Of a stretch of DNA of 44,355 nucleotides, positions 1-44,355 are shown one piece after another (positions within the stretch are counted from its first letter, which is position 1; each line of letters starts with the position of its first letter). The notes under the pieces are model-generated. The model was not told the origin of the DNA. It saw nothing but the letters and a program-made list of their open reading frames with translations, and made no database searches. The translations under genes were made by a program, and so were the position numbers. Source of the DNA: a virus; IMG/VR virus record IMGVR_UViG_3300025940_000004, positions 1 to 44,355 of that record. The stretch is one strand, 5' to 3'.

Positions 1-99
1 AGGTGGACAGCGCGCCATGCCCGATCAGCGACACTCTTAGGACGGTGGGGTCGATATGATGCTGCGGCAAAGTTGTGGGCTGGCCGGATTCTTCGCCCC
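1..99. repeat. 99-bp direct terminal repeat, left copy
   Basis: Bases 1-99 are identical to 44257-44355. An exact 99-base overlap of contig ends is what a de Bruijn assembler leaves when a circular or circularly permuted molecule closes, so this is read as one locus seen twice, not as a biological repeat. It carries the last codons of the inner spanin gene (stop at 57-59) and the start of the next reading frames. Confidence 0.95.
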
Positions 100-172
100 A
101 AACCTGTGCGCAACAGGACCAACAGCAGGCAATCTATCACCGGCACCCGCCGCCGCAGCGTTCGGGAGATAG
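56..172 (+). CDS. Small Ala/Pro-rich ORF between spanin genes (uncertain)
   Basis: This 38-codon frame starts with ATG at 56, overlapping the inner-spanin stop (57-59, ATGA), and stops four bases before the next gene. The product begins MMLRQSCGLAGFF and is rich in Ala and Pro. Its position, coupled to Rz, is where a short Rz1-type outer spanin often lies. However, the single Cys in a plausible place (residue 18, context PNLC) is not a good lipobox, and the following gene fits an outer spanin better. It may be a translational relay or chance. Confidence 0.3.
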   Translation: MMLRQSCGLAGFFAPNLCATGPTAGNLSPAPAAAAFGR

Positions 173-176
173 CATA

Positions 177-461
177 ATGCGACTTCAGTTTAAAGCTGTG
201 CGCGAACTTATACCAATTGCCCTGTTCAGTATAACTTCCGCCTGCGCCTCAACCTGCCCGCCGCCCAAGATCGTAACGCAGGTGGTCAAAGAGCCGGTCG
301 CGGTTGCCTGCATTGATCCGTCCAGCATTCCAGCCGAACCGGGCACGGTCATGTTGCCCCTAGACGCGCGTCCCGCGGCTGACCTCGCCGCAGCCCAGGC
401 CAAGGAATTGAGGGCGTGGGGGCGCTCGCTGATGGCCTTGGTCGGGCCTTGCACCAGATAG
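177..461 (+). CDS. Outer-membrane spanin-like lipoprotein (Rz1 role)
   Basis: A 94-residue lipoprotein. The N-terminus MRLQFKAVRELIPIALF is a short signal peptide followed by ITSAC, a workable lipobox with Cys23 as the lipidated residue, then a CPPPK segment typical of Rz1-like outer spanins. The ATG at 177 has GGGAGA upstream; an in-frame GTG at 75 would put the signal peptide in the middle of the protein, so 177 is preferred. It follows the inner spanin (43908-44315, which continues to position 59 on the circle). The pair would fuse inner and outer membranes at the end of lysis. The -3 position of the lipobox is Thr, which is weaker than usual. Confidence 0.7.
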   Translation: MRLQFKAVRELIPIALFSITSACASTCPPPKIVTQVVKEPVAVACIDPSSIPAEPGTVMLPLDARPAADLAAAQAKELRAWGRSLMALVGPCTR

Positions 462-469
462 GATTGACC

Positions 470-2008
470 ATGAAAATCGGCATCAACCTGGACGAAGTAG
501 CCGACTATACCTCGGGCTGCCCGTTCATCGACCGCGTGCGCATGGGCAGGACTCCCAGCGCCTTCGCCAAGGACATTCCGATTGGGGCGTGGAGCCTGAC
601 CACCGGCCTTCCGTCAACCGCTGGTCAACTTACCCGGGCAATCCCGATCGACCCCGCCAGCGCTGACAATCCGCATACCTATGTCCTGCTGTGTGACGAG
701 AATGTCGTATCAGTCGGAACGCCATGGGGGATCATGAAGCCCGTACAGGGGCGAGCCACGATCACGATCAAGTCCGCTTCGTCCGGCGTAGGCCTCCAGA
801 TCACCGCATCTGGCCCGGTCAAGAAGCTCGCCTTCATGCGTGCCGAGCATGAACAAGCCTATCTGGATGGCGAAGTGCTCAATCCCGAATATGTGGCCCG
901 TGTCGCGCCGTTTCCAGTGCTGCGCCCGCTCGATTGGAACGCAACCAACTACGAGCCGCCCGCTGTGTTCGGGTCATTCCCGCCGAACCGCCCAACTCTT
1001 CTAGACGGATATTTCACCACCGATCGCGGAGGCATTCCCGCCGAATATGTGGCGATGCTGGCGAAGAAGACCGGGGCTGAAGTCTGGTATCCCCTGCATC
1101 ACCTGATGCCAGATTCCATGATCGTGGAGATTGCCGGGATCTTCGCCAAGGCCGGCGTTCGGGTGCGGTTCGAATATTCCAACGAGTTCGGCTGGACCTA
1201 TCACAAGGCATGGGCTCAGGCGAAGGCTCTGGCCGCTTATGGGTCTAACTCCGACCCCAATATCATGCGCTGGTATGGGCATCGTGCAGGCGAAGTCGCA
1301 AAGCTCGTTGAGGCGGTTTCGCCCAGCTTTCAGATGGAATTGGCATCACAGGCAAGCAACGGCGCGTCAAACCTGCCCTACCTCCTTGAAGGATGGGATT
1401 CGACCGGCGCACCTCGATCGATGATCGCGGGCTATTCGAACGGTAGCTATCTTAACCTCAATTCGATCCTGCCCGTGTTGTTCGATGCGATGGATCGGAA
1501 CGACCCAGAAGCCTTTTACGCCGCTGTGGATGGGCTCAGGCCCGCATTGAAGGGGCGTCATGTCAAAGCGGTTGCTGCGTGCAGGGCAGAAAAGCTGCTC
1601 TACAAGGTCTATGAGGCCGGAATACAGCTATTCCTCCAGCGCATGAACATGCCCGCCAATTACACCCCTGAAGAGAAGCTGGCATGGGATGCGCGCCGTG
1701 TCGCATTGCTCGCATGGGTTTTGCCGCTGTGGCATTCCGAGCGCATGGCGGACATTGAGATGGCGATGATCCAGGACGCGTTCGATGCAGGCGCTGTGGA
1801 AGTGAACAAGTTCATGCTGTCCGGCGCAGGCTCGCAATATGGGATCTGGGGCACGATGCCGCATGTCACCCAGCCGGTGTACCCGATCTATAACAGGCTG
1901 TTGAAGGCGCTTGCTCCGGTCGCAGCAGTCCAGAAAGACGACCTACCTACGATCATAGGGGAGATGGAGGCTTTGGTGGCTCGTTTGAGCGCGTTCGCGA
2001 CCCGATAG
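470..2008 (+). CDS. Glycoside-hydrolase-like TIM-barrel protein
   Basis: A 512-residue protein. Residues around 233-240 read RFEYSNEF, matching the Asn-Glu acid/base motif of clan GH-A glycosidases; in a family often annotated as cellulose-binding the equivalent stretch is EYSNEVWN. Glu239 is the candidate catalytic residue. The N-terminal pattern (GINLDEVADYT, then PFIDRVRMGR) also fits that family. ATG at 470 has AGGA 7 bases upstream. It is the last gene of the rightward late operon, after the spanins, and ends convergently 56 bp inside the first leftward gene. No signal peptide is visible, so it may act in the virion or be released at lysis. A substrate such as host capsule polysaccharide is inference. 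Confidence 0.65.
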   Translation: MKIGINLDEVADYTSGCPFIDRVRMGRTPSAFAKDIPIGAWSLTTGLPSTAGQLTRAIPIDPASADNPHTYVLLCDENVVSVGTPWGIMKPVQGRATITIKSASSGVGLQITASGPVKKLAFMRAEHEQAYLDGEVLNPEYVARVAPFPVLRPLDWNATNYEPPAVFGSFPPNRPTLLDGYFTTDRGGIPAEYVAMLAKKTGAEVWYPLHHLMPDSMIVEIAGIFAKAGVRVRFEYSNEFGWTYHKAWAQAKALAAYGSNSDPNIMRWYGHRAGEVAKLVEAVSPSFQMELASQASNGASNLPYLLEGWDSTGAPRSMIAGYSNGSYLNLNSILPVLFDAMDRNDPEAFYAAVDGLRPALKGRHVKAVAACRAEKLLYKVYEAGIQLFLQRMNMPANYTPEEKLAWDARRVALLAWVLPLWHSERMADIEMAMIQDAFDAGAVEVNKFMLSGAGSQYGIWGTMPHVTQPVYPIYNRLLKALAPVAAVQKDDLPTIIGEMEALVARLSAFATR

Positions 2009-2273
2009 GATTAAACACCCACCACAGCTCCACGTCTTCGTCTGCCATGATGTGCCGCCATCCGGGGCCGCAGAGAAATAGCGTGAAGCCTTTGCATCCG
2101 GACGTCCAGCGGCAAACGCATCGCCGGTTCCACAGCGAATAATCCCGGCCAACCTTGGCTATCAAAGCGGGTAGGTCGATAGCCTGTTGCTTATGGCAGG
2201 TGTGGCATTCGGCCCATGCTTCATGGCCACCGTCCAGCATCTGACCTAGGGTTCTTCGTACGCGGAGGGACAT
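1953..2273 (-). CDS. Small Cys-rich protein, likely zinc-binding
   Basis: 106 residues with CHTC at 23-26 and CVC plus GCKGF further on, so up to two Cys pairs that could hold a zinc ion. The N-terminal phrase RVRRTLGQMLDGG resembles small zinc-ribbon proteins of alphaproteobacterial phages. It is the last gene of the leftward operon and its 3' end overlaps the convergent glycosidase gene by 56 bp. Start chosen at 2273 because the family-like N-terminus begins there; an internal Met at residue 12 is possible. Function unknown. Confidence 0.6.
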   Translation of the reverse strand: MSLRVRRTLGQMLDGGHEAWAECHTCHKQQAIDLPALIAKVGRDYSLWNRRCVCRWTSGCKGFTLFLCGPGWRHIMADEDVELWWVFNPIGSRTRSNEPPKPPSPL

Positions 2274-2322
2274 GGTGGATGTAGAACATGCCGTGAACGA
2301 TTCGGCTAGGTGTCGCTACCGA

Positions 2323-2613
2323 TCACGGGTACGGCACCGATCCCAAAACCTCACCATCGATCGGACATTTCCAATCCTGTGGCGCCTCGTTGGTCGTGAA
2401 GGTGTAGCCGCATTTTGGGCATTTGCTGCGGGCCATCGGGTGTTCGCTCAGCCCGTCCATGCGACAATCGCCGCTCACGATCAATCGGAAGCCGCGTCCT
2501 ATCGTGCAATTCCAGCCATCGCTAATAACTTCGCGCGTTTCTCCGGGATTCAGTGAGGCGCAGACCGAGGGCCAATCACTCCCAACGTCCAGCGGGGCCG
2601 GTTTATCGCTCAT
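2323..2613 (-). CDS. Zinc-ribbon small phage protein
   Basis: 96 residues. The C-terminal third has KCPKCGYTF and, about 15 residues later, CPIDG, a rubredoxin-like zinc ribbon with one knuckle CPKC and a second degenerate one. Two more Cys lie in the N-terminal half. The ATG at 2611-2613 overlaps the stop of the preceding gene (ATGA), so it is translationally coupled. Function is unknown; a DNA- or protein-binding role would fit the fold. Confidence 0.65.
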   Translation of the reverse strand: MSDKPAPLDVGSDWPSVCASLNPGETREVISDGWNCTIGRGFRLIVSGDCRMDGLSEHPMARSKCPKCGYTFTTNEAPQDWKCPIDGEVLGSVPYP

Positions 2614-2927
2614 GGCATTCTCTTCGAGCTGTCCAAGCTGGCCCAGCGCACGATACGCGAACCGCCGGAAGATCTTGGAGGGTCAGTAAAATAACAGCCT
2701 TTGGGTGGGTTGTGCAAAGGGAGCGCCCACCCTTCGAAGTTCGTTCCCGGCATAACGCCAAGGCTTTCGTACCCAGCGGCGGCCATGTCCGTCTTCACCC
2801 CGCCAAGCCCGATCAGCGTTTCCTCGTCCCCGTCGCGCAAGGCCTTGTCGGCAATCTTGGCCTCAGTTTCAGTGAGGCATCGAGGGTACAGCCAAATGCT
2901 GTGGACTGAGGCTTGATCGTCGCTCAT
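2610..2927 (-). CDS. Hypothetical phage protein
   Basis: 105 residues starting MSDDQASVHSIWLYP. Not recognised. It is acidic in the N-terminal half (KALRDGDEETLIG) with a Trp/Pro-rich middle (FEGWALPLHNPPKGCYF). An upstream in-frame ATG would extend it into the next gene, so the start at 2927 with GAGAGA in front is used. It overlaps the next gene by the ATGA device. The same phrase, gagaatgccATGAGC, occurs before both this start and the one at 2613. Confidence 0.6.
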   Translation of the reverse strand: MSDDQASVHSIWLYPRCLTETEAKIADKALRDGDEETLIGLGGVKTDMAAAGYESLGVMPGTNFEGWALPLHNPPKGCYFTDPPRSSGGSRIVRWASLDSSKRMP

Positions 2928-2940
2928 GGCATTCTCTCTA

Positions 2941-3165
2941 TCATAGAGGGGTGTGCATTTCCTGATCGTGGTGTGCCGCAGCCGCCGTGTCAGCGGGGTC
3001 GAAATACTGCCCGCAAGTGGTGCATTCGATTTCACCGGCCGGCTCCAGAACGCTCAGGATCAAATCCAGGTCGTTCGTGGTCAGGTGGGTCTCCTCGCAT
3101 ACCTCTCCGTCCTCGAAGGACTGGCGGAATAGACGAAGGCGGGTGAGGGATTGTGCTAGGCTCAT
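2941..3165 (-). CDS. Small zinc-finger-like protein
   Basis: 74 residues. ECTTCGQYF (CxxC) followed by a His cluster (AAAAHHDQEMH) looks like a single C2H2-type zinc knuckle at the C-terminus. The rest is a charged helix-rich segment with TTNDLDLILSVLE. Located 13 bp upstream of the next leftward gene. Role unknown; small treble-clef or C2H2 proteins of this size are common in phage early regions and sometimes inhibit host enzymes. Confidence 0.6.
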   Translation of the reverse strand: MSLAQSLTRLRLFRQSFEDGEVCEETHLTTNDLDLILSVLEPAGEIECTTCGQYFDPADTAAAAHHDQEMHTPL

Positions 3166-3183
3166 GCTGGCTCACTACCCCAA

Positions 3184-3237
3184 ATCGAAACGCGAAGCGA
3201 TATGACGCGAAGCGGCATAGCCCGAAGGGTGAGAGCT
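3184..3237. repeat. Triloop-hairpin element, copy R1
   Basis: Intergenic. Read on the + strand it holds three successive mini-hairpins: CGC-GAA-GCG (3191-3199), CGC-GAA-GCG (3206-3214) and CCC-GAA-GGG (3221-3229), ending in GAGAGC. The downstream tail GGATAAG...TCC...ACCATAC is shared with copy R2. Stems differ from those of the other copies but still pair. Confidence 0.7.
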
Positions 3238-3292
3238 GGATAAGGTCCAAATACATCTACCATACCCTATCCCTCCTTTAATGCTGCGGTGA

Positions 3293-3517
3293 TCATGGAT
3301 TGCCACGATCCTGTATCGACTGGCGCTTGCATCGCTCGATGATAAACACCCGAGTTCGCTGAACCAAATCGGCCGCTCCAGCCGCATTGCGATCTCGGCT
3401 AGCCTGCATGATACACCACGTTTGGAGCTTGCTTAGATCGTCCAGCAGGGCGCTTGCTTCGTCGTCCGTTGATCGCGGTGGCAGGACCGTAACCCCAACC
3501 CTCTCTACCATACTCAT
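3293..3517 (-). CDS. Hypothetical phage protein
   Basis: 74 residues, mostly helical by composition: a hydrophobic N-terminus (VERVGVTVLPPR) followed by a charged helix (DDEASALLDDLSKLQTW) and a basic C-terminus (FIIERCKRQ). Two starts are possible, Met1 and Met3 (3517 or 3511). Not recognised. It is followed by the R1 hairpin element before the next leftward gene. Confidence 0.55.
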   Translation of the reverse strand: MSMVERVGVTVLPPRSTDDEASALLDDLSKLQTWCIMQASRDRNAAGAADLVQRTRVFIIERCKRQSIQDRGNP

Positions 3518-3578
3518 TCTATTAGTTCCTTTGTTGGGATGGCTAGGGAGAGGTTGGGCGCATCCTTCGGACCGGGTG

Positions 3579-3980
3579 CTAAGCCTTCGGCTCGGAGCCA
3601 GCTTCGCCGTCTCCGCCCATTCGGGTAACGCCCCCTTGCGCGATCATCGGATGATCTATCGTTTGCAAATTGGCTGGCGGCGAGGGGATAAAGGCGCGCG
3701 TCCACATTTTGACAGCCGTCGCGCTGCCAGCAATTGGTTTGCCGTTGCCCCAAATCGTCCAAACCCGCGAGCCATCGGTAGCCCAGATTACAACTCCATC
3801 TGGAGTTGGCTCGGCCCTATCATGCCAGTCAGCGACGCTTGTCGGGATCATCTGGTCCGCCGGCCACGCTCGTTTGGCAGCCTCGATGTCGCGCTCGATG
3901 TCTTGCACCTGCATGTTCACATATTGCAGCAGATCGCGGGATCGCTCAGCCAGACCGCGCAGTCGTTCGTCCAAGTTCAT
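3579..3980 (-). CDS. Hypothetical phage protein, coiled-coil N-terminus
   Basis: 133 residues. Residues 1-42 are a charged amphipathic helix (MNLDERLRGLAERSRDLLQY and onward), then a Trp-rich globular part (VVIWATDGSRVWTIWGNG). The ATG at 3980 is preceded by AAAGGA at good distance. Not recognised. It lies between the R2 element upstream and the 3293-3517 gene downstream. Confidence 0.6.
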   Translation of the reverse strand: MNLDERLRGLAERSRDLLQYVNMQVQDIERDIEAAKRAWPADQMIPTSVADWHDRAEPTPDGVVIWATDGSRVWTIWGNGKPIAGSATAVKMWTRAFIPSPPANLQTIDHPMIAQGGVTRMGGDGEAGSEPKA

Positions 3981-3998
3981 ATTCTATCCTTTAGCCCC

Positions 3999-4052
3999 GA
4001 TTGAAGCGCAACGCGACGAAACCCGTAGGGGTTCGGCCCGAAGGGCGAAAGC
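3999..4052. repeat. Triloop-hairpin element, copy R2
   Basis: Intergenic. Three hairpins on the + strand: GCG-CAA-CGC (4006-4014), a 6-7 bp stem around ACCC-GTA-GGGG (4018-4034, one A/G mismatch) and GCCC-GAA-GGGC (4036-4046), then GAAAGC. It is followed by the GGATAAG...ACCATAC tail also seen after R1. Confidence 0.7.
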
Positions 4053-4080
4053 GGGATAAGCTCCTGAAAACATTACCATA

Positions 4081-4320
4081 CTAAAAGCCTTTCGGAGCAG
4101 GGGAGGGGTTATGCTGGGCCTTAGCGATGTGAGGCGGTACATAGCCGCTCGCGAACGCGGTAAGGCAAACCTCAACTGGCCCTGTCACGGTGCGCTTACC
4201 GCTCTCCCACATGCGGACGGTGTGCCCTGGCTGCTCACCGGACAGCATAAGCCAAAGGCCCAACTCAGTCTGAGTCAGGCCCAAGGCGCTTCGTATGGAT
4301 TTTACCTCTGATGGGTTCAT
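4081..4320 (-). CDS. XRE-family helix-turn-helix regulator
   Basis: 79 residues from MNPSEVKSIRSALGLTQTEL, a textbook Cro/CI helix-turn-helix: helix 2 LTQTELGLWL and recognition helix near HTVRMWESGKR. Proteins of this kind usually start just before SEVKSIR, so 4320 is chosen; an in-frame ATG at 4413, one base after the stop of the upstream small gene, would add 31 residues. It is the second gene downstream of a good leftward promoter beside attP, so it may regulate int/xis or the distal left operon. DNA target unknown. Confidence 0.75.
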   Translation of the reverse strand: MNPSEVKSIRSALGLTQTELGLWLMLSGEQPGHTVRMWESGKRTVTGPVEVCLTAFASGYVPPHIAKAQHNPSPAPKGF

Positions 4321-4414
4321 GATTTGGCCTGCCACTGAGAAGGAAAGCGGATTAGGGGTTACGCCCGCACAGGTTACGCTGTGTCCGCTCCCCATCTCAA
4401 TGGCAGGCTTCATC

Positions 4415-4561
4415 TTAGTTCCACACGGGCCGCACGACGAAGCGAACGGCCCCGTAGGCGTCATCTTGGCGATCGGCGAACCGATAAGCCTGATCTCGGT
4501 TCTTATAAGTGGCAACGACCTTTTGGGTCTGTGCATCGGTGACTTCGTAACGGTCTGCCAT
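4415..4561 (-). CDS. Conserved small phage protein (48 aa)
   Basis: A short gene reading MADRYEVTDAQTQKVVATYK, ending PVWN. The pattern of a YEVTD strand, KVVATYK and a Tyr/Asp-rich helix is familiar from small phage proteins of unknown role. ATG at 4561 has GGGAGA about 8 bases upstream and a sigma70-like promoter at 4609-4637, so it is the first gene of that transcript. It is too short for most ORF length cut-offs. Folding as a small beta-beta-alpha unit is inference. Confidence 0.65.
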   Translation of the reverse strand: MADRYEVTDAQTQKVVATYKNRDQAYRFADRQDDAYGAVRFVVRPVWN

Positions 4562-4608
4562 CTTTGTTCTCCCTCATCAGGTGGGCCGCTGGCCCGTGGT
4601 GTGAGAGC

Positions 4609-4637
4609 ATTAGTAACAGAGTTACGGGTATCGTCAA
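4609..4637 (-). promoter_or_regulatory. Leftward sigma70-like promoter next to attP
   Basis: On the - strand TTGACG (4637-4632), 17-bp spacer, ACTAAT (4614-4609). It points toward the 48-aa gene and the XRE regulator. Its -35 box lies only 7 bp from two integrase arm-type repeats (4645-4663), so integrase binding could affect it. A GGGCC/GGCCC hairpin (4583-4595) sits in the leader. Confidence 0.55.
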
Positions 4638-4644
4638 GCACAAA

Positions 4645-4663
4645 GTGGGCAAAAAAGTGGGCA
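4645..4663 (+). promoter_or_regulatory. Candidate integrase arm-type sites (left pair)
   Basis: Two direct copies of GTGGGCA at 4645-4651 and 4657-4663, 12 bp apart, on one side of the attP core. Three more same-strand copies lie on the other side (4813-4849). This arrangement is what P4/lambda-type integrases use for arm binding. Assignment is by position and repetition only. Confidence 0.6.
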
Positions 4664-4683
4664 GACAGAAAATTTATTGAGGG

Positions 4684-4709
4684 CAGTTCGAATCCCACCC
4701 TCTCCGCCA
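4684..4709 (+). other. attP core: tRNA-Ser 3' end
   Basis: The segment contains TTCGAAT (T loop), CCCAC (3' T stem), CCTCTCC (3' acceptor strand), discriminator G and CCA ending at 4709: the 3' end of a serine tRNA. The 5' T-stem half is not complementary (GGCAG where GTGGG is expected), so this is not a tRNA gene but a copy of its end. That is the usual identity segment by which a phage reconstitutes a tRNA after integration. Its place just upstream of the integrase supports attP. Confidence 0.8.
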
Positions 4710-4812
4710 GAGGTCTTTCGCCGGGGTTCGCTGAAGATCGCGAACTCCTCCTGTGAAGGCCAAATTCCGTCGCTGACGTTCGCTTGCGTTCACTGCCGAG
4801 CGCGGTCCATAG

Positions 4813-4849
4813 GTGGGCAATCGGTGGGCAGGGAATCGCGTAGTGGGCA
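4813..4849 (+). promoter_or_regulatory. Candidate integrase arm-type sites (right triplet)
   Basis: Three direct copies of GTGGGCA at 4813-4819, 4824-4830 and 4843-4849. The last one contains the GTG start codon of the integrase gene itself, so binding here would overlap int translation initiation and possibly transcription. Confidence 0.55.
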
Positions 4850-6012
4850 GATTGACGGCTCGTAAGGTTGAGATGTTGACGGAGCCGGGCCGCTACTCGG
4901 ATGGCGGCGGGACCGGCTTTCACCTGCGAGTCACCCCTGAGGGCGGCAAATATTATGTCCTTCGAACGACTGTCGCGGGCAAGCGCAAGGACTTCACCCT
5001 CGGCTCGGCCAAGCGCGTCACCCTGGCAATCGCGCGGGAGAAAGCGCGCCGCTTGCAAGAGGGGATCGATGCCCACGGCACGGCTTTGCCCACTGAGATC
5101 CCCACTTTCGAGCAGGCTGCACGTTCTGCCCACAAGGCGCTGACGGCGGGGCTGAAGAACGCCAAGCATAAGGCGCAATGGCTCTCCACGCTCGAAACCT
5201 ACGCGTTTCCCATCGTAGGCGACAAACCGGTCAACCAGGTAGAGCGCGGCCATGTTGTGGAGATACTTTCTCCCATCTGGCTCGACAAGCGCGAGACCGC
5301 CGACCGGACTTTGCAGCGAATCGATCGGGTTATGAGCTGGGCTGTCGGCAACGACTACCGCAACAGCCGGGTAGACATGGCGCTGGTCCGCGATGCACTC
5401 CCACGGCGCGGCAGGCGCAAGCGGTCCGATATTCGCCGTATGCCCGCCATACCATGGATCGAAGCGCCAGCTTTCTACGCTGCAATCCCGATGAGCCGAA
5501 GCGTGGTCGAGGTTCGCATGGCGATGGCCTTCTACCTGCTCACCATACCAAGGCCGGGAAATATATATCTTGCCAAGCGCGGGCAGTTCGATCTCGACGC
5601 CGCTGTGTGGACTGTTCCAGGCGCGGAGATGAAGAATGGGGAGCCGCATCGCTTCCCGCTGTCGCCCGCCGCAATCGATATCGTGCGATCGATGATGGAG
5701 ATGCATGATCATGATCTGCTGTTCACCGTGACCGGCAAGCCAATGTCGCCTGACACGCTGCGGATGATGATGCGGAGGATGGGGCGAACCGAAGTGCCGC
5801 ACGGTTTCCGCTCCACGTTCAAGGATTGGGCAAGAGCCTTGGGCTATCCTGACGACCTGAGCGAAATGGCACTGGCCCATAGCGATCCTAACGAGGTGCG
5901 CGCCGCCTATGCCCGCGCCGACCTGCTTGAAGAGAGGCGTCCTATGATGCTTGCTTGGTCCGAATACTTGGCAGGGAAGCCGCATATTCTCGCAAGCTCT
6001 CCACAGGGATGA
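4843..6012 (+). CDS. int: Tyrosine-recombinase integrase (P4-like)
   Basis: 389 residues from the GTG at 4843, giving the typical GRLTARKVEMLTEPGRYSDG start of the N-terminal arm-binding domain (DUF4102 type), a SAM-like core-binding domain, and the catalytic domain. Catalytic residues visible: Arg237 (IPRPGN), His320-x-x-Arg323 (PHGFRS), His346 (MALAH) and nucleophile Tyr356 (AAYARADLLEERR). It catalyses integration at attP, which lies about 130 bp upstream and matches a tRNA-Ser end. It is the only rightward gene inside the leftward arm, and its 3' end overlaps the convergent excisionase by 71 bp, so the two messages are antisense to each other there. Confidence 0.93.
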   Translation: MGRLTARKVEMLTEPGRYSDGGGTGFHLRVTPEGGKYYVLRTTVAGKRKDFTLGSAKRVTLAIAREKARRLQEGIDAHGTALPTEIPTFEQAARSAHKALTAGLKNAKHKAQWLSTLETYAFPIVGDKPVNQVERGHVVEILSPIWLDKRETADRTLQRIDRVMSWAVGNDYRNSRVDMALVRDALPRRGRRKRSDIRRMPAIPWIEAPAFYAAIPMSRSVVEVRMAMAFYLLTIPRPGNIYLAKRGQFDLDAAVWTVPGAEMKNGEPHRFPLSPAAIDIVRSMMEMHDHDLLFTVTGKPMSPDTLRMMMRRMGRTEVPHGFRSTFKDWARALGYPDDLSEMALAHSDPNEVRAAYARADLLEERRPMMLAWSEYLAGKPHILASSPQG

Positions 6013-6145
6013 CCGTGGACCGGCCCTGCTTTTTCGCCTCGATCTTGCCGGCGTTGATCAACTCGTAGAGATACGTCTTGCCGCAGCCGATCATGGCCGC
6101 GCCACGGTCGGGGCTGACAAGGATCGGGTAGTCGTTGTCGTTCAC
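5942..6145 (-). CDS. Excisionase-like helix-turn-helix protein
   Basis: 67 residues from the GTG at 6145, which has GGAGGG 7 bases upstream. Residues AAMIGCGKTYLYELINAGK and VESLREYAASL form the winged-helix layout of MerR-like/excisionase proteins (HTH_17). Convergent with int and overlapping its end, as Xis genes often are. It would bind attP and direct excision on induction, when the leftward early promoter is on. The frame is open upstream to 6193, but that part is encoded by the R3 hairpin element and is unlikely to be translated. Confidence 0.75.
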   Translation of the reverse strand: MNDNDYPILVSPDRGAAMIGCGKTYLYELINAGKIEAKKQGRSTVIPVESLREYAASLPSIRTKQAS

Positions 6146-6163
6146 AGATACCCTCCATACGCC

Positions 6164-6238
6164 TGATCGAAGTCGCGAAAGCGAGCGAGACACGTAGTGG
6201 CTCGACCGAAGGCGAGAGCAGGTTGCCGCCGCAGGCGG
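6164..6238. repeat. Triloop-hairpin element, copy R3
   Basis: Intergenic, between the excisionase and the 6248-6748 gene. Four hairpins on the + strand: TCGC-GAAA-GCGA (6173-6184), CAC-GTA-GTG (6191-6199), CTCG-a-CC-GAA-GG-CGAG (6201-6216, one bulged A) and CCGCC-GCA-GGCGG (6226-6238). Linkers GAAG, GAGAC and GAGAGCAGGTT match copy R4. Confidence 0.75.
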
Positions 6239-6247
6239 TCGTCCAGC

Positions 6248-6748
6248 TTATTCAATGACTTCCCCCCTACTAACAGTAGATAGAGCGCGAGCCCTTAAGC
6301 TGGCTGAGCAGAGAGCGAGGGCGGGTGTGGCGGCGTTGGACTGTTGTTCGTCCATCCAATATCGCCGGAAGTGACCGCCCACCTCGGCATCCTCGTAGCG
6401 GCTCACCGACGCGAAACCTGCCACCTTGTCGTCATCCCAAAGGGTGCGAACGGAGAAGAGCGAGCCCTCCGGTACCAGCATCCTCGCGGCATCGATGCTG
6501 GCGGTGAAGCTCGTCTCGAATGCGAGCCGGGCGAGACAATGAGGGTTTGCGCTATCGAAGAACTGTTGAAGCGCCTTGCCCGCCGAACCGTCTCGCTCGA
6601 TGCACTTGCGAACGTATCCGGTGCGGTCATAAACCTCGGCGATCATGTCGGGTGGTCGCGTTGCCCACCAAATCGACCCATCAAGCTCCAGATCTGGCCC
6701 CGTCGCCGCTTCGCATCGTTCCGCAAGGTGGATCATATCATTATTCAT
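6248..6748 (-). CDS. Conserved phage protein (LAERCEAATGPD type)
   Basis: 166 residues from MNNDMIHLAERCEAATGPD, a common opening of a phage/prophage protein family of unknown function. The family's C-terminal pattern is also present: TASIDAARMLVPEGS, an EDAEVGGHF stretch and a small alanine-rich helix near the end. The start at 6748 agrees with the family and overlaps the upstream gene's end by 8 bp. Probably cytoplasmic; no catalytic motif visible. Confidence 0.7.
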   Translation of the reverse strand: MNNDMIHLAERCEAATGPDLELDGSIWWATRPPDMIAEVYDRTGYVRKCIERDGSAGKALQQFFDSANPHCLARLAFETSFTASIDAARMLVPEGSLFSVRTLWDDDKVAGFASVSRYEDAEVGGHFRRYWMDEQQSNAATPALALCSASLRARALSTVSRGEVIE

Positions 6749-7079
6749 GTGGGGTCCTCGGTGTGGATTGGCGCTTCCAGCGCGTCTCGTACGCGGCCAG
6801 CTTTTCGACGGTGACACCCTTGCGCTCGGCAACGATGGGATGCTCTTCCAGCAACCAGCGGGCGTCTTCCCAATCGAAGTCCCACAGCGCGATCCATTCA
6901 TCGCTGGACCAAGTGCCGTGCAGCTTGTTGAGCTCGATTTCCGCCTCGCGACATTCGGGATGATAGCCCAGCGTTCCAAAGTCGCCGTCGGTCATGCCCG
7001 CCCACCGGACCATAGGCTGGCCTATTTCTACGGGCGCAGGGCATGCGTCACAGCGATGCTGCTTACGGACGGATTTCAT
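6741..7079 (-). CDS. Small Cys/His phage protein
   Basis: 112 residues starting MKSVRKQHRCDACPAP. CDAC and a later YHPEC give a possible four-ligand zinc site at the N-terminus; the C-terminal two thirds are acidic and Trp-rich (DEWIALWDFDWEDARWLLEE). The start at 7079 avoids a low-quality upstream extension. Similar proteins occur in alphaproteobacterial prophages without known function. Confidence 0.6.
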   Translation of the reverse strand: MKSVRKQHRCDACPAPVEIGQPMVRWAGMTDGDFGTLGYHPECREAEIELNKLHGTWSSDEWIALWDFDWEDARWLLEEHPIVAERKGVTVEKLAAYETRWKRQSTPRTPHE

Positions 7080-7099
7080 GCGCCTTTCGCTTGAGAAGC

Positions 7100-7768
7100 T
7101 CACAACCCCTCCCCAGTGAGAGAAGCCAAAGCGGTGCGGGCGCGTTGACGGTTTTGGTCGGCCTCGCGGGCGATGTCCTCTAAGGCTATGCGCCAAACAC
7201 GCGGAGCATCCATGTCGTCTCCGTCGGCAATCCTGCTCCGAGCGTGATCCGCATGATCCTGAAAATCAGCCGCCGCATCCTCCAGCGCCTCCCGTGCTTT
7301 CCCCACCACATCGGCAGCGAAAGGCCCCGAGCCGCAAGAATCGCGGATGATCCAAGCGCAATGCCGGATACCTCCCAGCGTTCCGTTAGCGTGCGTCTGA
7401 CGGACAAGCCCTAAATCCCTCGGTGATTTTGCATCCAGGGCGAGGATTGTATCTGCGGCAATGCGTAGTCCCACATCGATAGATGCGGGGAGAAGGGAGA
7501 GAATGTCGTCGGCCTTGGCGAGCGATACGGCGCAATCCACGCCTACCTTACTGATCGAATAACCGTGATGATTTCCAGCCTCAATATCATCGTGGGCCTG
7601 CCAAGTTTCAGGATCAACAATCCGCGCAATCGCCTCTCTCACCCCGGCATTGCTCTCCGGGACAAGGTCTTTGGTGGCGCCGATAGTCCATGAAGGGCGG
7701 ACACATTCAGCGTGATCCACTCCGTCTGCACACAGGGGGCAGCACGCTCCTCGCACGTCAGGCGTCAT
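7100..7768 (-). CDS. Hypothetical phage protein with N-terminal Cys cluster
   Basis: 222 residues. The N-terminus has CCPLCADGVDHAEC, a compact set of Cys and His that may bind zinc. The remainder is helical and Ala/Asp-rich (DVVGKAREALEDAAADFQDH). Of two Mets, the second (7768) is preferred because GGGAGG lies 7 bases in front of it and directly abuts the first. It overlaps the end of the preceding gene by 11 bp. Not recognised. Confidence 0.6.
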   Translation of the reverse strand: MTPDVRGACCPLCADGVDHAECVRPSWTIGATKDLVPESNAGVREAIARIVDPETWQAHDDIEAGNHHGYSISKVGVDCAVSLAKADDILSLLPASIDVGLRIAADTILALDAKSPRDLGLVRQTHANGTLGGIRHCAWIIRDSCGSGPFAADVVGKAREALEDAAADFQDHADHARSRIADGDDMDAPRVWRIALEDIAREADQNRQRARTALASLTGEGL

Positions 7769-8384
7769 GGCCATCCTCCCAGGGAATGTCAGCGGCGAAG
7801 GCTTCTGCAGCCTCGTCCAGTTCCTTCATGTCGGTATCGTTGTCGCTGTAGGCGCAGACGCGGGCGGCAATGACGAGCCGGCGAACGCGGTCGCTTACGT
7901 CCTGGGCGGCTTCGCGAGTGTGTTGGGGGGTGGCGGACGGCCACATATGCTCGGTGGCCTTGGCATGGAGCAGGAAGCGTTCGAATAGCTTAATGAACTG
8001 CTCAGCGTCCGCCCTTCGCGCGAACCGAAGGGCAAGGTTAGCGTCCTTCACGCGCGTGACATGGCTTAAGTATTTGCGATTCTCATATTCCTCATTGAAG
8101 TATTCCCGCCTGGACCGGGGCCATTGAATATCGGCCAGTGCGATCCAGTGCGTGAAGCCGCCCGCATCTTCCTCGATCAGCCATCCGGTCTCCGCCTCCC
8201 GCTCCCCATCCCTCGAAAGCGCTAGTGTTTCTTCCTCGAAACGGGCGAAGACTTCTACAACGGGATCGTCATCACCGCGTCCCGATCGGGCATACTGAGC
8301 CGAAATGGCGCGCTCGCAGCACTCCAGTGCATCAGCCGCCGCATCGCGCGCCCTCTGGCTCACTATCCTTGTATTATTGGTCAT
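7758..8384 (-). CDS. Hypothetical phage protein
   Basis: 208 residues starting MTNNTRIVSQRARDAAADAL. Acidic and helical, with a central FTHWIALADIQWPRSRREYF segment and a C-terminal region rich in short helices. The ATG at 8382-8384 overlaps the stop of the MazG-like gene (ATGA), which supports both the start and co-expression. No known motif was identified. Confidence 0.6.
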   Translation of the reverse strand: MTNNTRIVSQRARDAAADALECCERAISAQYARSGRGDDDPVVEVFARFEEETLALSRDGEREAETGWLIEEDAGGFTHWIALADIQWPRSRREYFNEEYENRKYLSHVTRVKDANLALRFARRADAEQFIKLFERFLLHAKATEHMWPSATPQHTREAAQDVSDRVRRLVIAARVCAYSDNDTDMKELDEAAEAFAADIPWEDGHDA

Positions 8385-8887
8385 GGTGCCACCTGACTGG
8401 TCAGCTTGTGCGGGAAGCCTTGCTTGTCCGAAGTGGCGTTGAACTTGGAGACCGTAGCGGCCTCCAGATCCACGCCCTTCCGACGTGCGAGCTTGTCCAG
8501 GCAGATCAGGACATCGGCGCATTCGTCGGCGAAATCTTCCGGGGTGGCTCTCGATCCACGCCAGCCGGCTTCCTCGCGGACCAGCTTTTTGACCACGTTC
8601 AAAAGCTCGCCGACCTCACCGCCAAGCTCGGCCGCGTCGAACAGAATTCCGGCGTCGGCTCGGACTTCCTTGGTCAGGGTGCCGTGCGGCCGCGTGAAGC
8701 TATGCTCTTGCGGTGTGAACGGGGCGATGCAGAAGTTGTGACCCGACGCCGCTGCACTTCCCTCATCGCGGCCACAATGCTCGCAAAGCATGATCGGCTC
8801 GGTCGTCGTGACCCACGCCTCATATCGCTCCGCGTTCACCCGACGAAGTTGCGAAAGAAAGCTCTCGCGTGTGATCTCATTTCCCAT
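8381..8887 (-). CDS. MazG-like nucleotide pyrophosphohydrolase
   Basis: 168 residues. The C-terminal domain carries the MazG signature: ELGGEVGELLNVVKK (ExxE-type metal ligands) and DECADVLICLDKLA (ExxD) about 37 residues later, followed by KFNATSDKQGFP, like the end of phage MazG-type proteins. The N-terminal 70 residues hold LCEHCGRDEG and a lone Cys, possibly a zinc-binding add-on. Such enzymes hydrolyse (d)NTPs; in phages they are proposed to adjust nucleotide or alarmone pools. Start at 8887, overlapping the upstream gene by 11 bp. Confidence 0.75.
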   Translation of the reverse strand: MGNEITRESFLSQLRRVNAERYEAWVTTTEPIMLCEHCGRDEGSAAASGHNFCIAPFTPQEHSFTRPHGTLTKEVRADAGILFDAAELGGEVGELLNVVKKLVREEAGWRGSRATPEDFADECADVLICLDKLARRKGVDLEAATVSKFNATSDKQGFPHKLTSQVAP

Positions 8888-9134
8888 TTCTATTAGCCTG
8901 TAGGAGGGTGGTGCGGAGAAGGGCTTCACGGATTGCGTCACCAAGCGGCGTGAGAAGATCACCTCCCCTCCATGCCTCAACCGCGAGGCCCTTTGCCCGA
9001 AGCGCTTTCATGCGTCCGGGGCACTTCATGCGGCTCGTTAGTGGCGTCTCACGGGCAGCCAGAAGCATTCGCCTCTGCGCCGCCGTCAGCCCATTTAGGA
9101 TTGCCTGTTGGGATTGGGTGAGGGTGTCAGTCAT
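8877..9134 (-). CDS. Small helical protein, possibly winged helix
   Basis: 85 residues beginning MTDTLTQSQQAILNGLTAAQ. The layout of three short helices, a basic segment (RMKCPGRMKALRAKGLAVEAW) and LTPLGDAIREALL resembles a small winged-helix domain ending in the typical LTPLG turn. The start at 9134 overlaps the stop of the 53-aa gene at 9131 (ATGA). DNA binding is plausible but not proven. Confidence 0.6.
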   Translation of the reverse strand: MTDTLTQSQQAILNGLTAAQRRMLLAARETPLTSRMKCPGRMKALRAKGLAVEAWRGGDLLTPLGDAIREALLRTTLLQANRNGK

Positions 9135-9292
9135 TGGGCGTCTCCCACTTCGTGGGCCGGGCCACCATCGGCTTCGCCGACCGAGCCCGTAGTCTCGGCG
9201 CTGCGCGTAGGTGTCCCTGACGCGAGGCGCCGCTCCGCCTTTTGGTCCTGTTCGTCGATCAAATGCTGAGCGATCAAATCGTAGAGATTCAC
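9131..9292 (-). CDS. Small phage protein (53 aa)
   Basis: GTG start at 9292 with AAGGGA about 7 bases before it; product MNLYDLIAQHLIDEQDQKAE and a Gly/Ala/Glu-rich tail, stop at 9131-9133 overlapping the next ATG. A longer frame in another register covers the same DNA but has a poor, Arg-rich composition, so this one is preferred. The C-terminal part coincides with two strong GAA-triloop hairpins (9144-9180). Function unknown. Confidence 0.55.
   Translation of the reverse strand: MNLYDLIAQHLIDEQDQKAERRLASGTPTRSAETTGSVGEADGGPAHEVGDAQ
9144..9180. repeat. Pair of triloop hairpins, possible inverted relative of R elements
   Basis: On the - strand: TCGGC-GAA-GCCGA (9180-9168) and CCCAC-GAA-GTGGG (9156-9144), preceded by GAGACTACGGGCTCG, which resembles the linker and second hairpin of copies R3 and R4. 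Unlike R1-R5, the GAA loops lie on the - strand. It lies inside the 53-aa gene. Treated as a tentative sixth member. Confidence 0.4.
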
Positions 9293-9326
9293 GCTGTATT
9301 CCCTTCATCTAATGACCAGACCACGA

Positions 9327-9659
9327 TCACAGCTTCATCTCCGCGCGTTTGTTTGCGGCTCTGGTGCGCCATGTCTCCCAGCGTATCTTGAGGAAGTCGG
9401 CTTCAGCCTTCGCCAAGCCCGCTTCCAGATCGGCCAGGTAGTGTTCGTTGACGGCGGTTTCGTATTGCTCGGTTGCCATGGCGAGCTGTTCGGATTCCCC
9501 GACCGCCTTGCCGTCCGCGCGGAATTTCTTGACGAGCTGGGCGCGAATGATCTTGCGGCGCTCGTCCAGACGTGACGCCTCGGATTGCTTACGGGCGCTG
9601 TCCAGCATCGCCAGACGTAGACGCTCCATGCCTTCGTCAACCGGGTCCATATTGCTCAT
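9327..9659 (-). CDS. Coiled-coil phage protein
   Basis: 110 residues starting MSNMDPVDEGMERLRLAML. Nearly all of it is charged helix with heptad-like spacing (KQSEASRLDERRKIIRAQL, then LADLEAGLAKAEADFLKIRW), so a coiled-coil dimer is likely. ATG at 9657-9659 overlaps the stop of the HNH-like gene. It lies in the recombination segment of the left operon (HNH-like nuclease, ERF), so a helper role in recombination is possible but not shown. Confidence 0.6.
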   Translation of the reverse strand: MSNMDPVDEGMERLRLAMLDSARKQSEASRLDERRKIIRAQLVKKFRADGKAVGESEQLAMATEQYETAVNEHYLADLEAGLAKAEADFLKIRWETWRTRAANKRAEMKL

Positions 9660-9931
9660 CGCGCCCTCACTTCGAAATTGTGGCGGTTCAGGATCGACCA
9701 TTGGACAAGATCCCAGCCGGTCTCCTCAAGAAATTGCCGTTCGCCGCCGAGCCCGTGCACGCCCTTTTTGCCTTGGTGGCAGGCGGCACAGAGCTTCATC
9801 ACAAGCCAGTCATCTTTGGTGATGCGCTGGCCGTTGACGTGGATAATGTGATGGACATGCTCAGACGGTGCGCCACAGGGGCACGTGTCGGGCAGCCAAT
9901 CCCAATATCGTTTGATCGCGGCGGACGGCAT
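9656..9931 (-). CDS. HNH/Ref-like nuclease
   Basis: 91 residues. CPCG (Cys17, Cys19), HHIIH (27-31) and LCAACH (Cys48, Cys51, His52) form the zinc-finger/HNH frame seen in RecA-dependent nuclease Ref and DUF968-like phage nucleases; the segment after it (GKKGVHGLGGERQFLEETG) fits those families. It would cut DNA, perhaps during recombination. It stands two genes downstream of the ERF annealing protein. The exact family cannot be fixed by eye. Confidence 0.65.
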   Translation of the reverse strand: MPSAAIKRYWDWLPDTCPCGAPSEHVHHIIHVNGQRITKDDWLVMKLCAACHQGKKGVHGLGGERQFLEETGWDLVQWSILNRHNFEVRAR

Positions 9932-9941
9932 CTATCGCGAC

Positions 9942-10169
9942 CTAGAACGGCGAATCGTCGTCAAGGTCGGGGGCCGCGCTGCCACGCTCACCGTCCTTGG
10001 GTAGTGGCACGCGCAGATGGATAGAGAACTGGCCTTCCACGCTCGCGGGCATGGCATCCAGGCGCACGATCCAACCGCCGCCTTTCGACTGGAAAGCCGC
10101 GCCGATTTTGGTCCAGTAGCTCTTGCCGTTGCTTTCACGCACCGTAAGCGCGTCGAGACGATCTGCCAT
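9942..10169 (-). CDS. Conserved small phage/plasmid protein
   Basis: 75 residues. The pattern NGKSYWTKIGAAF, GGWIVRLDAMP and FSIHLRVPLP is a small beta-barrel-like protein repeatedly found next to recombination genes in proteobacterial phages and plasmids. Its start codon overlaps the ERF stop (TAATG). Function is unknown; a single-strand DNA-binding accessory role would fit the place but no direct motif shows it. Confidence 0.65.
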   Translation of the reverse strand: MADRLDALTVRESNGKSYWTKIGAAFQSKGGGWIVRLDAMPASVEGQFSIHLRVPLPKDGERGSAAPDLDDDSPF

Positions 10170-11095
10170 TATCCTGCGTTCCTTCTTGCTACAGCGGACA
10201 ACCCGCTTTCGAATTGATCCCGCTCCTTCTCGAAGCGGCGACGGTCGATGTCGTTCAGGCCATCGATCAGGGTTTCATTGGTGGCGCACCAAGCGGTCAG
10301 GCCCTTGAGCGTCTCGCATTCCTTCATGGAGCGCATCAGCTCGAACACCATGCCGCCGAAGCTCTCGCGCTTGTCGGCAATCTGACCTGCGACACCGCGC
10401 TTTTCAGGCGTGCCATCGCCTTCCCACCATACGGGCAGATCCCGCTGGCATTGGGTCAGTGCCTCGGCATATTCCACCTCAAGCGCGTCCACAGTCTGCA
10501 CGTCGCCAGCGTCAAGCAGCTTGTTGACGAACTCGCGTAGCGCCGCCTGTAGCTGCGACTTGCTGGGGTATTTGCCTTCCAGCTTCTGACGCGGCGCGGG
10601 CTCGTCGCGAGGGGCAACGTCATGCGTGGTCGCGTCGGCGTCGTTGTCGCCCTCGGTGGGGATCGCAAACGCCATGAACGCGGCATATTTGTAGGCTGCC
10701 GACATGGCCTTGTTCGTGGCCTTGTCGCCACTGTCCATCGCCTCGCCATAGGTGCGAACGGTATGTGCCGAGCCATCCTCGACAGCGACGAAATCGAACT
10801 CCGCTTCCACGGTGACGTAGAACAGGACGCTCTCTTTCTTCTGACCGTTCCATTCCTTGATAGTGACGCGCTCATGCATCTCGCGGTTGACGATGCGAGG
10901 CAGAACGCAAAGGCCGTGCTTCGATAGCAATGGGGACAGCGCCCCATAGACGGCATCGATCCCGCGAAACTTGTAGTTCTGCGAGGCGTTCTCGCTCTCC
11001 TTGGCGATGCCTACCTTGGCAAGCTCACCTTGGACGGCTGCGATTGCCGTATAGACGGCAGGCGGACCCGCCTCAATTTTCGTCGGCGCGTTCAT
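10169..11095 (-). CDS. erf: ERF-family single-strand annealing protein
   Basis: 308 residues. The first ~160 residues match the P22 Erf superfamily: YTAIAAVQGELAKVGIAKES, NYKFRGIDAVYGALSPLLSK, then FDFVAVEDGSAHTVRTYGEA, MDSGDKATNKAMSAAYKYA and a FAIPTEGD end. The C-terminal half is a variable, Glu-rich helical tail. It anneals complementary single strands in phage recombination and in circularisation of terminally redundant DNA, which suits a P22-like, probably headful-packaging phage. Coupled by ATGA to the upstream DUF2493 gene and by TAATG to the next gene. Confidence 0.9.
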   Translation of the reverse strand: MNAPTKIEAGPPAVYTAIAAVQGELAKVGIAKESENASQNYKFRGIDAVYGALSPLLSKHGLCVLPRIVNREMHERVTIKEWNGQKKESVLFYVTVEAEFDFVAVEDGSAHTVRTYGEAMDSGDKATNKAMSAAYKYAAFMAFAIPTEGDNDADATTHDVAPRDEPAPRQKLEGKYPSKSQLQAALREFVNKLLDAGDVQTVDALEVEYAEALTQCQRDLPVWWEGDGTPEKRGVAGQIADKRESFGGMVFELMRSMKECETLKGLTAWCATNETLIDGLNDIDRRRFEKERDQFESGLSAVARRNAG

Positions 11096-11535
11096 CGTGA
11101 AACCTCTGGCGCGTGTCCGGCTTCGTCGGACAGAGGCGCGCTTGCCTGACCATTAAGGTCCGAAGCGGCGTTGGATTTTTCGCGCTCGTCACGAACGCAA
11201 ATCTCACGCTCAATCGCTTGCTCAACGGCATTCGCCGTGCCCCGATCTCCGGGGAATGCGATCAGCTTGTAAATCGGCAGAAGGCTGAACATCCAACCGT
11301 TGCGGATTGGACCGGCAGGCTTTCCATAGAATTTCCAGAGCGCCTCGACACCGATGCAGGGCACGCCATTTTCACGGCACCACCGCTTCGCGAGCCCGTC
11401 AGCCCCTTGGCTTGGCGTCGGGCATTCACCCTGAACAACTACGCCGGGACGCTCCTCGTCCAGTACGCGTTTGACGTGGGCGTAATCGGAGTAATACCGA
11501 CCTCCGCTGACCGCGATCCATACTAGATCGGTCAC
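11092..11535 (-). CDS. DUF2493 / SLOG-superfamily protein
   Basis: 147 residues from GTG at 11535 (GTGA overlap with the preceding stop). The N-terminus VWIAVSGGRYYSDYAHVKRV and the motifs SQGADGLAKRWCRENG, GKPAGPIRNGWM and AFPGDRGTANAVEQA are the DUF2493 (YAcAr) branch of the SLOG nucleotide-binding fold. SLOG proteins bind or sense nucleotide-derived ligands; for DUF2493 the ligand is not established. It sits directly before erf. A counter-defence or nucleotide-salvage role is inference. Confidence 0.8.
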   Translation of the reverse strand: MTDLVWIAVSGGRYYSDYAHVKRVLDEERPGVVVQGECPTPSQGADGLAKRWCRENGVPCIGVEALWKFYGKPAGPIRNGWMFSLLPIYKLIAFPGDRGTANAVEQAIEREICVRDEREKSNAASDLNGQASAPLSDEAGHAPEVSR

Positions 11536-11831
11536 AGCCAGCCCTTCCACACAGCCACGCCCACAAGCAGTAGGGCCATGGCGAAACCGGATGCGATATT
11601 GGCGGTGAAGCCCATTGCACGGGGAGCCCATGCAAGCGCGTCCAGCTCATGCGCCTGATCGAAGCGCGGAGCGGCGAGACCGGAACGGGCTCGATCCGAA
11701 GGACGAGAGCAGGTTCCGCGAAGCGGCGCCCAAAGATCCATCTCAATCTTCCCAGAAGAACGAGAGAAATCCCTCAACACACGTTCCCTCTGCACAGCCA
11801 CATCCTGCCAATCTAATGGGGGCCTGTTCAT
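11532..11831 (-). CDS. Small membrane-anchored protein containing a repeat-derived segment
   Basis: 99 residues. Start ATG 11829-11831 overlaps the upstream stop and its own stop overlaps the next GTG, so both ends are coupled. The last ~25 residues (ANIASGFAMALLLVGVAVW) are one membrane helix. Residues about 36-58 are encoded by hairpin element R4, read in frame as CSRPSDRARSGLAAPRF. This suggests the element entered a coding sequence without breaking it. The N-terminal 35 residues are charged and unknown. Confidence 0.55.
   Translation of the reverse strand: MNRPPLDWQDVAVQRERVLRDFSRSSGKIEMDLWAPLRGTCSRPSDRARSGLAAPRFDQAHELDALAWAPRAMGFTANIASGFAMALLLVGVAVWKGWL
11659..11726. repeat. Triloop-hairpin element, copy R4
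   Basis: Four hairpins on the + strand: CGC-GGA-GCG (11665-11673), CCG-GAA-CGG (11680-11688), CTCG-a-TCC-GAA-GGA-CGAG (11690-11707, bulged A) and CCGC-GAA-GCGG (11716-11726). It is closest to R3. Unlike R1, R2, R3 and R5 it lies inside a gene (11532-11831). Confidence 0.75.
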
Positions 11832-12034
11832 GACGAGAGCCTTTCCACGATGCGGTAGGCGATGATGTCGGTTGGCTTCCCATTGTGCCTCCACCAGTCA
11901 TCGCCATCACCAAGACTGTAAACGCCAGCATCCGCAGTGTCGGTTTCGTCTCCAAAGCCCGCACACCTCACCATGACGCGCGTATGTGGATCGACAGGAC
12001 ATTCTCCACCGTTCCACTCAATCCAGTCGGCCAT
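11828..12034 (-). CDS. Small conserved phage protein (WIEWNGG type)
   Basis: 68 residues: ADWIEWNGGECPVDPHTRVM, then a Gly/Asp loop, DDWWRHNGKPTDIIAYRIVE. This opening (WIEWnGG.cPV) and close (DIIAYRI) are shared by many short phage proteins of unknown function. The gene at 40918-41112 (WVEHDGSETPPV at its start) looks like a distant paralogue. Overlaps the upstream gene by 17 bp and the next by ATGA. Confidence 0.65.
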   Translation of the reverse strand: MADWIEWNGGECPVDPHTRVMVRCAGFGDETDTADAGVYSLGDGDDWWRHNGKPTDIIAYRIVERLSS

Positions 12035-12260
12035 TTCTCGCCTCCCTATTCTTCTTCCAACGCCCTTCTATGGCTGCCATTTCAGCGCTCTCAGGCGTTC
12101 TGTTTGAGATCATTTCACGAAGGGTTTCTGCTGAGGTAAGCAGATTATGAAGGGCGTCAGGGATACTCTTGGGCGCATCCGCTATGCGGACCGGGCTCGC
12201 GGGCTTCGCCTCAAGCCGCTGCGCGTCTTGACCAAAGGCGCTGATCCCTTGCGCGATCAT
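12018..12260 (-). CDS. Hypothetical phage protein
   Basis: 80 residues beginning MIAQGISAFGQDAQRLEAKP. Helical and charged, with SIPDALHNLLTSAETLREMI followed by a basic tail (EGRWKKNREARNGRLD) that could contact nucleic acid. ATG at 12258-12260 overlaps the exonuclease stop. Not recognised. Confidence 0.55.
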   Translation of the reverse strand: MIAQGISAFGQDAQRLEAKPASPVRIADAPKSIPDALHNLLTSAETLREMISNRTPESAEMAAIEGRWKKNREARNGRLD

Positions 12261-12706
12261 GCCGCAGCACTCAGCTTGTGCCGCAGAGCCCTCGCATCCC
12301 ACCAAGCGTTATGCTGGACAGCGCCGGGAAGATCGGTCGGATAACAATCAACATTCTCGACCGTGAAGGTCATCCGCTCGTAATCTGCGCTCGCCCAGCC
12401 GCCATCTTCTCCGGTCGATACGGCTTGGCAAAAGCGCGCAATGTCCACAGGACTATCAGCGATAACGTGCGGCTGCGGATCGCCACCGATGAAATCCCGA
12501 ATGTCTCCGCCAACCCAATCGGTCATGGTCATGAAGTCGGCGTCTTGCTCGGTCATGAGCGGCCAGACATTCGCGATGACCCAAGGGTCTTTGGGTTCAG
12601 CCAGGGTGCGAATGTGGATGCTAACCCCATCCTCGCGAACCATGGCCAAGCTGAGCAGCGGCCCATCGTGCCCGTCAAACTCGCAATCGATGTAGTAGCG
12701 GCTCAT
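12257..12706 (-). CDS. DEDD-type 3'-5' exonuclease (Rv2179c-like)
   Basis: 149 residues starting MSRYYIDCEFDGHDGPLLSL. Exonuclease motif I is DCEFD (Asp7, Glu9), motif II lies in VIADSPVDIARFC, and motif III is HNAWWDARAL (His, Asp), which together give the DEDDh metal-binding set. Size and order fit the short Rv2179c-like 3'-5' exoribonuclease group found in phages and mycobacteria. Substrate could be RNA or DNA; position next to recombination genes does not decide this. The frame is open far upstream, but the R5 element lies there and MSRYY is the family-like start. Confidence 0.8.
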   Translation of the reverse strand: MSRYYIDCEFDGHDGPLLSLAMVREDGVSIHIRTLAEPKDPWVIANVWPLMTEQDADFMTMTDWVGGDIRDFIGGDPQPHVIADSPVDIARFCQAVSTGEDGGWASADYERMTFTVENVDCYPTDLPGAVQHNAWWDARALRHKLSAAA

Positions 12707-12727
12707 GATTTTGCTCCCGCGAAAGTC

Positions 12728-12803
12728 GATTGAAGCCCGGAGGGGCAAGACAACGAAGTTGGCTTGATCTGCGAAGCAGACGAAAGCGCGGTGCCGAAGG
12801 CAT
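12728..12803. repeat. Triloop-hairpin element, copy R5
   Basis: Intergenic, just before the exonuclease gene (leftward). Four hairpins on the + strand: CCC-GGA-GGG (12736-12744), CAAC-GAA-GTTG (12751-12761), TCTGC-GAA-GCAGA (12768-12780) and TGCC-GAA-GGCA (12792-12802). The stems share little sequence with R3/R4 yet pair fully. Confidence 0.7.
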
Positions 12804-12821
12804 TCGCCATGAATACTTGTC

Positions 12822-13082
12822 TCAACTATCCCTCCCACTAACCATAGAGTTGGAACGGGCGTTGGAGATGGCGGCTCTTGCCGTGCGCGCCGCGAAACTA
12901 TCGGGCCACTGCCTTGCAATGTGATCCAGCGCCTCAAGAAGTTCTACCTGAGAACTTGTGCGATGGGCGGCGAAGGCTTGAATGAGATAGTGGCCATCGT
13001 TCGGAAGCTTAACGCTGTGCCCTAGTTGAATTTGGCGAACACGAAGCGCCGCATCCCGATCAGCCTGAGTAACCGTACTCAT
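12822..13082 (-). CDS. Hypothetical phage protein
   Basis: 86 residues starting MSTVTQADRDAALRVRQIQL. A charged N-terminal helix is followed by LIQAFAAHRTSSQVELLEAL and a small Ala-rich helix. It matches the general look of short prophage proteins that start TQADRDAA. ATGA coupling with the upstream gene (13079-13082). Function unknown. Confidence 0.6.
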   Translation of the reverse strand: MSTVTQADRDAALRVRQIQLGHSVKLPNDGHYLIQAFAAHRTSSQVELLEALDHIARQWPDSFAARTARAAISNARSNSMVSGRDS

Positions 13083-13408
13083 GCTTCACCTGTGGCTTTG
13101 GCGATGGCGGCATCGATAACGTCGCAAAGCTCGTCCGCATCGACGCCTGCAAGAATTTGCCCGCGTGTCGAGGCCCATCCGATAAACGGTGCAGCCTTCT
13201 CCAGCGCCGCCAGCAGATCAGGAGCGGCGGCGATCAGGCGGGCGTTTGCCTCAACCTGCTTCCGGGGAATGTCCCTCGGCTCGTCAGGCCACGGGCAGCC
13301 TGCGATAACGCGCCACTCGTAAGCCTCCTTGCCGTCTTCCACGATCCAAAGTTCGTGGTCCATAGGCTCCTCGACAGCCCAAGGACCCGGCGTGTGCTGC
13401 GCGCTCAT
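13079..13408 (-). CDS. Widespread phage protein of HTPGPW type
   Basis: 109 residues. It opens SAQHTPGPWAVEEPMD and has EANARLIAAAPDLLAALEKA, two signature phrases of a very common phage protein family whose function is not known. The N-terminal half is a small beta-sheet, the C-terminal half a helix. Coupled by ATGA overlaps on both sides. Confidence 0.8.
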   Translation of the reverse strand: MSAQHTPGPWAVEEPMDHELWIVEDGKEAYEWRVIAGCPWPDEPRDIPRKQVEANARLIAAAPDLLAALEKAAPFIGWASTRGQILAGVDADELCDVIDAAIAKATGEA

Positions 13409-13731
13409 GCCCGGGACTCCATCGACTGCTCGCGGCGCAGTTCGTCGCGATAATCAGCGGCCTCGGCCAGATGTTCGGCGTAATCCTGCCCGCACTCTTC
13501 GGCGAAGTCCTGCTCGCCGTAGAAACCGCGATCGAGCATCCATGTGATATCGATGGGCTTGTCGCCATCAATCAGGTGCATCGCCTCGATTTCGAAGCTG
13601 TCGTTCTCGCCCGGCCGCTCATAGGTCGCCTGACAGCCCCGGTGCACGAAATAGCGCACTAGCACTTCGGCTTCCTTCTCTTCCTGTCCAGCAAGCTGAA
13701 ACAGGAGCGCAGTTTTCAGGGTGCGCCTCAT
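13405..13731 (-). CDS. Hypothetical phage protein, acidic
   Basis: 108 residues beginning MRRTLKTALLFQLAGQEEKE. After a basic N-terminus it becomes strongly acidic (GEQDFAEECGQDYAEHLAEAA). Tyr and Asp rich, with DITWMLDRGFYGEQDF in the middle. No known domain recognised. Start and stop both overlap neighbours by four bases. Confidence 0.55.
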   Translation of the reverse strand: MRRTLKTALLFQLAGQEEKEAEVLVRYFVHRGCQATYERPGENDSFEIEAMHLIDGDKPIDITWMLDRGFYGEQDFAEECGQDYAEHLAEAADYRDELRREQSMESRA

Positions 13732-13970
13732 GCCGCCTCTCCCAAATGGATCAGGCCGGTATGGCTCTCACACTGGAACCCAATGCAGACGAACCGCTTG
13801 CTCCCTGCGTCGATCATAGCGCCAGCACGGGCCAGCTCCTCGATCTGAGCATCAGTCGCCTTGGGATATTCCCTGCGCATTGCTTTGCGGTAGTGGTCCT
13901 TGTCTGCACCAGTGGGCCAGATCAGGAGCGGGTAGCCGCGATCCTGTGCGGTGGGAGCGTAGCCGCTCAT
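13728..13970 (-). CDS. Hypothetical phage protein
   Basis: 80 residues. GADKDHYRKAMRREYPKATD is a basic helix, followed by a hydrophobic/Cys segment (FVCIGFQCESHTG) that might coordinate a metal through Cys-Cys-His. Coupled by ATGA to both neighbours. Not recognised. Confidence 0.55.
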   Translation of the reverse strand: MSGYAPTAQDRGYPLLIWPTGADKDHYRKAMRREYPKATDAQIEELARAGAMIDAGSKRFVCIGFQCESHTGLIHLGEAA

Positions 13971-14206
13971 GGCTTGGACCTTTCGGCAAGCATGGCATCG
14001 GCGAGCGAGTAGGCCTCGCCAGCGATAACTTGGCCGGGCGTTTTATCGCCGAGCTCTGGGAGCCGCCCATCAAGCAGGATAGCAAGGAAGCCGTTCAGCG
14101 CCTGCCCCGCGAACCAATCGCGTAGGGTCATGCCGTAGTCAGGCTGCGAAACGCAGTCGCCGGGGATTGCCAGCGGGAATGCCTGCGGGTTCTCCGGGCC
14201 CTTCAT
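13967..14206 (-). CDS. Conserved phage protein (GMTLRDWFAGQAL type)
   Basis: 79 residues. The phrase YGMTLRDWFAGQALNGFLA is shared by many small phage and prophage proteins in proteobacteria; a mainly helical fold with an amphipathic surface is likely. Function not known. Overlaps both neighbours by ATGA. Confidence 0.7.
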   Translation of the reverse strand: MKGPENPQAFPLAIPGDCVSQPDYGMTLRDWFAGQALNGFLAILLDGRLPELGDKTPGQVIAGEAYSLADAMLAERSKP

Positions 14207-14541
14207 GCCAGCCGTCCCTGCGACAGCGCTACCATTTCATTGGTTTCGGTGTTGAGGGCTTCGAGGGCTGCGGCGCGTGCGGACAGGGACAGGAAGTCCG
14301 CCATCAGCTTCTTTGGGATTGCGGCTCCGTGCTCAAACTCTGTGTCGCCCGGATAGGCGTACTGCCGGTCCTTGATATCCCAAGGCTCGCCGTCAATGTC
14401 CTCGCTCACGTCGCGACGGAGACAGATCACACAGTCTGTGCCGGCGAACTTCATAGCCTCGGCCAGCGTGTCAAAGGCGGATGTGTCGACGATCTCCTCG
14501 CCATCCATCTGCTCGACAACCCATTCGTAGGTTACGGCCAT
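14203..14541 (-). CDS. First gene of the leftward early operon, hypothetical
   Basis: 112 residues starting MAVTYEWVVEQMDGEEIVDT. Beta-rich N-terminal half with CVICLRRDVSEDIDG, helical C-terminus. It is the first gene after the PL promoter-operator, so it should be made early on induction, the position of lambda N-like or anti-host proteins; no antiterminator motif is visible. GGGAGA lies about 10 bases before the ATG. Confidence 0.6.
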   Translation of the reverse strand: MAVTYEWVVEQMDGEEIVDTSAFDTLAEAMKFAGTDCVICLRRDVSEDIDGEPWDIKDRQYAYPGDTEFEHGAAIPKKLMADFLSLSARAAALEALNTETNEMVALSQGRLA

Positions 14542-14599
14542 GTCGATCTATCTCCCAATTACCGAAGTAGGCGGGGCCTTCCTTCGATGTTGGGAGCGG

Positions 14600-14641
14600 T
14601 ATGTGCGACTATCGCACCTTAGTCAAGCGAAAATCGCACAT
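14600..14641 (-). promoter_or_regulatory. Leftward early promoter PL with repressor operators
   Basis: On the - strand -35 TTGACT (14628-14623), 17-bp spacer, -10 CATACC (14605-14600). The spacer holds a perfect 15-bp operator GTGCG-N5-CGCAC (14605-14619). A degenerate second operator, AAGCG-N5-CGCAT (14627-14641), overlaps the -35. The same operator sequence and spacing occur in the rightward promoter at 15746-15774. The remaining bases to 14660 include an AAATCGC/GCGATTT inverted repeat (14642-14660). Confidence 0.75.
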
Positions 14642-14660
14642 AAATCGCACGTGGCGATTT

Positions 14661-15056
14661 TTATGGGACCGGGCAATGTCCTGCACGGGCGAGGGCAACA
14701 TAGAATCTCGCCAGCCCAAGAGCTGTCTTTCGCTTATCGGCTAGAGCGGCATCCCAATCGGGCGGCGCAATGTTGTGCTGCCGGTACTCTTGGAATTCAG
14801 AGGATGTGGCGCTGGTTAGCGCATCGGTGCAGCCGCCTATGGTGGCCTCCGCCACTTCGTTGATGGAGTCCGGACCTTGTGCCAGTCTCATGCCCCAGCG
14901 AGAAACGCAGGCATCTACCTTTTGCTGCCAGCTCGCACTGTCGTTTCCGAGCTTAAGTGACTGCTCAAGCGACATCGGCACAATGCAAATGTGATCATCA
15001 GCCTTCTTTTGGCATCCGACCAGCAGAACGAAAATCAGAGGCGCCGCGCGAACCAC
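14661..15056 (-). CDS. Lipoprotein co-expressed with the repressor
   Basis: 131 residues from a GTG at 15056 that has GGGGAGG about 7 bases upstream. The N-terminus MVRAAPLIFVLLVGC is a short lipoprotein signal with lipobox LVGC, followed by QKK, so the mature protein is probably anchored to a membrane facing the periplasm. Three further Cys could form disulfides. The gene overlaps the repressor gene by 22 bp and lies downstream on the same strand, so it should be made in the lysogen. Lysogen-expressed lipoproteins often block superinfection or change the host surface; that role is inference. Confidence 0.75.
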   Translation of the reverse strand: MVRAAPLIFVLLVGCQKKADDHICIVPMSLEQSLKLGNDSASWQQKVDACVSRWGMRLAQGPDSINEVAEATIGGCTDALTSATSSEFQEYRQHNIAPPDWDAALADKRKTALGLARFYVALARAGHCPVP

Positions 15057-15685
15057 ACAGGCCTCCCCAATATAGTCGCTTCAGTTTCTTCGACCTCATA
15101 AGCTGTATAGCGTTCGTTTGCGGAGAATATTCTGTACCAGCCGCGCTTATGCGGCACTCTCTCGACTAGTTTTACCACATAGCCGTCACCATCCCACAGC
15201 GCGAATGAGCCTGGCTGCCGTGGATCACGATCTCGCTTGTCCGCGAGAATTTGATCCCCGTGGAGAAAGTCAGGAAACATGCTGTCACCCCGCACATCGA
15301 TAAGTACGAAGTCTTCGGGATGCCCGCGCAGTTCCTCTTCAATTAGGCGCCGGGGAAGGCGGGCCACGGCGCGATCCCCTTCTCCCGTACCGCCACCACC
15401 CATGCCCGCATAGGACGGCATAACGTCTACAGAGACGTAATCCCCGATCAGGCCTTCCTCTTCGTCGGCCAAGGGGCGTGAGCGGCGCACAGCCTGCGCC
15501 TCACCCGCTTCGCGCTCGGCTTCCTCAACCAGCGCTCTTAGCGGGCCGATCTCAGTAGCCTTTATCGATCGCTTGCCGGCCACCAATTTCGTGGCGGTAG
15601 TGCGGTCACGACCGATCACCTCCGCGATCTTGTCATGCGGCACAGCAAAGCGCTTCAGCGCCTCAACGATTTCCCCCGGCTCCAT
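15035..15685 (-). CDS. CI/LexA-type prophage repressor (S24 peptidase)
   Basis: 216 residues from ATG at 15685. The N-terminal domain (EIVEALKRFAVPHDKIAEVI, then TTATKLVAGKRSIKATEI) is a helix-turn-helix; the C-terminal domain is a LexA/CI S24 peptidase with nucleophile Ser135 (VRGDSMFPDF) and general base Lys172 (YVVKLVE). Ala93-Gly94 (SYAGMG) between them is a candidate self-cleavage site, so SOS induction is expected. It is transcribed leftward from the region holding operators O1-O3, and a TAAAAT (15744-15739) is a likely -10. Longer N-terminal extensions would cross the operators, so 15685 is taken as the start. Confidence 0.88.
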   Translation of the reverse strand: MEPGEIVEALKRFAVPHDKIAEVIGRDRTTATKLVAGKRSIKATEIGPLRALVEEAEREAGEAQAVRRSRPLADEEEGLIGDYVSVDVMPSYAGMGGGGTGEGDRAVARLPRRLIEEELRGHPEDFVLIDVRGDSMFPDFLHGDQILADKRDRDPRQPGSFALWDGDGYVVKLVERVPHKRGWYRIFSANERYTAYEVEETEATILGRPVWFARRL

Positions 15686-15695
15686 CAAAACGCTT

Positions 15696-15774
15696 GTGCG
15701 ATTTTCGCGCCCGCACGGGAAGTGCGATTGCCGCACGCATTTTACTTGCATGTGGTGCGTTAATCGCACATGAT
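15696..15774. promoter_or_regulatory. Immunity-region operators O1-O3 and rightward promoter PR
   Basis: Three 15-bp sites of the form GTGCG-N5-CGCAC: 15696-15710 (last half CGCGC), 15722-15736 (perfect) and 15755-15769 (perfect). On the + strand TTGCAT (15746-15751), 17 bp, CATGAT (15769-15774) forms PR, with the third site filling the spacer exactly as in PL. On the - strand TAAAAT (15744-15739) may be the -10 for the repressor, with O2 just downstream, giving autoregulation. Confidence 0.78.
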
Positions 15775-15784
15775 GGCCGGCGCG

Positions 15785-16006
15785 ATGAAAAGCGTCTTTC
15801 AAAAGATGGGTGGTATCCGCCCAATGGCCGCCAAGCTCGGTGTTCCCTCTTCCACTGTGAAGAGCTGGCATGCCAAGCGTGAAATCCCTCTGTGGCGTCA
15901 ACGCGCCGTGCTCGATGCCGCCAAGAGTCACGGAGTGTCGCTTACCTCTGACGAGGTGGCGAATGTACTGCCTGACGAGCCTGAAACCGAACAGGCTGCC
16001 GCATGA
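15785..16006 (+). CDS. Cro-like helix-turn-helix protein
   Basis: 73 residues from MKSVFQKMGGIRPMAAKLGV; the recognition helix is in SSTVKSWHAKREIP, and the IPLWRQRAVLDAAKSHG end is typical of Cro/YdaS-like regulators that oppose a divergent CI. Upstream ATGs at 15770 and 15773 fall inside the -10 box of PR, so they should not be in the message; Met at 15785 is only a few bases past the predicted start of transcription, giving a nearly leaderless mRNA. First gene of the rightward early operon. Confidence 0.78.
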   Translation: MKSVFQKMGGIRPMAAKLGVPSSTVKSWHAKREIPLWRQRAVLDAAKSHGVSLTSDEVANVLPDEPETEQAAA

Positions 16007-16239
16007 TCCGCCGTCAACCCATCATCAAGGCGGAGCTTCGTGGAAAGCCCGTTCGCATCGTCAACAACCGAGTTGTCGAAATCCTGCGCTTCATTCCGCT
16101 GACCGCGTCGGGCCACCCCGACAAGCGATCCCTCCCCAGATCCTATCACCGGTCCCTCTCCCCCCAAGGCGAGATCGGTGAGCCCGCGCCGTCGGCTCCA
16201 AATGGCGGCGCGGGCACCCTTGCTGAGTGGATCGCATGA
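16003..16239 (+). CDS. Hypothetical early protein
   Basis: 78 residues. Basic N-terminus (MIRRQPIIKAELRGKPVRIV) with a beta-strand look, and a disordered Pro/Gly/Ser-rich C-terminal half. ATGA-coupled to cro and to the next gene. Not recognised. Confidence 0.55.
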   Translation: MIRRQPIIKAELRGKPVRIVNNRVVEILRFIPLTASGHPDKRSLPRSYHRSLSPQGEIGEPAPSAPNGGAGTLAEWIA

Positions 16240-16445
16240 GCGAGGACAACGACTTCTGGGACACTGACCCCCGCCAACGCGGCCAAGGCAGTCTCGCCTT
16301 CATCGCCTTCATGGGTTGGCTGATCTGCCTCCCATTCGATCTGTGCGCGAGCCTTCGACGCAGCACGAAGCGCGATCCTCTCGGTGAGGATTCCGGCGCG
16401 GACTGGGGCTGTGAACATCTTTATCACGGAGACGTATCTAAATGA
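16236..16445 (+). CDS. Small single-pass membrane protein
   Basis: 69 residues starting MSEDNDFWDTDPRQRGQ, then one hydrophobic helix (SLAFIAFMGWLICLPF) and a charged tail with two His and a Cys. ATGA overlap with the upstream stop fixes the start at 16236. Function unknown; early phage membrane peptides may alter host envelope or superinfection. Confidence 0.55.
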   Translation: MSEDNDFWDTDPRQRGQGSLAFIAFMGWLICLPFDLCASLRRSTKRDPLGEDSGADWGCEHLYHGDVSK

Positions 16446-16930
16446 CGCAGCGCAGCAATGTCTTGGCCCGCAAGCCGCGCCCGACCACAAAGTCTTATCG
16501 GGCGGCGGTCAAGCAGATCGTCCTTAGTCTCCAGGGCCAACATGGTCTGAACGACCCAGAACTGGCTGAGCGCTTGGGCTGCTCGTCTGGCACCGTCAAG
16601 AATGCGCGCACCGAGGCGACGAACCTTGATGGCGTGACGCTGGCCAATATCGAATACGAGTTTGGCCCGTCCGCACTCGATCCATTTCTTGAGCTTGGCG
16701 GCTCGCGGTCTGTCCCCAACGGATCGCTGTGCGACACGGACGGAAATCCCGCCCTGGCGCTGCTCGGCGCGCTCCACGTCATCATCGAAACCCAACATAC
16801 GGAAAGCGACGGTGGCGTTGAAACGACGCCCAAGGAAGCCGCGAAGATCGTCGGGAAACTCAGGGCCGCCCGCCGCTCCTTGGATGCCCTGATCGCGCTC
16901 GCAGACAGCGCCGTAGTGGAGGCAGCATGA
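16442..16930 (+). CDS. Helix-turn-helix regulatory protein
   Basis: 162 residues. NDPELAERLGCSSGTVKNAR is a clear helix-turn-helix around residues 37-56, preceded by a basic N-terminus. The middle (EFGPSALDPFLELGG) and a C-terminal helix (KIVGKLRAARRSLDALIALA) could mediate multimers. Its place, second regulator after cro, is that of CII-like activators or alphaproteobacterial phage regulators, but no sequence evidence identifies the target. Confidence 0.7.
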   Translation: MTQRSNVLARKPRPTTKSYRAAVKQIVLSLQGQHGLNDPELAERLGCSSGTVKNARTEATNLDGVTLANIEYEFGPSALDPFLELGGSRSVPNGSLCDTDGNPALALLGALHVIIETQHTESDGGVETTPKEAAKIVGKLRAARRSLDALIALADSAVVEAA

Positions 16931-17283
16931 GCAACGACAATCGCCCCGCGCCGAACCCGCTATTGCGCGAAGCCGCGACTTCGACAGCGTTCAACCTGAC
17001 GTTGAGCCGATATCACGTGCAGGTTCTTGATCAGCTTGCGCAGGGCAGCACCGGTAACCTTGATGGCCGATCCATTTGGGTTCCGACAGCAATCGGCCTC
17101 GGTCGTCGCGGCCTGATTGAACACCGCCACAATCCAAACTGGAAAGGCGAGCACCGCAGCGCCGGCAGCATCAACGATTACTACCGCCTGACGCGGGCGG
17201 GATGGCTCATGCACGATCTGCTGGCCGAGGCCGGAATGGTCGCGCGCGTTGAAAGCAAAGCGCAGCGGAGGCTTGTCGCATGA
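16927..17283 (+). CDS. Winged-helix-like phage protein
   Basis: 118 residues. LSRYHVQVLDQLAQGS, IGLGRRGLIEHR and YYRLTRAGWLMHDLLAEAG match the order of a winged helix ending in an LTxAG turn, as in many small phage regulators. Coupled to neighbours by ATGA. DNA binding is likely but unproven. Confidence 0.6.
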   Translation: MSNDNRPAPNPLLREAATSTAFNLTLSRYHVQVLDQLAQGSTGNLDGRSIWVPTAIGLGRRGLIEHRHNPNWKGEHRSAGSINDYYRLTRAGWLMHDLLAEAGMVARVESKAQRRLVA

Positions 17284-17537
17284 TCATCTACATCACCCTA
17301 GCCTATGGTCTGATCGTCACTGGGGTTAACCTCCTGTTGCGCCGGGAAGTGGCCCGAGCCCGGTCCCAGCGCGACACATGGCGCGAGGTTTACGATAAGG
17401 CCCTCTCCGATCTGGACGCCATTTACTACACGCGCCACCTCGCCGCCAAGAAAGCCCGTGCCGCACAAATAGCCCAACGCAAAGCCCAGGTCCTCGCAAA
17501 GGCAGCCGAGCTTCAGGTTGATCGGATCGCGGCGTGA
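17280..17537 (+). CDS. Small membrane-anchored coiled-coil protein
   Basis: 85 residues: one N-terminal membrane helix (MIIYITLAYGLIVTGVNLLL) and then a long basic helix (REVARARSQRDTWREVYDKA and an Ala/Lys/Gln-rich tail) facing the cytoplasm. ATGA overlap upstream, GTGA overlap downstream. Role unknown. Confidence 0.6.
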   Translation: MIIYITLAYGLIVTGVNLLLRREVARARSQRDTWREVYDKALSDLDAIYYTRHLAAKKARAAQIAQRKAQVLAKAAELQVDRIAA

Positions 17538-17911
17538 GCTATCCCGACATCAAAACATGCGAGGGGTGCGGCGAGAAGTTTGAGCGGCCCGCTCCGCTTG
17601 AAATGCTCCGCTGGCGCGCACGGCGCTATTGCAGCCGCCGCTGTGGGCTCGCGACTATCGGCCATGATTTCCATGGTGGCGGCGCGATCACAGCGGAAAC
17701 CATGGCGCGCAATGCCGCCAAGATAGCCAGCGAGGCGCTGCTAATCCGCTCCATCAAATACGGCCTCAACCACGATAGCGATTTAGGCATGGGTTACCAT
17801 GCTTTCATGGACCGTGCCCGTGAATTGGGGCTGGTCGCTAAGAATCATGGCGACCCCCAATTTATGGGGTCAATAGGTAGCCCGGTTTTAACATCGGGTG
17901 GCTTTGCATGA
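17534..17911 (+). CDS. Zinc-finger phage protein
   Basis: 125 residues from a GTG that overlaps the previous stop. KTCEGCGEKFERP and RRYCSRRCGLATIG give CxxC and CxxxC, a zinc-binding treble-clef-like unit often described in small phage proteins. The C-terminal half is helical with no known motif. Directly upstream of rusA, so it may be involved in recombination or replication. Confidence 0.65.
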   Translation: MSYPDIKTCEGCGEKFERPAPLEMLRWRARRYCSRRCGLATIGHDFHGGGAITAETMARNAAKIASEALLIRSIKYGLNHDSDLGMGYHAFMDRARELGLVAKNHGDPQFMGSIGSPVLTSGGFA

Positions 17912-18360
17912 ACGCGCCTTGGGTAGCTCCAGCTCCAGAATTGGTGATCGTCACTGTTGACGGAGCGCCCGTGGCGAAGGGCCGCGCCCGCGTCACAACG
18001 CGAGGCAGGTTCGCCCGCGTCTACACGCCGGCCAAAACACGCCGCTATGAGGATTTGGTACGCTGCGAAGCCGTCGCGGTGATGCAGGATCGACCGCCCG
18101 TACTGGACGCCGTGACCCTGTGCGTAACGGCTTATGTGACCATGCCGAAGTCATTGAGCCGCAAGAGGCGCGCTGACGCCATAGACGGCATCCTGAAGCC
18201 CACAACGCGGCCCGATGCGGATAATTACGCCAAGGCTGCTCTGGATGGTTGCAACGGCATTCTGTTCAAGGACGATAGCCAGGTCACGGATCTGATCGTC
18301 CGCAAGCGTTATTCCAATCGCCCACGGCTCGTCATTACCATGGAGGTTGATGAGGCATGA
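17908..18360 (+). CDS. rusA: RusA-family Holliday junction resolvase
   Basis: 150 residues. The N-terminal strand VTVDGAPVAKGRARVT and the acidic catalytic cluster RPDADNYAKAALDG (Asp103, Asp105, Asp113) with FKDDSQV (Asp122/123) and Lys133 are the RusA hallmarks. It cuts four-way junctions from phage recombination or replication so that DNA can be packaged. ATGA overlaps on both sides. Confidence 0.92.
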   Translation: MNAPWVAPAPELVIVTVDGAPVAKGRARVTTRGRFARVYTPAKTRRYEDLVRCEAVAVMQDRPPVLDAVTLCVTAYVTMPKSLSRKRRADAIDGILKPTTRPDADNYAKAALDGCNGILFKDDSQVTDLIVRKRYSNRPRLVITMEVDEA

Positions 18361-18965
18361 GCCGTTGGTTTCGCATGTACGACGAGCTGCTGGATGACCC
18401 CAAGGTTCAGCGCCTTTCTGGCGATGATTTCAAGGGATGGGTCAACCTTCTCTGCCTGATGTCCCGAGGATCGTCGAACCTTTCGACCGAGAACGATATT
18501 GCATTCGCCCTGCGTCTCGACCCAAGAAAGGCGAAGGCAATGCTCAATCGCCTCATTGATGGCGGATTAATTGTCAAGACAGATCAAGGGTTTGAGCCGC
18601 ACAAGTGGGGCGCTCGCCAGTACAAATCGGACGTTTCAACGGACAGAGTGAAACGTTTCAGGGAACGTTCCAAAACCGCTACCGAAACGCCCCCAGATAC
18701 AGAAGCAGATACAGATGTTCCAGTTACTAACGTAACTGGCGCTGACGTTCCGGATTCGGACAAAGCTTTTTGGGACAGCGCCAAGGCGTACCTCGGCAAG
18801 GCAAAGGCCGCCCATATCGGCAAATGGGTCAAGGATTACGGCAGAGGCAGAACGGCTGCGGCGATAGCTCAATCCCAGGCCGAGCGCGCCGTTGATCCGG
18901 TTCCGTACATCGAAGTGATCCTCCGTAAACCGGCGCTTCAAGCTGTTGGCGGTGACGGATGGTGA
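18357..18965 (+). CDS. Replication initiator / helicase-loader-like protein
   Basis: 202 residues. It starts SRWFRMYDELLDDPKVQRLS, a frequent opening in alphaproteobacterial prophages, and the first 80 residues form a winged helix of the DnaD/replication-O type (SNLSTENDIAFALRLDPRKA, LIDGGLI). A polar linker leads to a C-terminal helical region (AYIGKWVKDYGRGRTAAAIA-like). It stands before the primase-helicase gene, where lambda O/P-like functions belong. An origin may lie in the Thr/Asp linker-coding DNA, as in lambda O, but no iterons were found by eye. Confidence 0.65.
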   Translation: MSRWFRMYDELLDDPKVQRLSGDDFKGWVNLLCLMSRGSSNLSTENDIAFALRLDPRKAKAMLNRLIDGGLIVKTDQGFEPHKWGARQYKSDVSTDRVKRFRERSKTATETPPDTEADTDVPVTNVTGADVPDSDKAFWDSAKAYLGKAKAAHIGKWVKDYGRGRTAAAIAQSQAERAVDPVPYIEVILRKPALQAVGGDGW

Positions 18966-19603
18966 CGGCTGGCGAAATTCTCGGGGAGGCGGGGATTGTT
19001 CTGCGCTCATGGCGGCAGGGGAACCACAAGTGCCTCTGCCCGCAATGTTCGGCAACCCGACGAAACAAGCGCGACCTGTGCCTGTCGGTCATGGTGGGCG
19101 CAGATGGGGTTCAATGGAATTGTCACAATGGCTGCGGGTTCAAGGGCGGAAAGAATTATGATCCACGATCGGCACAAGGACTGGCTGAGCGGACGGGGGA
19201 TAGACCCGATCCTCGCAGAGAAGTTTGGGCTCGCAACGACGCTAGACGGCGGCGCAAACTGGCTGAGCGTGCCCTATGTCGAGCGGGGCAAGGTGGTGAA
19301 CCACAAGCATCGCCTGACGGCGGACAAGCGGCACCGAATGGACGAGGGGGCGCCGCTCGTTCTGTGGAACCACGACGCGCTGTTGAGCCCGGAAGTGGAG
19401 GCCGGCGCCCCGGTGATAATCACGGAGGGCGAGTGGGATGCATTAGTGGCGATCCAGGCGGGCTTTCAGCACGTCCTGTCCGTGCCCAATGGCGCACCCC
19501 GCAACGAGAGCGAGAATCCGTTCGAGGAGAGGCGATACGAGTGTATCCAGCGCAGCCGCGATCTGATCGACCGGGTAAAAACCTTCATCCTCGCCACCGA
19601 TGA
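18959..19603 (+). CDS. Primase zinc-ribbon segment, out of frame with the helicase
   Basis: The first ~67 codons (18959-19159) encode a primase zinc-binding domain: VLRSWRQGNHKCLCPQCSAT (CxxC) and WNCHNGCGFKGG (CxxxC), as at the N-terminus of T7 gp4-type primase-helicases. After KGGKN the frame runs on to 19603 as Arg/Gly/Pro-rich sequence without domain features, while the rest of the expected protein continues in the +1 frame at 19158-20588. A programmed +1 shift near AAT-T-ATG (19155-19160), an indel, or two separate genes could explain this. The frame beyond about 19160 is probably not translated. Confidence 0.6.
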   Translation: MVTAGEILGEAGIVLRSWRQGNHKCLCPQCSATRRNKRDLCLSVMVGADGVQWNCHNGCGFKGGKNYDPRSAQGLAERTGDRPDPRREVWARNDARRRRKLAERALCRAGQGGEPQASPDGGQAAPNGRGGAARSVEPRRAVEPGSGGRRPGDNHGGRVGCISGDPGGLSARPVRAQWRTPQRERESVRGEAIRVYPAQPRSDRPGKNLHPRHR

Positions 19604-20588
19604 CGACGAGCCTGGCCGGGTTCTTGCGGCAGATCTGGCCCGGTTGCTGGGCCCGGAGCGCTGCAAGTTCGTGACCTACGCTGCTGACTGCAAGGACTTG
19701 AACGACGTTCTGCAGATGCACGGCATGGCGACGGTCGTGGCGAACATCAACGGGGCCAAACCCTATCCGGTTAAGGGATATTACCGGTTTCAGGATTTTC
19801 CCGAGCCGCCCGATGTCACATCGTTGGAGATTGGCATGGATGGGCTCGACGACCTGTTCAAGCTGGTACCCGGAACATTCACGGTGATGACCGGCTATGC
19901 TGGCCGGGGAAAAACATCGCTTTTGCTGGTCGCATTGGCGAAGCTGCTCAAGCGCGGCGTTCCGATGGCTGTGGCCTCGTTCGAGACAATGCCAAGGCCG
20001 ATCCTTGAGCGTAGAATGCGGGCGGCGATTTACGAGCTTCCCGAGTTCGCGGCCCAATGCCTTCGCCCTGGTCCAGCCGATAAACTGCTGGATGAGAAGT
20101 TCGGCATCATCGCTCAGACCCCGGAAAACGAGGATACCGAAATGGACCTCGATTATCTGCTTGAGCTGGCGAAGGTAGCGGTCATGCGCGATGGCGTTCG
20201 GCTGCTCGTAATCGATCCATGGAACGAGATCGAGCACAAGCGCAAATCGGACGAGAACGAGACAGACTATACCGGGCGAGCAATCCGGGCGCTCAAGCGT
20301 TTCGCGCGTCTCTACGACTGTGCGGTATGGCTGGTCGCGCATCCTCGCAAGCCGCAGATGGACGGCAAGCTTCGCATTCCCACGCTGTACGATTTGAGCG
20401 GGTCAGCCAATTTCGCCAACAAAGCCGATTACGGCATCGTCATTCACCGCGAGCGCATGGACGATACGATCGTGACCGTCCGGGTGAATAAAGTTCGCAT
20501 GGGGCTGCCGGGGCGATGCGGCGACGTGGTTCTGGACTGGAAGCACGCAACAAGCAGCTACGAGCTGTGCCGGGATCAGGCAGCATGA
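19158..20588 (+). CDS. TOPRIM primase / DnaB-like helicase
   Basis: 476 residues from ATG at 19158, preceded by GGCGGAAAG. The N-terminal part holds a TOPRIM domain: IITEGEWDAL (Glu90) and ATDDDEPG (147-153). The C-terminal part is a RecA-like helicase with Walker A GYAGRGKTS (246-254) and Walker B LLVIDP (349-354), then LVAHPRKP and DLSGSANFANKADYGIVI, as in replicative primase-helicases. It primes and unwinds phage DNA. The zinc ribbon expected in front is in the frame at 18959. An open frame upstream to 18996 has shadow-like composition. Confidence 0.88.
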   Translation: MIHDRHKDWLSGRGIDPILAEKFGLATTLDGGANWLSVPYVERGKVVNHKHRLTADKRHRMDEGAPLVLWNHDALLSPEVEAGAPVIITEGEWDALVAIQAGFQHVLSVPNGAPRNESENPFEERRYECIQRSRDLIDRVKTFILATDDDEPGRVLAADLARLLGPERCKFVTYAADCKDLNDVLQMHGMATVVANINGAKPYPVKGYYRFQDFPEPPDVTSLEIGMDGLDDLFKLVPGTFTVMTGYAGRGKTSLLLVALAKLLKRGVPMAVASFETMPRPILERRMRAAIYELPEFAAQCLRPGPADKLLDEKFGIIAQTPENEDTEMDLDYLLELAKVAVMRDGVRLLVIDPWNEIEHKRKSDENETDYTGRAIRALKRFARLYDCAVWLVAHPRKPQMDGKLRIPTLYDLSGSANFANKADYGIVIHRERMDDTIVTVRVNKVRMGLPGRCGDVVLDWKHATSSYELCRDQAA

Positions 20589-20914
20589 CCCAATCCATAC
20601 GCGAGAAAGCCATAGAGGCGATGGCCAGATCGGTTGCGCGCAAGATCGCAGACGATGCGTGTTTGGCCATGCCCGTCGCTCAGATGCACGAGGACGAACA
20701 CTGGCCGGAATTCAGAGATGACGCGGAAGTTGCGTTCGACGCAGCCATAAAGGTTCTCATGGAGCCTGATGAGGCGATGGTTCGCGCTGGCGAGATCGAA
20801 TGCAATGATTGCCTAGATCAGGCTTGGCCTACTGGCGAGCATGCGAACTGCGATTTCGACCTTGATGCGCCGAAAGCAATTTTCCGCGCCATGCTCAAGG
20901 CCGCATCACAATGA
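20585..20914 (+). CDS. Hypothetical early protein
   Basis: 109 residues from MTQSIREKAIEAMARSVARK, coupled by ATGA to the helicase stop. Helical, with acidic HEDEHWPEFRDDAEVAFDAA and two Cys (ECNDCLDQAW), and one more later. Similar short proteins beginning with REKAIEAMAR occur in rhizobial and sphingomonad prophages. Function unknown. It is the last gene of the rightward early operon. Confidence 0.6.
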   Translation: MTQSIREKAIEAMARSVARKIADDACLAMPVAQMHEDEHWPEFRDDAEVAFDAAIKVLMEPDEAMVRAGEIECNDCLDQAWPTGEHANCDFDLDAPKAIFRAMLKAASQ

Positions 20915-20942
20915 TACACCATATCAAACGCGCCAAGGCGCT

Positions 20943-20980
20943 GCCCGCCGGCTGCAATGCCCCTCCCGTGGCCGGCGGGC
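20943..20980 (+). terminator. Strong GC-rich hairpin between early and packaging genes
   Basis: GCCCGCCGGC (20943-20952) pairs perfectly with GCCGGCGGGC (20971-20980) across an 18-base loop. The following TACTTTG is only weakly T-rich, so this may be a weak or antitermination-controlled terminator, or a structure near the packaging start. It ends the early operon and precedes terS. Confidence 0.5.
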
Positions 20981-21002
20981 TACTTTGTGCAAGGAGTGAG
21001 TG

Positions 21003-21485
21003 ATGGCAGGTAGGCCAAGCAGCTTCACGGTAGAACTGGCGCAGGAGATATTGGATCGCCTAGCGACAGGTGAGCCATTGGCCCAGATTTGCCGTGACGA
21101 TGGCATGCCCAGTGGAACGACTGTGCGCAATTGGTGCGACTTGAATTTCCATATCCCTAGTGGGGAACAGGAGATTTCTTTTGCCATCGCGTATGCGCGT
21201 GCGCGGGAGGATGGATTTGACCAAATCGCGGCCGAGGCATTGCGCATCGCCGACACGCAGGCCGAGGGCGTCATAACGACAACGAAGCCAGACGGTACTA
21301 TCGAAACCAAGGCAGAGGACATGCTTGGGCATCGCAAGCTTCAGATCGATACCCGCCTGAAGCTTTTGGCGAAGTGGGACCCGAAGCGGTATGGCGACAA
21401 GACGCTGGTTGGCTCAGATCCGGACAATCCGCTCCCGCAGGGTTTCACTGTCAACCTAGTGAAGGGCGCCAGTGAAGCAGGTTGA
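21003..21485 (+). CDS. terS: Terminase small subunit
   Basis: 160 residues from ATG at 21003 (AAGGAG in front). GRPSSFTVELAQEILDRLAT and the helix-turn-helix AQICRDDGMPSGTTVRNWC are the DNA-recognition part of small terminases of the type whose opening is GRPS.F....A. It ends in DTRLKLLAKWDPKRYGDK, a very common phrase of phage terminase small subunits. It recognises the packaging site, which may lie in or near this gene as in P22. The last 14 bases overlap terL. Confidence 0.88.
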   Translation: MAGRPSSFTVELAQEILDRLATGEPLAQICRDDGMPSGTTVRNWCDLNFHIPSGEQEISFAIAYARAREDGFDQIAAEALRIADTQAEGVITTTKPDGTIETKAEDMLGHRKLQIDTRLKLLAKWDPKRYGDKTLVGSDPDNPLPQGFTVNLVKGASEAG

Positions 21486-22701
21486 TCTGCCTGAATATGC
21501 TGGCGACCTCTGGCTGTCGTTCCGTCACCTTGCTTGGCATGGTGGGCGCGGGCCTGGAAAGACGCGCACTGTCGCCACAGGATTGATCCTGCAATCGATG
21601 GAGCGCCACGAGCGCGTGCTGTGCGGGCGTGAGACGCAACGGTCGATCAAGGATTCCTCCAAGCGCGTACTGGACGACGAGATCGAGCGGCTGGGGTTGC
21701 GCAGCGCCTTCACGAGTACCGAGACAGAGATACGCGGGCCAAACGACGGGCTGTTTATCTTCACTGGTCTGAAGGGCAACGCAGCGGGCGTTAAATCAAT
21801 CGAGGGCGTTACGACGTTCTGGGGCGATGAGGCGCAGGCGTTCAGCCAGGGCAGCATTGATACTGTCGTGCCGACCATTCGCGGACCGGGCTCTAGGCTT
21901 ATCTGGACGTGGAACCCTGATCTGCCAACAGATCCGATCGATGTCATGTTCAGGGGCGAGGCTGGGCCGCCCCCGAATAGCATCGTGCGCGAAGTCAATT
22001 ATCCGGACAATCCGTGGTTTCCAGACGAGCTGCGGATGGAGATGGAGTACACGCGCAGCCGGGACATCGATAAATACAACCATGTCTGGCTGGGGCAATA
22101 TCGCCAAAACAGCGAAGCGCGGGTGTTTCGTAATTGGCGCGTCGAGCCATTCGAGAGCGCTGATAATGTGGAATACCGGCTTGGTGCAGACTTCGGGTTC
22201 AGCATCGATCCGAGCGTTGCTGTCAGGCTATGGATCGACGGCACGCGGATATATATCGACCACGAGGCGCACGGCTTCGGCGTAGAGATTGTGAACCTGC
22301 CCAAGCTGTTCCTGTCGATCCCGGATGCCGAAAAATACTGGATGACGGCAGATAGCTCGCGGCCAGAGACGATAAGCCATCTGCGCAAGAATGGGTTTCC
22401 TCGCATCGCGCCAGCCATCAAGGGCGCGCGTTCATTGGAAGAGGGCGTTGAATGGCTCAAGAGCTACGAGATCATCGTGCATCCGCGTTGCCGCATGGTG
22501 ATCGACGAGTTCACCCATTATTCCTACAAGGTCGATCCGCTGACGGGCCAGGTCCTGGGCGTGCTTGAGGACAAGGACAATCACGCGATCGACGCCGTAC
22601 GCTACGCGACGGAGGGCGCGCGTCGTGCCATGGCGTCCAAGCCTAAGGTCGTAGCCGCGCCGATCCCGTCGCAGGTGAATGGTTTCAGGAGGCGAGCGTG
22701 A
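21472..22701 (+). CDS. terL: Terminase large subunit (PBSX/Terminase_3 type)
   Basis: 409 residues from GTG at 21472. ATPase: Walker A HGGRGPGKTRT (residues 23-33) and Walker B TTFWGDEAQ. Nuclease: GADFGFSIDPS, then DSSRPETI and DNHAIDAVRYA provide the acidic residues of the RNase H-like fold. It drives DNA into the prohead and cuts it. Head genes are P22-like but this TerL is of the PBSX family, so packaging and capsid modules may have different histories. Headful packaging is probable. Confidence 0.93.
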   Translation: MKQVDLPEYAGDLWLSFRHLAWHGGRGPGKTRTVATGLILQSMERHERVLCGRETQRSIKDSSKRVLDDEIERLGLRSAFTSTETEIRGPNDGLFIFTGLKGNAAGVKSIEGVTTFWGDEAQAFSQGSIDTVVPTIRGPGSRLIWTWNPDLPTDPIDVMFRGEAGPPPNSIVREVNYPDNPWFPDELRMEMEYTRSRDIDKYNHVWLGQYRQNSEARVFRNWRVEPFESADNVEYRLGADFGFSIDPSVAVRLWIDGTRIYIDHEAHGFGVEIVNLPKLFLSIPDAEKYWMTADSSRPETISHLRKNGFPRIAPAIKGARSLEEGVEWLKSYEIIVHPRCRMVIDEFTHYSYKVDPLTGQVLGVLEDKDNHAIDAVRYATEGARRAMASKPKVVAAPIPSQVNGFRRRA

Positions 22702-22889
22702 GTGAACCCGGATGGACAAGCGAACCCATGGGGATCTGTGTGCCAGAAGGCCACGGGTTCAAGCTGGGAGAGATAGTCGAGATGGAGGTGCCGGTTGATC
22801 CGCTGGACGGCTGGCCGAAGCTTGGTCATCCTCGCGCTGTGATGACCAAGCGGAAATTCGTAGTGAGGAAGATTGGGAGGCGAGCGTGA
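22698..22889 (+). CDS. Small hypothetical protein between terL and portal
   Basis: 63 residues from a GTG overlapping the terL stop. SEPGWTSEPMGICVPEGHGF and a basic C-terminal strand (MTKRKFVVRKIGRR) suggest a small beta-barrel; not recognised. The 14 bases covering its RBS and start (22688-22701) are repeated exactly before the next gene (22876-22889). Confidence 0.55.
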   Translation: MSEPGWTSEPMGICVPEGHGFKLGEIVEMEVPVDPLDGWPKLGHPRAVMTKRKFVVRKIGRRA

Positions 22890-23125
22890 TGGATCAACTG
22901 TGGCTGGCCGTGGCAACACACAGAGTACCCGCTCATGGCGGGGTCAAATTCGCGAGTTACGACATCAATAAGATGGAATGGCGCATCGAATGCCGGGACG
23001 GTGCGCGCCTTCGTTTCCACGGAGAACTTGAGCGCGCAAATGGGGCCGGCTGGCCGTTGTTGCACCCCACAAGCCGAATAGATCAGACCCTAGCTATTCG
23101 TCCCAACGAGTTTGAAACTGCCTAA
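22889..23125 (+). CDS. Small hypothetical protein between terL and portal
   Basis: 78 residues from ATG at 22889, or 79 from the GTG at 22886. MDQLWLAVATHRVPAHGG, then YDINKMEWRIECRDGARL: a beta-rich small protein of unknown role. GGGAGG is about 8 bases before the ATG. The ATG shares a base with the preceding stop (TGATG). Confidence 0.55.
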   Translation: MDQLWLAVATHRVPAHGGVKFASYDINKMEWRIECRDGARLRFHGELERANGAGWPLLHPTSRIDQTLAIRPNEFETA

Positions 23126-23135
23126 ATTTTAAGCA

Positions 23136-23154
23136 TTGCCTAAAAAACAGGCAT
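23136..23154. promoter_or_regulatory. Late-module palindrome, copy A
   Basis: TTGCCT (23136-23141), 7-base A-rich spacer AAAAAAC, AGGCAT (23149-23154): an imperfect 19-bp palindrome in the 45-bp gap before the portal gene. Three similar copies stand before the coat gene, the first ejection-type gene and the lysis module. It could bind a late regulator or be part of a phage promoter. It ends only 16 bases before the portal GTG. Confidence 0.55.
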
Positions 23155-23170
23155 CTGGTAGCCATCGGGC

Positions 23171-25420
23171 GTGGCTGACCTCGCAACCCAACCCGAAACG
23201 AAGTCGGCTAAGCCTGACCAGGCCAAGCTTGATGGCTTCCTCCGCGCATTCGACACGGCAGCCACCCCACAACAGCCACAGCGCGCGCTTGCGCTGGCGG
23301 CGCGTCGGTTCGCCTTCATTCCCGGCGCGATGTGGGAAGGCGAGGGCTGGGACGAGTTCGCGGCCAACATGGTCAAGATCGAGGTGTCCAAGGTCCGCCG
23401 TGCGCTAAGGAAGATATTCAATGACTATCGCGCCAACCGCACGACCGTTGACTTCCGGCCTGTCGGGGATGCTGACGAGGCCACAGCCGAAACACTCGAC
23501 GGGCTTCTCCGCGCCGACGCTTACCGCAGCAATGCCGGCCAATCGTTCGACAATGCTTTCGACGAAGGCACGTCAGGCGGAATCGGGGCTTTCCGGCTGT
23601 CCAACCGCTACGAAGATCCTTACGACCCTGATAACGACCATCAGGTTATAGACTTCCTGCCGATCGTGGACGCTGACCAGAGCGTCTATTTCGATCCGAA
23701 CAGCAAGAATTACGACAAGTCCGATGCCAAGTGGGGCTGTGTCGTCACCGCTGTAGCTCGTGCCGCGTTCAATGAGGAATGGGGCGATGATCGGGCCACA
23801 GACTGGCCGCAGGGGACGCCCAGGCCATTCCGCTACGAATGGTTTACGCCCGACATCGTTCGCGTTTGTGAGTGGTATCAGGTCGAGGAAAAGACCGAAA
23901 CCCGCATCACCCTGACCAACAAGCTGACCGGGGAAGAGGTCAAGGTCTGGGAAGGTGACGTTGAAGCCGATTGGCTTGAGGATCAGAAGAATGCGGGCTG
24001 GACGCGTCGAAACAAGGACGTGCCCCGCAAGCGCATTCACAAATACATCCTGTCCGGCGCTGAAATCCTGTCCGACGAAGGCCTGATCGCGGGCTCAGAA
24101 ATCCCGATTGTCGTCTATTATGGCGAGCGTCGCTTCATCGACAATCAGGAGCGGTTCGAAGGCCGTGTCCAGCGTGACATGGACAGCAACCGCCTGCTCA
24201 ACATGATCCTGTCGTTCATGGCGGAGAGCGTGTCGTCGATGCCGCGTGAGGTGCCGGTATGGTATCCCGAGCAGATCGCTGGCCATGAGAATGATTGGGC
24301 GCGGGCCAATATCGATCGCCTGCCATATCTGACGATCAACCCGATCTATAACGAGGATGGCACGCTCGCACAGCAGGCCGGCCCGGTTTACAAGACGACC
24401 CCGCCCGAACTGCCGCCGCAGATGGCCGCATTGCTCCAGGCTGTGACCGCGTTCCTTGATGAGGATTCGCAGGACGGGGCTGACGAGGTTGTCGCTAACA
24501 CGTCGCACGAAGCGATGGATCTTGCAGCTACTCGAACCGACGAGAAGTCGTCGGGCTACATGGATAATTGGAAGCTCACCATGGAGTGGGCGGGCAAGGT
24601 CTATCTCGGCATGGTCAAGGAGACCTATGTGGAGGAGGATCGCAAGGTTCCCCAGCTCACCGAGGATGGCGAGCATGGCGAAGCGACGTTGCTCCAGCCC
24701 GACACGGACGAGCAGGGCCGCTTCCGCATCATAAACGATTTCACGCAAGGCCGCTTCAACGTCATCGCGGACGTAACGGAATCGAGCCAGACGAAGCGCG
24801 ATAAGACGGTGCGCAAGGCGTTGGGCGTGGCACAGATCGCGGGAGCAGAAACGCCTTTGGGTCAGGCTGCGCTCATCACTGCGGTTGCCAATATGGACGG
24901 CGACGGCATGGACGACTTCAAGAAGTTCACGCGCAAGCTTGGCCTGCAACAGGGTGTGTTCCAGCCGACCGACCAGGAACAGCAGGAAATGGCGCAGGCG
25001 GCCCAGCAACAGCAGGGGCAGCCCGATCCCGCCGAAACGGTATTGCTAGCACAGGCGGCGCGCTTCTCCGCTGCTGCTGATCTGGACAAGGCCAAGGCCG
25101 GCACTGAGCAGACCAACTCCATCCTCAAGCTGGCCGACGCACGTCTCAAGACCGCGCAAGCTGAGGCTGTGGGCGGACCGGATGCCGCGCCCGAGGTGCC
25201 GACTGGTCTGGATCATGTGACGACTGCTGTCGATGCCGCCGACAAGCTGGCTGGGGCTGATCTGAAGCGCGCACAGGCTGCCCATTTGATGGAGCAAATG
25301 CAGGACAAAAAAATCAGGCGTGGCCACGAAATACTGATGGATCACGCGGGCCACGCGCTTGATGTGCGAGCGCAGGAACATGCTGAATCGCAGCCCGCGA
25401 ACGACAAGGCGGCGGCGTGA
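23171..25420 (+). CDS. Portal protein, P22-like
   Basis: 749 residues from GTG at 23171. IFNDYRANRTTVDFRPVGD, the SNAGQSFDNAFDEGTSGGIG stretch and FRLSNRYEDPYD match the P22 gp1 portal family, and the length is close to P22 gp1 (725). The C-terminal part is Gln/Ala-rich helix (EQQEMAQAAQQQQGQPD), resembling the long barrel helix of P22 portals. It forms the dodecameric DNA gate at one capsid vertex and contacts TerL and the gp4-like tail factor. It begins the head module. Confidence 0.9.
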   Translation: MADLATQPETKSAKPDQAKLDGFLRAFDTAATPQQPQRALALAARRFAFIPGAMWEGEGWDEFAANMVKIEVSKVRRALRKIFNDYRANRTTVDFRPVGDADEATAETLDGLLRADAYRSNAGQSFDNAFDEGTSGGIGAFRLSNRYEDPYDPDNDHQVIDFLPIVDADQSVYFDPNSKNYDKSDAKWGCVVTAVARAAFNEEWGDDRATDWPQGTPRPFRYEWFTPDIVRVCEWYQVEEKTETRITLTNKLTGEEVKVWEGDVEADWLEDQKNAGWTRRNKDVPRKRIHKYILSGAEILSDEGLIAGSEIPIVVYYGERRFIDNQERFEGRVQRDMDSNRLLNMILSFMAESVSSMPREVPVWYPEQIAGHENDWARANIDRLPYLTINPIYNEDGTLAQQAGPVYKTTPPELPPQMAALLQAVTAFLDEDSQDGADEVVANTSHEAMDLAATRTDEKSSGYMDNWKLTMEWAGKVYLGMVKETYVEEDRKVPQLTEDGEHGEATLLQPDTDEQGRFRIINDFTQGRFNVIADVTESSQTKRDKTVRKALGVAQIAGAETPLGQAALITAVANMDGDGMDDFKKFTRKLGLQQGVFQPTDQEQQEMAQAAQQQQGQPDPAETVLLAQAARFSAAADLDKAKAGTEQTNSILKLADARLKTAQAEAVGGPDAAPEVPTGLDHVTTAVDAADKLAGADLKRAQAAHLMEQMQDKKIRRGHEILMDHAGHALDVRAQEHAESQPANDKAAA

Positions 25421-25578
25421 TTGACCGCACGCAATGTGCTGCGCCCGTTGAGGCAGGTAGCGGGCGATCCCGCAATGGCTGGTACGGCAAAGACCAGCAT
25501 CGCTGTCACCGCTGGGCGCAGATTGAAGTCAACGGTGAACTGCTTTGCCGCCAGCATGGTCTCAAGCGCATGATCTGA
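25417..25578 (+). CDS. Small Cys/His-rich protein (53 aa)
   Basis: A GTG at 25417 overlaps the portal stop (GTGA). The product MIDRTQCAAPVEAGSGRSRN, with QHRCHRW and LLCRQHGLK later, has three Cys and three His arranged like a minimal zinc knuckle. It is coupled to portal translation, so it is probably translated. A short hairpin CTCCA/TGGAG (25582-25595) follows. No function can be assigned. Confidence 0.6.
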   Translation: MIDRTQCAAPVEAGSGRSRNGWYGKDQHRCHRWAQIEVNGELLCRQHGLKRMI

Positions 25579-25652
25579 AATCTCCAAACGTGGAGCCTTG
25601 GGAGGGGCAACACCAGCGGGACCGGCGCCGCTAATCGGCCGAGGAGATTGAT

Positions 25653-26471
25653 ATGTTAGACGAACCCGAAGAGGACGTCCTTGAGCTAGGCGAGTCGCCT
25701 GGGCAGGAAGAGGCCGATCCCAACGTCAGCGGCGAGCATGGCGAAGGCCAGGCGTCAGAAGATGATGACGTGGAAATTCCCACGTTCGACGATCCCGCCG
25801 AAGATGAGGACGACGACCACCCGACCTTGAAAAAGGTGCGGGCCGTGCTGCGCGAGACGCAGCGCGAGTTGGCGGAAGCCAAAAAGGTCAAGCCGAGCGA
25901 ACCTGAAATCGTCGTCGGCGAAGAGCCCACATTGGAATCGTGCGACTTCGACGACGAGCGCTTCAAGGTGGAGCTGCGCGCCTATGATCAGCGCAAAGCC
26001 AAGGCTGAGGCCCAGGCGAACACGATCTCCGAAGAACAGCGCAGGCAGAATGAAATCTGGCAGGCGCGGGCAAGCGACTTCGCGCAGAAGCGTACGGTAT
26101 ATCCGCCAGCGATCATGACGGAGTGCGAAACAGCCCTGGCAACCACGCTCAATGACCAGCAGCGCTTTGCCGTCATCCGTTATGCGAAGAACCCCGCCGC
26201 TCTCACGATCGCCCTTGGACGCAGCCAGGCCAAGCTGGATGCGCTCGCGAAGATCGAAGACATTGGCGAGTTCATCGCGGAAACAGCTTTGCTCGAAAGG
26301 GAAATCAAGATGTCCAAGCGCAGGCCGGCGGCACAGCCCGAGCGGATCGTAAAGGGATCGGCCAGCATGTCGGCCAATTCCGACAAGCACGAAGAAAAGC
26401 TCGCCGCTGAAGCTCGGCGTACGGGCGACCGCTCCAAACTCATCGCATACCGCGCCGAACGCGCGAAATAA
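25653..26471 (+). CDS. Scaffolding protein, P22-like
   Basis: 272 residues. The first 60 are extremely acidic (EDVLELGESPGQEE, EDEDDDHPTLKK), the middle is a long charged helix (VRAVLRETQRELAEAKK) and the end is basic (KLAAEARRTGDRSKLIAYRA), the composition of phage scaffolds that bind coat by a basic C-terminal helix. It is placed between portal and coat as in P22 gp8. It is expected to guide procapsid assembly and leave before packaging. AGGAG precedes the ATG. Confidence 0.75.
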   Translation: MLDEPEEDVLELGESPGQEEADPNVSGEHGEGQASEDDDVEIPTFDDPAEDEDDDHPTLKKVRAVLRETQRELAEAKKVKPSEPEIVVGEEPTLESCDFDDERFKVELRAYDQRKAKAEAQANTISEEQRRQNEIWQARASDFAQKRTVYPPAIMTECETALATTLNDQQRFAVIRYAKNPAALTIALGRSQAKLDALAKIEDIGEFIAETALLEREIKMSKRRPAAQPERIVKGSASMSANSDKHEEKLAAEARRTGDRSKLIAYRAERAK

Positions 26472-26483
26472 GGAGATATTGAA

Positions 26484-26861
26484 ATGGCATGGACCGGAGA
26501 AAAGGTCGAACTGACCGAGGCACAGAAGCGCGCTGCCGAATTTGCGGGCGTTCCCGCCGATCGTCCCGGCCTGGGGGCTGAATACCCCAAGGCTGTCTAC
26601 AAGGAGGACAAAGACGGGCGCGATCGTGTCCTCAATGGCGAACCCATTCTTGTTGCCGGACAATTCGCAGTGATGACAGCGACTGTCGCCAATGAGGATG
26701 AGGAGCTGGAGGCGCTTGAGCAGGGCTGGTTTCTCACCCCGAACCTCAAGGAAGAGGTGCGCAAGCGCGACGCCATTGCCGAGCGCGACGCGGAGATTGC
26801 CGCGCTCAAGGCGCAGCTCAACGAGAAGCCAGCACCTGCGAAGGATAAGCAGGCTGCATGA
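26484..26861 (+). CDS. Head-module hypothetical protein
   Basis: 125 residues. TEAQKRAAEFAGVPADRPGL at the start, DEELEALEQGWFLTPNLKEE in the middle, and a coiled-coil tail (KRDAIAERDAEIAALKAQL) ending in Lys/Ala/Pro. It lies between scaffold and coat, so a minor head or assembly role is possible. Not recognised as a named family. Confidence 0.6.
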   Translation: MAWTGEKVELTEAQKRAAEFAGVPADRPGLGAEYPKAVYKEDKDGRDRVLNGEPILVAGQFAVMTATVANEDEELEALEQGWFLTPNLKEEVRKRDAIAERDAEIAALKAQLNEKPAPAKDKQAA

Positions 26862-26869
26862 TTTCAATG

Positions 26870-26888
26870 GGCGGGGTGCGATCCCGCC
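26870..26888 (+). terminator. Hairpin between scaffold module and coat gene
   Basis: GGCGGG (26870-26875), 7-base loop, CCCGCC (26883-26888), followed 9 bases later by a T-rich stretch inside the next element. It may act as a partial terminator or mRNA-stabilising hairpin that separates coat expression from upstream genes. Confidence 0.45.
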
Positions 26889-26896
26889 TATTGCAT

Positions 26897-26915
26897 TTGC
26901 TTAATTTTTAGGCAA
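26897..26915. promoter_or_regulatory. Late-module palindrome, copy B
   Basis: TTGCTT (26897-26902), AATTTTT spacer, AGGCAA (26910-26915). Located 96 bp before the coat start, after a strong hairpin, in a 149-bp gap. It is the best place for an extra promoter giving high coat expression. The rest of the gap to 27010 shows only the coat RBS (CTGGAGG). Confidence 0.55.
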
Positions 26916-27010
26916 TAACACTCGCCAGCACAACCCAGGGACCTGCGCCTGCGACGGCAGAGACGGTGCGATCGAGCCGAATGGCTCTCCAATCGTCTCT
27001 GGAGGTTCTC

Positions 27011-28279
27011 ATGGGTACGTCGTTTCTGAAGGAAGAAGAGGTCGTTTTCGACCGCATGGTCGAGAGTTTCGACGACATGTTGTCGTACGGTGCGCTCGCC
27101 CGCAAATATTCGCCGCTGTCTGACCAGGAAATGGTCTACACCCGCGATCGTTTCTGGATCGATGCGCCGATGATCGGCTCGTCTTATGACGGCTTCGACC
27201 AGACCAGCAATTTCGACGGCATCACGCAGACTGCGGTTCCGGCCAGCATCGGCTTTCATAAGTCGAGCCCGAAGATCCTGTCGTCCAAGAACCTGCGCAA
27301 TGAATCCGCGCTGCAAATGTATGCGGACGCCGCTAAGGTGAAGCTGTCCGCCGACATCAACATCGCGCTGCGCAACCGCGTTGCCCTGGAGGGTTCGCAG
27401 TTCGTCAAGCGCACTGTCTCGGCAACGGGCTTCGACGATCTGGCGCTTGCCCAGGCAGTGCTTACCGAGCAGGGCGTTCCTGCTGCTGATCGCGTCCAGA
27501 TGGTTGGTGTGCGTTCTGGCATCGGCATGGCCTCGAACCTTGCGGGTCGTTCGGAAAACACGTCGCGTTCCGCTGATGCCTATCGCACTGGTCTTGTTGC
27601 TCCCGGTATAGCGTCCTTCGATACCTATTCGGACGACGCTCCGATCCGCCTCACTCCCGCCACTGGCGGCGTGACCACAGTTAACGGCGCAGGCCAATAT
27701 TTCGAACCGGCAGCTTATTACACCGAGTCTGATGGCGAGCAGGTCAATCTCGATAACCGTCGCCAGAACCTGACCGTGGCTGCGGCTGTATATGCCAACA
27801 TCAAGGTGGGCGACGCCTTCACGATCGCGGGCGTCAACAGCGTCCACATGATCGAGAAGTCTGACACGGGTCAGCTCCAGACCTTCCGCGTCGTGGGCAA
27901 GCCTTCGGCTGGCGTGATCCAGATCAATCCCGCGATTATCTCGAACGGTGGCAGCACCATTGCAGGCAAGGAATTGCAGAACGTCACGGCCACCCCGGCG
28001 AACGGCGCGGCGATCACGTGGCTGAACACCGTCACCGCCGAACTCAACCCGTTCTTCGTGAAAAGCCAGCTGCTGCTCATTCCGGGCAGTTTCGTGGTCG
28101 ATCCTGATGAGGGTTGGCAGGTCATGCGCGCCACCACGCCTAAATTCGGGGTTGGCATCACTTACACCCGCCAAGGCGACATCAACACGCTGAACGTCAA
28201 GGCCCGCTGGGATATCGATTTCGGCACCGTTTTCCTCAACCCCCAGATGGGCGGCGCGATTGCGTTCAACCAGACCTAA
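27011..28279 (+). CDS. Major capsid protein, P22 coat-like
   Basis: 422 residues from MGTSFLKEEEVVFDRMVESF, with GGAGG about 8 bases before the ATG. The overall size, the N-arm helix, a KSSPKILSSKNLRNESALQM stretch and a central Thr/Val-rich insertion (residues about 210-330) fit P22 gp5, whose HK97 fold carries an inserted I-domain. The end (VKARWDIDFGTVFLNPQMGG) is like the C-terminal strand of that family. It forms the icosahedral shell. Confidence 0.88.
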   Translation: MGTSFLKEEEVVFDRMVESFDDMLSYGALARKYSPLSDQEMVYTRDRFWIDAPMIGSSYDGFDQTSNFDGITQTAVPASIGFHKSSPKILSSKNLRNESALQMYADAAKVKLSADINIALRNRVALEGSQFVKRTVSATGFDDLALAQAVLTEQGVPAADRVQMVGVRSGIGMASNLAGRSENTSRSADAYRTGLVAPGIASFDTYSDDAPIRLTPATGGVTTVNGAGQYFEPAAYYTESDGEQVNLDNRRQNLTVAAAVYANIKVGDAFTIAGVNSVHMIEKSDTGQLQTFRVVGKPSAGVIQINPAIISNGGSTIAGKELQNVTATPANGAAITWLNTVTAELNPFFVKSQLLLIPGSFVVDPDEGWQVMRATTPKFGVGITYTRQGDINTLNVKARWDIDFGTVFLNPQMGGAIAFNQT

Positions 28280-28325
28280 TTTCAATAACTTAGGACGGGT
28301 AAGAGCGGAAAAACAGGAGATTGCG

Positions 28326-28754
28326 ATGACGAAACACAGCGAAAAGACCGCCGCCGAAATGGTTGGCGAGAAGAAGGCCCAGGTCAAGGAAGAGGTCGCG
28401 ACCGATCTGGCAAAGGATGCAGTTCGCGCTGAGGCCGAGCAGGACACTGGCACCGCGCCTGACGCTGACGCGCCTGTCGTGGAACAGTACCTGGGATCGG
28501 ATGAAATCATGCTTTGGGCTCACATCCCGGAGCTTGGGATCGAGGCGTTCAAGGAGGCGGTTGCCGAGGACGCGGAGCATCCGATTCCCGAGAACAAGAT
28601 CGCCGGCATCTACAAGCTGGAGCGCAACGGTCAGAACCGCACGCCTTACGTCAAGGCGCTGCGCGACCGTCTCGGCCTGAAGAAGGGCGAGGACGTTCCG
28701 GGAGCCGGTGGCCCTGATTACACGAACGATATCACGCAGGTGTCGGCCCTCTAA
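28326..28754 (+). CDS. Head-module hypothetical protein
   Basis: 142 residues from MTKHSEKTAAEMVGEKKAQV with AGGAG in front. A highly charged N-terminal helix, an Asp/Ala/Pro linker, then a small globular domain (EIMLWAHIPELGIEAFKEAV, TPYVKALRDRLGLKKGED). It stands just after coat, where decoration or head-completion proteins are found. No family recognised. Confidence 0.6.
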   Translation: MTKHSEKTAAEMVGEKKAQVKEEVATDLAKDAVRAEAEQDTGTAPDADAPVVEQYLGSDEIMLWAHIPELGIEAFKEAVAEDAEHPIPENKIAGIYKLERNGQNRTPYVKALRDRLGLKKGEDVPGAGGPDYTNDITQVSAL

Positions 28755-28777
28755 TCTGATCGCCGGGGAGATTATCG

Positions 28778-29230
28778 ATGCGTTCTGGGATTGGTAACTC
28801 CCCGACTGATCCGCTCTATGTGAGCCAGACCACGGCGGCCGGTGTTTCGGCTCCCGCTGGCACATCTACCGATCCAACATTCTCCGCGACCGCGCCGACC
28901 TCAACGGCTGGCGCGGCGGTAACGCGCTCGCAAACAGCAGCCGCAGTCGGCTCGCTCGTGGTCAAGGCGTCGGCCGGCAACCTTTACGGCTACAATATCG
29001 TGAGCGGTGCCAGTGCTGGCTATCTCATGTTCTTTGATGCCACTTCTGCGCCAGCTGACGGCACCGTTACCCCAAAGCTGGTCGAGGCCATCGCAGCAAA
29101 TGCGAGCATCCAGCAAAGCCTGCGCACCCCGATTCGCTTCACCACGGGCATTACGATGGTGTTCAGCACCACCGGGCCTTTCACGAAAACCCTCAGCGCG
29201 ACCGCATTCCTTGCGGGCGATGCTGCGTAA
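28778..29230 (+). CDS. Probable virion surface or decoration protein
   Basis: 150 residues rich in Ala, Ser, Thr and Gly with alternating beta-strands (ATAPTSTAGAAVTRSQTAAA, LYGYNIVSGASAGYLMFFDA). Such small beta-sandwich proteins after coat are often head decoration or neck proteins. GGGGAG precedes the ATG. Function inferred from position and composition only. Confidence 0.6.
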   Translation: MRSGIGNSPTDPLYVSQTTAAGVSAPAGTSTDPTFSATAPTSTAGAAVTRSQTAAAVGSLVVKASAGNLYGYNIVSGASAGYLMFFDATSAPADGTVTPKLVEAIAANASIQQSLRTPIRFTTGITMVFSTTGPFTKTLSATAFLAGDAA

Positions 29231-29242
29231 TGGAGCGCTGAT

Positions 29243-29674
29243 ATGCCCGTCCGCCTGACAAAACCCTACGGCGGCCAGGCCGTGAACACGCTCTATTGGG
29301 AGTCCGATCAGGGCACCTTGCGGAACGTTGGGATCGCGGACGACCAGATCCAACTGGCATCGGATTATTCTCCGTGGACGCGGATCGTGACCGCTGCGTC
29401 AGCCACGGTCTCGCAGAACGCGCTCAAATACCAGATGAACTCTGCCACCGCGCAGGTCCTGAACCTCGGGCTGACCGGCTATTATCCCATCGGGACCATC
29501 CTGACCGTCGAGCAGCTCGGCGCGGGCAAAACGACTGTCACGCCAGCAACCGGCGTCACTGTGTCGCTCGGTAACGGTGTCACATCCCTGATCACGAATG
29601 GCCAGAATTATGTCGGCCAGCTTGAGAAGGTCGGCCCGAACAGCTGGAACGCCTTTGGCGGCTTTAGCGGCTGA
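29243..29674 (+). CDS. Structural protein, beta-rich
   Basis: 143 residues: MPVRLTKPYGGQAVNTLYWE, then GYYPIGTILTVEQLGAGKTT and VTSLITNGQNYVGQLEKVG. Ser/Thr/Gly-rich strands typical of phage virion surface proteins. Its stop overlaps the start of the esterase-like gene by one base, so the two may act together on the particle. Not recognised. Confidence 0.55.
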   Translation: MPVRLTKPYGGQAVNTLYWESDQGTLRNVGIADDQIQLASDYSPWTRIVTAASATVSQNALKYQMNSATAQVLNLGLTGYYPIGTILTVEQLGAGKTTVTPATGVTVSLGNGVTSLITNGQNYVGQLEKVGPNSWNAFGGFSG

Positions 29675-31140
29675 TGGCGAGCGAGTGGCCCTATAATTTC
29701 GGCCTGCTGCCGGGTGTTGTCGCTTATAATGCTGGCGGGGGTGGGGGGCTCCTCAACCCGCTTACGACCATGCCGCAAACTGGGTCCGTCATTTATGATA
29801 TGAACCCGGATATTGAGATCGGCACAGCTACCAACGGCGCTGAAGTCCTGTCGGTTCGGGACAGCGGACCTAACAACATCACCGCCACCGGCACGGCTGG
29901 AAGTGGCCCCACTTTCGTGACGGGTGTAGCCAACGGCCACGCTGCGCTTCGTATTGCTGCACCAACCAAATCGCTCACGCTGGGCCGTCCGGCCGCACTG
30001 GCGACGCCGATGACCAACGCGAACGCCTGGTCAATCATGATCGTTTACCGCAATCCGACCAACGTAGACACGTTGTATTCGGCGATGTTCGGTGACGTGC
30101 TGAACAAGGTCGGGGGCGCAGGATTTTCGCTTGGCGCTACAGTAAGCGGGCCGAAAGAAGATTCCAACCTCGCTCCGAACCGCTCCTTCACGGTGGGTGA
30201 CCCAGCAACCAACGTTCACACCCTGATTTATTCGGGTGATGGAGGTTTTGATACCACCAGCACAGTGGGGCGCTTGTTCCACGACGGCACGATGTTCTGG
30301 GGGACATACCCTATCAAGATCATGCCCAATTCCGATGCTCTGCGCATCGGCGGCGTCGTGGACAGCACGGGCCTGACCAGCGTCGGTCGCGGCTTCAAGG
30401 GCGACATCCTGCGGATCATCATCTGGTCCACGCCGCTGTCTGCGCCTGAAGCATGGCAGGCGGACGCCTACGCCCGCACATATTACGGGAAACCCCTAGC
30501 TACTGCCGGTATGAGCTTCTTCACCGTCTTCGATGGTGACAGTCAGACCATGGGCACGGGTGCGGGCTCGAACGCCTTCAGCAACGCGAACGATGTCCCC
30601 TTCGGCGATCACTCCATGCCGTGGGAGGTTGCCAAGGCGATGGGTTGGCAGTTCGGCGGATTTGGCAATGTGGGTAAGCCGTCCGCTCGCATCTCAGCCA
30701 CAAACAACAACAGCCTTATCTTGAGCGCAGCCCGCGATGTTGATCAGTGGAAAGCCGTCATGAACGGCGGCCCAATCCTGCTGATCTGGGGAGAGTTTTA
30801 TAACGAGCCGGGCACGGTCGGAGTTACCTTGGCGAATGCCAGCAGAACTTATGCCACGGCCCGCAAGGTCGCAGATCCGACATTGACAATCCGGACGTGG
30901 ACTAGCTTGTCCAGCTTCTCACGCGACCTTCCTTATCGCGATGACTTCAACAATTCGCTCGTCTCCACACCGGGCGATTGCGGAACGATCATCCCCGTTC
31001 ACACCGACACCAGTATCGGCATCAACGGCGCGGCTGGCCCGACCGCGACACCTACGCAGTATTTTCCTGACGGTAAGCACTTGAACTCGGTCGGAACCCC
31101 GATCCACGCAAGCTGGATCACGCCTTATGTCCATCTATAG
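29674..31140 (+). CDS. LamG-like plus SGNH-hydrolase virion esterase
   Basis: 488 residues. Residues about 40-260 look like a concanavalin/LamG sandwich (ends GFKGDILRIIIWSTPLSAPE). The C-terminal part is an SGNH hydrolase: FDGDSQTMG with nucleophile Ser290, a Gly-rich block II, WGEFYNE as the oxyanion Asn block, and DGKHLN with Asp466/His469. Such domains remove acetyl or acyl groups from polysaccharides. Sphingomonads make acylated sphingans, so a capsule de-esterase is attractive but inferred. It is unusual here, between coat-associated genes and the gp4-like tail factor. Confidence 0.78.
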   Translation: MASEWPYNFGLLPGVVAYNAGGGGGLLNPLTTMPQTGSVIYDMNPDIEIGTATNGAEVLSVRDSGPNNITATGTAGSGPTFVTGVANGHAALRIAAPTKSLTLGRPAALATPMTNANAWSIMIVYRNPTNVDTLYSAMFGDVLNKVGGAGFSLGATVSGPKEDSNLAPNRSFTVGDPATNVHTLIYSGDGGFDTTSTVGRLFHDGTMFWGTYPIKIMPNSDALRIGGVVDSTGLTSVGRGFKGDILRIIIWSTPLSAPEAWQADAYARTYYGKPLATAGMSFFTVFDGDSQTMGTGAGSNAFSNANDVPFGDHSMPWEVAKAMGWQFGGFGNVGKPSARISATNNNSLILSAARDVDQWKAVMNGGPILLIWGEFYNEPGTVGVTLANASRTYATARKVADPTLTIRTWTSLSSFSRDLPYRDDFNNSLVSTPGDCGTIIPVHTDTSIGINGAAGPTATPTQYFPDGKHLNSVGTPIHASWITPYVHL

Positions 31141-31152
31141 GGAAATGGTGAC

Positions 31153-31899
31153 ATGACCCTCCACCTTCCCCCCAAATCTAACATGTCCACGGTCGAACGT
31201 ATCGTGGATTGGACCGCTGCACTTGATGGTGATGCCATCACCTCCGCGGCGGTCACGGTATCGACCGGCACCGTCACAATCTCCGATATCGAATGGTCGG
31301 ATACGAATGCTCGCTTCACGATCGCAGGCGGAGCGGTGGGGGAGACTGCGACCTTTGCGCACAACATAACCACGCTTGGCGGTCAGACACTTGATGAGGC
31401 GCTGTCGATCTACGTTGAGGCGTCAATCGGCCCCTATGGTGTGTCCACGACTACGAAGAACGATGTCTTGCAGATGGCCTTCGAGGAGCTTGGTCGCGCG
31501 GGGTATGAGTTCGACCATGGCCCGGACGAAATACAGTCGGCTCTGCGCAAGTTCGACGCATTGATGACTGACGAACCCTATGCTTCGCTCGGATATAATG
31601 CTCCTGCCGGGATCGGCGGAAGCGACATCAACGACGCTTCCGGCCTGCCTGACAGTTCCTTGCAGACGGTGGCTGTAGCGCTCGCAATCCGCTTTTCCCC
31701 TTCGTGGGGCAAGGCCATGTCGCCGCAGTCGAATGCCGCCTTTGCGCGGGGCCTCAACAAGCTGCGCACGATGGTGCAGGTCATCCCGCGCGTCTCGCTG
31801 CGCCGTGGCACGCCTTGGGGGCAGGGCAATAAATGGCGCTCGGTCTGGTCGCCTTTCGCGAACGGCATGGATAGCGCCACTGTCTACGTGACAAGCTGA
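31153..31899 (+). CDS. Tail accessory factor (P22 gp4-like) with N-terminal adaptor domain
   Basis: 248 residues with two parts. Residues 11-95 form a small beta-domain (VERIVDWTAALDGDAITSAA, SIYVEAS) similar to phage fibre-tail adaptor proteins. From about 100 the P22 gp4 pattern begins: TTKNDVLQMAFEELGRAGYE, ALRKFDALMTDEPYASLGYN, FSPSWGKAMSPQSNAAFARG. Gp4 builds the ring below the portal and closes the packaged head. P22 gp4 is about 166 residues, so the extra N-terminal domain looks like a fusion. Confidence 0.8.
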   Translation: MTLHLPPKSNMSTVERIVDWTAALDGDAITSAAVTVSTGTVTISDIEWSDTNARFTIAGGAVGETATFAHNITTLGGQTLDEALSIYVEASIGPYGVSTTTKNDVLQMAFEELGRAGYEFDHGPDEIQSALRKFDALMTDEPYASLGYNAPAGIGGSDINDASGLPDSSLQTVAVALAIRFSPSWGKAMSPQSNAAFARGLNKLRTMVQVIPRVSLRRGTPWGQGNKWRSVWSPFANGMDSATVYVTS

Positions 31900-33302
31900 T
31901 GGTTGCACTGCCCATCCTCAAAGGGATGATCGCGACATCCGACGCGGATTTTGCCGTATCGCTCCCCGTTAATTACGAGCCGGTCGTTCAACAGACCGGT
32001 ATCGCAGCCGGGTATTTGCGCGCGGTGCCAGGCATTACGCTTCTGACAGCAACCGGACTAGGAGCGGATCGCGGCGGGATCGAATGGCGCGGGGTTCACT
32101 ATCGCGTCATCGGCTCCAAGCTGGTCAGCATCACCGGAACGACCTTTACCGTGCTGGGCGACGTTGGGAACAATGACCTACCCGTCAGCATGGATTTTTC
32201 GTTCGATCTGCTCGCCATCGCGTCGAATGAAAACCTGTTCTACTGGGACGGGGCGACACTGACCCAAGTCACGGATATCGACCTGGGCGCTGTCCTTGAC
32301 GTGATGTATCTGGACGGACGGTTCATCACGACGGACGGAAGCTATATCGTCCTCACTGAGTTGAGCGATCCCTACAGCGTCGATCCTCTCAAATATGGCT
32401 CGGCGGAGGTGTCACCTGACGCGATTGTCGGGCTCAATCATATTCGCGGCGAGATGAATGCGCTCGGCTCCGGCACGATCGAGAATTTCCGCAATGTCGG
32501 CGGGGCTGGATTTCCCTATCAGCGCAATGACGGTGCATTGATCGTCAAGGGCGCGGCTGGAACCCATGCGTTCTGCTATTTCCTCGAGACCTATGCTTTC
32601 GTCGGCGGCGCACCCAATACCGCGCCGTCTGTGTGGCTCGCGGGTGGCGGCGATGCGGTCAATATCTCAACCCCGGAGGTTGACGATGCGCTGGCGGCTT
32701 TGTCGGCGGAGGATCTGGCTCTGGTCGAGCTGGAATCGCGCGAAGAAAAGAACGAACAGCGGTTGATCCTGCATCTGCCGGATCGCAGCCTCATGTTCCT
32801 CTATCAGACATCGCAGGCGTCGAAAGAGCCTGTATGGTGCGAGTTGCGTAGCGGCGTAAACAATGACGGGGCCTATCCGCTTCGCCATCTTGTGCTGACC
32901 GGCGGTCGATGGGTCGGGGGCACGGCTGACGGAAAGATCGGCTATCTCGATGATACGGTTGAAACCCTGTTCGGCGATGAGCGGGGATGGAGGTTCGACA
33001 CGCTGCTAATCTATAACCAATCCAAGGGCGGCATCATCAACGCTCTGGAATTGGTTGGGATTACCGGAAACGCCCCATTCGGCAAGGTGCCGATGATCTT
33101 CTTCAGCTACACCTATGACGGGCGGACATGGAGCAACGAAAAGGGGATCGAAAGCGGGCGCTTTGGCGAGCGTAAGAAGCGATGCGAAATCCGTCCCGGC
33201 TGGGGTTTCAGGAATTACATGGGACTGCGTATGCGAGGGGCCGGGAATGGCCGGCAGGCATGGGCTTCGCTCCAGGCTGAGATTGAAGGGCTGGCCGCGT
33301 GA
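31899..33302 (+). CDS. Packaged DNA stabilisation protein, P22 gp10-like
   Basis: 467 residues, close to P22 gp10 (472). Repeated beta-blades (FSFDLLAIASNENLFYWDGA, DVMYLDGRFITTDGSYIVLT) and an end with FFSYTYDGRTWSNEKGIESG match the gp10/Phage_stabilise family, which forms the hexameric plug below gp4 and carries tailspike and needle. Its start overlaps the gp4-like stop and its stop overlaps the next GTG. Confidence 0.85.
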   Translation: MVALPILKGMIATSDADFAVSLPVNYEPVVQQTGIAAGYLRAVPGITLLTATGLGADRGGIEWRGVHYRVIGSKLVSITGTTFTVLGDVGNNDLPVSMDFSFDLLAIASNENLFYWDGATLTQVTDIDLGAVLDVMYLDGRFITTDGSYIVLTELSDPYSVDPLKYGSAEVSPDAIVGLNHIRGEMNALGSGTIENFRNVGGAGFPYQRNDGALIVKGAAGTHAFCYFLETYAFVGGAPNTAPSVWLAGGGDAVNISTPEVDDALAALSAEDLALVELESREEKNEQRLILHLPDRSLMFLYQTSQASKEPVWCELRSGVNNDGAYPLRHLVLTGGRWVGGTADGKIGYLDDTVETLFGDERGWRFDTLLIYNQSKGGIINALELVGITGNAPFGKVPMIFFSYTYDGRTWSNEKGIESGRFGERKKRCEIRPGWGFRNYMGLRMRGAGNGRQAWASLQAEIEGLAA

Positions 33303-33898
33303 GGAGCCACATCGGCACGGACGTTAACACGCCGGCCTTCGTGCGCTCGGATCTGGAGAAGATCGGCGGGATAGACACTCGCACCGCGCGCACCCTGGAA
33401 AGCCTGCCACAGTCAAGAGATACGCTCACGACCGCAATCAACGACCTGACGGACGACACGAACGCGATCGAAGGCGAGCCCTATTTGCTGTTCGACGATC
33501 CGAAAGACCCGATCCTGACCAACACGCGAAAGCTCATCGGCAGCGATAATGTCTCGGCGGCGGTAGGAGCAACAGAGGTCCAGCTTGATCTGTCTGATAC
33601 GGGCGTCGCTGCAAATACCTATGGAGCAGCGACCAAGCTTATCGTTCTGGCAATTGACGCGAAAGGCCGCGTCACGAACGCATCCGAGGTCACGCTGAAC
33701 AGCGATAACGTGGCGGAAGGCACAACCCACTTGTATTTTACCGATGCGCGCGCCCGTGGCGTGCTAAGCCCCGGCTCGCATATCGATTACGATAGCGGGA
33801 CGGGCGTGATATCGTTCAACGGGACGGGGATATCTACGACCGTCGCCAATCCGACGAGCGTGACAGTGGTTGACGGGCTGGTCAGCGCCATATCGTGA
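33299..33898 (+). CDS. Tail fibre/needle-like protein
   Basis: 199 residues from GTG at 33299. N-terminus about 70 residues, with QSRDTLTTAINDLTDDTNAI likely a helical stalk; then strand repeats characteristic of fibres: EGTTHLYFTDARARGVLS and SHIDYDSGTGVISFNGTGIS. Position right after the gp10-like plug is that of the P22 needle gp26, so it may seal the tail tip. The TTHLYFTDARAR phrase is common in phage tail fibres. Confidence 0.65.
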   Translation: MRSHIGTDVNTPAFVRSDLEKIGGIDTRTARTLESLPQSRDTLTTAINDLTDDTNAIEGEPYLLFDDPKDPILTNTRKLIGSDNVSAAVGATEVQLDLSDTGVAANTYGAATKLIVLAIDAKGRVTNASEVTLNSDNVAEGTTHLYFTDARARGVLSPGSHIDYDSGTGVISFNGTGISTTVANPTSVTVVDGLVSAIS

Positions 33899-33908
33899 AG
33901 CTTGCAAT

Positions 33909-33927
33909 TTGCTTAAAAAACAGGCAT
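33909..33927. promoter_or_regulatory. Late-module palindrome, copy C
   Basis: TTGCTT (33909-33914), AAAAAAC spacer, AGGCAT (33922-33927); the spacer and right arm are identical to copy A. Located in the 85-bp gap before the ejection-protein genes. The preceding CTTGCAA gives a longer shared context with copy A (GCAnTTGC). Confidence 0.55.
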
Positions 33928-33983
33928 TCCCCACACAGGCAGAAATAGTCGGCGCCGCGACATCCTGAATCCAGGGCGCGCCA

Positions 33984-34793
33984 GTGGGACTGTTCTCCTC
34001 CGTTATCCGAGCTGTTAGCCCGATCGGCAACCTGATCCTTGGCGCGTCCGCAAGTAAGAAAGCGATCGGCAAGGCCAACGCCGCGACGCAACTCGGCATC
34101 ACGAACGCCAAGGGCGACCTGAACAGCCAGCTTGCCGCATCGCAGGCGCGGCTCGATCCTTACGAGAATGCGGGAACTGATGCGCTCTCCGGTATCCGCC
34201 AGCTTCTCGGCCTGAACGGCAACGATGCGCAGGGCGGCGCTATCTCTGGCCTTGAGAGCTCCCCGCTCTTTCAATCGCTGATGCGCAACGGACAGGAAAC
34301 GCTCCTGAATAACGCATCCGCGACCGGTGGCTTGCGCGGGGGCAATCTCCAGCACGGTCTCGCCAATTTCAGCGCCGACACGCTCGCGCAAGTGATCCAA
34401 CAGCAGCTTTCGAACCTTGGCGGCCTATCTTCCCAAGGGTTGGGGGCAACGCAGTTCGGCGCTGGTCTGGGGGCGAACAACGCAACGCAACTGGCGGGTC
34501 TCGATACCGGTTCGGGTCAAGCCAATGCGGGCGCGATCCTGAATAAAAATGCCGTTACGAACAATATGTTCAGCGGCATCCAGAAGCTGATCACCTCCGC
34601 GATTAGCGGGGGCATGGGCGGCGGTGGCAGCTTCGATATCTCTTCCATTCTCGGCGGCCTCGGCGGTGGTAGCGGTGGCTCGATCTTCTCGGGTGCGGGT
34701 AGCGGATACGGCGCATCCGGTGGCGCGCTTCCCAACTTCCCCAAGATCAACATCGCGCTTCCGTCGTCCAGCGCTGGCCTTCCGGGGTTCTGA
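33984..34793 (+). CDS. DNA ejection/transfer protein (P22 gp7 position)
   Basis: 269 residues from GTG at 33984. A hydrophobic N-terminus (MGLFSSVIRAVSPIGNLILG), a long Ala/Gln helix (LNSQLAASQARLDPYENAG) and the family phrase SSPLFQSLMRNGQETLLNNA resemble phage DNA-transfer proteins; the C-terminal third is almost pure Gly/Ser (GGGSGGSIFSGAGSGYGASG) and probably disordered. First of three ejection proteins that P22-like phages send through the envelope. Confidence 0.72.
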   Translation: MGLFSSVIRAVSPIGNLILGASASKKAIGKANAATQLGITNAKGDLNSQLAASQARLDPYENAGTDALSGIRQLLGLNGNDAQGGAISGLESSPLFQSLMRNGQETLLNNASATGGLRGGNLQHGLANFSADTLAQVIQQQLSNLGGLSSQGLGATQFGAGLGANNATQLAGLDTGSGQANAGAILNKNAVTNNMFSGIQKLITSAISGGMGGGGSFDISSILGGLGGGSGGSIFSGAGSGYGASGGALPNFPKINIALPSSSAGLPGF

Positions 34794-36487
34794 TGAATCT
34801 TGAGCCCACCGATTTTCTGTCGGGCCTTGGTGGCCTCGCCAACCTGCCGCATCCTTTCGAGGATCAGCAGGAGGTTGCGCAGGCGCGCCAGCAGAACCAG
34901 GCCGGCCAGCAACAGCTTGCCCTTGGAGCGTTGAAGCTCGGCGCAATCCAGCAACAGCAGCAACAGGCGCAACAATACCAGACCGATGTCGCGAACGCGC
35001 TGAAAACGCATGACTTCGCGGGCTTGTATGCGAAATATCCCGACCAGCAAAAAGAGCTACAGGCCGCGCATGACGCTCTCGACGAGCCGACCAAGCGTGC
35101 GACCGAACGCGATCTGTTTGCGGTGTCGTCCTACATCAAGAATGGCGCCACCGATTCCGCCAAGTCGCTACTGCAAAAGCGGATCGAAGCGGACAAGGCG
35201 GCGGGACAGGATGCATCCGACGATCAGCAAATGCTGGATGCGCTCAACAACGGCGACCCGGCCCACGTGAAGGCTGCGGCGGACATGGCGCTTTATGCCA
35301 TTCTGCCGGAGGATAAGCGCGGGGAGTTTTTCAAGCCGGACGGACATCGTTTCACCAATACGCCCCAAGGCGATATCTACGACACGACCAGCGGCGAAGT
35401 CACGCACGCGGCGGGGCCAAAACCCGAAGTCGATACTGTCAAGGTATTCGACGAGAACGGCAATGTTGTGGGTTCGCGCCGGATTACGCATCCGCCAGCT
35501 GGTCTGATCAGTGGCGAGCAGATCGAACAACTTGCTCTCAATGCCGTGCCCGGAGCCACGGTCACAAGCGGCGCCAGAACCCCGGCGCATAATGCAGCGG
35601 TAGGCGGCGTACCGAACAGCTACCATCTGACCGACCAGGCGCGCGATCTGACGCCGCCACCCGGCATGTCGATGGCGGCATTCCATAATCAGCTCCAGGC
35701 GTCACTCCCGGGCGTGAAGGTGCTGAACGAGGGCGATCACGTTCACATTCAGCCGATCGCGCGCAACACGCAATCGCCAACCCAATTCGCCACTAAGCCG
35801 ATCCCGGCTGTTGGGGCGTCTTCGCTTTTGGACGATTCCACGATCTCCACCATGGCAGAGCAATATCTGGCGGGCGACTCCACCGTCATGCAGAACCTTG
35901 GGAGAGGCAAGCAGGGCTCCGAAAACATCGTTCGCCTACGCAAGGCTATCACGCAAAAGGCGCGAGCGCAGGGCATGAACGGCGCCGACATCGCCGCCCA
36001 AATGGCCGACTTCAAGGGGACGCTTGCGGCTGAGCGCGCGGCCGGAACCCGGATCGCCAATGTTGAACTGGCGTCCACAGAGGCGCAACGACTTTTCCCG
36101 CTCGCATTGCAGGCCTCCCAGGCGCTCCCCCGCAATGGCTTCTTGCCGTTTGCGAAGGCCGAGCAGGCTATTCGAAGCGGCACGAATGATCCGAAGCTTC
36201 GTCAGTTCGTTGCAGCCAACAATGCGTTGGTGAACGTGTATTCGCGCGCGGTGAGCCCGTCTGGCGCCCCCACCGTATCGGACAAAGAGCACGCCCGTGA
36301 ATTGCTTTCGACGGCGTATGATCAGCCGTCCTATGCGGCTGTCTTGAGCCAGATGCAGAAGGAAATAGCCGCAGCCAGAGCCGCTCCCCGTGAAGTACGT
36401 GGCGACCTTCGCTCTCAGATCAGCGGGCGTGGCGCTTCAGCAATCCCATCCGATGTTGCCGCCATCCTGAAGAAGTATGGCCACTGA
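34793..36487 (+). CDS. Ejection protein with an M15-type peptidase domain
   Basis: 564 residues. The N-terminal part is a Gln-rich coiled coil (residues 25-65, e.g. LGAIQQQQQQAQQYQTD). Residues about 250-322 carry an M15 D,D-carboxypeptidase/endopeptidase pattern: ATVTSGARTPAHNAAVGG, SYHLTDQARDL (His278, Asp285) and EGDHVHIQ (Glu313, His318). These would be zinc ligands and the catalytic acid. The rest is helical. A peptidoglycan-cutting domain in an ejected protein would open the wall during DNA entry. Place corresponds to P22 gp20. Confidence 0.75.
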   Translation: MNLEPTDFLSGLGGLANLPHPFEDQQEVAQARQQNQAGQQQLALGALKLGAIQQQQQQAQQYQTDVANALKTHDFAGLYAKYPDQQKELQAAHDALDEPTKRATERDLFAVSSYIKNGATDSAKSLLQKRIEADKAAGQDASDDQQMLDALNNGDPAHVKAAADMALYAILPEDKRGEFFKPDGHRFTNTPQGDIYDTTSGEVTHAAGPKPEVDTVKVFDENGNVVGSRRITHPPAGLISGEQIEQLALNAVPGATVTSGARTPAHNAAVGGVPNSYHLTDQARDLTPPPGMSMAAFHNQLQASLPGVKVLNEGDHVHIQPIARNTQSPTQFATKPIPAVGASSLLDDSTISTMAEQYLAGDSTVMQNLGRGKQGSENIVRLRKAITQKARAQGMNGADIAAQMADFKGTLAAERAAGTRIANVELASTEAQRLFPLALQASQALPRNGFLPFAKAEQAIRSGTNDPKLRQFVAANNALVNVYSRAVSPSGAPTVSDKEHARELLSTAYDQPSYAAVLSQMQKEIAAARAAPREVRGDLRSQISGRGASAIPSDVAAILKKYGH

Positions 36488-38940
36488 TGGCGACTGATCC
36501 AGCCACGATTGCGCCGCCCGAACAGCCGCATCCTGCGACAGATCCGAACGCGGAGGTCTATGACGCCATCCGCCGCGCCGATGCGGCCGGAGATGCTGAT
36601 GCAGTTGCGCGCCTGTCGCTCTATCTCAAACAGCAACAGGCCCCGGCGCCGATAACCGATAGCGGCACGACCATGGGTTTTGCGCAGGATGCCCCAGCGG
36701 AAGCCTCTCGACAGCTTTCGCCCGAAGACAGCGCCACATTCTACAAGATGCTGCGCGGCGACGGTGTCCCCAAGGCCACGGCGGCGGAACTTCGCCATTT
36801 CGTGGGGTCCAAGGGCCTCTCGCTCGACAATGCCGAGCAGATCGTCGAACAGCGCGACAAAGGGCAAGGGGTGGTTGGAGAAATCACCTATCCGCTGCCC
36901 AAGGTCGAGAACACCGATGGACCCGCCGCAACGGCTGCGCGCGGTGCAATGGATACCATCACGTTCGGGACGCTGCCCAAGCTCGGCGCTGGGATCGCGG
37001 GCATTGAGAGCGCGATCAAGGGCGATGGCTTTCTCGATAAATATCATGAGATGCTTGATCACAATAACGGTGTGATTGCATCTGATCAGGCCGAGCATCC
37101 TTATTATCGGGTTGCAGGTCAGCTTCTTGCCGGTCTGGCTATCCCGACCGGGCTTGAGGGTGTAGGGTTCAAGGCAGGCAGCGCAGCCCTTCGTGAAGGG
37201 GCAACCTTGCAAGAGGCGCGCGGCATAGCAATGGCCGCCGTGCGCAACCGCATGGCTCTTACGGGTGGTGCATATGGAGCTGCGCACGGGGCGGGTTCGG
37301 CTGACAATATCCCTGATGCCGTCAAGGGCGCAGCTACTGAAGGCGCGCTCGGAGCGACTGCTGGCCTGGCATTTGGAACGGCAGGGCAATATATCGATCC
37401 GGCGATCCAGGCCTCTCGGGCTGCTGCTCGTAGCGCCCCTTCTAGTGCTAACGAAGCATTTGATTATGCGTCGCGGCGTGTAGGAGATTTTACAGGCGAA
37501 GGACCCGTCCAATATCTTGCCGCCGATCGACCTGACGCGCTTCCATCACAATGGGCGACATCGCTCACCAACCTCACTTTGGGTGGGATTCCGCTAAGCG
37601 ACGCGGCGCGCAAAGTCGTACAGTCGGCGAAGGACGCGCGCGATGCAATCGCTGCCAAGATAGGCAATTTCCGCACGACCGAAGGCGGTGCGCCCGACAC
37701 AATTTATGCAGGGCAGCGTCTGCAGCGCGGCGCACAGGCATTTCTCAACCAATCCGAGAAGCGCGCAGGCGACCTTTACGAGGCTATTCCGATCTCTCCC
37801 GATCGTCCTGGTGTTCTCACTAACACGCGCGCCGCCCTATCTGACCTGACCAAAGGCTTTACCAGCAACGAAGCCCTGTCCAAACTTTGGGCGGACAATC
37901 CGCGCCTACGCGCCACTCTCGACGCACTGACCCCGGAAAAGTCCCCAATCTTCAAGGATGGCCTTGCGGGTGGCGGTGGCGCTGACACCGGGGCAACGCA
38001 AGTAGGCACGGCATTTAAGGATGGTCAGCTTTCATGGAATGACATGAAGCGCTTTCGTTCGATCATAGGACGCGTGATCGGCAGGCCGGGGTTGGAAGCC
38101 GATGGCGATCAGATCGATGCCCTGCGCAAAGTCTATTCAGGGCTTAGTGAGGACATGCGCGCCACCGCTCAAGGCGCCGGCCCTCAAGCCCTTAAGGCGT
38201 TTCAGCGCGCAAACGACTATTTCGCCGGCCGTCAAAGGCGTATCTCCGACACGCTCGCACCCATCTTTGGCAAGAATCTCGACGCTTCGCCGGAGGATGC
38301 CTATCGCGCTTTGCTCGGCTGGTCGAAGGGGCAGGGTGGCGATTTTTCCGCCGTGGCCCGTACCATTCGGTCTCTTCCAGAGGATGATGCGAACACGGTC
38401 CGGGCGACGATTCTGAACAGCTTAGGCAAGGTGAGTAAGGGGCGCCAGGATGAAACAGGCAGCGTCTTTTCGCCGTCAGACTTCGTAACACATTGGAATG
38501 AGTTATCAGACCGGGCGAAGGCTGTCCTTTTCCAGGGCGACGCTCGGAACGCGATAAACGATCTCGTTACTGTGGCTTCTGGGATGAAGTCAGGAGCGCA
38601 AAAGTTCGCGAACACATCCAAAACTGGAATCGCAATCGGCGCCACGGGAACGATAAGCGGTGCCATCGCGCATCCCCTGCTCGCGCCTTTTTCTATCATG
38701 GGTCAAATCGGCGCGGGCTATTTGCTAGGGAAGCCAGCATTCGCGCGCTGGCTCACCTCATATATCAAGAAGCCAAACGCGGCTGCGGCTCTCGCTCACA
38801 TCCAAAAGCTCGGGTCTATCGCGAATACAGAGCCGGCGATTGCTGATGATGTCCTGCAATTGCAGCAACGGCTTGCGGCGATGTTCGCGCAGGCTCCGAT
38901 GAAAGCGGCGGCAGACCCCGACAAGAAGGGCAATCAATGA
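36487..38940 (+). CDS. Large ejection protein (P22 gp16 position)
   Basis: 817 residues. Pro-rich N-terminus, several glycine-zipper-like hydrophobic stretches (LLAGLAIPTGLEGVGFKAG, ATEGALGATAGLAFGTAGQY and a final SGAIAHPLLAPFSIMGQIG), separated by long helical regions. Such membrane-active segments fit a protein that forms part of the trans-envelope conduit for DNA. One-base overlap with the upstream ejection gene. Assignment is by position and composition. Confidence 0.68.
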   Translation: MATDPATIAPPEQPHPATDPNAEVYDAIRRADAAGDADAVARLSLYLKQQQAPAPITDSGTTMGFAQDAPAEASRQLSPEDSATFYKMLRGDGVPKATAAELRHFVGSKGLSLDNAEQIVEQRDKGQGVVGEITYPLPKVENTDGPAATAARGAMDTITFGTLPKLGAGIAGIESAIKGDGFLDKYHEMLDHNNGVIASDQAEHPYYRVAGQLLAGLAIPTGLEGVGFKAGSAALREGATLQEARGIAMAAVRNRMALTGGAYGAAHGAGSADNIPDAVKGAATEGALGATAGLAFGTAGQYIDPAIQASRAAARSAPSSANEAFDYASRRVGDFTGEGPVQYLAADRPDALPSQWATSLTNLTLGGIPLSDAARKVVQSAKDARDAIAAKIGNFRTTEGGAPDTIYAGQRLQRGAQAFLNQSEKRAGDLYEAIPISPDRPGVLTNTRAALSDLTKGFTSNEALSKLWADNPRLRATLDALTPEKSPIFKDGLAGGGGADTGATQVGTAFKDGQLSWNDMKRFRSIIGRVIGRPGLEADGDQIDALRKVYSGLSEDMRATAQGAGPQALKAFQRANDYFAGRQRRISDTLAPIFGKNLDASPEDAYRALLGWSKGQGGDFSAVARTIRSLPEDDANTVRATILNSLGKVSKGRQDETGSVFSPSDFVTHWNELSDRAKAVLFQGDARNAINDLVTVASGMKSGAQKFANTSKTGIAIGATGTISGAIAHPLLAPFSIMGQIGAGYLLGKPAFARWLTSYIKKPNAAAALAHIQKLGSIANTEPAIADDVLQLQQRLAAMFAQAPMKAAADPDKKGNQ

Positions 38941-39029
38941 ACGCCCATAGGCCAGCCACGGGATCGAACGGAACCCACCACATCGCCGCAATGAAGGCCC
39001 ACTTCGCGCGTCTCACAGGGGCACTATAA
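38937..39029 (+). CDS. Tiny ORF (30 aa) linking ejection and tailspike genes
   Basis: ATG at 38937 overlaps the previous stop (ATGA) and its TAA shares a base with the tailspike ATG (TAATG), so ribosomes could pass through all three. Product MNAHRPATGSNGTHHIAAMK plus ten residues, rich in His. It may be a real peptide or only a coupling device. Confidence 0.45.
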   Translation: MNAHRPATGSNGTHHIAAMKAHFARLTGAL

Positions 39030-40918
39030 TGACCGCCTACCCCATCACCAACCCGTTTTCCCAATGGACCGATACGACCGGCCTGCCGCTCAGCGGGGCC
39101 TATATCTATATTGGTGTTGCGGGCGATGATCCAGAAACCAACCCGATCGCGGTGTATGAGGATGCGGGGCTTTCAATTGCCTTGGCCCAGCCGATCCGCA
39201 CGACGGGGGGTTACATGGCTGGCACCGGCACGCCCATTAATGCCTACCCGTCAACTACGCCATATTCAATCAGGGTGCGCCGTCAACAGGGCGGCTCACC
39301 GGGGGCGGAGGTTTTATTTCGGGCCGTCGTGCATGATGAGATTGCGGACGCGATTGCCTCTCTGACCGCGTTGGTTGAAGCGCTCGCTGATGGCGATGGC
39401 TCTTCCCACATCGGCTACAACCTCGGCGCCGGAACATCCGTCGATCGCACCGTAGAGTCCCGCCTACAAGAGCGCGCCTCGATCCTCGATTTCTACACCG
39501 CAGGAGACGCGGATTATTCCGTGGCCGTCAATAAGTTCATCGCGTGGGCCAACGCCAACGGGGGCAACAAGACGCTATACGTCCCGGGGCGCTATCCGTT
39601 GGGCAGCTCGACCCTCACGACGATAACGACCGATAATGTGTTTTTCGAGGGGCCGCGCTCGGCCGGCTTCATCCTGTCGGCGAATGCTCCAACTTTCCAC
39701 TGGTACAACTGCTTTGGTGGCGGGTTCAACGGCATCGGATTTTCCTATGCCAGCACTCCGGGGAGTAGCGCTGAAATTGCCTTCCTTGAGGGGATGGGTA
39801 ATTGGAAGATGGAGAGCAACACCGTTCGTTCGGTGGGCCGCATCCTTCGTCTTGGCAGCGACGGGCACCCCACTTTCGGGACCTTCGTTCGCGAGCTGGA
39901 CGGCGATTTCTACAATGGCGGCGTTTCCGCCTTTGAATTGGTCTCGGGTGCACTCCTGTCTCTGCAGGGCGCGCTATCCGTGGCGGGCATCCCCACCCCA
40001 ACCTCTAACCGTACGTCAACGATGATCACGCTGCCGGGGACCAACCTGATCAATCTGGCGCCGGATTGCTCCTGGGATACGATCAACCTCGCAATCTATT
40101 GCGAGCGCTTCTATCGCATCATCAGCGCCGAAACGCTGCTTAACCGAGTGATGCTCAACATCACGGTCGATCCTATCACCTACGGCGATTATATCCGCGA
40201 CGATTGCTACCACTTGGTGGCTACGGCTATCGGCGGCGGTGTCTTTGGGGTGCGTATCTTCGGTTACGCCAACACCTGGGAAGGCAATACGGTCTGGATC
40301 GATGGCCCGGGCGTAAACCGCGACGGGGTGATTCAGCTTGAAAGCCTTGTTTCGGGGAAGGATGGTATATCGATCAACGGCGGTGCCAACACGCGAAGCT
40401 GGCGAGTAGAGCCGTCATGGCTGGGCGCCTGTGATCGTCTCAACACTGGAAAGACGGCGTTTCGCATCAACGGCAACGAAATCCAGTGCCCGGGCGGCTT
40501 TTATGGGCAGTTCGTTTCGGGTGGAGATTTCCCGTGGCAGCCACCTTACGGCATAACTGTCGCGGCCGATCTGGACGATATCTACATTTCGGGCGTGCAA
40601 GCATATGGCGCGACGGGAAAATTCTCGATCGCGGCCAATGCCGCAGGCTTCCCGAACCGCAATATCAGCAACAACATTAACGCTGACTATGCCGGGTATC
40701 GTGTTGATGGCGTGTTCGCGTCGTTCCCTTCATCGGGCGGCACATGGACCAATACCAGCCCACATTTCGTCGATCTGGTCTTCTCTGGTTTGACTGATAT
40801 CGCCGTGAACGGGGCAGGCCTCACGCAGACGGCGGGGAGCATTCGGCTCGCGCCGGGTGACTTCTTCGTGCCCTCCTATAGCGGAACCCCGATCCACCAT
40901 TATAAGGTAGCGCCATAA
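39029..40918 (+). CDS. Tailspike with P22-type head-binding domain
   Basis: 629 residues, close to P22 gp9 (667). The N-terminal ~110 residues (NPFSQWTDTTGLPLSGAYIY, then SIRVRRQQGGSPG) resemble the P22 head-binding domain that docks on the tail. From about 150 to 560 there are repeated short strands with Gly and Asn turns (FEGPRSAGFILSAN, NTWEGNTVWIDG, GISINGGANTRSW), the look of a right-handed beta-helix, often a polysaccharide hydrolase or lyase. It ends with a beta-sandwich-like part. It would recognise and cut the host surface glycan; receptor unknown. Confidence 0.85.
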   Translation: MTAYPITNPFSQWTDTTGLPLSGAYIYIGVAGDDPETNPIAVYEDAGLSIALAQPIRTTGGYMAGTGTPINAYPSTTPYSIRVRRQQGGSPGAEVLFRAVVHDEIADAIASLTALVEALADGDGSSHIGYNLGAGTSVDRTVESRLQERASILDFYTAGDADYSVAVNKFIAWANANGGNKTLYVPGRYPLGSSTLTTITTDNVFFEGPRSAGFILSANAPTFHWYNCFGGGFNGIGFSYASTPGSSAEIAFLEGMGNWKMESNTVRSVGRILRLGSDGHPTFGTFVRELDGDFYNGGVSAFELVSGALLSLQGALSVAGIPTPTSNRTSTMITLPGTNLINLAPDCSWDTINLAIYCERFYRIISAETLLNRVMLNITVDPITYGDYIRDDCYHLVATAIGGGVFGVRIFGYANTWEGNTVWIDGPGVNRDGVIQLESLVSGKDGISINGGANTRSWRVEPSWLGACDRLNTGKTAFRINGNEIQCPGGFYGQFVSGGDFPWQPPYGITVAADLDDIYISGVQAYGATGKFSIAANAAGFPNRNISNNINADYAGYRVDGVFASFPSSGGTWTNTSPHFVDLVFSGLTDIAVNGAGLTQTAGSIRLAPGDFFVPSYSGTPIHHYKVAP

Positions 40919-41112
40919 TGCCCGGCATCACTTGGGTAGAGCATGACGGCTCGGAAACCCCACCTGTCGCACCCGATCTCAACGTGATCGTGGAGCTGCG
41001 GGACGGCAATGTCTCGAACGTGCCTCATCCTGCGAAGGAGATATTCTGGGGCCGCCACACGACCGAGCGCCAGCGGAAGTACGACGTTATGAGATGTTAC
41101 GTCGTCGATTGA
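40918..41112 (+). CDS. Small conserved phage protein (WVEHDGS type)
   Basis: 64 residues: PGITWVEHDGSETPPVAPDL, VELRDGNVSNVPH, ending MRCYVVD. It resembles the 11828-12034 product in having a W-[IV]-E-x-[ND]-G opening, a charged middle and a C-terminal strand; both belong to a loose family of short phage proteins without known function. TAATG overlap with the tailspike. Confidence 0.55.
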   Translation: MPGITWVEHDGSETPPVAPDLNVIVELRDGNVSNVPHPAKEIFWGRHTTERQRKYDVMRCYVVD

Positions 41113-41356
41113 CCCGCACGCCATCAGGCCCATAATACTCCCTGAGCGCAGCCACGGCCCACAGCGCCGCAAGGATCATAGTCACAACACAGGCTGCTAC
41201 CGTCCATGGATCGGCGCCATCCGGATTATCCGGCCAGAAGTTGAACCCGCGCCATAGCAGGACTCCCGCCAGCACGACATTGAGCGAGCTGATAAACCCC
41301 ACAAACCATAGCATGGCTGGCGAGCGCACTTTGGCTGGCGTGTCGTTGTAGTGCAT
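41087..41356 (-). CDS. Two-helix membrane protein on the reverse strand (candidate moron)
   Basis: 89 residues. Two membrane helices: LWFVGFISSLNVVLAGVLLW and WTVAACVVTMILAALWAVAA, with a short loop (FWPDNPDGADP) and a basic C-terminus (RVNRRRNIS). It is the only reverse-strand gene in the late region and overlaps the upstream gene by 26 bp, the pattern of an independently expressed moron. Superinfection exclusion or a lysis-timing role are possibilities; no family recognised. Confidence 0.6.
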   Translation of the reverse strand: MHYNDTPAKVRSPAMLWFVGFISSLNVVLAGVLLWRGFNFWPDNPDGADPWTVAACVVTMILAALWAVAALREYYGPDGVRVNRRRNIS

Positions 41357-41397
41357 CGAATCTAACCCCCTGAGCTTGGCGCGGGATTCCTTGACCT

Positions 41398-41416
41398 TTT
41401 CCTATAAAAAAGGCAA
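41398..41416. promoter_or_regulatory. Late-module palindrome, copy D (degenerate)
   Basis: TTTCCT (41398-41403), ATAAAAA spacer, AGGCAA (41411-41416). The right arm and A-rich spacer are kept; the left arm differs at one base from TTGCYT. Located in the 206-bp gap before the lysis module. TTGACC lies just upstream (41391-41396). Confidence 0.45.
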
Positions 41417-41473
41417 TGTGCGCGCGGTCGATACAGCCCGGCACCGGGGCATCCTGCAAACAGGATTGCCCGA

Positions 41474-41581
41474 ATGCGCGTGTCTCCACAGATATCCCAG
41501 AACATCATCCAACATGCCGATGGCCTGCGCGCGCGGGCGCTTTCCCGCATGGAGGAACGACCATGTTCTGCAAGCTGCTGA
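41474..41581 (+). CDS. Possible small ORF before the lysis module (uncertain)
   Basis: 35 codons from ATG at 41474: MRVSPQISQNIIQHADGLRA, then basic residues and ERPCSASC. It overlaps the next start by 19 bp. Amphipathic helix composition is reasonable but no ribosome-binding site is clear, and a GCGGG/CCCGC hairpin lies inside it. Otherwise the 41357-41562 gap holds only copy D. Confidence 0.25.
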   Translation: MRVSPQISQNIIQHADGLRARALSRMEERPCSASC

Positions 41582-41697
41582 AATTCCTGATCGAGCATGC
41601 TCCGACCGAGAGTATCGCGGCGAAGCTTCAGGCCGTCTACGACGAACATTGCGCGCCCGTTACCGCGTCTACTGGCGACGATGGGCCTCCGCCGTAA
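41563..41697 (+). CDS. Small lysis-module protein (44 aa)
   Basis: MFCKLLKFLIEHAPTESIAA, then KLQAVYDEHC and a Pro/Asp tail. GGAGGAACGACC before the ATG is an excellent start signal. Its stop overlaps the next start (TAATG). The N-terminus is an amphipathic, partly hydrophobic helix. Function unknown; small proteins at this place sometimes regulate holins. Confidence 0.6.
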   Translation: MFCKLLKFLIEHAPTESIAAKLQAVYDEHCAPVTASTGDDGPPP

Positions 41698-42191
41698 TGT
41701 TCGGCATTCCCCTTTGGTCCGTCCTGTCATCGTGCGCGGGTATCGCCATATTGCTTGGCGACGGGCGCATGATCCGTGGCGCACTGGCATTGCTGGCGAA
41801 CTGGTGCGTGCTTGCGGGCGCGTACCAGCTCACCGGCGATCAATATAACGTCCCGCTGAACATGTCCGTCGATTGGGCGACGATCTGGATTGGTTTCGCT
41901 CCCGCTACGCAATTGCCCCAAGTGCTGATGGTGATCAGCTTTGGTATCGGCATGATGTTTCATGCAGACCATCTGTTAAAGCATGCCTTCGGAGTTCCGT
42001 CAGAGAAACTAATTACTCCGTATTGGTGGCGTTTCCATTGGCTTGCATGGACGCAAGCGGCCCTCATGATAGGGTGGGAATGCCATGGAAGCGGGCGATA
42101 TCTCTTTCGGATTATTAGCCGTCATCGCGGCCTATCATCTGTTTCTGCGCAGCATCATCTGGCTCGCCAGTCGGTGGATGAGCCATGCTGA
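41697..42191 (+). CDS. Multi-pass membrane protein
   Basis: 164 residues from MFGIPLWSVLSSCAGIAILL. About four hydrophobic segments: 1-22, MIRGALALLANWCVLAGAY, a longer one near QLPQVLMVISFGIGMM, and FHWLAWTQAALMIGW. The last 37 residues lie over the start of another small gene (42085) and look like shadow sequence, so the functional protein may end soon after IGW in relatives. TAATG coupling with the upstream gene. It may be a holin-like or envelope protein. Confidence 0.6.
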   Translation: MFGIPLWSVLSSCAGIAILLGDGRMIRGALALLANWCVLAGAYQLTGDQYNVPLNMSVDWATIWIGFAPATQLPQVLMVISFGIGMMFHADHLLKHAFGVPSEKLITPYWWRFHWLAWTQAALMIGWECHGSGRYLFRIISRHRGLSSVSAQHHLARQSVDEPC

Positions 42192-42219
42192 TGGCGCCGG
42201 GGACAATCCCGCACCATGA
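42085..42219 (+). CDS. Small single-pass membrane protein (44 aa)
   Basis: MEAGDISFGLLAVIAAYHLF, then LRSIIWLASRWMSHADG and a short acidic tail. One membrane helix with an acidic N-terminus outside and basic residues after it. GGTGGGAA lies in front of the ATG. It overlaps the 3' part of the larger membrane gene in another frame by 107 bp; both can be real in a lysis cassette. Confidence 0.55.
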   Translation: MEAGDISFGLLAVIAAYHLFLRSIIWLASRWMSHADGAGDNPAP

Positions 42220-42231
42220 TGGGCTGCCGCA

Positions 42232-42666
42232 ATGAGCGGCCTTTCCGACATCTTTGCCGAATGGGGTGGCTTCACCAGGGGGTCGCTGCCGATGTGGGGC
42301 ACGTTCATTCTTGCCCTGATGACGATCGTCCTGCGCTTCACCCCGATCTGGCGCAAACTCAGCATGACCGAGAACGAGCGCCTCATCGACGACATTCGCA
42401 CTGACGCCACGATCCTCCGCAAGGAAATGGCGGATCTAAAATCCGAAATGGCGTCTGTCACAGCGCGGTGCAGTGCGGCGGAGGTTCGCAACAGCCAACT
42501 CGAATTTGCCGTCCAGATGGCGACTGACGAAATCGAGCGCATCGCACCGGAGAGCACAGTCCCAGCCCAGATCAGGCGCTTGCTCGCCGCCACCGTGCCG
42601 CACCCGCTGCCGTCCGGGATCAAGCAGTCTGACATGGATACGATCAGGAAGGCGGCGCGCGCATGA
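42232..42666 (+). CDS. Membrane-anchored coiled-coil protein of the lysis module
   Basis: 144 residues. A single membrane helix near the N-terminus (MWGTFILALMTIVLRF) followed by a long coiled coil (RLIDDIRTDATILRKEMADL and on to about 115). This topology resembles phage holin-associated or inner-spanin-like proteins; a separate inner spanin exists at 43908, so a holin/antiholin or lysis-control role is more likely. ATGA overlap with the endolysin. Confidence 0.6.
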   Translation: MSGLSDIFAEWGGFTRGSLPMWGTFILALMTIVLRFTPIWRKLSMTENERLIDDIRTDATILRKEMADLKSEMASVTARCSAAEVRNSQLEFAVQMATDEIERIAPESTVPAQIRRLLAATVPHPLPSGIKQSDMDTIRKAARA

Positions 42667-43121
42667 TCACCCTAGGCCCTCGATCACAGGCCGCCATGCG
42701 CGGCGTCCATCCCGACTTGATCGGGGTGATCAAACGAGCGGCTTCGATCGCCACGCCATCGCAGGATTTCACGGTTCTCGAAGGCGTCCGCACCCGCGAA
42801 AAGATGTGCGAAAATTGGGGCAAGGGAAGAACAGCAGCCGAATGTACCGCTCATGGTGTTGCGGCATCGTATGCTCGTCCAAACGAAAAGAAAGTTACGT
42901 GGCTAGCAAATCCTTTCAATTCAAATCATGCGGTTAAGTCTGACGGATACGGACATGCGGTTGACTTGGCCCCGTGGCCGATAGACTGGAATGACGCGGC
43001 AAGATTTAACGATCTAGCGCGCATAGTACTTGCTTCTGCGCTGGAAGAACGAGTAAAGATTGTATGGGGTGGAATGTGGCATTCCTCCCCCGATCTTCCT
43101 CATTTTGAGCTTCAGTCATGA
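42663..43121 (+). CDS. Endolysin, M15-family peptidase
   Basis: 152 residues. FTVLEGVRTREKMCENWGKG, KVTWLANPFNSNHAV, YGHAVDLAPWPIDW and VWGGMWHSSPDLPHFEL are the motifs of phage L-alanyl-D-glutamate endopeptidases (VanY/M15). Candidate zinc ligands are His89, Asp101 and His147, with Asp144 as general acid/base. It cuts peptidoglycan cross-bridges. No signal peptide, so it depends on a holin. From about 42815 the codon use becomes more AT-rich than in flanking genes, which suggests recent acquisition. Confidence 0.88.
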   Translation: MITLGPRSQAAMRGVHPDLIGVIKRAASIATPSQDFTVLEGVRTREKMCENWGKGRTAAECTAHGVAASYARPNEKKVTWLANPFNSNHAVKSDGYGHAVDLAPWPIDWNDAARFNDLARIVLASALEERVKIVWGGMWHSSPDLPHFELQS

Positions 43122-43618
43122 TGAAAATTGGCGACAGACACGGCAGGCTCACGGCAATTAAGCCGCTGTGCGCCGGAAAGCATCCGCAATGGCTTTTCGT
43201 GTGCGAATGCGGTGTCGAAAAGCCAATACAGTCAAGGAACGTTGAGGTTGGCGCGACCAGAAGCTGCGGCTGCCTGAGATCCGAAACTACATCGCGCCGG
43301 ACCAGGGTCCATGGGATGAGCCATGCAAGCCGCAACCGCCACCGGCTTTATAGTATATGGTCAAATATCCAACAGCGTTGTGAAAACCCCAAATCCACTA
43401 GTTTCAAATGGTACGGCGCGCGTGGCGTATCCCGATGTGATGATTGGTCCGATTTTACCAAGTTCCGCGATTGGGCTCTGGCGAACGGTTATGCTGATGG
43501 CCTGTCGATAGACCGGAAAGACAATGACCTCGGCTATTCGCCGGAAAATTGTCGGTGGGTCACGATGAAGGAGCAGCAGAACAACCGGCGCAACAGCCGA
43601 TTAAGGCTGGTCGCGTGA
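43118..43618 (+). CDS. HNH/AP2-like homing endonuclease in the lysis cassette
   Basis: 166 residues. The N-terminal zinc-ribbon part reads KIGDRHGRLTAIKPL, FVCECG and SCGCLRSE; the C-terminal part reads HGMSHASRNRHRLYSIW, then YGARGVSRCDDW and LSIDRKDNDLGYSPENCRW. This is the common phage protein group related to AP2/HNH homing nucleases, found as free-standing inserts. It uses AT-richer codons than the genes after it. It keeps four-base overlaps with both neighbours, so the lysis operon is not broken. DNA cleavage to spread the gene is inferred from family behaviour. Confidence 0.75.
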   Translation: MMKIGDRHGRLTAIKPLCAGKHPQWLFVCECGVEKPIQSRNVEVGATRSCGCLRSETTSRRTRVHGMSHASRNRHRLYSIWSNIQQRCENPKSTSFKWYGARGVSRCDDWSDFTKFRDWALANGYADGLSIDRKDNDLGYSPENCRWVTMKEQQNNRRNSRLRLVA

Positions 43619-43911
43619 AAATCCTCTCCATCCTCAAGAATGTGCAGGGCGAGTTCGAAATCGGCCGCGTCTGGCTGTCGATCGGCACCGGATCAATGGT
43701 GATCGCTCCTGTTGTATTTCAGGGGATCGACACCTTCAAGAACGGGCATTGGGACCCGGCTGCATTCTGTGGCGGCTATGGCCTTGGGCTGGGTGGCCTG
43801 ATCACCTCCGGTGTACTGGCAATCGGCAACAAGGACAAGAATGTGGCCGTGGCGCGCCTGACTGCTGCGCAACCTCCGCTTGACGATATCACGGGAGGGA
43901 AAACCCAATGA
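43615..43911 (+). CDS. Holin-like membrane protein
   Basis: 98 residues from GTG at 43615 (GTGA overlap with the preceding stop). Two hydrophobic segments: SIGTGSMVIAPVVFQGI and FCGGYGLGLGGLITSGVLAI, separated by a short polar loop, with both ends polar: the class II holin pattern. It stands between endolysin and spanin. It would permeabilise the inner membrane at the programmed time. Confidence 0.7.
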   Translation: MKILSILKNVQGEFEIGRVWLSIGTGSMVIAPVVFQGIDTFKNGHWDPAAFCGGYGLGLGGLITSGVLAIGNKDKNVAVARLTAAQPPLDDITGGKTQ

Positions 43912-44315
43912 CCGCGCTGCTCGTCATCTGGCGCTTTCTCAAACCTTTCTGGGGCTACCTGTTCGCGCTCGCGGTCCTCGCGTCACTCCTCTCCGCCTAC
44001 GGACACCGTGAATATAAGCGGGGGTCCACATCACGTGACGCGGAGGTGGCGAGAGAAAAGGCCCGTGGTGACGGATACCTGGCCAACCAGATCAAACTTA
44101 CCGAAGCGCTGAACCACCAGAGCGCCGCCGTAGTCGCGTTGAAGGTCGAAGGCGCCCAACGGGTGTTGGATGGCAAAAAGGCTCTGAGCGAGGCGCAGCG
44201 GGCAAATCATGGGCTGATTGAACAGCGGGATGCGCTGCGGAAGTCGGCGGGGCGCAAGGTGGACAGCGCGCCATGCCCGATCAGCGACACTCTTAGGACG
44301 GTGGGGTCGATATGA
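43908..44315 (+). CDS. Inner-membrane spanin (Rz-like)
   Basis: 135 residues. One N-terminal membrane helix (FWGYLFALAVLASLLSAYG), then a periplasmic coiled coil (RDAEVAREKARGDGYLANQI, LSEAQRANHGLIEQRDALRK) and a short Cys-containing tail (DSAPCPISDTL). This is the Rz layout. It pairs with the outer lipoprotein encoded at 177-461 after circular closure. The last 59 bases also appear at positions 1-59 because the contig ends overlap. Confidence 0.8.
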   Translation: MTALLVIWRFLKPFWGYLFALAVLASLLSAYGHREYKRGSTSRDAEVAREKARGDGYLANQIKLTEALNHQSAAVVALKVEGAQRVLDGKKALSEAQRANHGLIEQRDALRKSAGRKVDSAPCPISDTLRTVGSI

Positions 44316-44355
44316 TGCTGCGGCAAAGTTGTGGGCTGGCCGGATTCTTCGCCCC
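44257..44355. repeat. 99-bp direct terminal repeat, right copy
   Basis: Identical to bases 1-99, so the unit genome is 44,256 bp and continues from here to position 100. It contains the 3' end of the inner spanin gene and the start of the frames that continue at the left end. Confidence 0.95.

Follow-up and report, generated by a model that had tools for sequence, protein, structure and literature searches.

Seven copies of one element in the phage window

The 44,355-nt stretch of virus DNA (the window; IMG/VR record IMGVR_UViG_3300025940_000004) carries seven copies of one element of about 70-90 nt, with E1 to E5 on the + strand and E6 and E7 inverted. The first-pass annotation had described five hairpin elements on the + strand, all in the leftward early arm. 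Their positions and their confinement to that arm held, but two copies of opposite orientation had been overlooked, and orientation relative to the genes is mixed. Its parts are the outer stem P0, stem P1 (interrupted by an A·G mismatch) and three hairpins, usually with a fourth; the middle one of the three stands on a second stem that carries another A·G mismatch. The copies and associated reading frames are as follows (bit scores are matches to model R1).

3177..3246, + strand: E1, 5'-type, antisense to the gene starting at 3165; match at 3180-3239, 76.9 bits; P0 ACC/GGT (read from the sequence), P1a CCA/TGG, three hairpins, hairpin 4 absent
3162..3265, - strand: leader reading frame through E1, 33 codons, read from the sequence
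3993..4062, + strand: E2, 5'-type, antisense to the gene starting at 3980; 80.9 bits; P0 AGC/GCT, P1a CCCG/CGGG
6159..6242, + strand: E3, 5'-type, antisense to a small excisionase-like gene starting near 6143; 53.9 bits; P0 ACG/CGT, P1a CCTG/CAGG, hairpin 1 loop GAAA, hairpin 4 CCGCC-GCA-GGCGG
9138..9223, - strand: E6, 3'-type, full-length, overlooked earlier, found by the cluster scan; P0 GCGTC/GACGC, P1a GGG/CCC, A·G mismatch, CACC/GGTG, hairpins 1-4
9131..9292, - strand: small gene, with E6 supplying its C-terminal half (gene call, sequence)
11651..11729, + strand: E4, 5'-type; 84.8 bits; P0 GCG/CGC, P1a CCTG/CAGG, hairpin 4 CCGC-GAA-GCGG
12173..12254, - strand: E7, 3'-type, overlooked earlier; 44.6 bits at 12192-12249 on the - strand; P0 GCGCA/TGCGC, P1a GGG/CCC
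12257..12706, - strand: RNase H-like gene (gene call), bracketed in mirror image by E7 and E5
12719..12807, + strand: E5, 5'-type copy of the cassette gene 12257-12706; 45.8 bits; P0 GCGAA/TTCGC, hairpin 4 TGCC-GAA-GGCA

The leader frame through E1 ends in a stop codon that overlaps the start codon of the next gene (ATGA), and E4 falls where a small leftward gene (called at 11532-11741, - strand) encodes its N-terminus. E7 begins 2 nt past the end of the bracketed gene, whose product matches phrog_2259, 'RNase H' (E 1.5e-19). A scan of the window for clusters of at least three GNA-triloop hairpins returned three strict clusters on the + strand and one more on the - strand, far above the 0.04 and 0.02, respectively, that an order-3 Markov copy of the window would be expected to give. 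No known RNA family at gathering score and no tRNA was detected in the window.

Fold, covariation and relation to Flavo-1

The sequences flanking hairpin 2, previously taken for partly kept linkers, are more than that, since they pair as a stem in five of five copies (TATG/CATA, CGAA/TTCG, CGAG/CTCG twice and CAAG/CTTG among E1-E5), parted from the inner stem by an invariant A·G mismatch in all five + strand copies. A terminal stem (CCA/TGG, CCCG/CGGG or CCTG/CAGG) surrounds the three hairpins and is itself enclosed by P0, which was read from the sequence in E1-E5 and tested family-wide. Every helix covaries strongly across more than 130 distinct copies from other phages. When 59 copies were aligned by MAFFT on sequence alone, 96.5% of the cells paired, double changes occurred in 12 of 14 pairs, and the covariation score was 0.487; shuffling gave 0.163, and sliding the partners no more than 0.097. 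Among 136 distinct model-aligned copies, double changes occur in 17 of 18 pairs. Selection on structure with compensatory stem changes, as proposed in the first-pass annotation, is thus strongly supported by both alignments.

That annotation had left RNA and single-stranded DNA open as the folded form, and the evidence now points to DNA by loop types and rare G·T pairs. G·T accounts for less than 1% of pairs (17 of 2,211 pair cells). Triloops are GNA in 335 of 431 cases, mostly C(GNA)G with every N occurring, and tetraloops comprise 27 GNYA, 29 GNRA, 20 GNAB, 16 CNNG and no UNCG. Taken together, covariation, loop types and the rarity of G·T fit a folded single DNA strand better than they fit RNA or protein coding. 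When E6 (9138-9223) was folded as single-stranded DNA, the minimum-energy structure equalled both the centroid and the full family structure (z -3.44); the fold of E5 was partial with its hairpins visible, and minimum-energy DNA folding regained the full structure for only some copies.

The element is distantly related to Flavo-1 (RF01705), an RNA motif from Bacteroidetes without an assigned function, but scores under the family cut-off. E2 aligns to model positions 1-76, the full length, with no broken pair, at 27 bits (E 0.041 in 15 kb, 0.00068 in 251 bp). This was the best score, followed by 25.5 in two virus records, and the gathering threshold of 42 bits was not reached. The earlier statement that no named element has this form is therefore to be amended, in that the core matches Flavo-1 over its full length, but below the cut-off. 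Shared with Flavo-1 is the P1 core CCCCGAT-N-GAAGCG ... CG-N'-AGCGGGA including its A·G mismatch, and the end of E1, ATAA-GGTCC, is also Flavo-1-like. Flavo-1 has been reported from Bacteroidetes, whereas the present copies come mainly from phage contigs with alphaproteobacterial links. Pattern matches in genome contigs all fell in proteobacterial MAGs or Sphingomonas, Bacteroidetes genomes being outside the model search. A Flavo-1-type pattern in viral contigs gave mostly chance matches and no recognisable Bacteroidetes phage, and picked up three copies of the present family. For Flavo-1, no orientation preference relative to transcripts and no link to the transcript strand have been reported (PMC9723704). 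P0, the fourth hairpin and inverted gene bracketing are not known to have been reported for Flavo-1, and no description of a phage border element of this hairpin form was found in the open-access literature.

Placement, breakpoints and distribution

Among 184 copies, 96 lie inside called genes, and in 89 of these it is the 5' edge that faces the gene body (89:7, p 3e-19). Copies at gene starts run antisense and those at gene ends sense, with the 3' edge (..CGCCC) pointing away from the gene, so that an inverted pair brackets a single gene. Of 48 inverted (-,+) intervals, 37 contain exactly one called gene, and intergenic copies obey the same polarity rule. Gene-end and gene-start copies also differ in sequence, P1a being GCG in 41 of 72 of the former and 4 of 73 of the latter (p 4e-12). 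A single leftward 5'-UTR regulatory role was dropped once E6, E7 and the inverted pairs had been found. Degenerate coding remnants, raised in the first-pass annotation, do not describe the copies, which are often translated, yet in more than one reading frame; this candidate was ruled out by mixed frames and compensatory changes.

In two sets of phages (L063/L137/L107 and L060/L121/L082), gene bodies are unrelated up to the P0 edge and nearly identical beyond it. For element pairs at least 90% alike, gene bodies and outer flanks (the start or stop codon and its neighbouring signals) were each compared between the two copies: the body differed and the outer flank was the same in 9 pairs, the reverse occurred in 0, both differed in 9, and both were the same in 6. 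This flank comparison of near-identical copies superseded a weaker general test, in which BLAST alignment ends were mildly enriched at elements (36, compared to 24.8 expected). The breakpoint cases are few and come in part from overlapping sets of related metagenome contigs. One phage (L042) carries identical copies at 4694 and 12176, in unrelated genes. The RNase H-like gene has 54 viral homologues, most of them without elements, and occurs both with and without them.

Copy number ranges from 1 to 14 among similar phages. The Microviridae, which are ssDNA phages and were found with a longer query, have a single copy per genome, intergenic, always of the GNA form and on the gene-coding strand in eight of eight cases. 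Dispersed chromosomal copies occur in the order that holds Hyphomonadaceae-type genomes. Among named isolates, Microcystis phage Mvi-Yong1342-1 has both its copies within a single annotated CDS (XAN61317.1). A plain similarity search with copies of 75-81 nt against named phages and plasmids gave chance matches only.

A putative joint for gene exchange

We consider it probable, on balance, that the element is a small piece of mobile DNA, recognised in the form of a folded single strand and acting as a joint for phage gene exchange; mobility and exchange are read here from comparisons, not observed directly. The element would fold when its strand is exposed, during replication, by end resection or in ssDNA genomes, and a structure-specific nuclease or recombinase, or single-strand annealing via the shared core, could then join or copy DNA at its edges. 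Gene bodies would be swapped between fixed 'slots' while the element and outer flank stay. The fold would be kept by selection because only folded copies remain usable, and stems might diverge since differing stems would spare the copies in one genome from ordinary homologous recombination. The fixed fold with complementary variable stems, the polarity, the edge breakpoints, the exact copying and the occurrence in ssDNA phages all speak for such a joint. The single, one-stranded Microviridae copies fit a fixed function as well as mobility. Against it stand the lack of a shared dedicated enzyme family in the blastp comparison, the mild BLAST-end enrichment and the recovery of the full DNA fold for only some copies.

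A selfish palindromic repeat, like REP or the Rickettsia palindromic elements, tolerated at gene edges with no role in exchange, would also account for exact copying into unrelated genes, patchy occurrence at homologous genes and the dispersed chromosomal copies, and the breakpoints would merely be gene boundaries showing through. We regard this as rather unlikely, since random tolerated insertion would not predict the polarity, the sequence difference between gene starts and gene ends, or the 9:0 bias to swapped bodies. A single-strand replication signal (a complementary-strand origin, or a primosome or primase assembly site), of which ssDNA phages would use one and dsDNA phages many, agrees with the lone intergenic Microviridae copy on the gene-coding strand and has a precedent in the multi-hairpin ssDNA origins of phiX174 and G4. 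It seems distinctly unlikely, as it fails to explain why copies sit so close (tens of nucleotides) to start and stop codons, why inverted pairs enclose single genes, or why copy number varies in similar phages.

The identity of the core to that of Flavo-1, and the location of copies at mRNA-relevant sites, including leader frames with overlapping stop and start, would suit an RNA element working in mRNA (in translation, stability or processing at cistron ends). This reading is very unlikely, given the near absence of G·U, the lack of UNCG and of any preference for GNRA; moreover, gene-start copies are antisense, so that the mRNA holds the complement, with C·T replacing the A·G mismatches. RNA-seq matches of Flavo-1 itself are found in sense and antisense alike, many outside transcripts (PMC9723704). 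Conservation at the protein level, whereby elements encode useful terminal extensions such as ..AIEARRAETGTGSVHESAV.., draws on the many copies translated as N- or C-terminal extensions and on one frame dominating at gene ends (38 of 51), but is extremely improbable, because all three frames are used (38/9/4 and 22/16/4), stem lengths vary by non-multiples of three, changes are compensatory and many copies lie in UTRs.

Whether phage mosaicism arises by random breakage followed by selection or by exchange at dedicated border sequences is an old question, and this family offers a concrete, structured border with a directly testable polarity rule. In phages of alphaproteobacteria, the elements may be joints by which these viruses exchange genes. 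We suggest tentatively, as a possibility we would not yet expect to hold in full, a general phage 'plug-in' system: slots flanked by mirror-image pairs of folded-ssDNA elements, one version for the gene start and another for the gene end, would take up single gene bodies in exchange for others. It would be common to dsDNA temperate phages and ssDNA Microviridae, and Flavo-1 would be the same kind of DNA element misread as RNA. The family would also give Flavo-1, listed in Rfam as an 'RNA', a functional lead, and add a non-integron case in which gene borders conserve the shape of the DNA and not its sequence.

Several known systems share parts of this form. Rickettsia palindromic elements are short hairpin-forming repeats inside protein-coding genes, translated with them, and the present copies resemble them in being inserted in ORFs with translation through the element; compared by description only, they differ in that the present family occupies both gene ends in fixed opposite orientation, has covarying, diverging stems and occurs in phages. 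Like phiX174 n'-pas and the G4 origin, considered from their descriptions, the Microviridae copies place several stable hairpins on the viral strand, whereas those in dsDNA phages are multi-copy and bracket genes. Like attC, the element would be a folded single-strand recombination site of conserved shape and variable sequence that borders single genes, but each gene has an inverted element pair where integrons have one attC per cassette, and the ends are GCGNN..NNCGCCC instead of the attC core. Boundary sequences and relaxed homologous recombination likewise involve a short shared sequence at module borders where genomes diverge; there the border is plain homology, while here it is formed by a mobile family with a structure and a rule of polarity. 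Rad52-like recombinases work on short diverged homology (PMC3945230). No protein family is shared by six element-rich phages and the window (blastp, E 1e-5). Among the 49 early proteins of two element-rich phages, a Pfam scan found no ERF, RecT or Rad52, and no phage-encoded HUH (Y1) transposase, the enzyme of IS200/IS605 and REP/RAYT elements, was found among these or the scanned window proteins; a host copy could still act in trans. No integron integrase gene was seen in the window, where the only integrase found is phage-type, and the window encodes an Erf annealing protein.

Copies in the window and their common fold

All five + strand hairpin elements reported in the first-pass annotation (E1 to E5 below) are present at its coordinates, and its count rises to seven with two inverted copies, E6 and E7. 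A scan for clustered GNA-triloop hairpins recovered the reported elements, where a simulated window would be expected to yield 0.04 clusters, and picked up one extra cluster on the opposite strand. A scan for the order stem, A, hairpin, G, stem detected the middle hairpin in each of the five as well as one additional inverted copy.

Element copies in the window (gene-end copies are sense and gene-start copies antisense to the gene)
3177-3246, +, E1, gene-start copy
3993-4062, +, E2, gene-start copy
6159-6242, +, E3, gene-start copy
9138-9223, -, E6, gene-end copy
11651-11729, +, E4, gene-start copy
12173-12254, -, E7, with E5 brackets an RNase H-like gene
12719-12807, +, E5, with E7 brackets the RNase H-like gene

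E1 and E2 are each crossed by a short leader frame that has a start of its own (3162-3265 and 3980-4085, -) and stops at or close to the start of the following gene; the outer flanks of these two copies are alike (GTATGGTA..TTATCC) despite different genes. The leftward arm that carries the elements also encodes an Erf-type single-strand annealing protein (10169-11095, -; PF04404, phrog_155), and a SLOG-family protein of YspA/cpYpsA type lies at 11092-11550, - (PF10686). Just ahead of the integrase gene (4813-6012), GTTCGAATCCCACCCTCTCCGCCA at 4680-4712, + resembles a tRNA gene 3′ end and is likely to be an attachment site.

The outermost stem, P0, most commonly reads GCGNN..N'N'CGC, and is followed inward by a linker A, the 3-4 bp stem P1a, an A.G mismatch, and P1b, which consists of T-A, a freely varying N-N' pair, and then G.A/A.G or ordinary helix. 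P1b encloses three hairpins, the middle one on a second stem, P2, set off by another A.G mismatch; on the 3′ side come P1' and GG, then in most copies a fourth hairpin, and finally P0'. Hairpin 4 is absent from E1 and E2, which have ATAA in its place. With DNA folding parameters, E6 folded into exactly this structure, which had been drawn up from other copies, while the fold was weaker in some of the others.

In the model-fitted alignment of 136 distinct rows, 94.5% of cells were paired, both sides changed in 17 of 18 pairs, and the covariation score was 0.534 versus 0.145 after shuffling. A second count used 59 copies aligned with MAFFT by sequence alone, to escape the bias of the fitted alignment, and gave 96.5% paired and a score of 0.487, versus 0.163 shuffled and at most 0.097 with slid partners. 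The inner two positions of P0 were complementary in 86 of 108 copies (13.9 when shuffled). Covariation in both alignments thus bears out the earlier proposal, made from compensatory changes, that selection acts on structure.

Distribution of the family

The degenerate pattern GATYGAAGCSCGNAGSGNCGARAC matched 105 stretches of viral contigs, and a narrower version matched 5 loci across all genome_contigs. A covariance model built from ten equal-length copies, whose E-values are rough, yielded 205 hits in loci totalling 0.89 Mb, many of these loci being metagenome contigs and some mutually related; full virus records carried 1 to 14 copies. Among Sphingomonadales, matches occurred in only 6 of 199 genomes, two of which had them in prophage-like clusters. 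In the order of one MAG, apparently the group holding Hyphomonadaceae, 15 of 150 genomes had a match, several with dispersed, intergenic chromosomal copies, unlike the phage-like clusters of Sphingomonadales. Such copies were seen in Hyphomonadaceae-type genomes at L160-L165 and L173-L178 (G032-G035, G291, G330, G344, G354).

Placement at gene edges

According to a purpose-written codon-usage caller, whose gene calls are approximate, 96 of 184 copies lay inside genes, and in 89 of these the gene body was on the 5′ side of the element (7 contrary; p 3e-19): 50 were sense near gene ends, with the stop codon typically 27-75 nt beyond the core, and 39 antisense near gene starts. Intergenic copies obeyed the same polarity rule. 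Neighbouring copies therefore stood mostly in (-,+) order (53, versus 31, 14 and 11 in the alternative orders), and 37 of 48 (-,+) intervals held exactly one gene. The bracketed proteins were varied and mostly unknown, including HNH endonuclease, dCMP deaminase, DHH phosphoesterase, RNase H-like and DUF1643 proteins. In the annotated isolate Microcystis phage Mvi-Yong1342-1, both copies lie within one CDS according to the depositors. The two kinds of copy also differed in sequence, P1a being GCG in 41 of 72 gene-end copies versus 4 of 73 gene-start copies.

Comparison of related loci showed that bodies change at the element. L063, L137 and L107 have unrelated bodies up to exactly P0, beyond which element and outer flank are nearly identical, and L060, L121 and L082 make the same switch. 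Among 24 copy pairs at least 90% alike, which are partly non-independent, 9 shared the outer flank with different bodies, none showed the reverse, 9 differed on both sides and 6 agreed on both. In L042 one identical element sequence occurs twice, at the end of each of two unrelated genes. Of 54 viral-contig homologues of the RNase H-like gene, the covariance model placed elements directly beside only four, so the element does not belong to the gene. Blocks within the element also differ: between L060 (1171-1228, +) and L121 (1049-1106, +) the middle hairpin and its stem have been replaced as a unit, with pairing kept and surroundings about 95% identical, and L083 and L102 likewise differ by the whole of hairpin 4.

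Nature of the element and its probable relation to Flavo-1

Stable DNA hairpins favour GNA triloops and the tetraloops cGNNAg, cGNABg and gCNNGc, whereas in an RNA family one would look for GNRA and UNCG loops and some tolerance of G.U. A simple hairpin parser, which also caught some linkers, counted GNA in 335 of 431 triloops, mostly as C(GNA)G with each of the four bases occurring as N, and 128 tetraloops, with GNRA 29, GNYA 27 (chiefly GTCA), GNAB 20, CNNG 16 and UNCG 0; the E6 middle hairpin, C(TACG)G, is an exception. G.T accounted for 17 of the 2,211 pair cells, and A.C for 5. Since this composition matches DNA hairpins and not the RNA expectation, the repertoire appears to be that of folded DNA.

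The safest statement is that these copies form a family of small mobile elements, conserved in their folded DNA form and having one edge that faces a gene and another that faces outward. Their best-supported function, judged from sequence comparisons, would be as joints of gene exchange, because no other function considered predicts all three of polarity, left/right difference and body swapping. A blastp comparison (E 1e-5) of the window with six element-rich phages revealed no shared protein as exchange agent. We retain a signal for single-strand replication as a less likely rival on account of the Microviridae, whose gene-coding strand is the packaged strand. A single copy, invariably with the GNA form on the gene-coding strand, is present in each of two named Microviridae records and of six contigs that either have marker genes of this family or are closely related to contigs that do; the ends in MH572438 are Flavo-1-like.

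Single copies in Microviridae
KT264808.1, 1608-1667, named record
MH572438.1, 2712-2770, named record
L098, L056, L066, L109, L123 and L124, contigs

The description of Flavo-1 (RF01705), from Bacteroidetes, gave it no cis-regulatory association (PMC2864571), and its matches in an RNA-seq study were sense and antisense alike (PMC9723704). With E2 matching it from end to end at 27 bits, below the cut-off of 42, Flavo-1 is probably a relative, and the DNA reading may extend to it as well. Copies at L147, L151 and L152 (virus records G026 and G027) have no hairpin 4 and have the ends closest to Flavo-1, TAGCCCCGATTGAAGCG..AGCGGGAAATGGCTCC, with 25.5 bits to RF01705.
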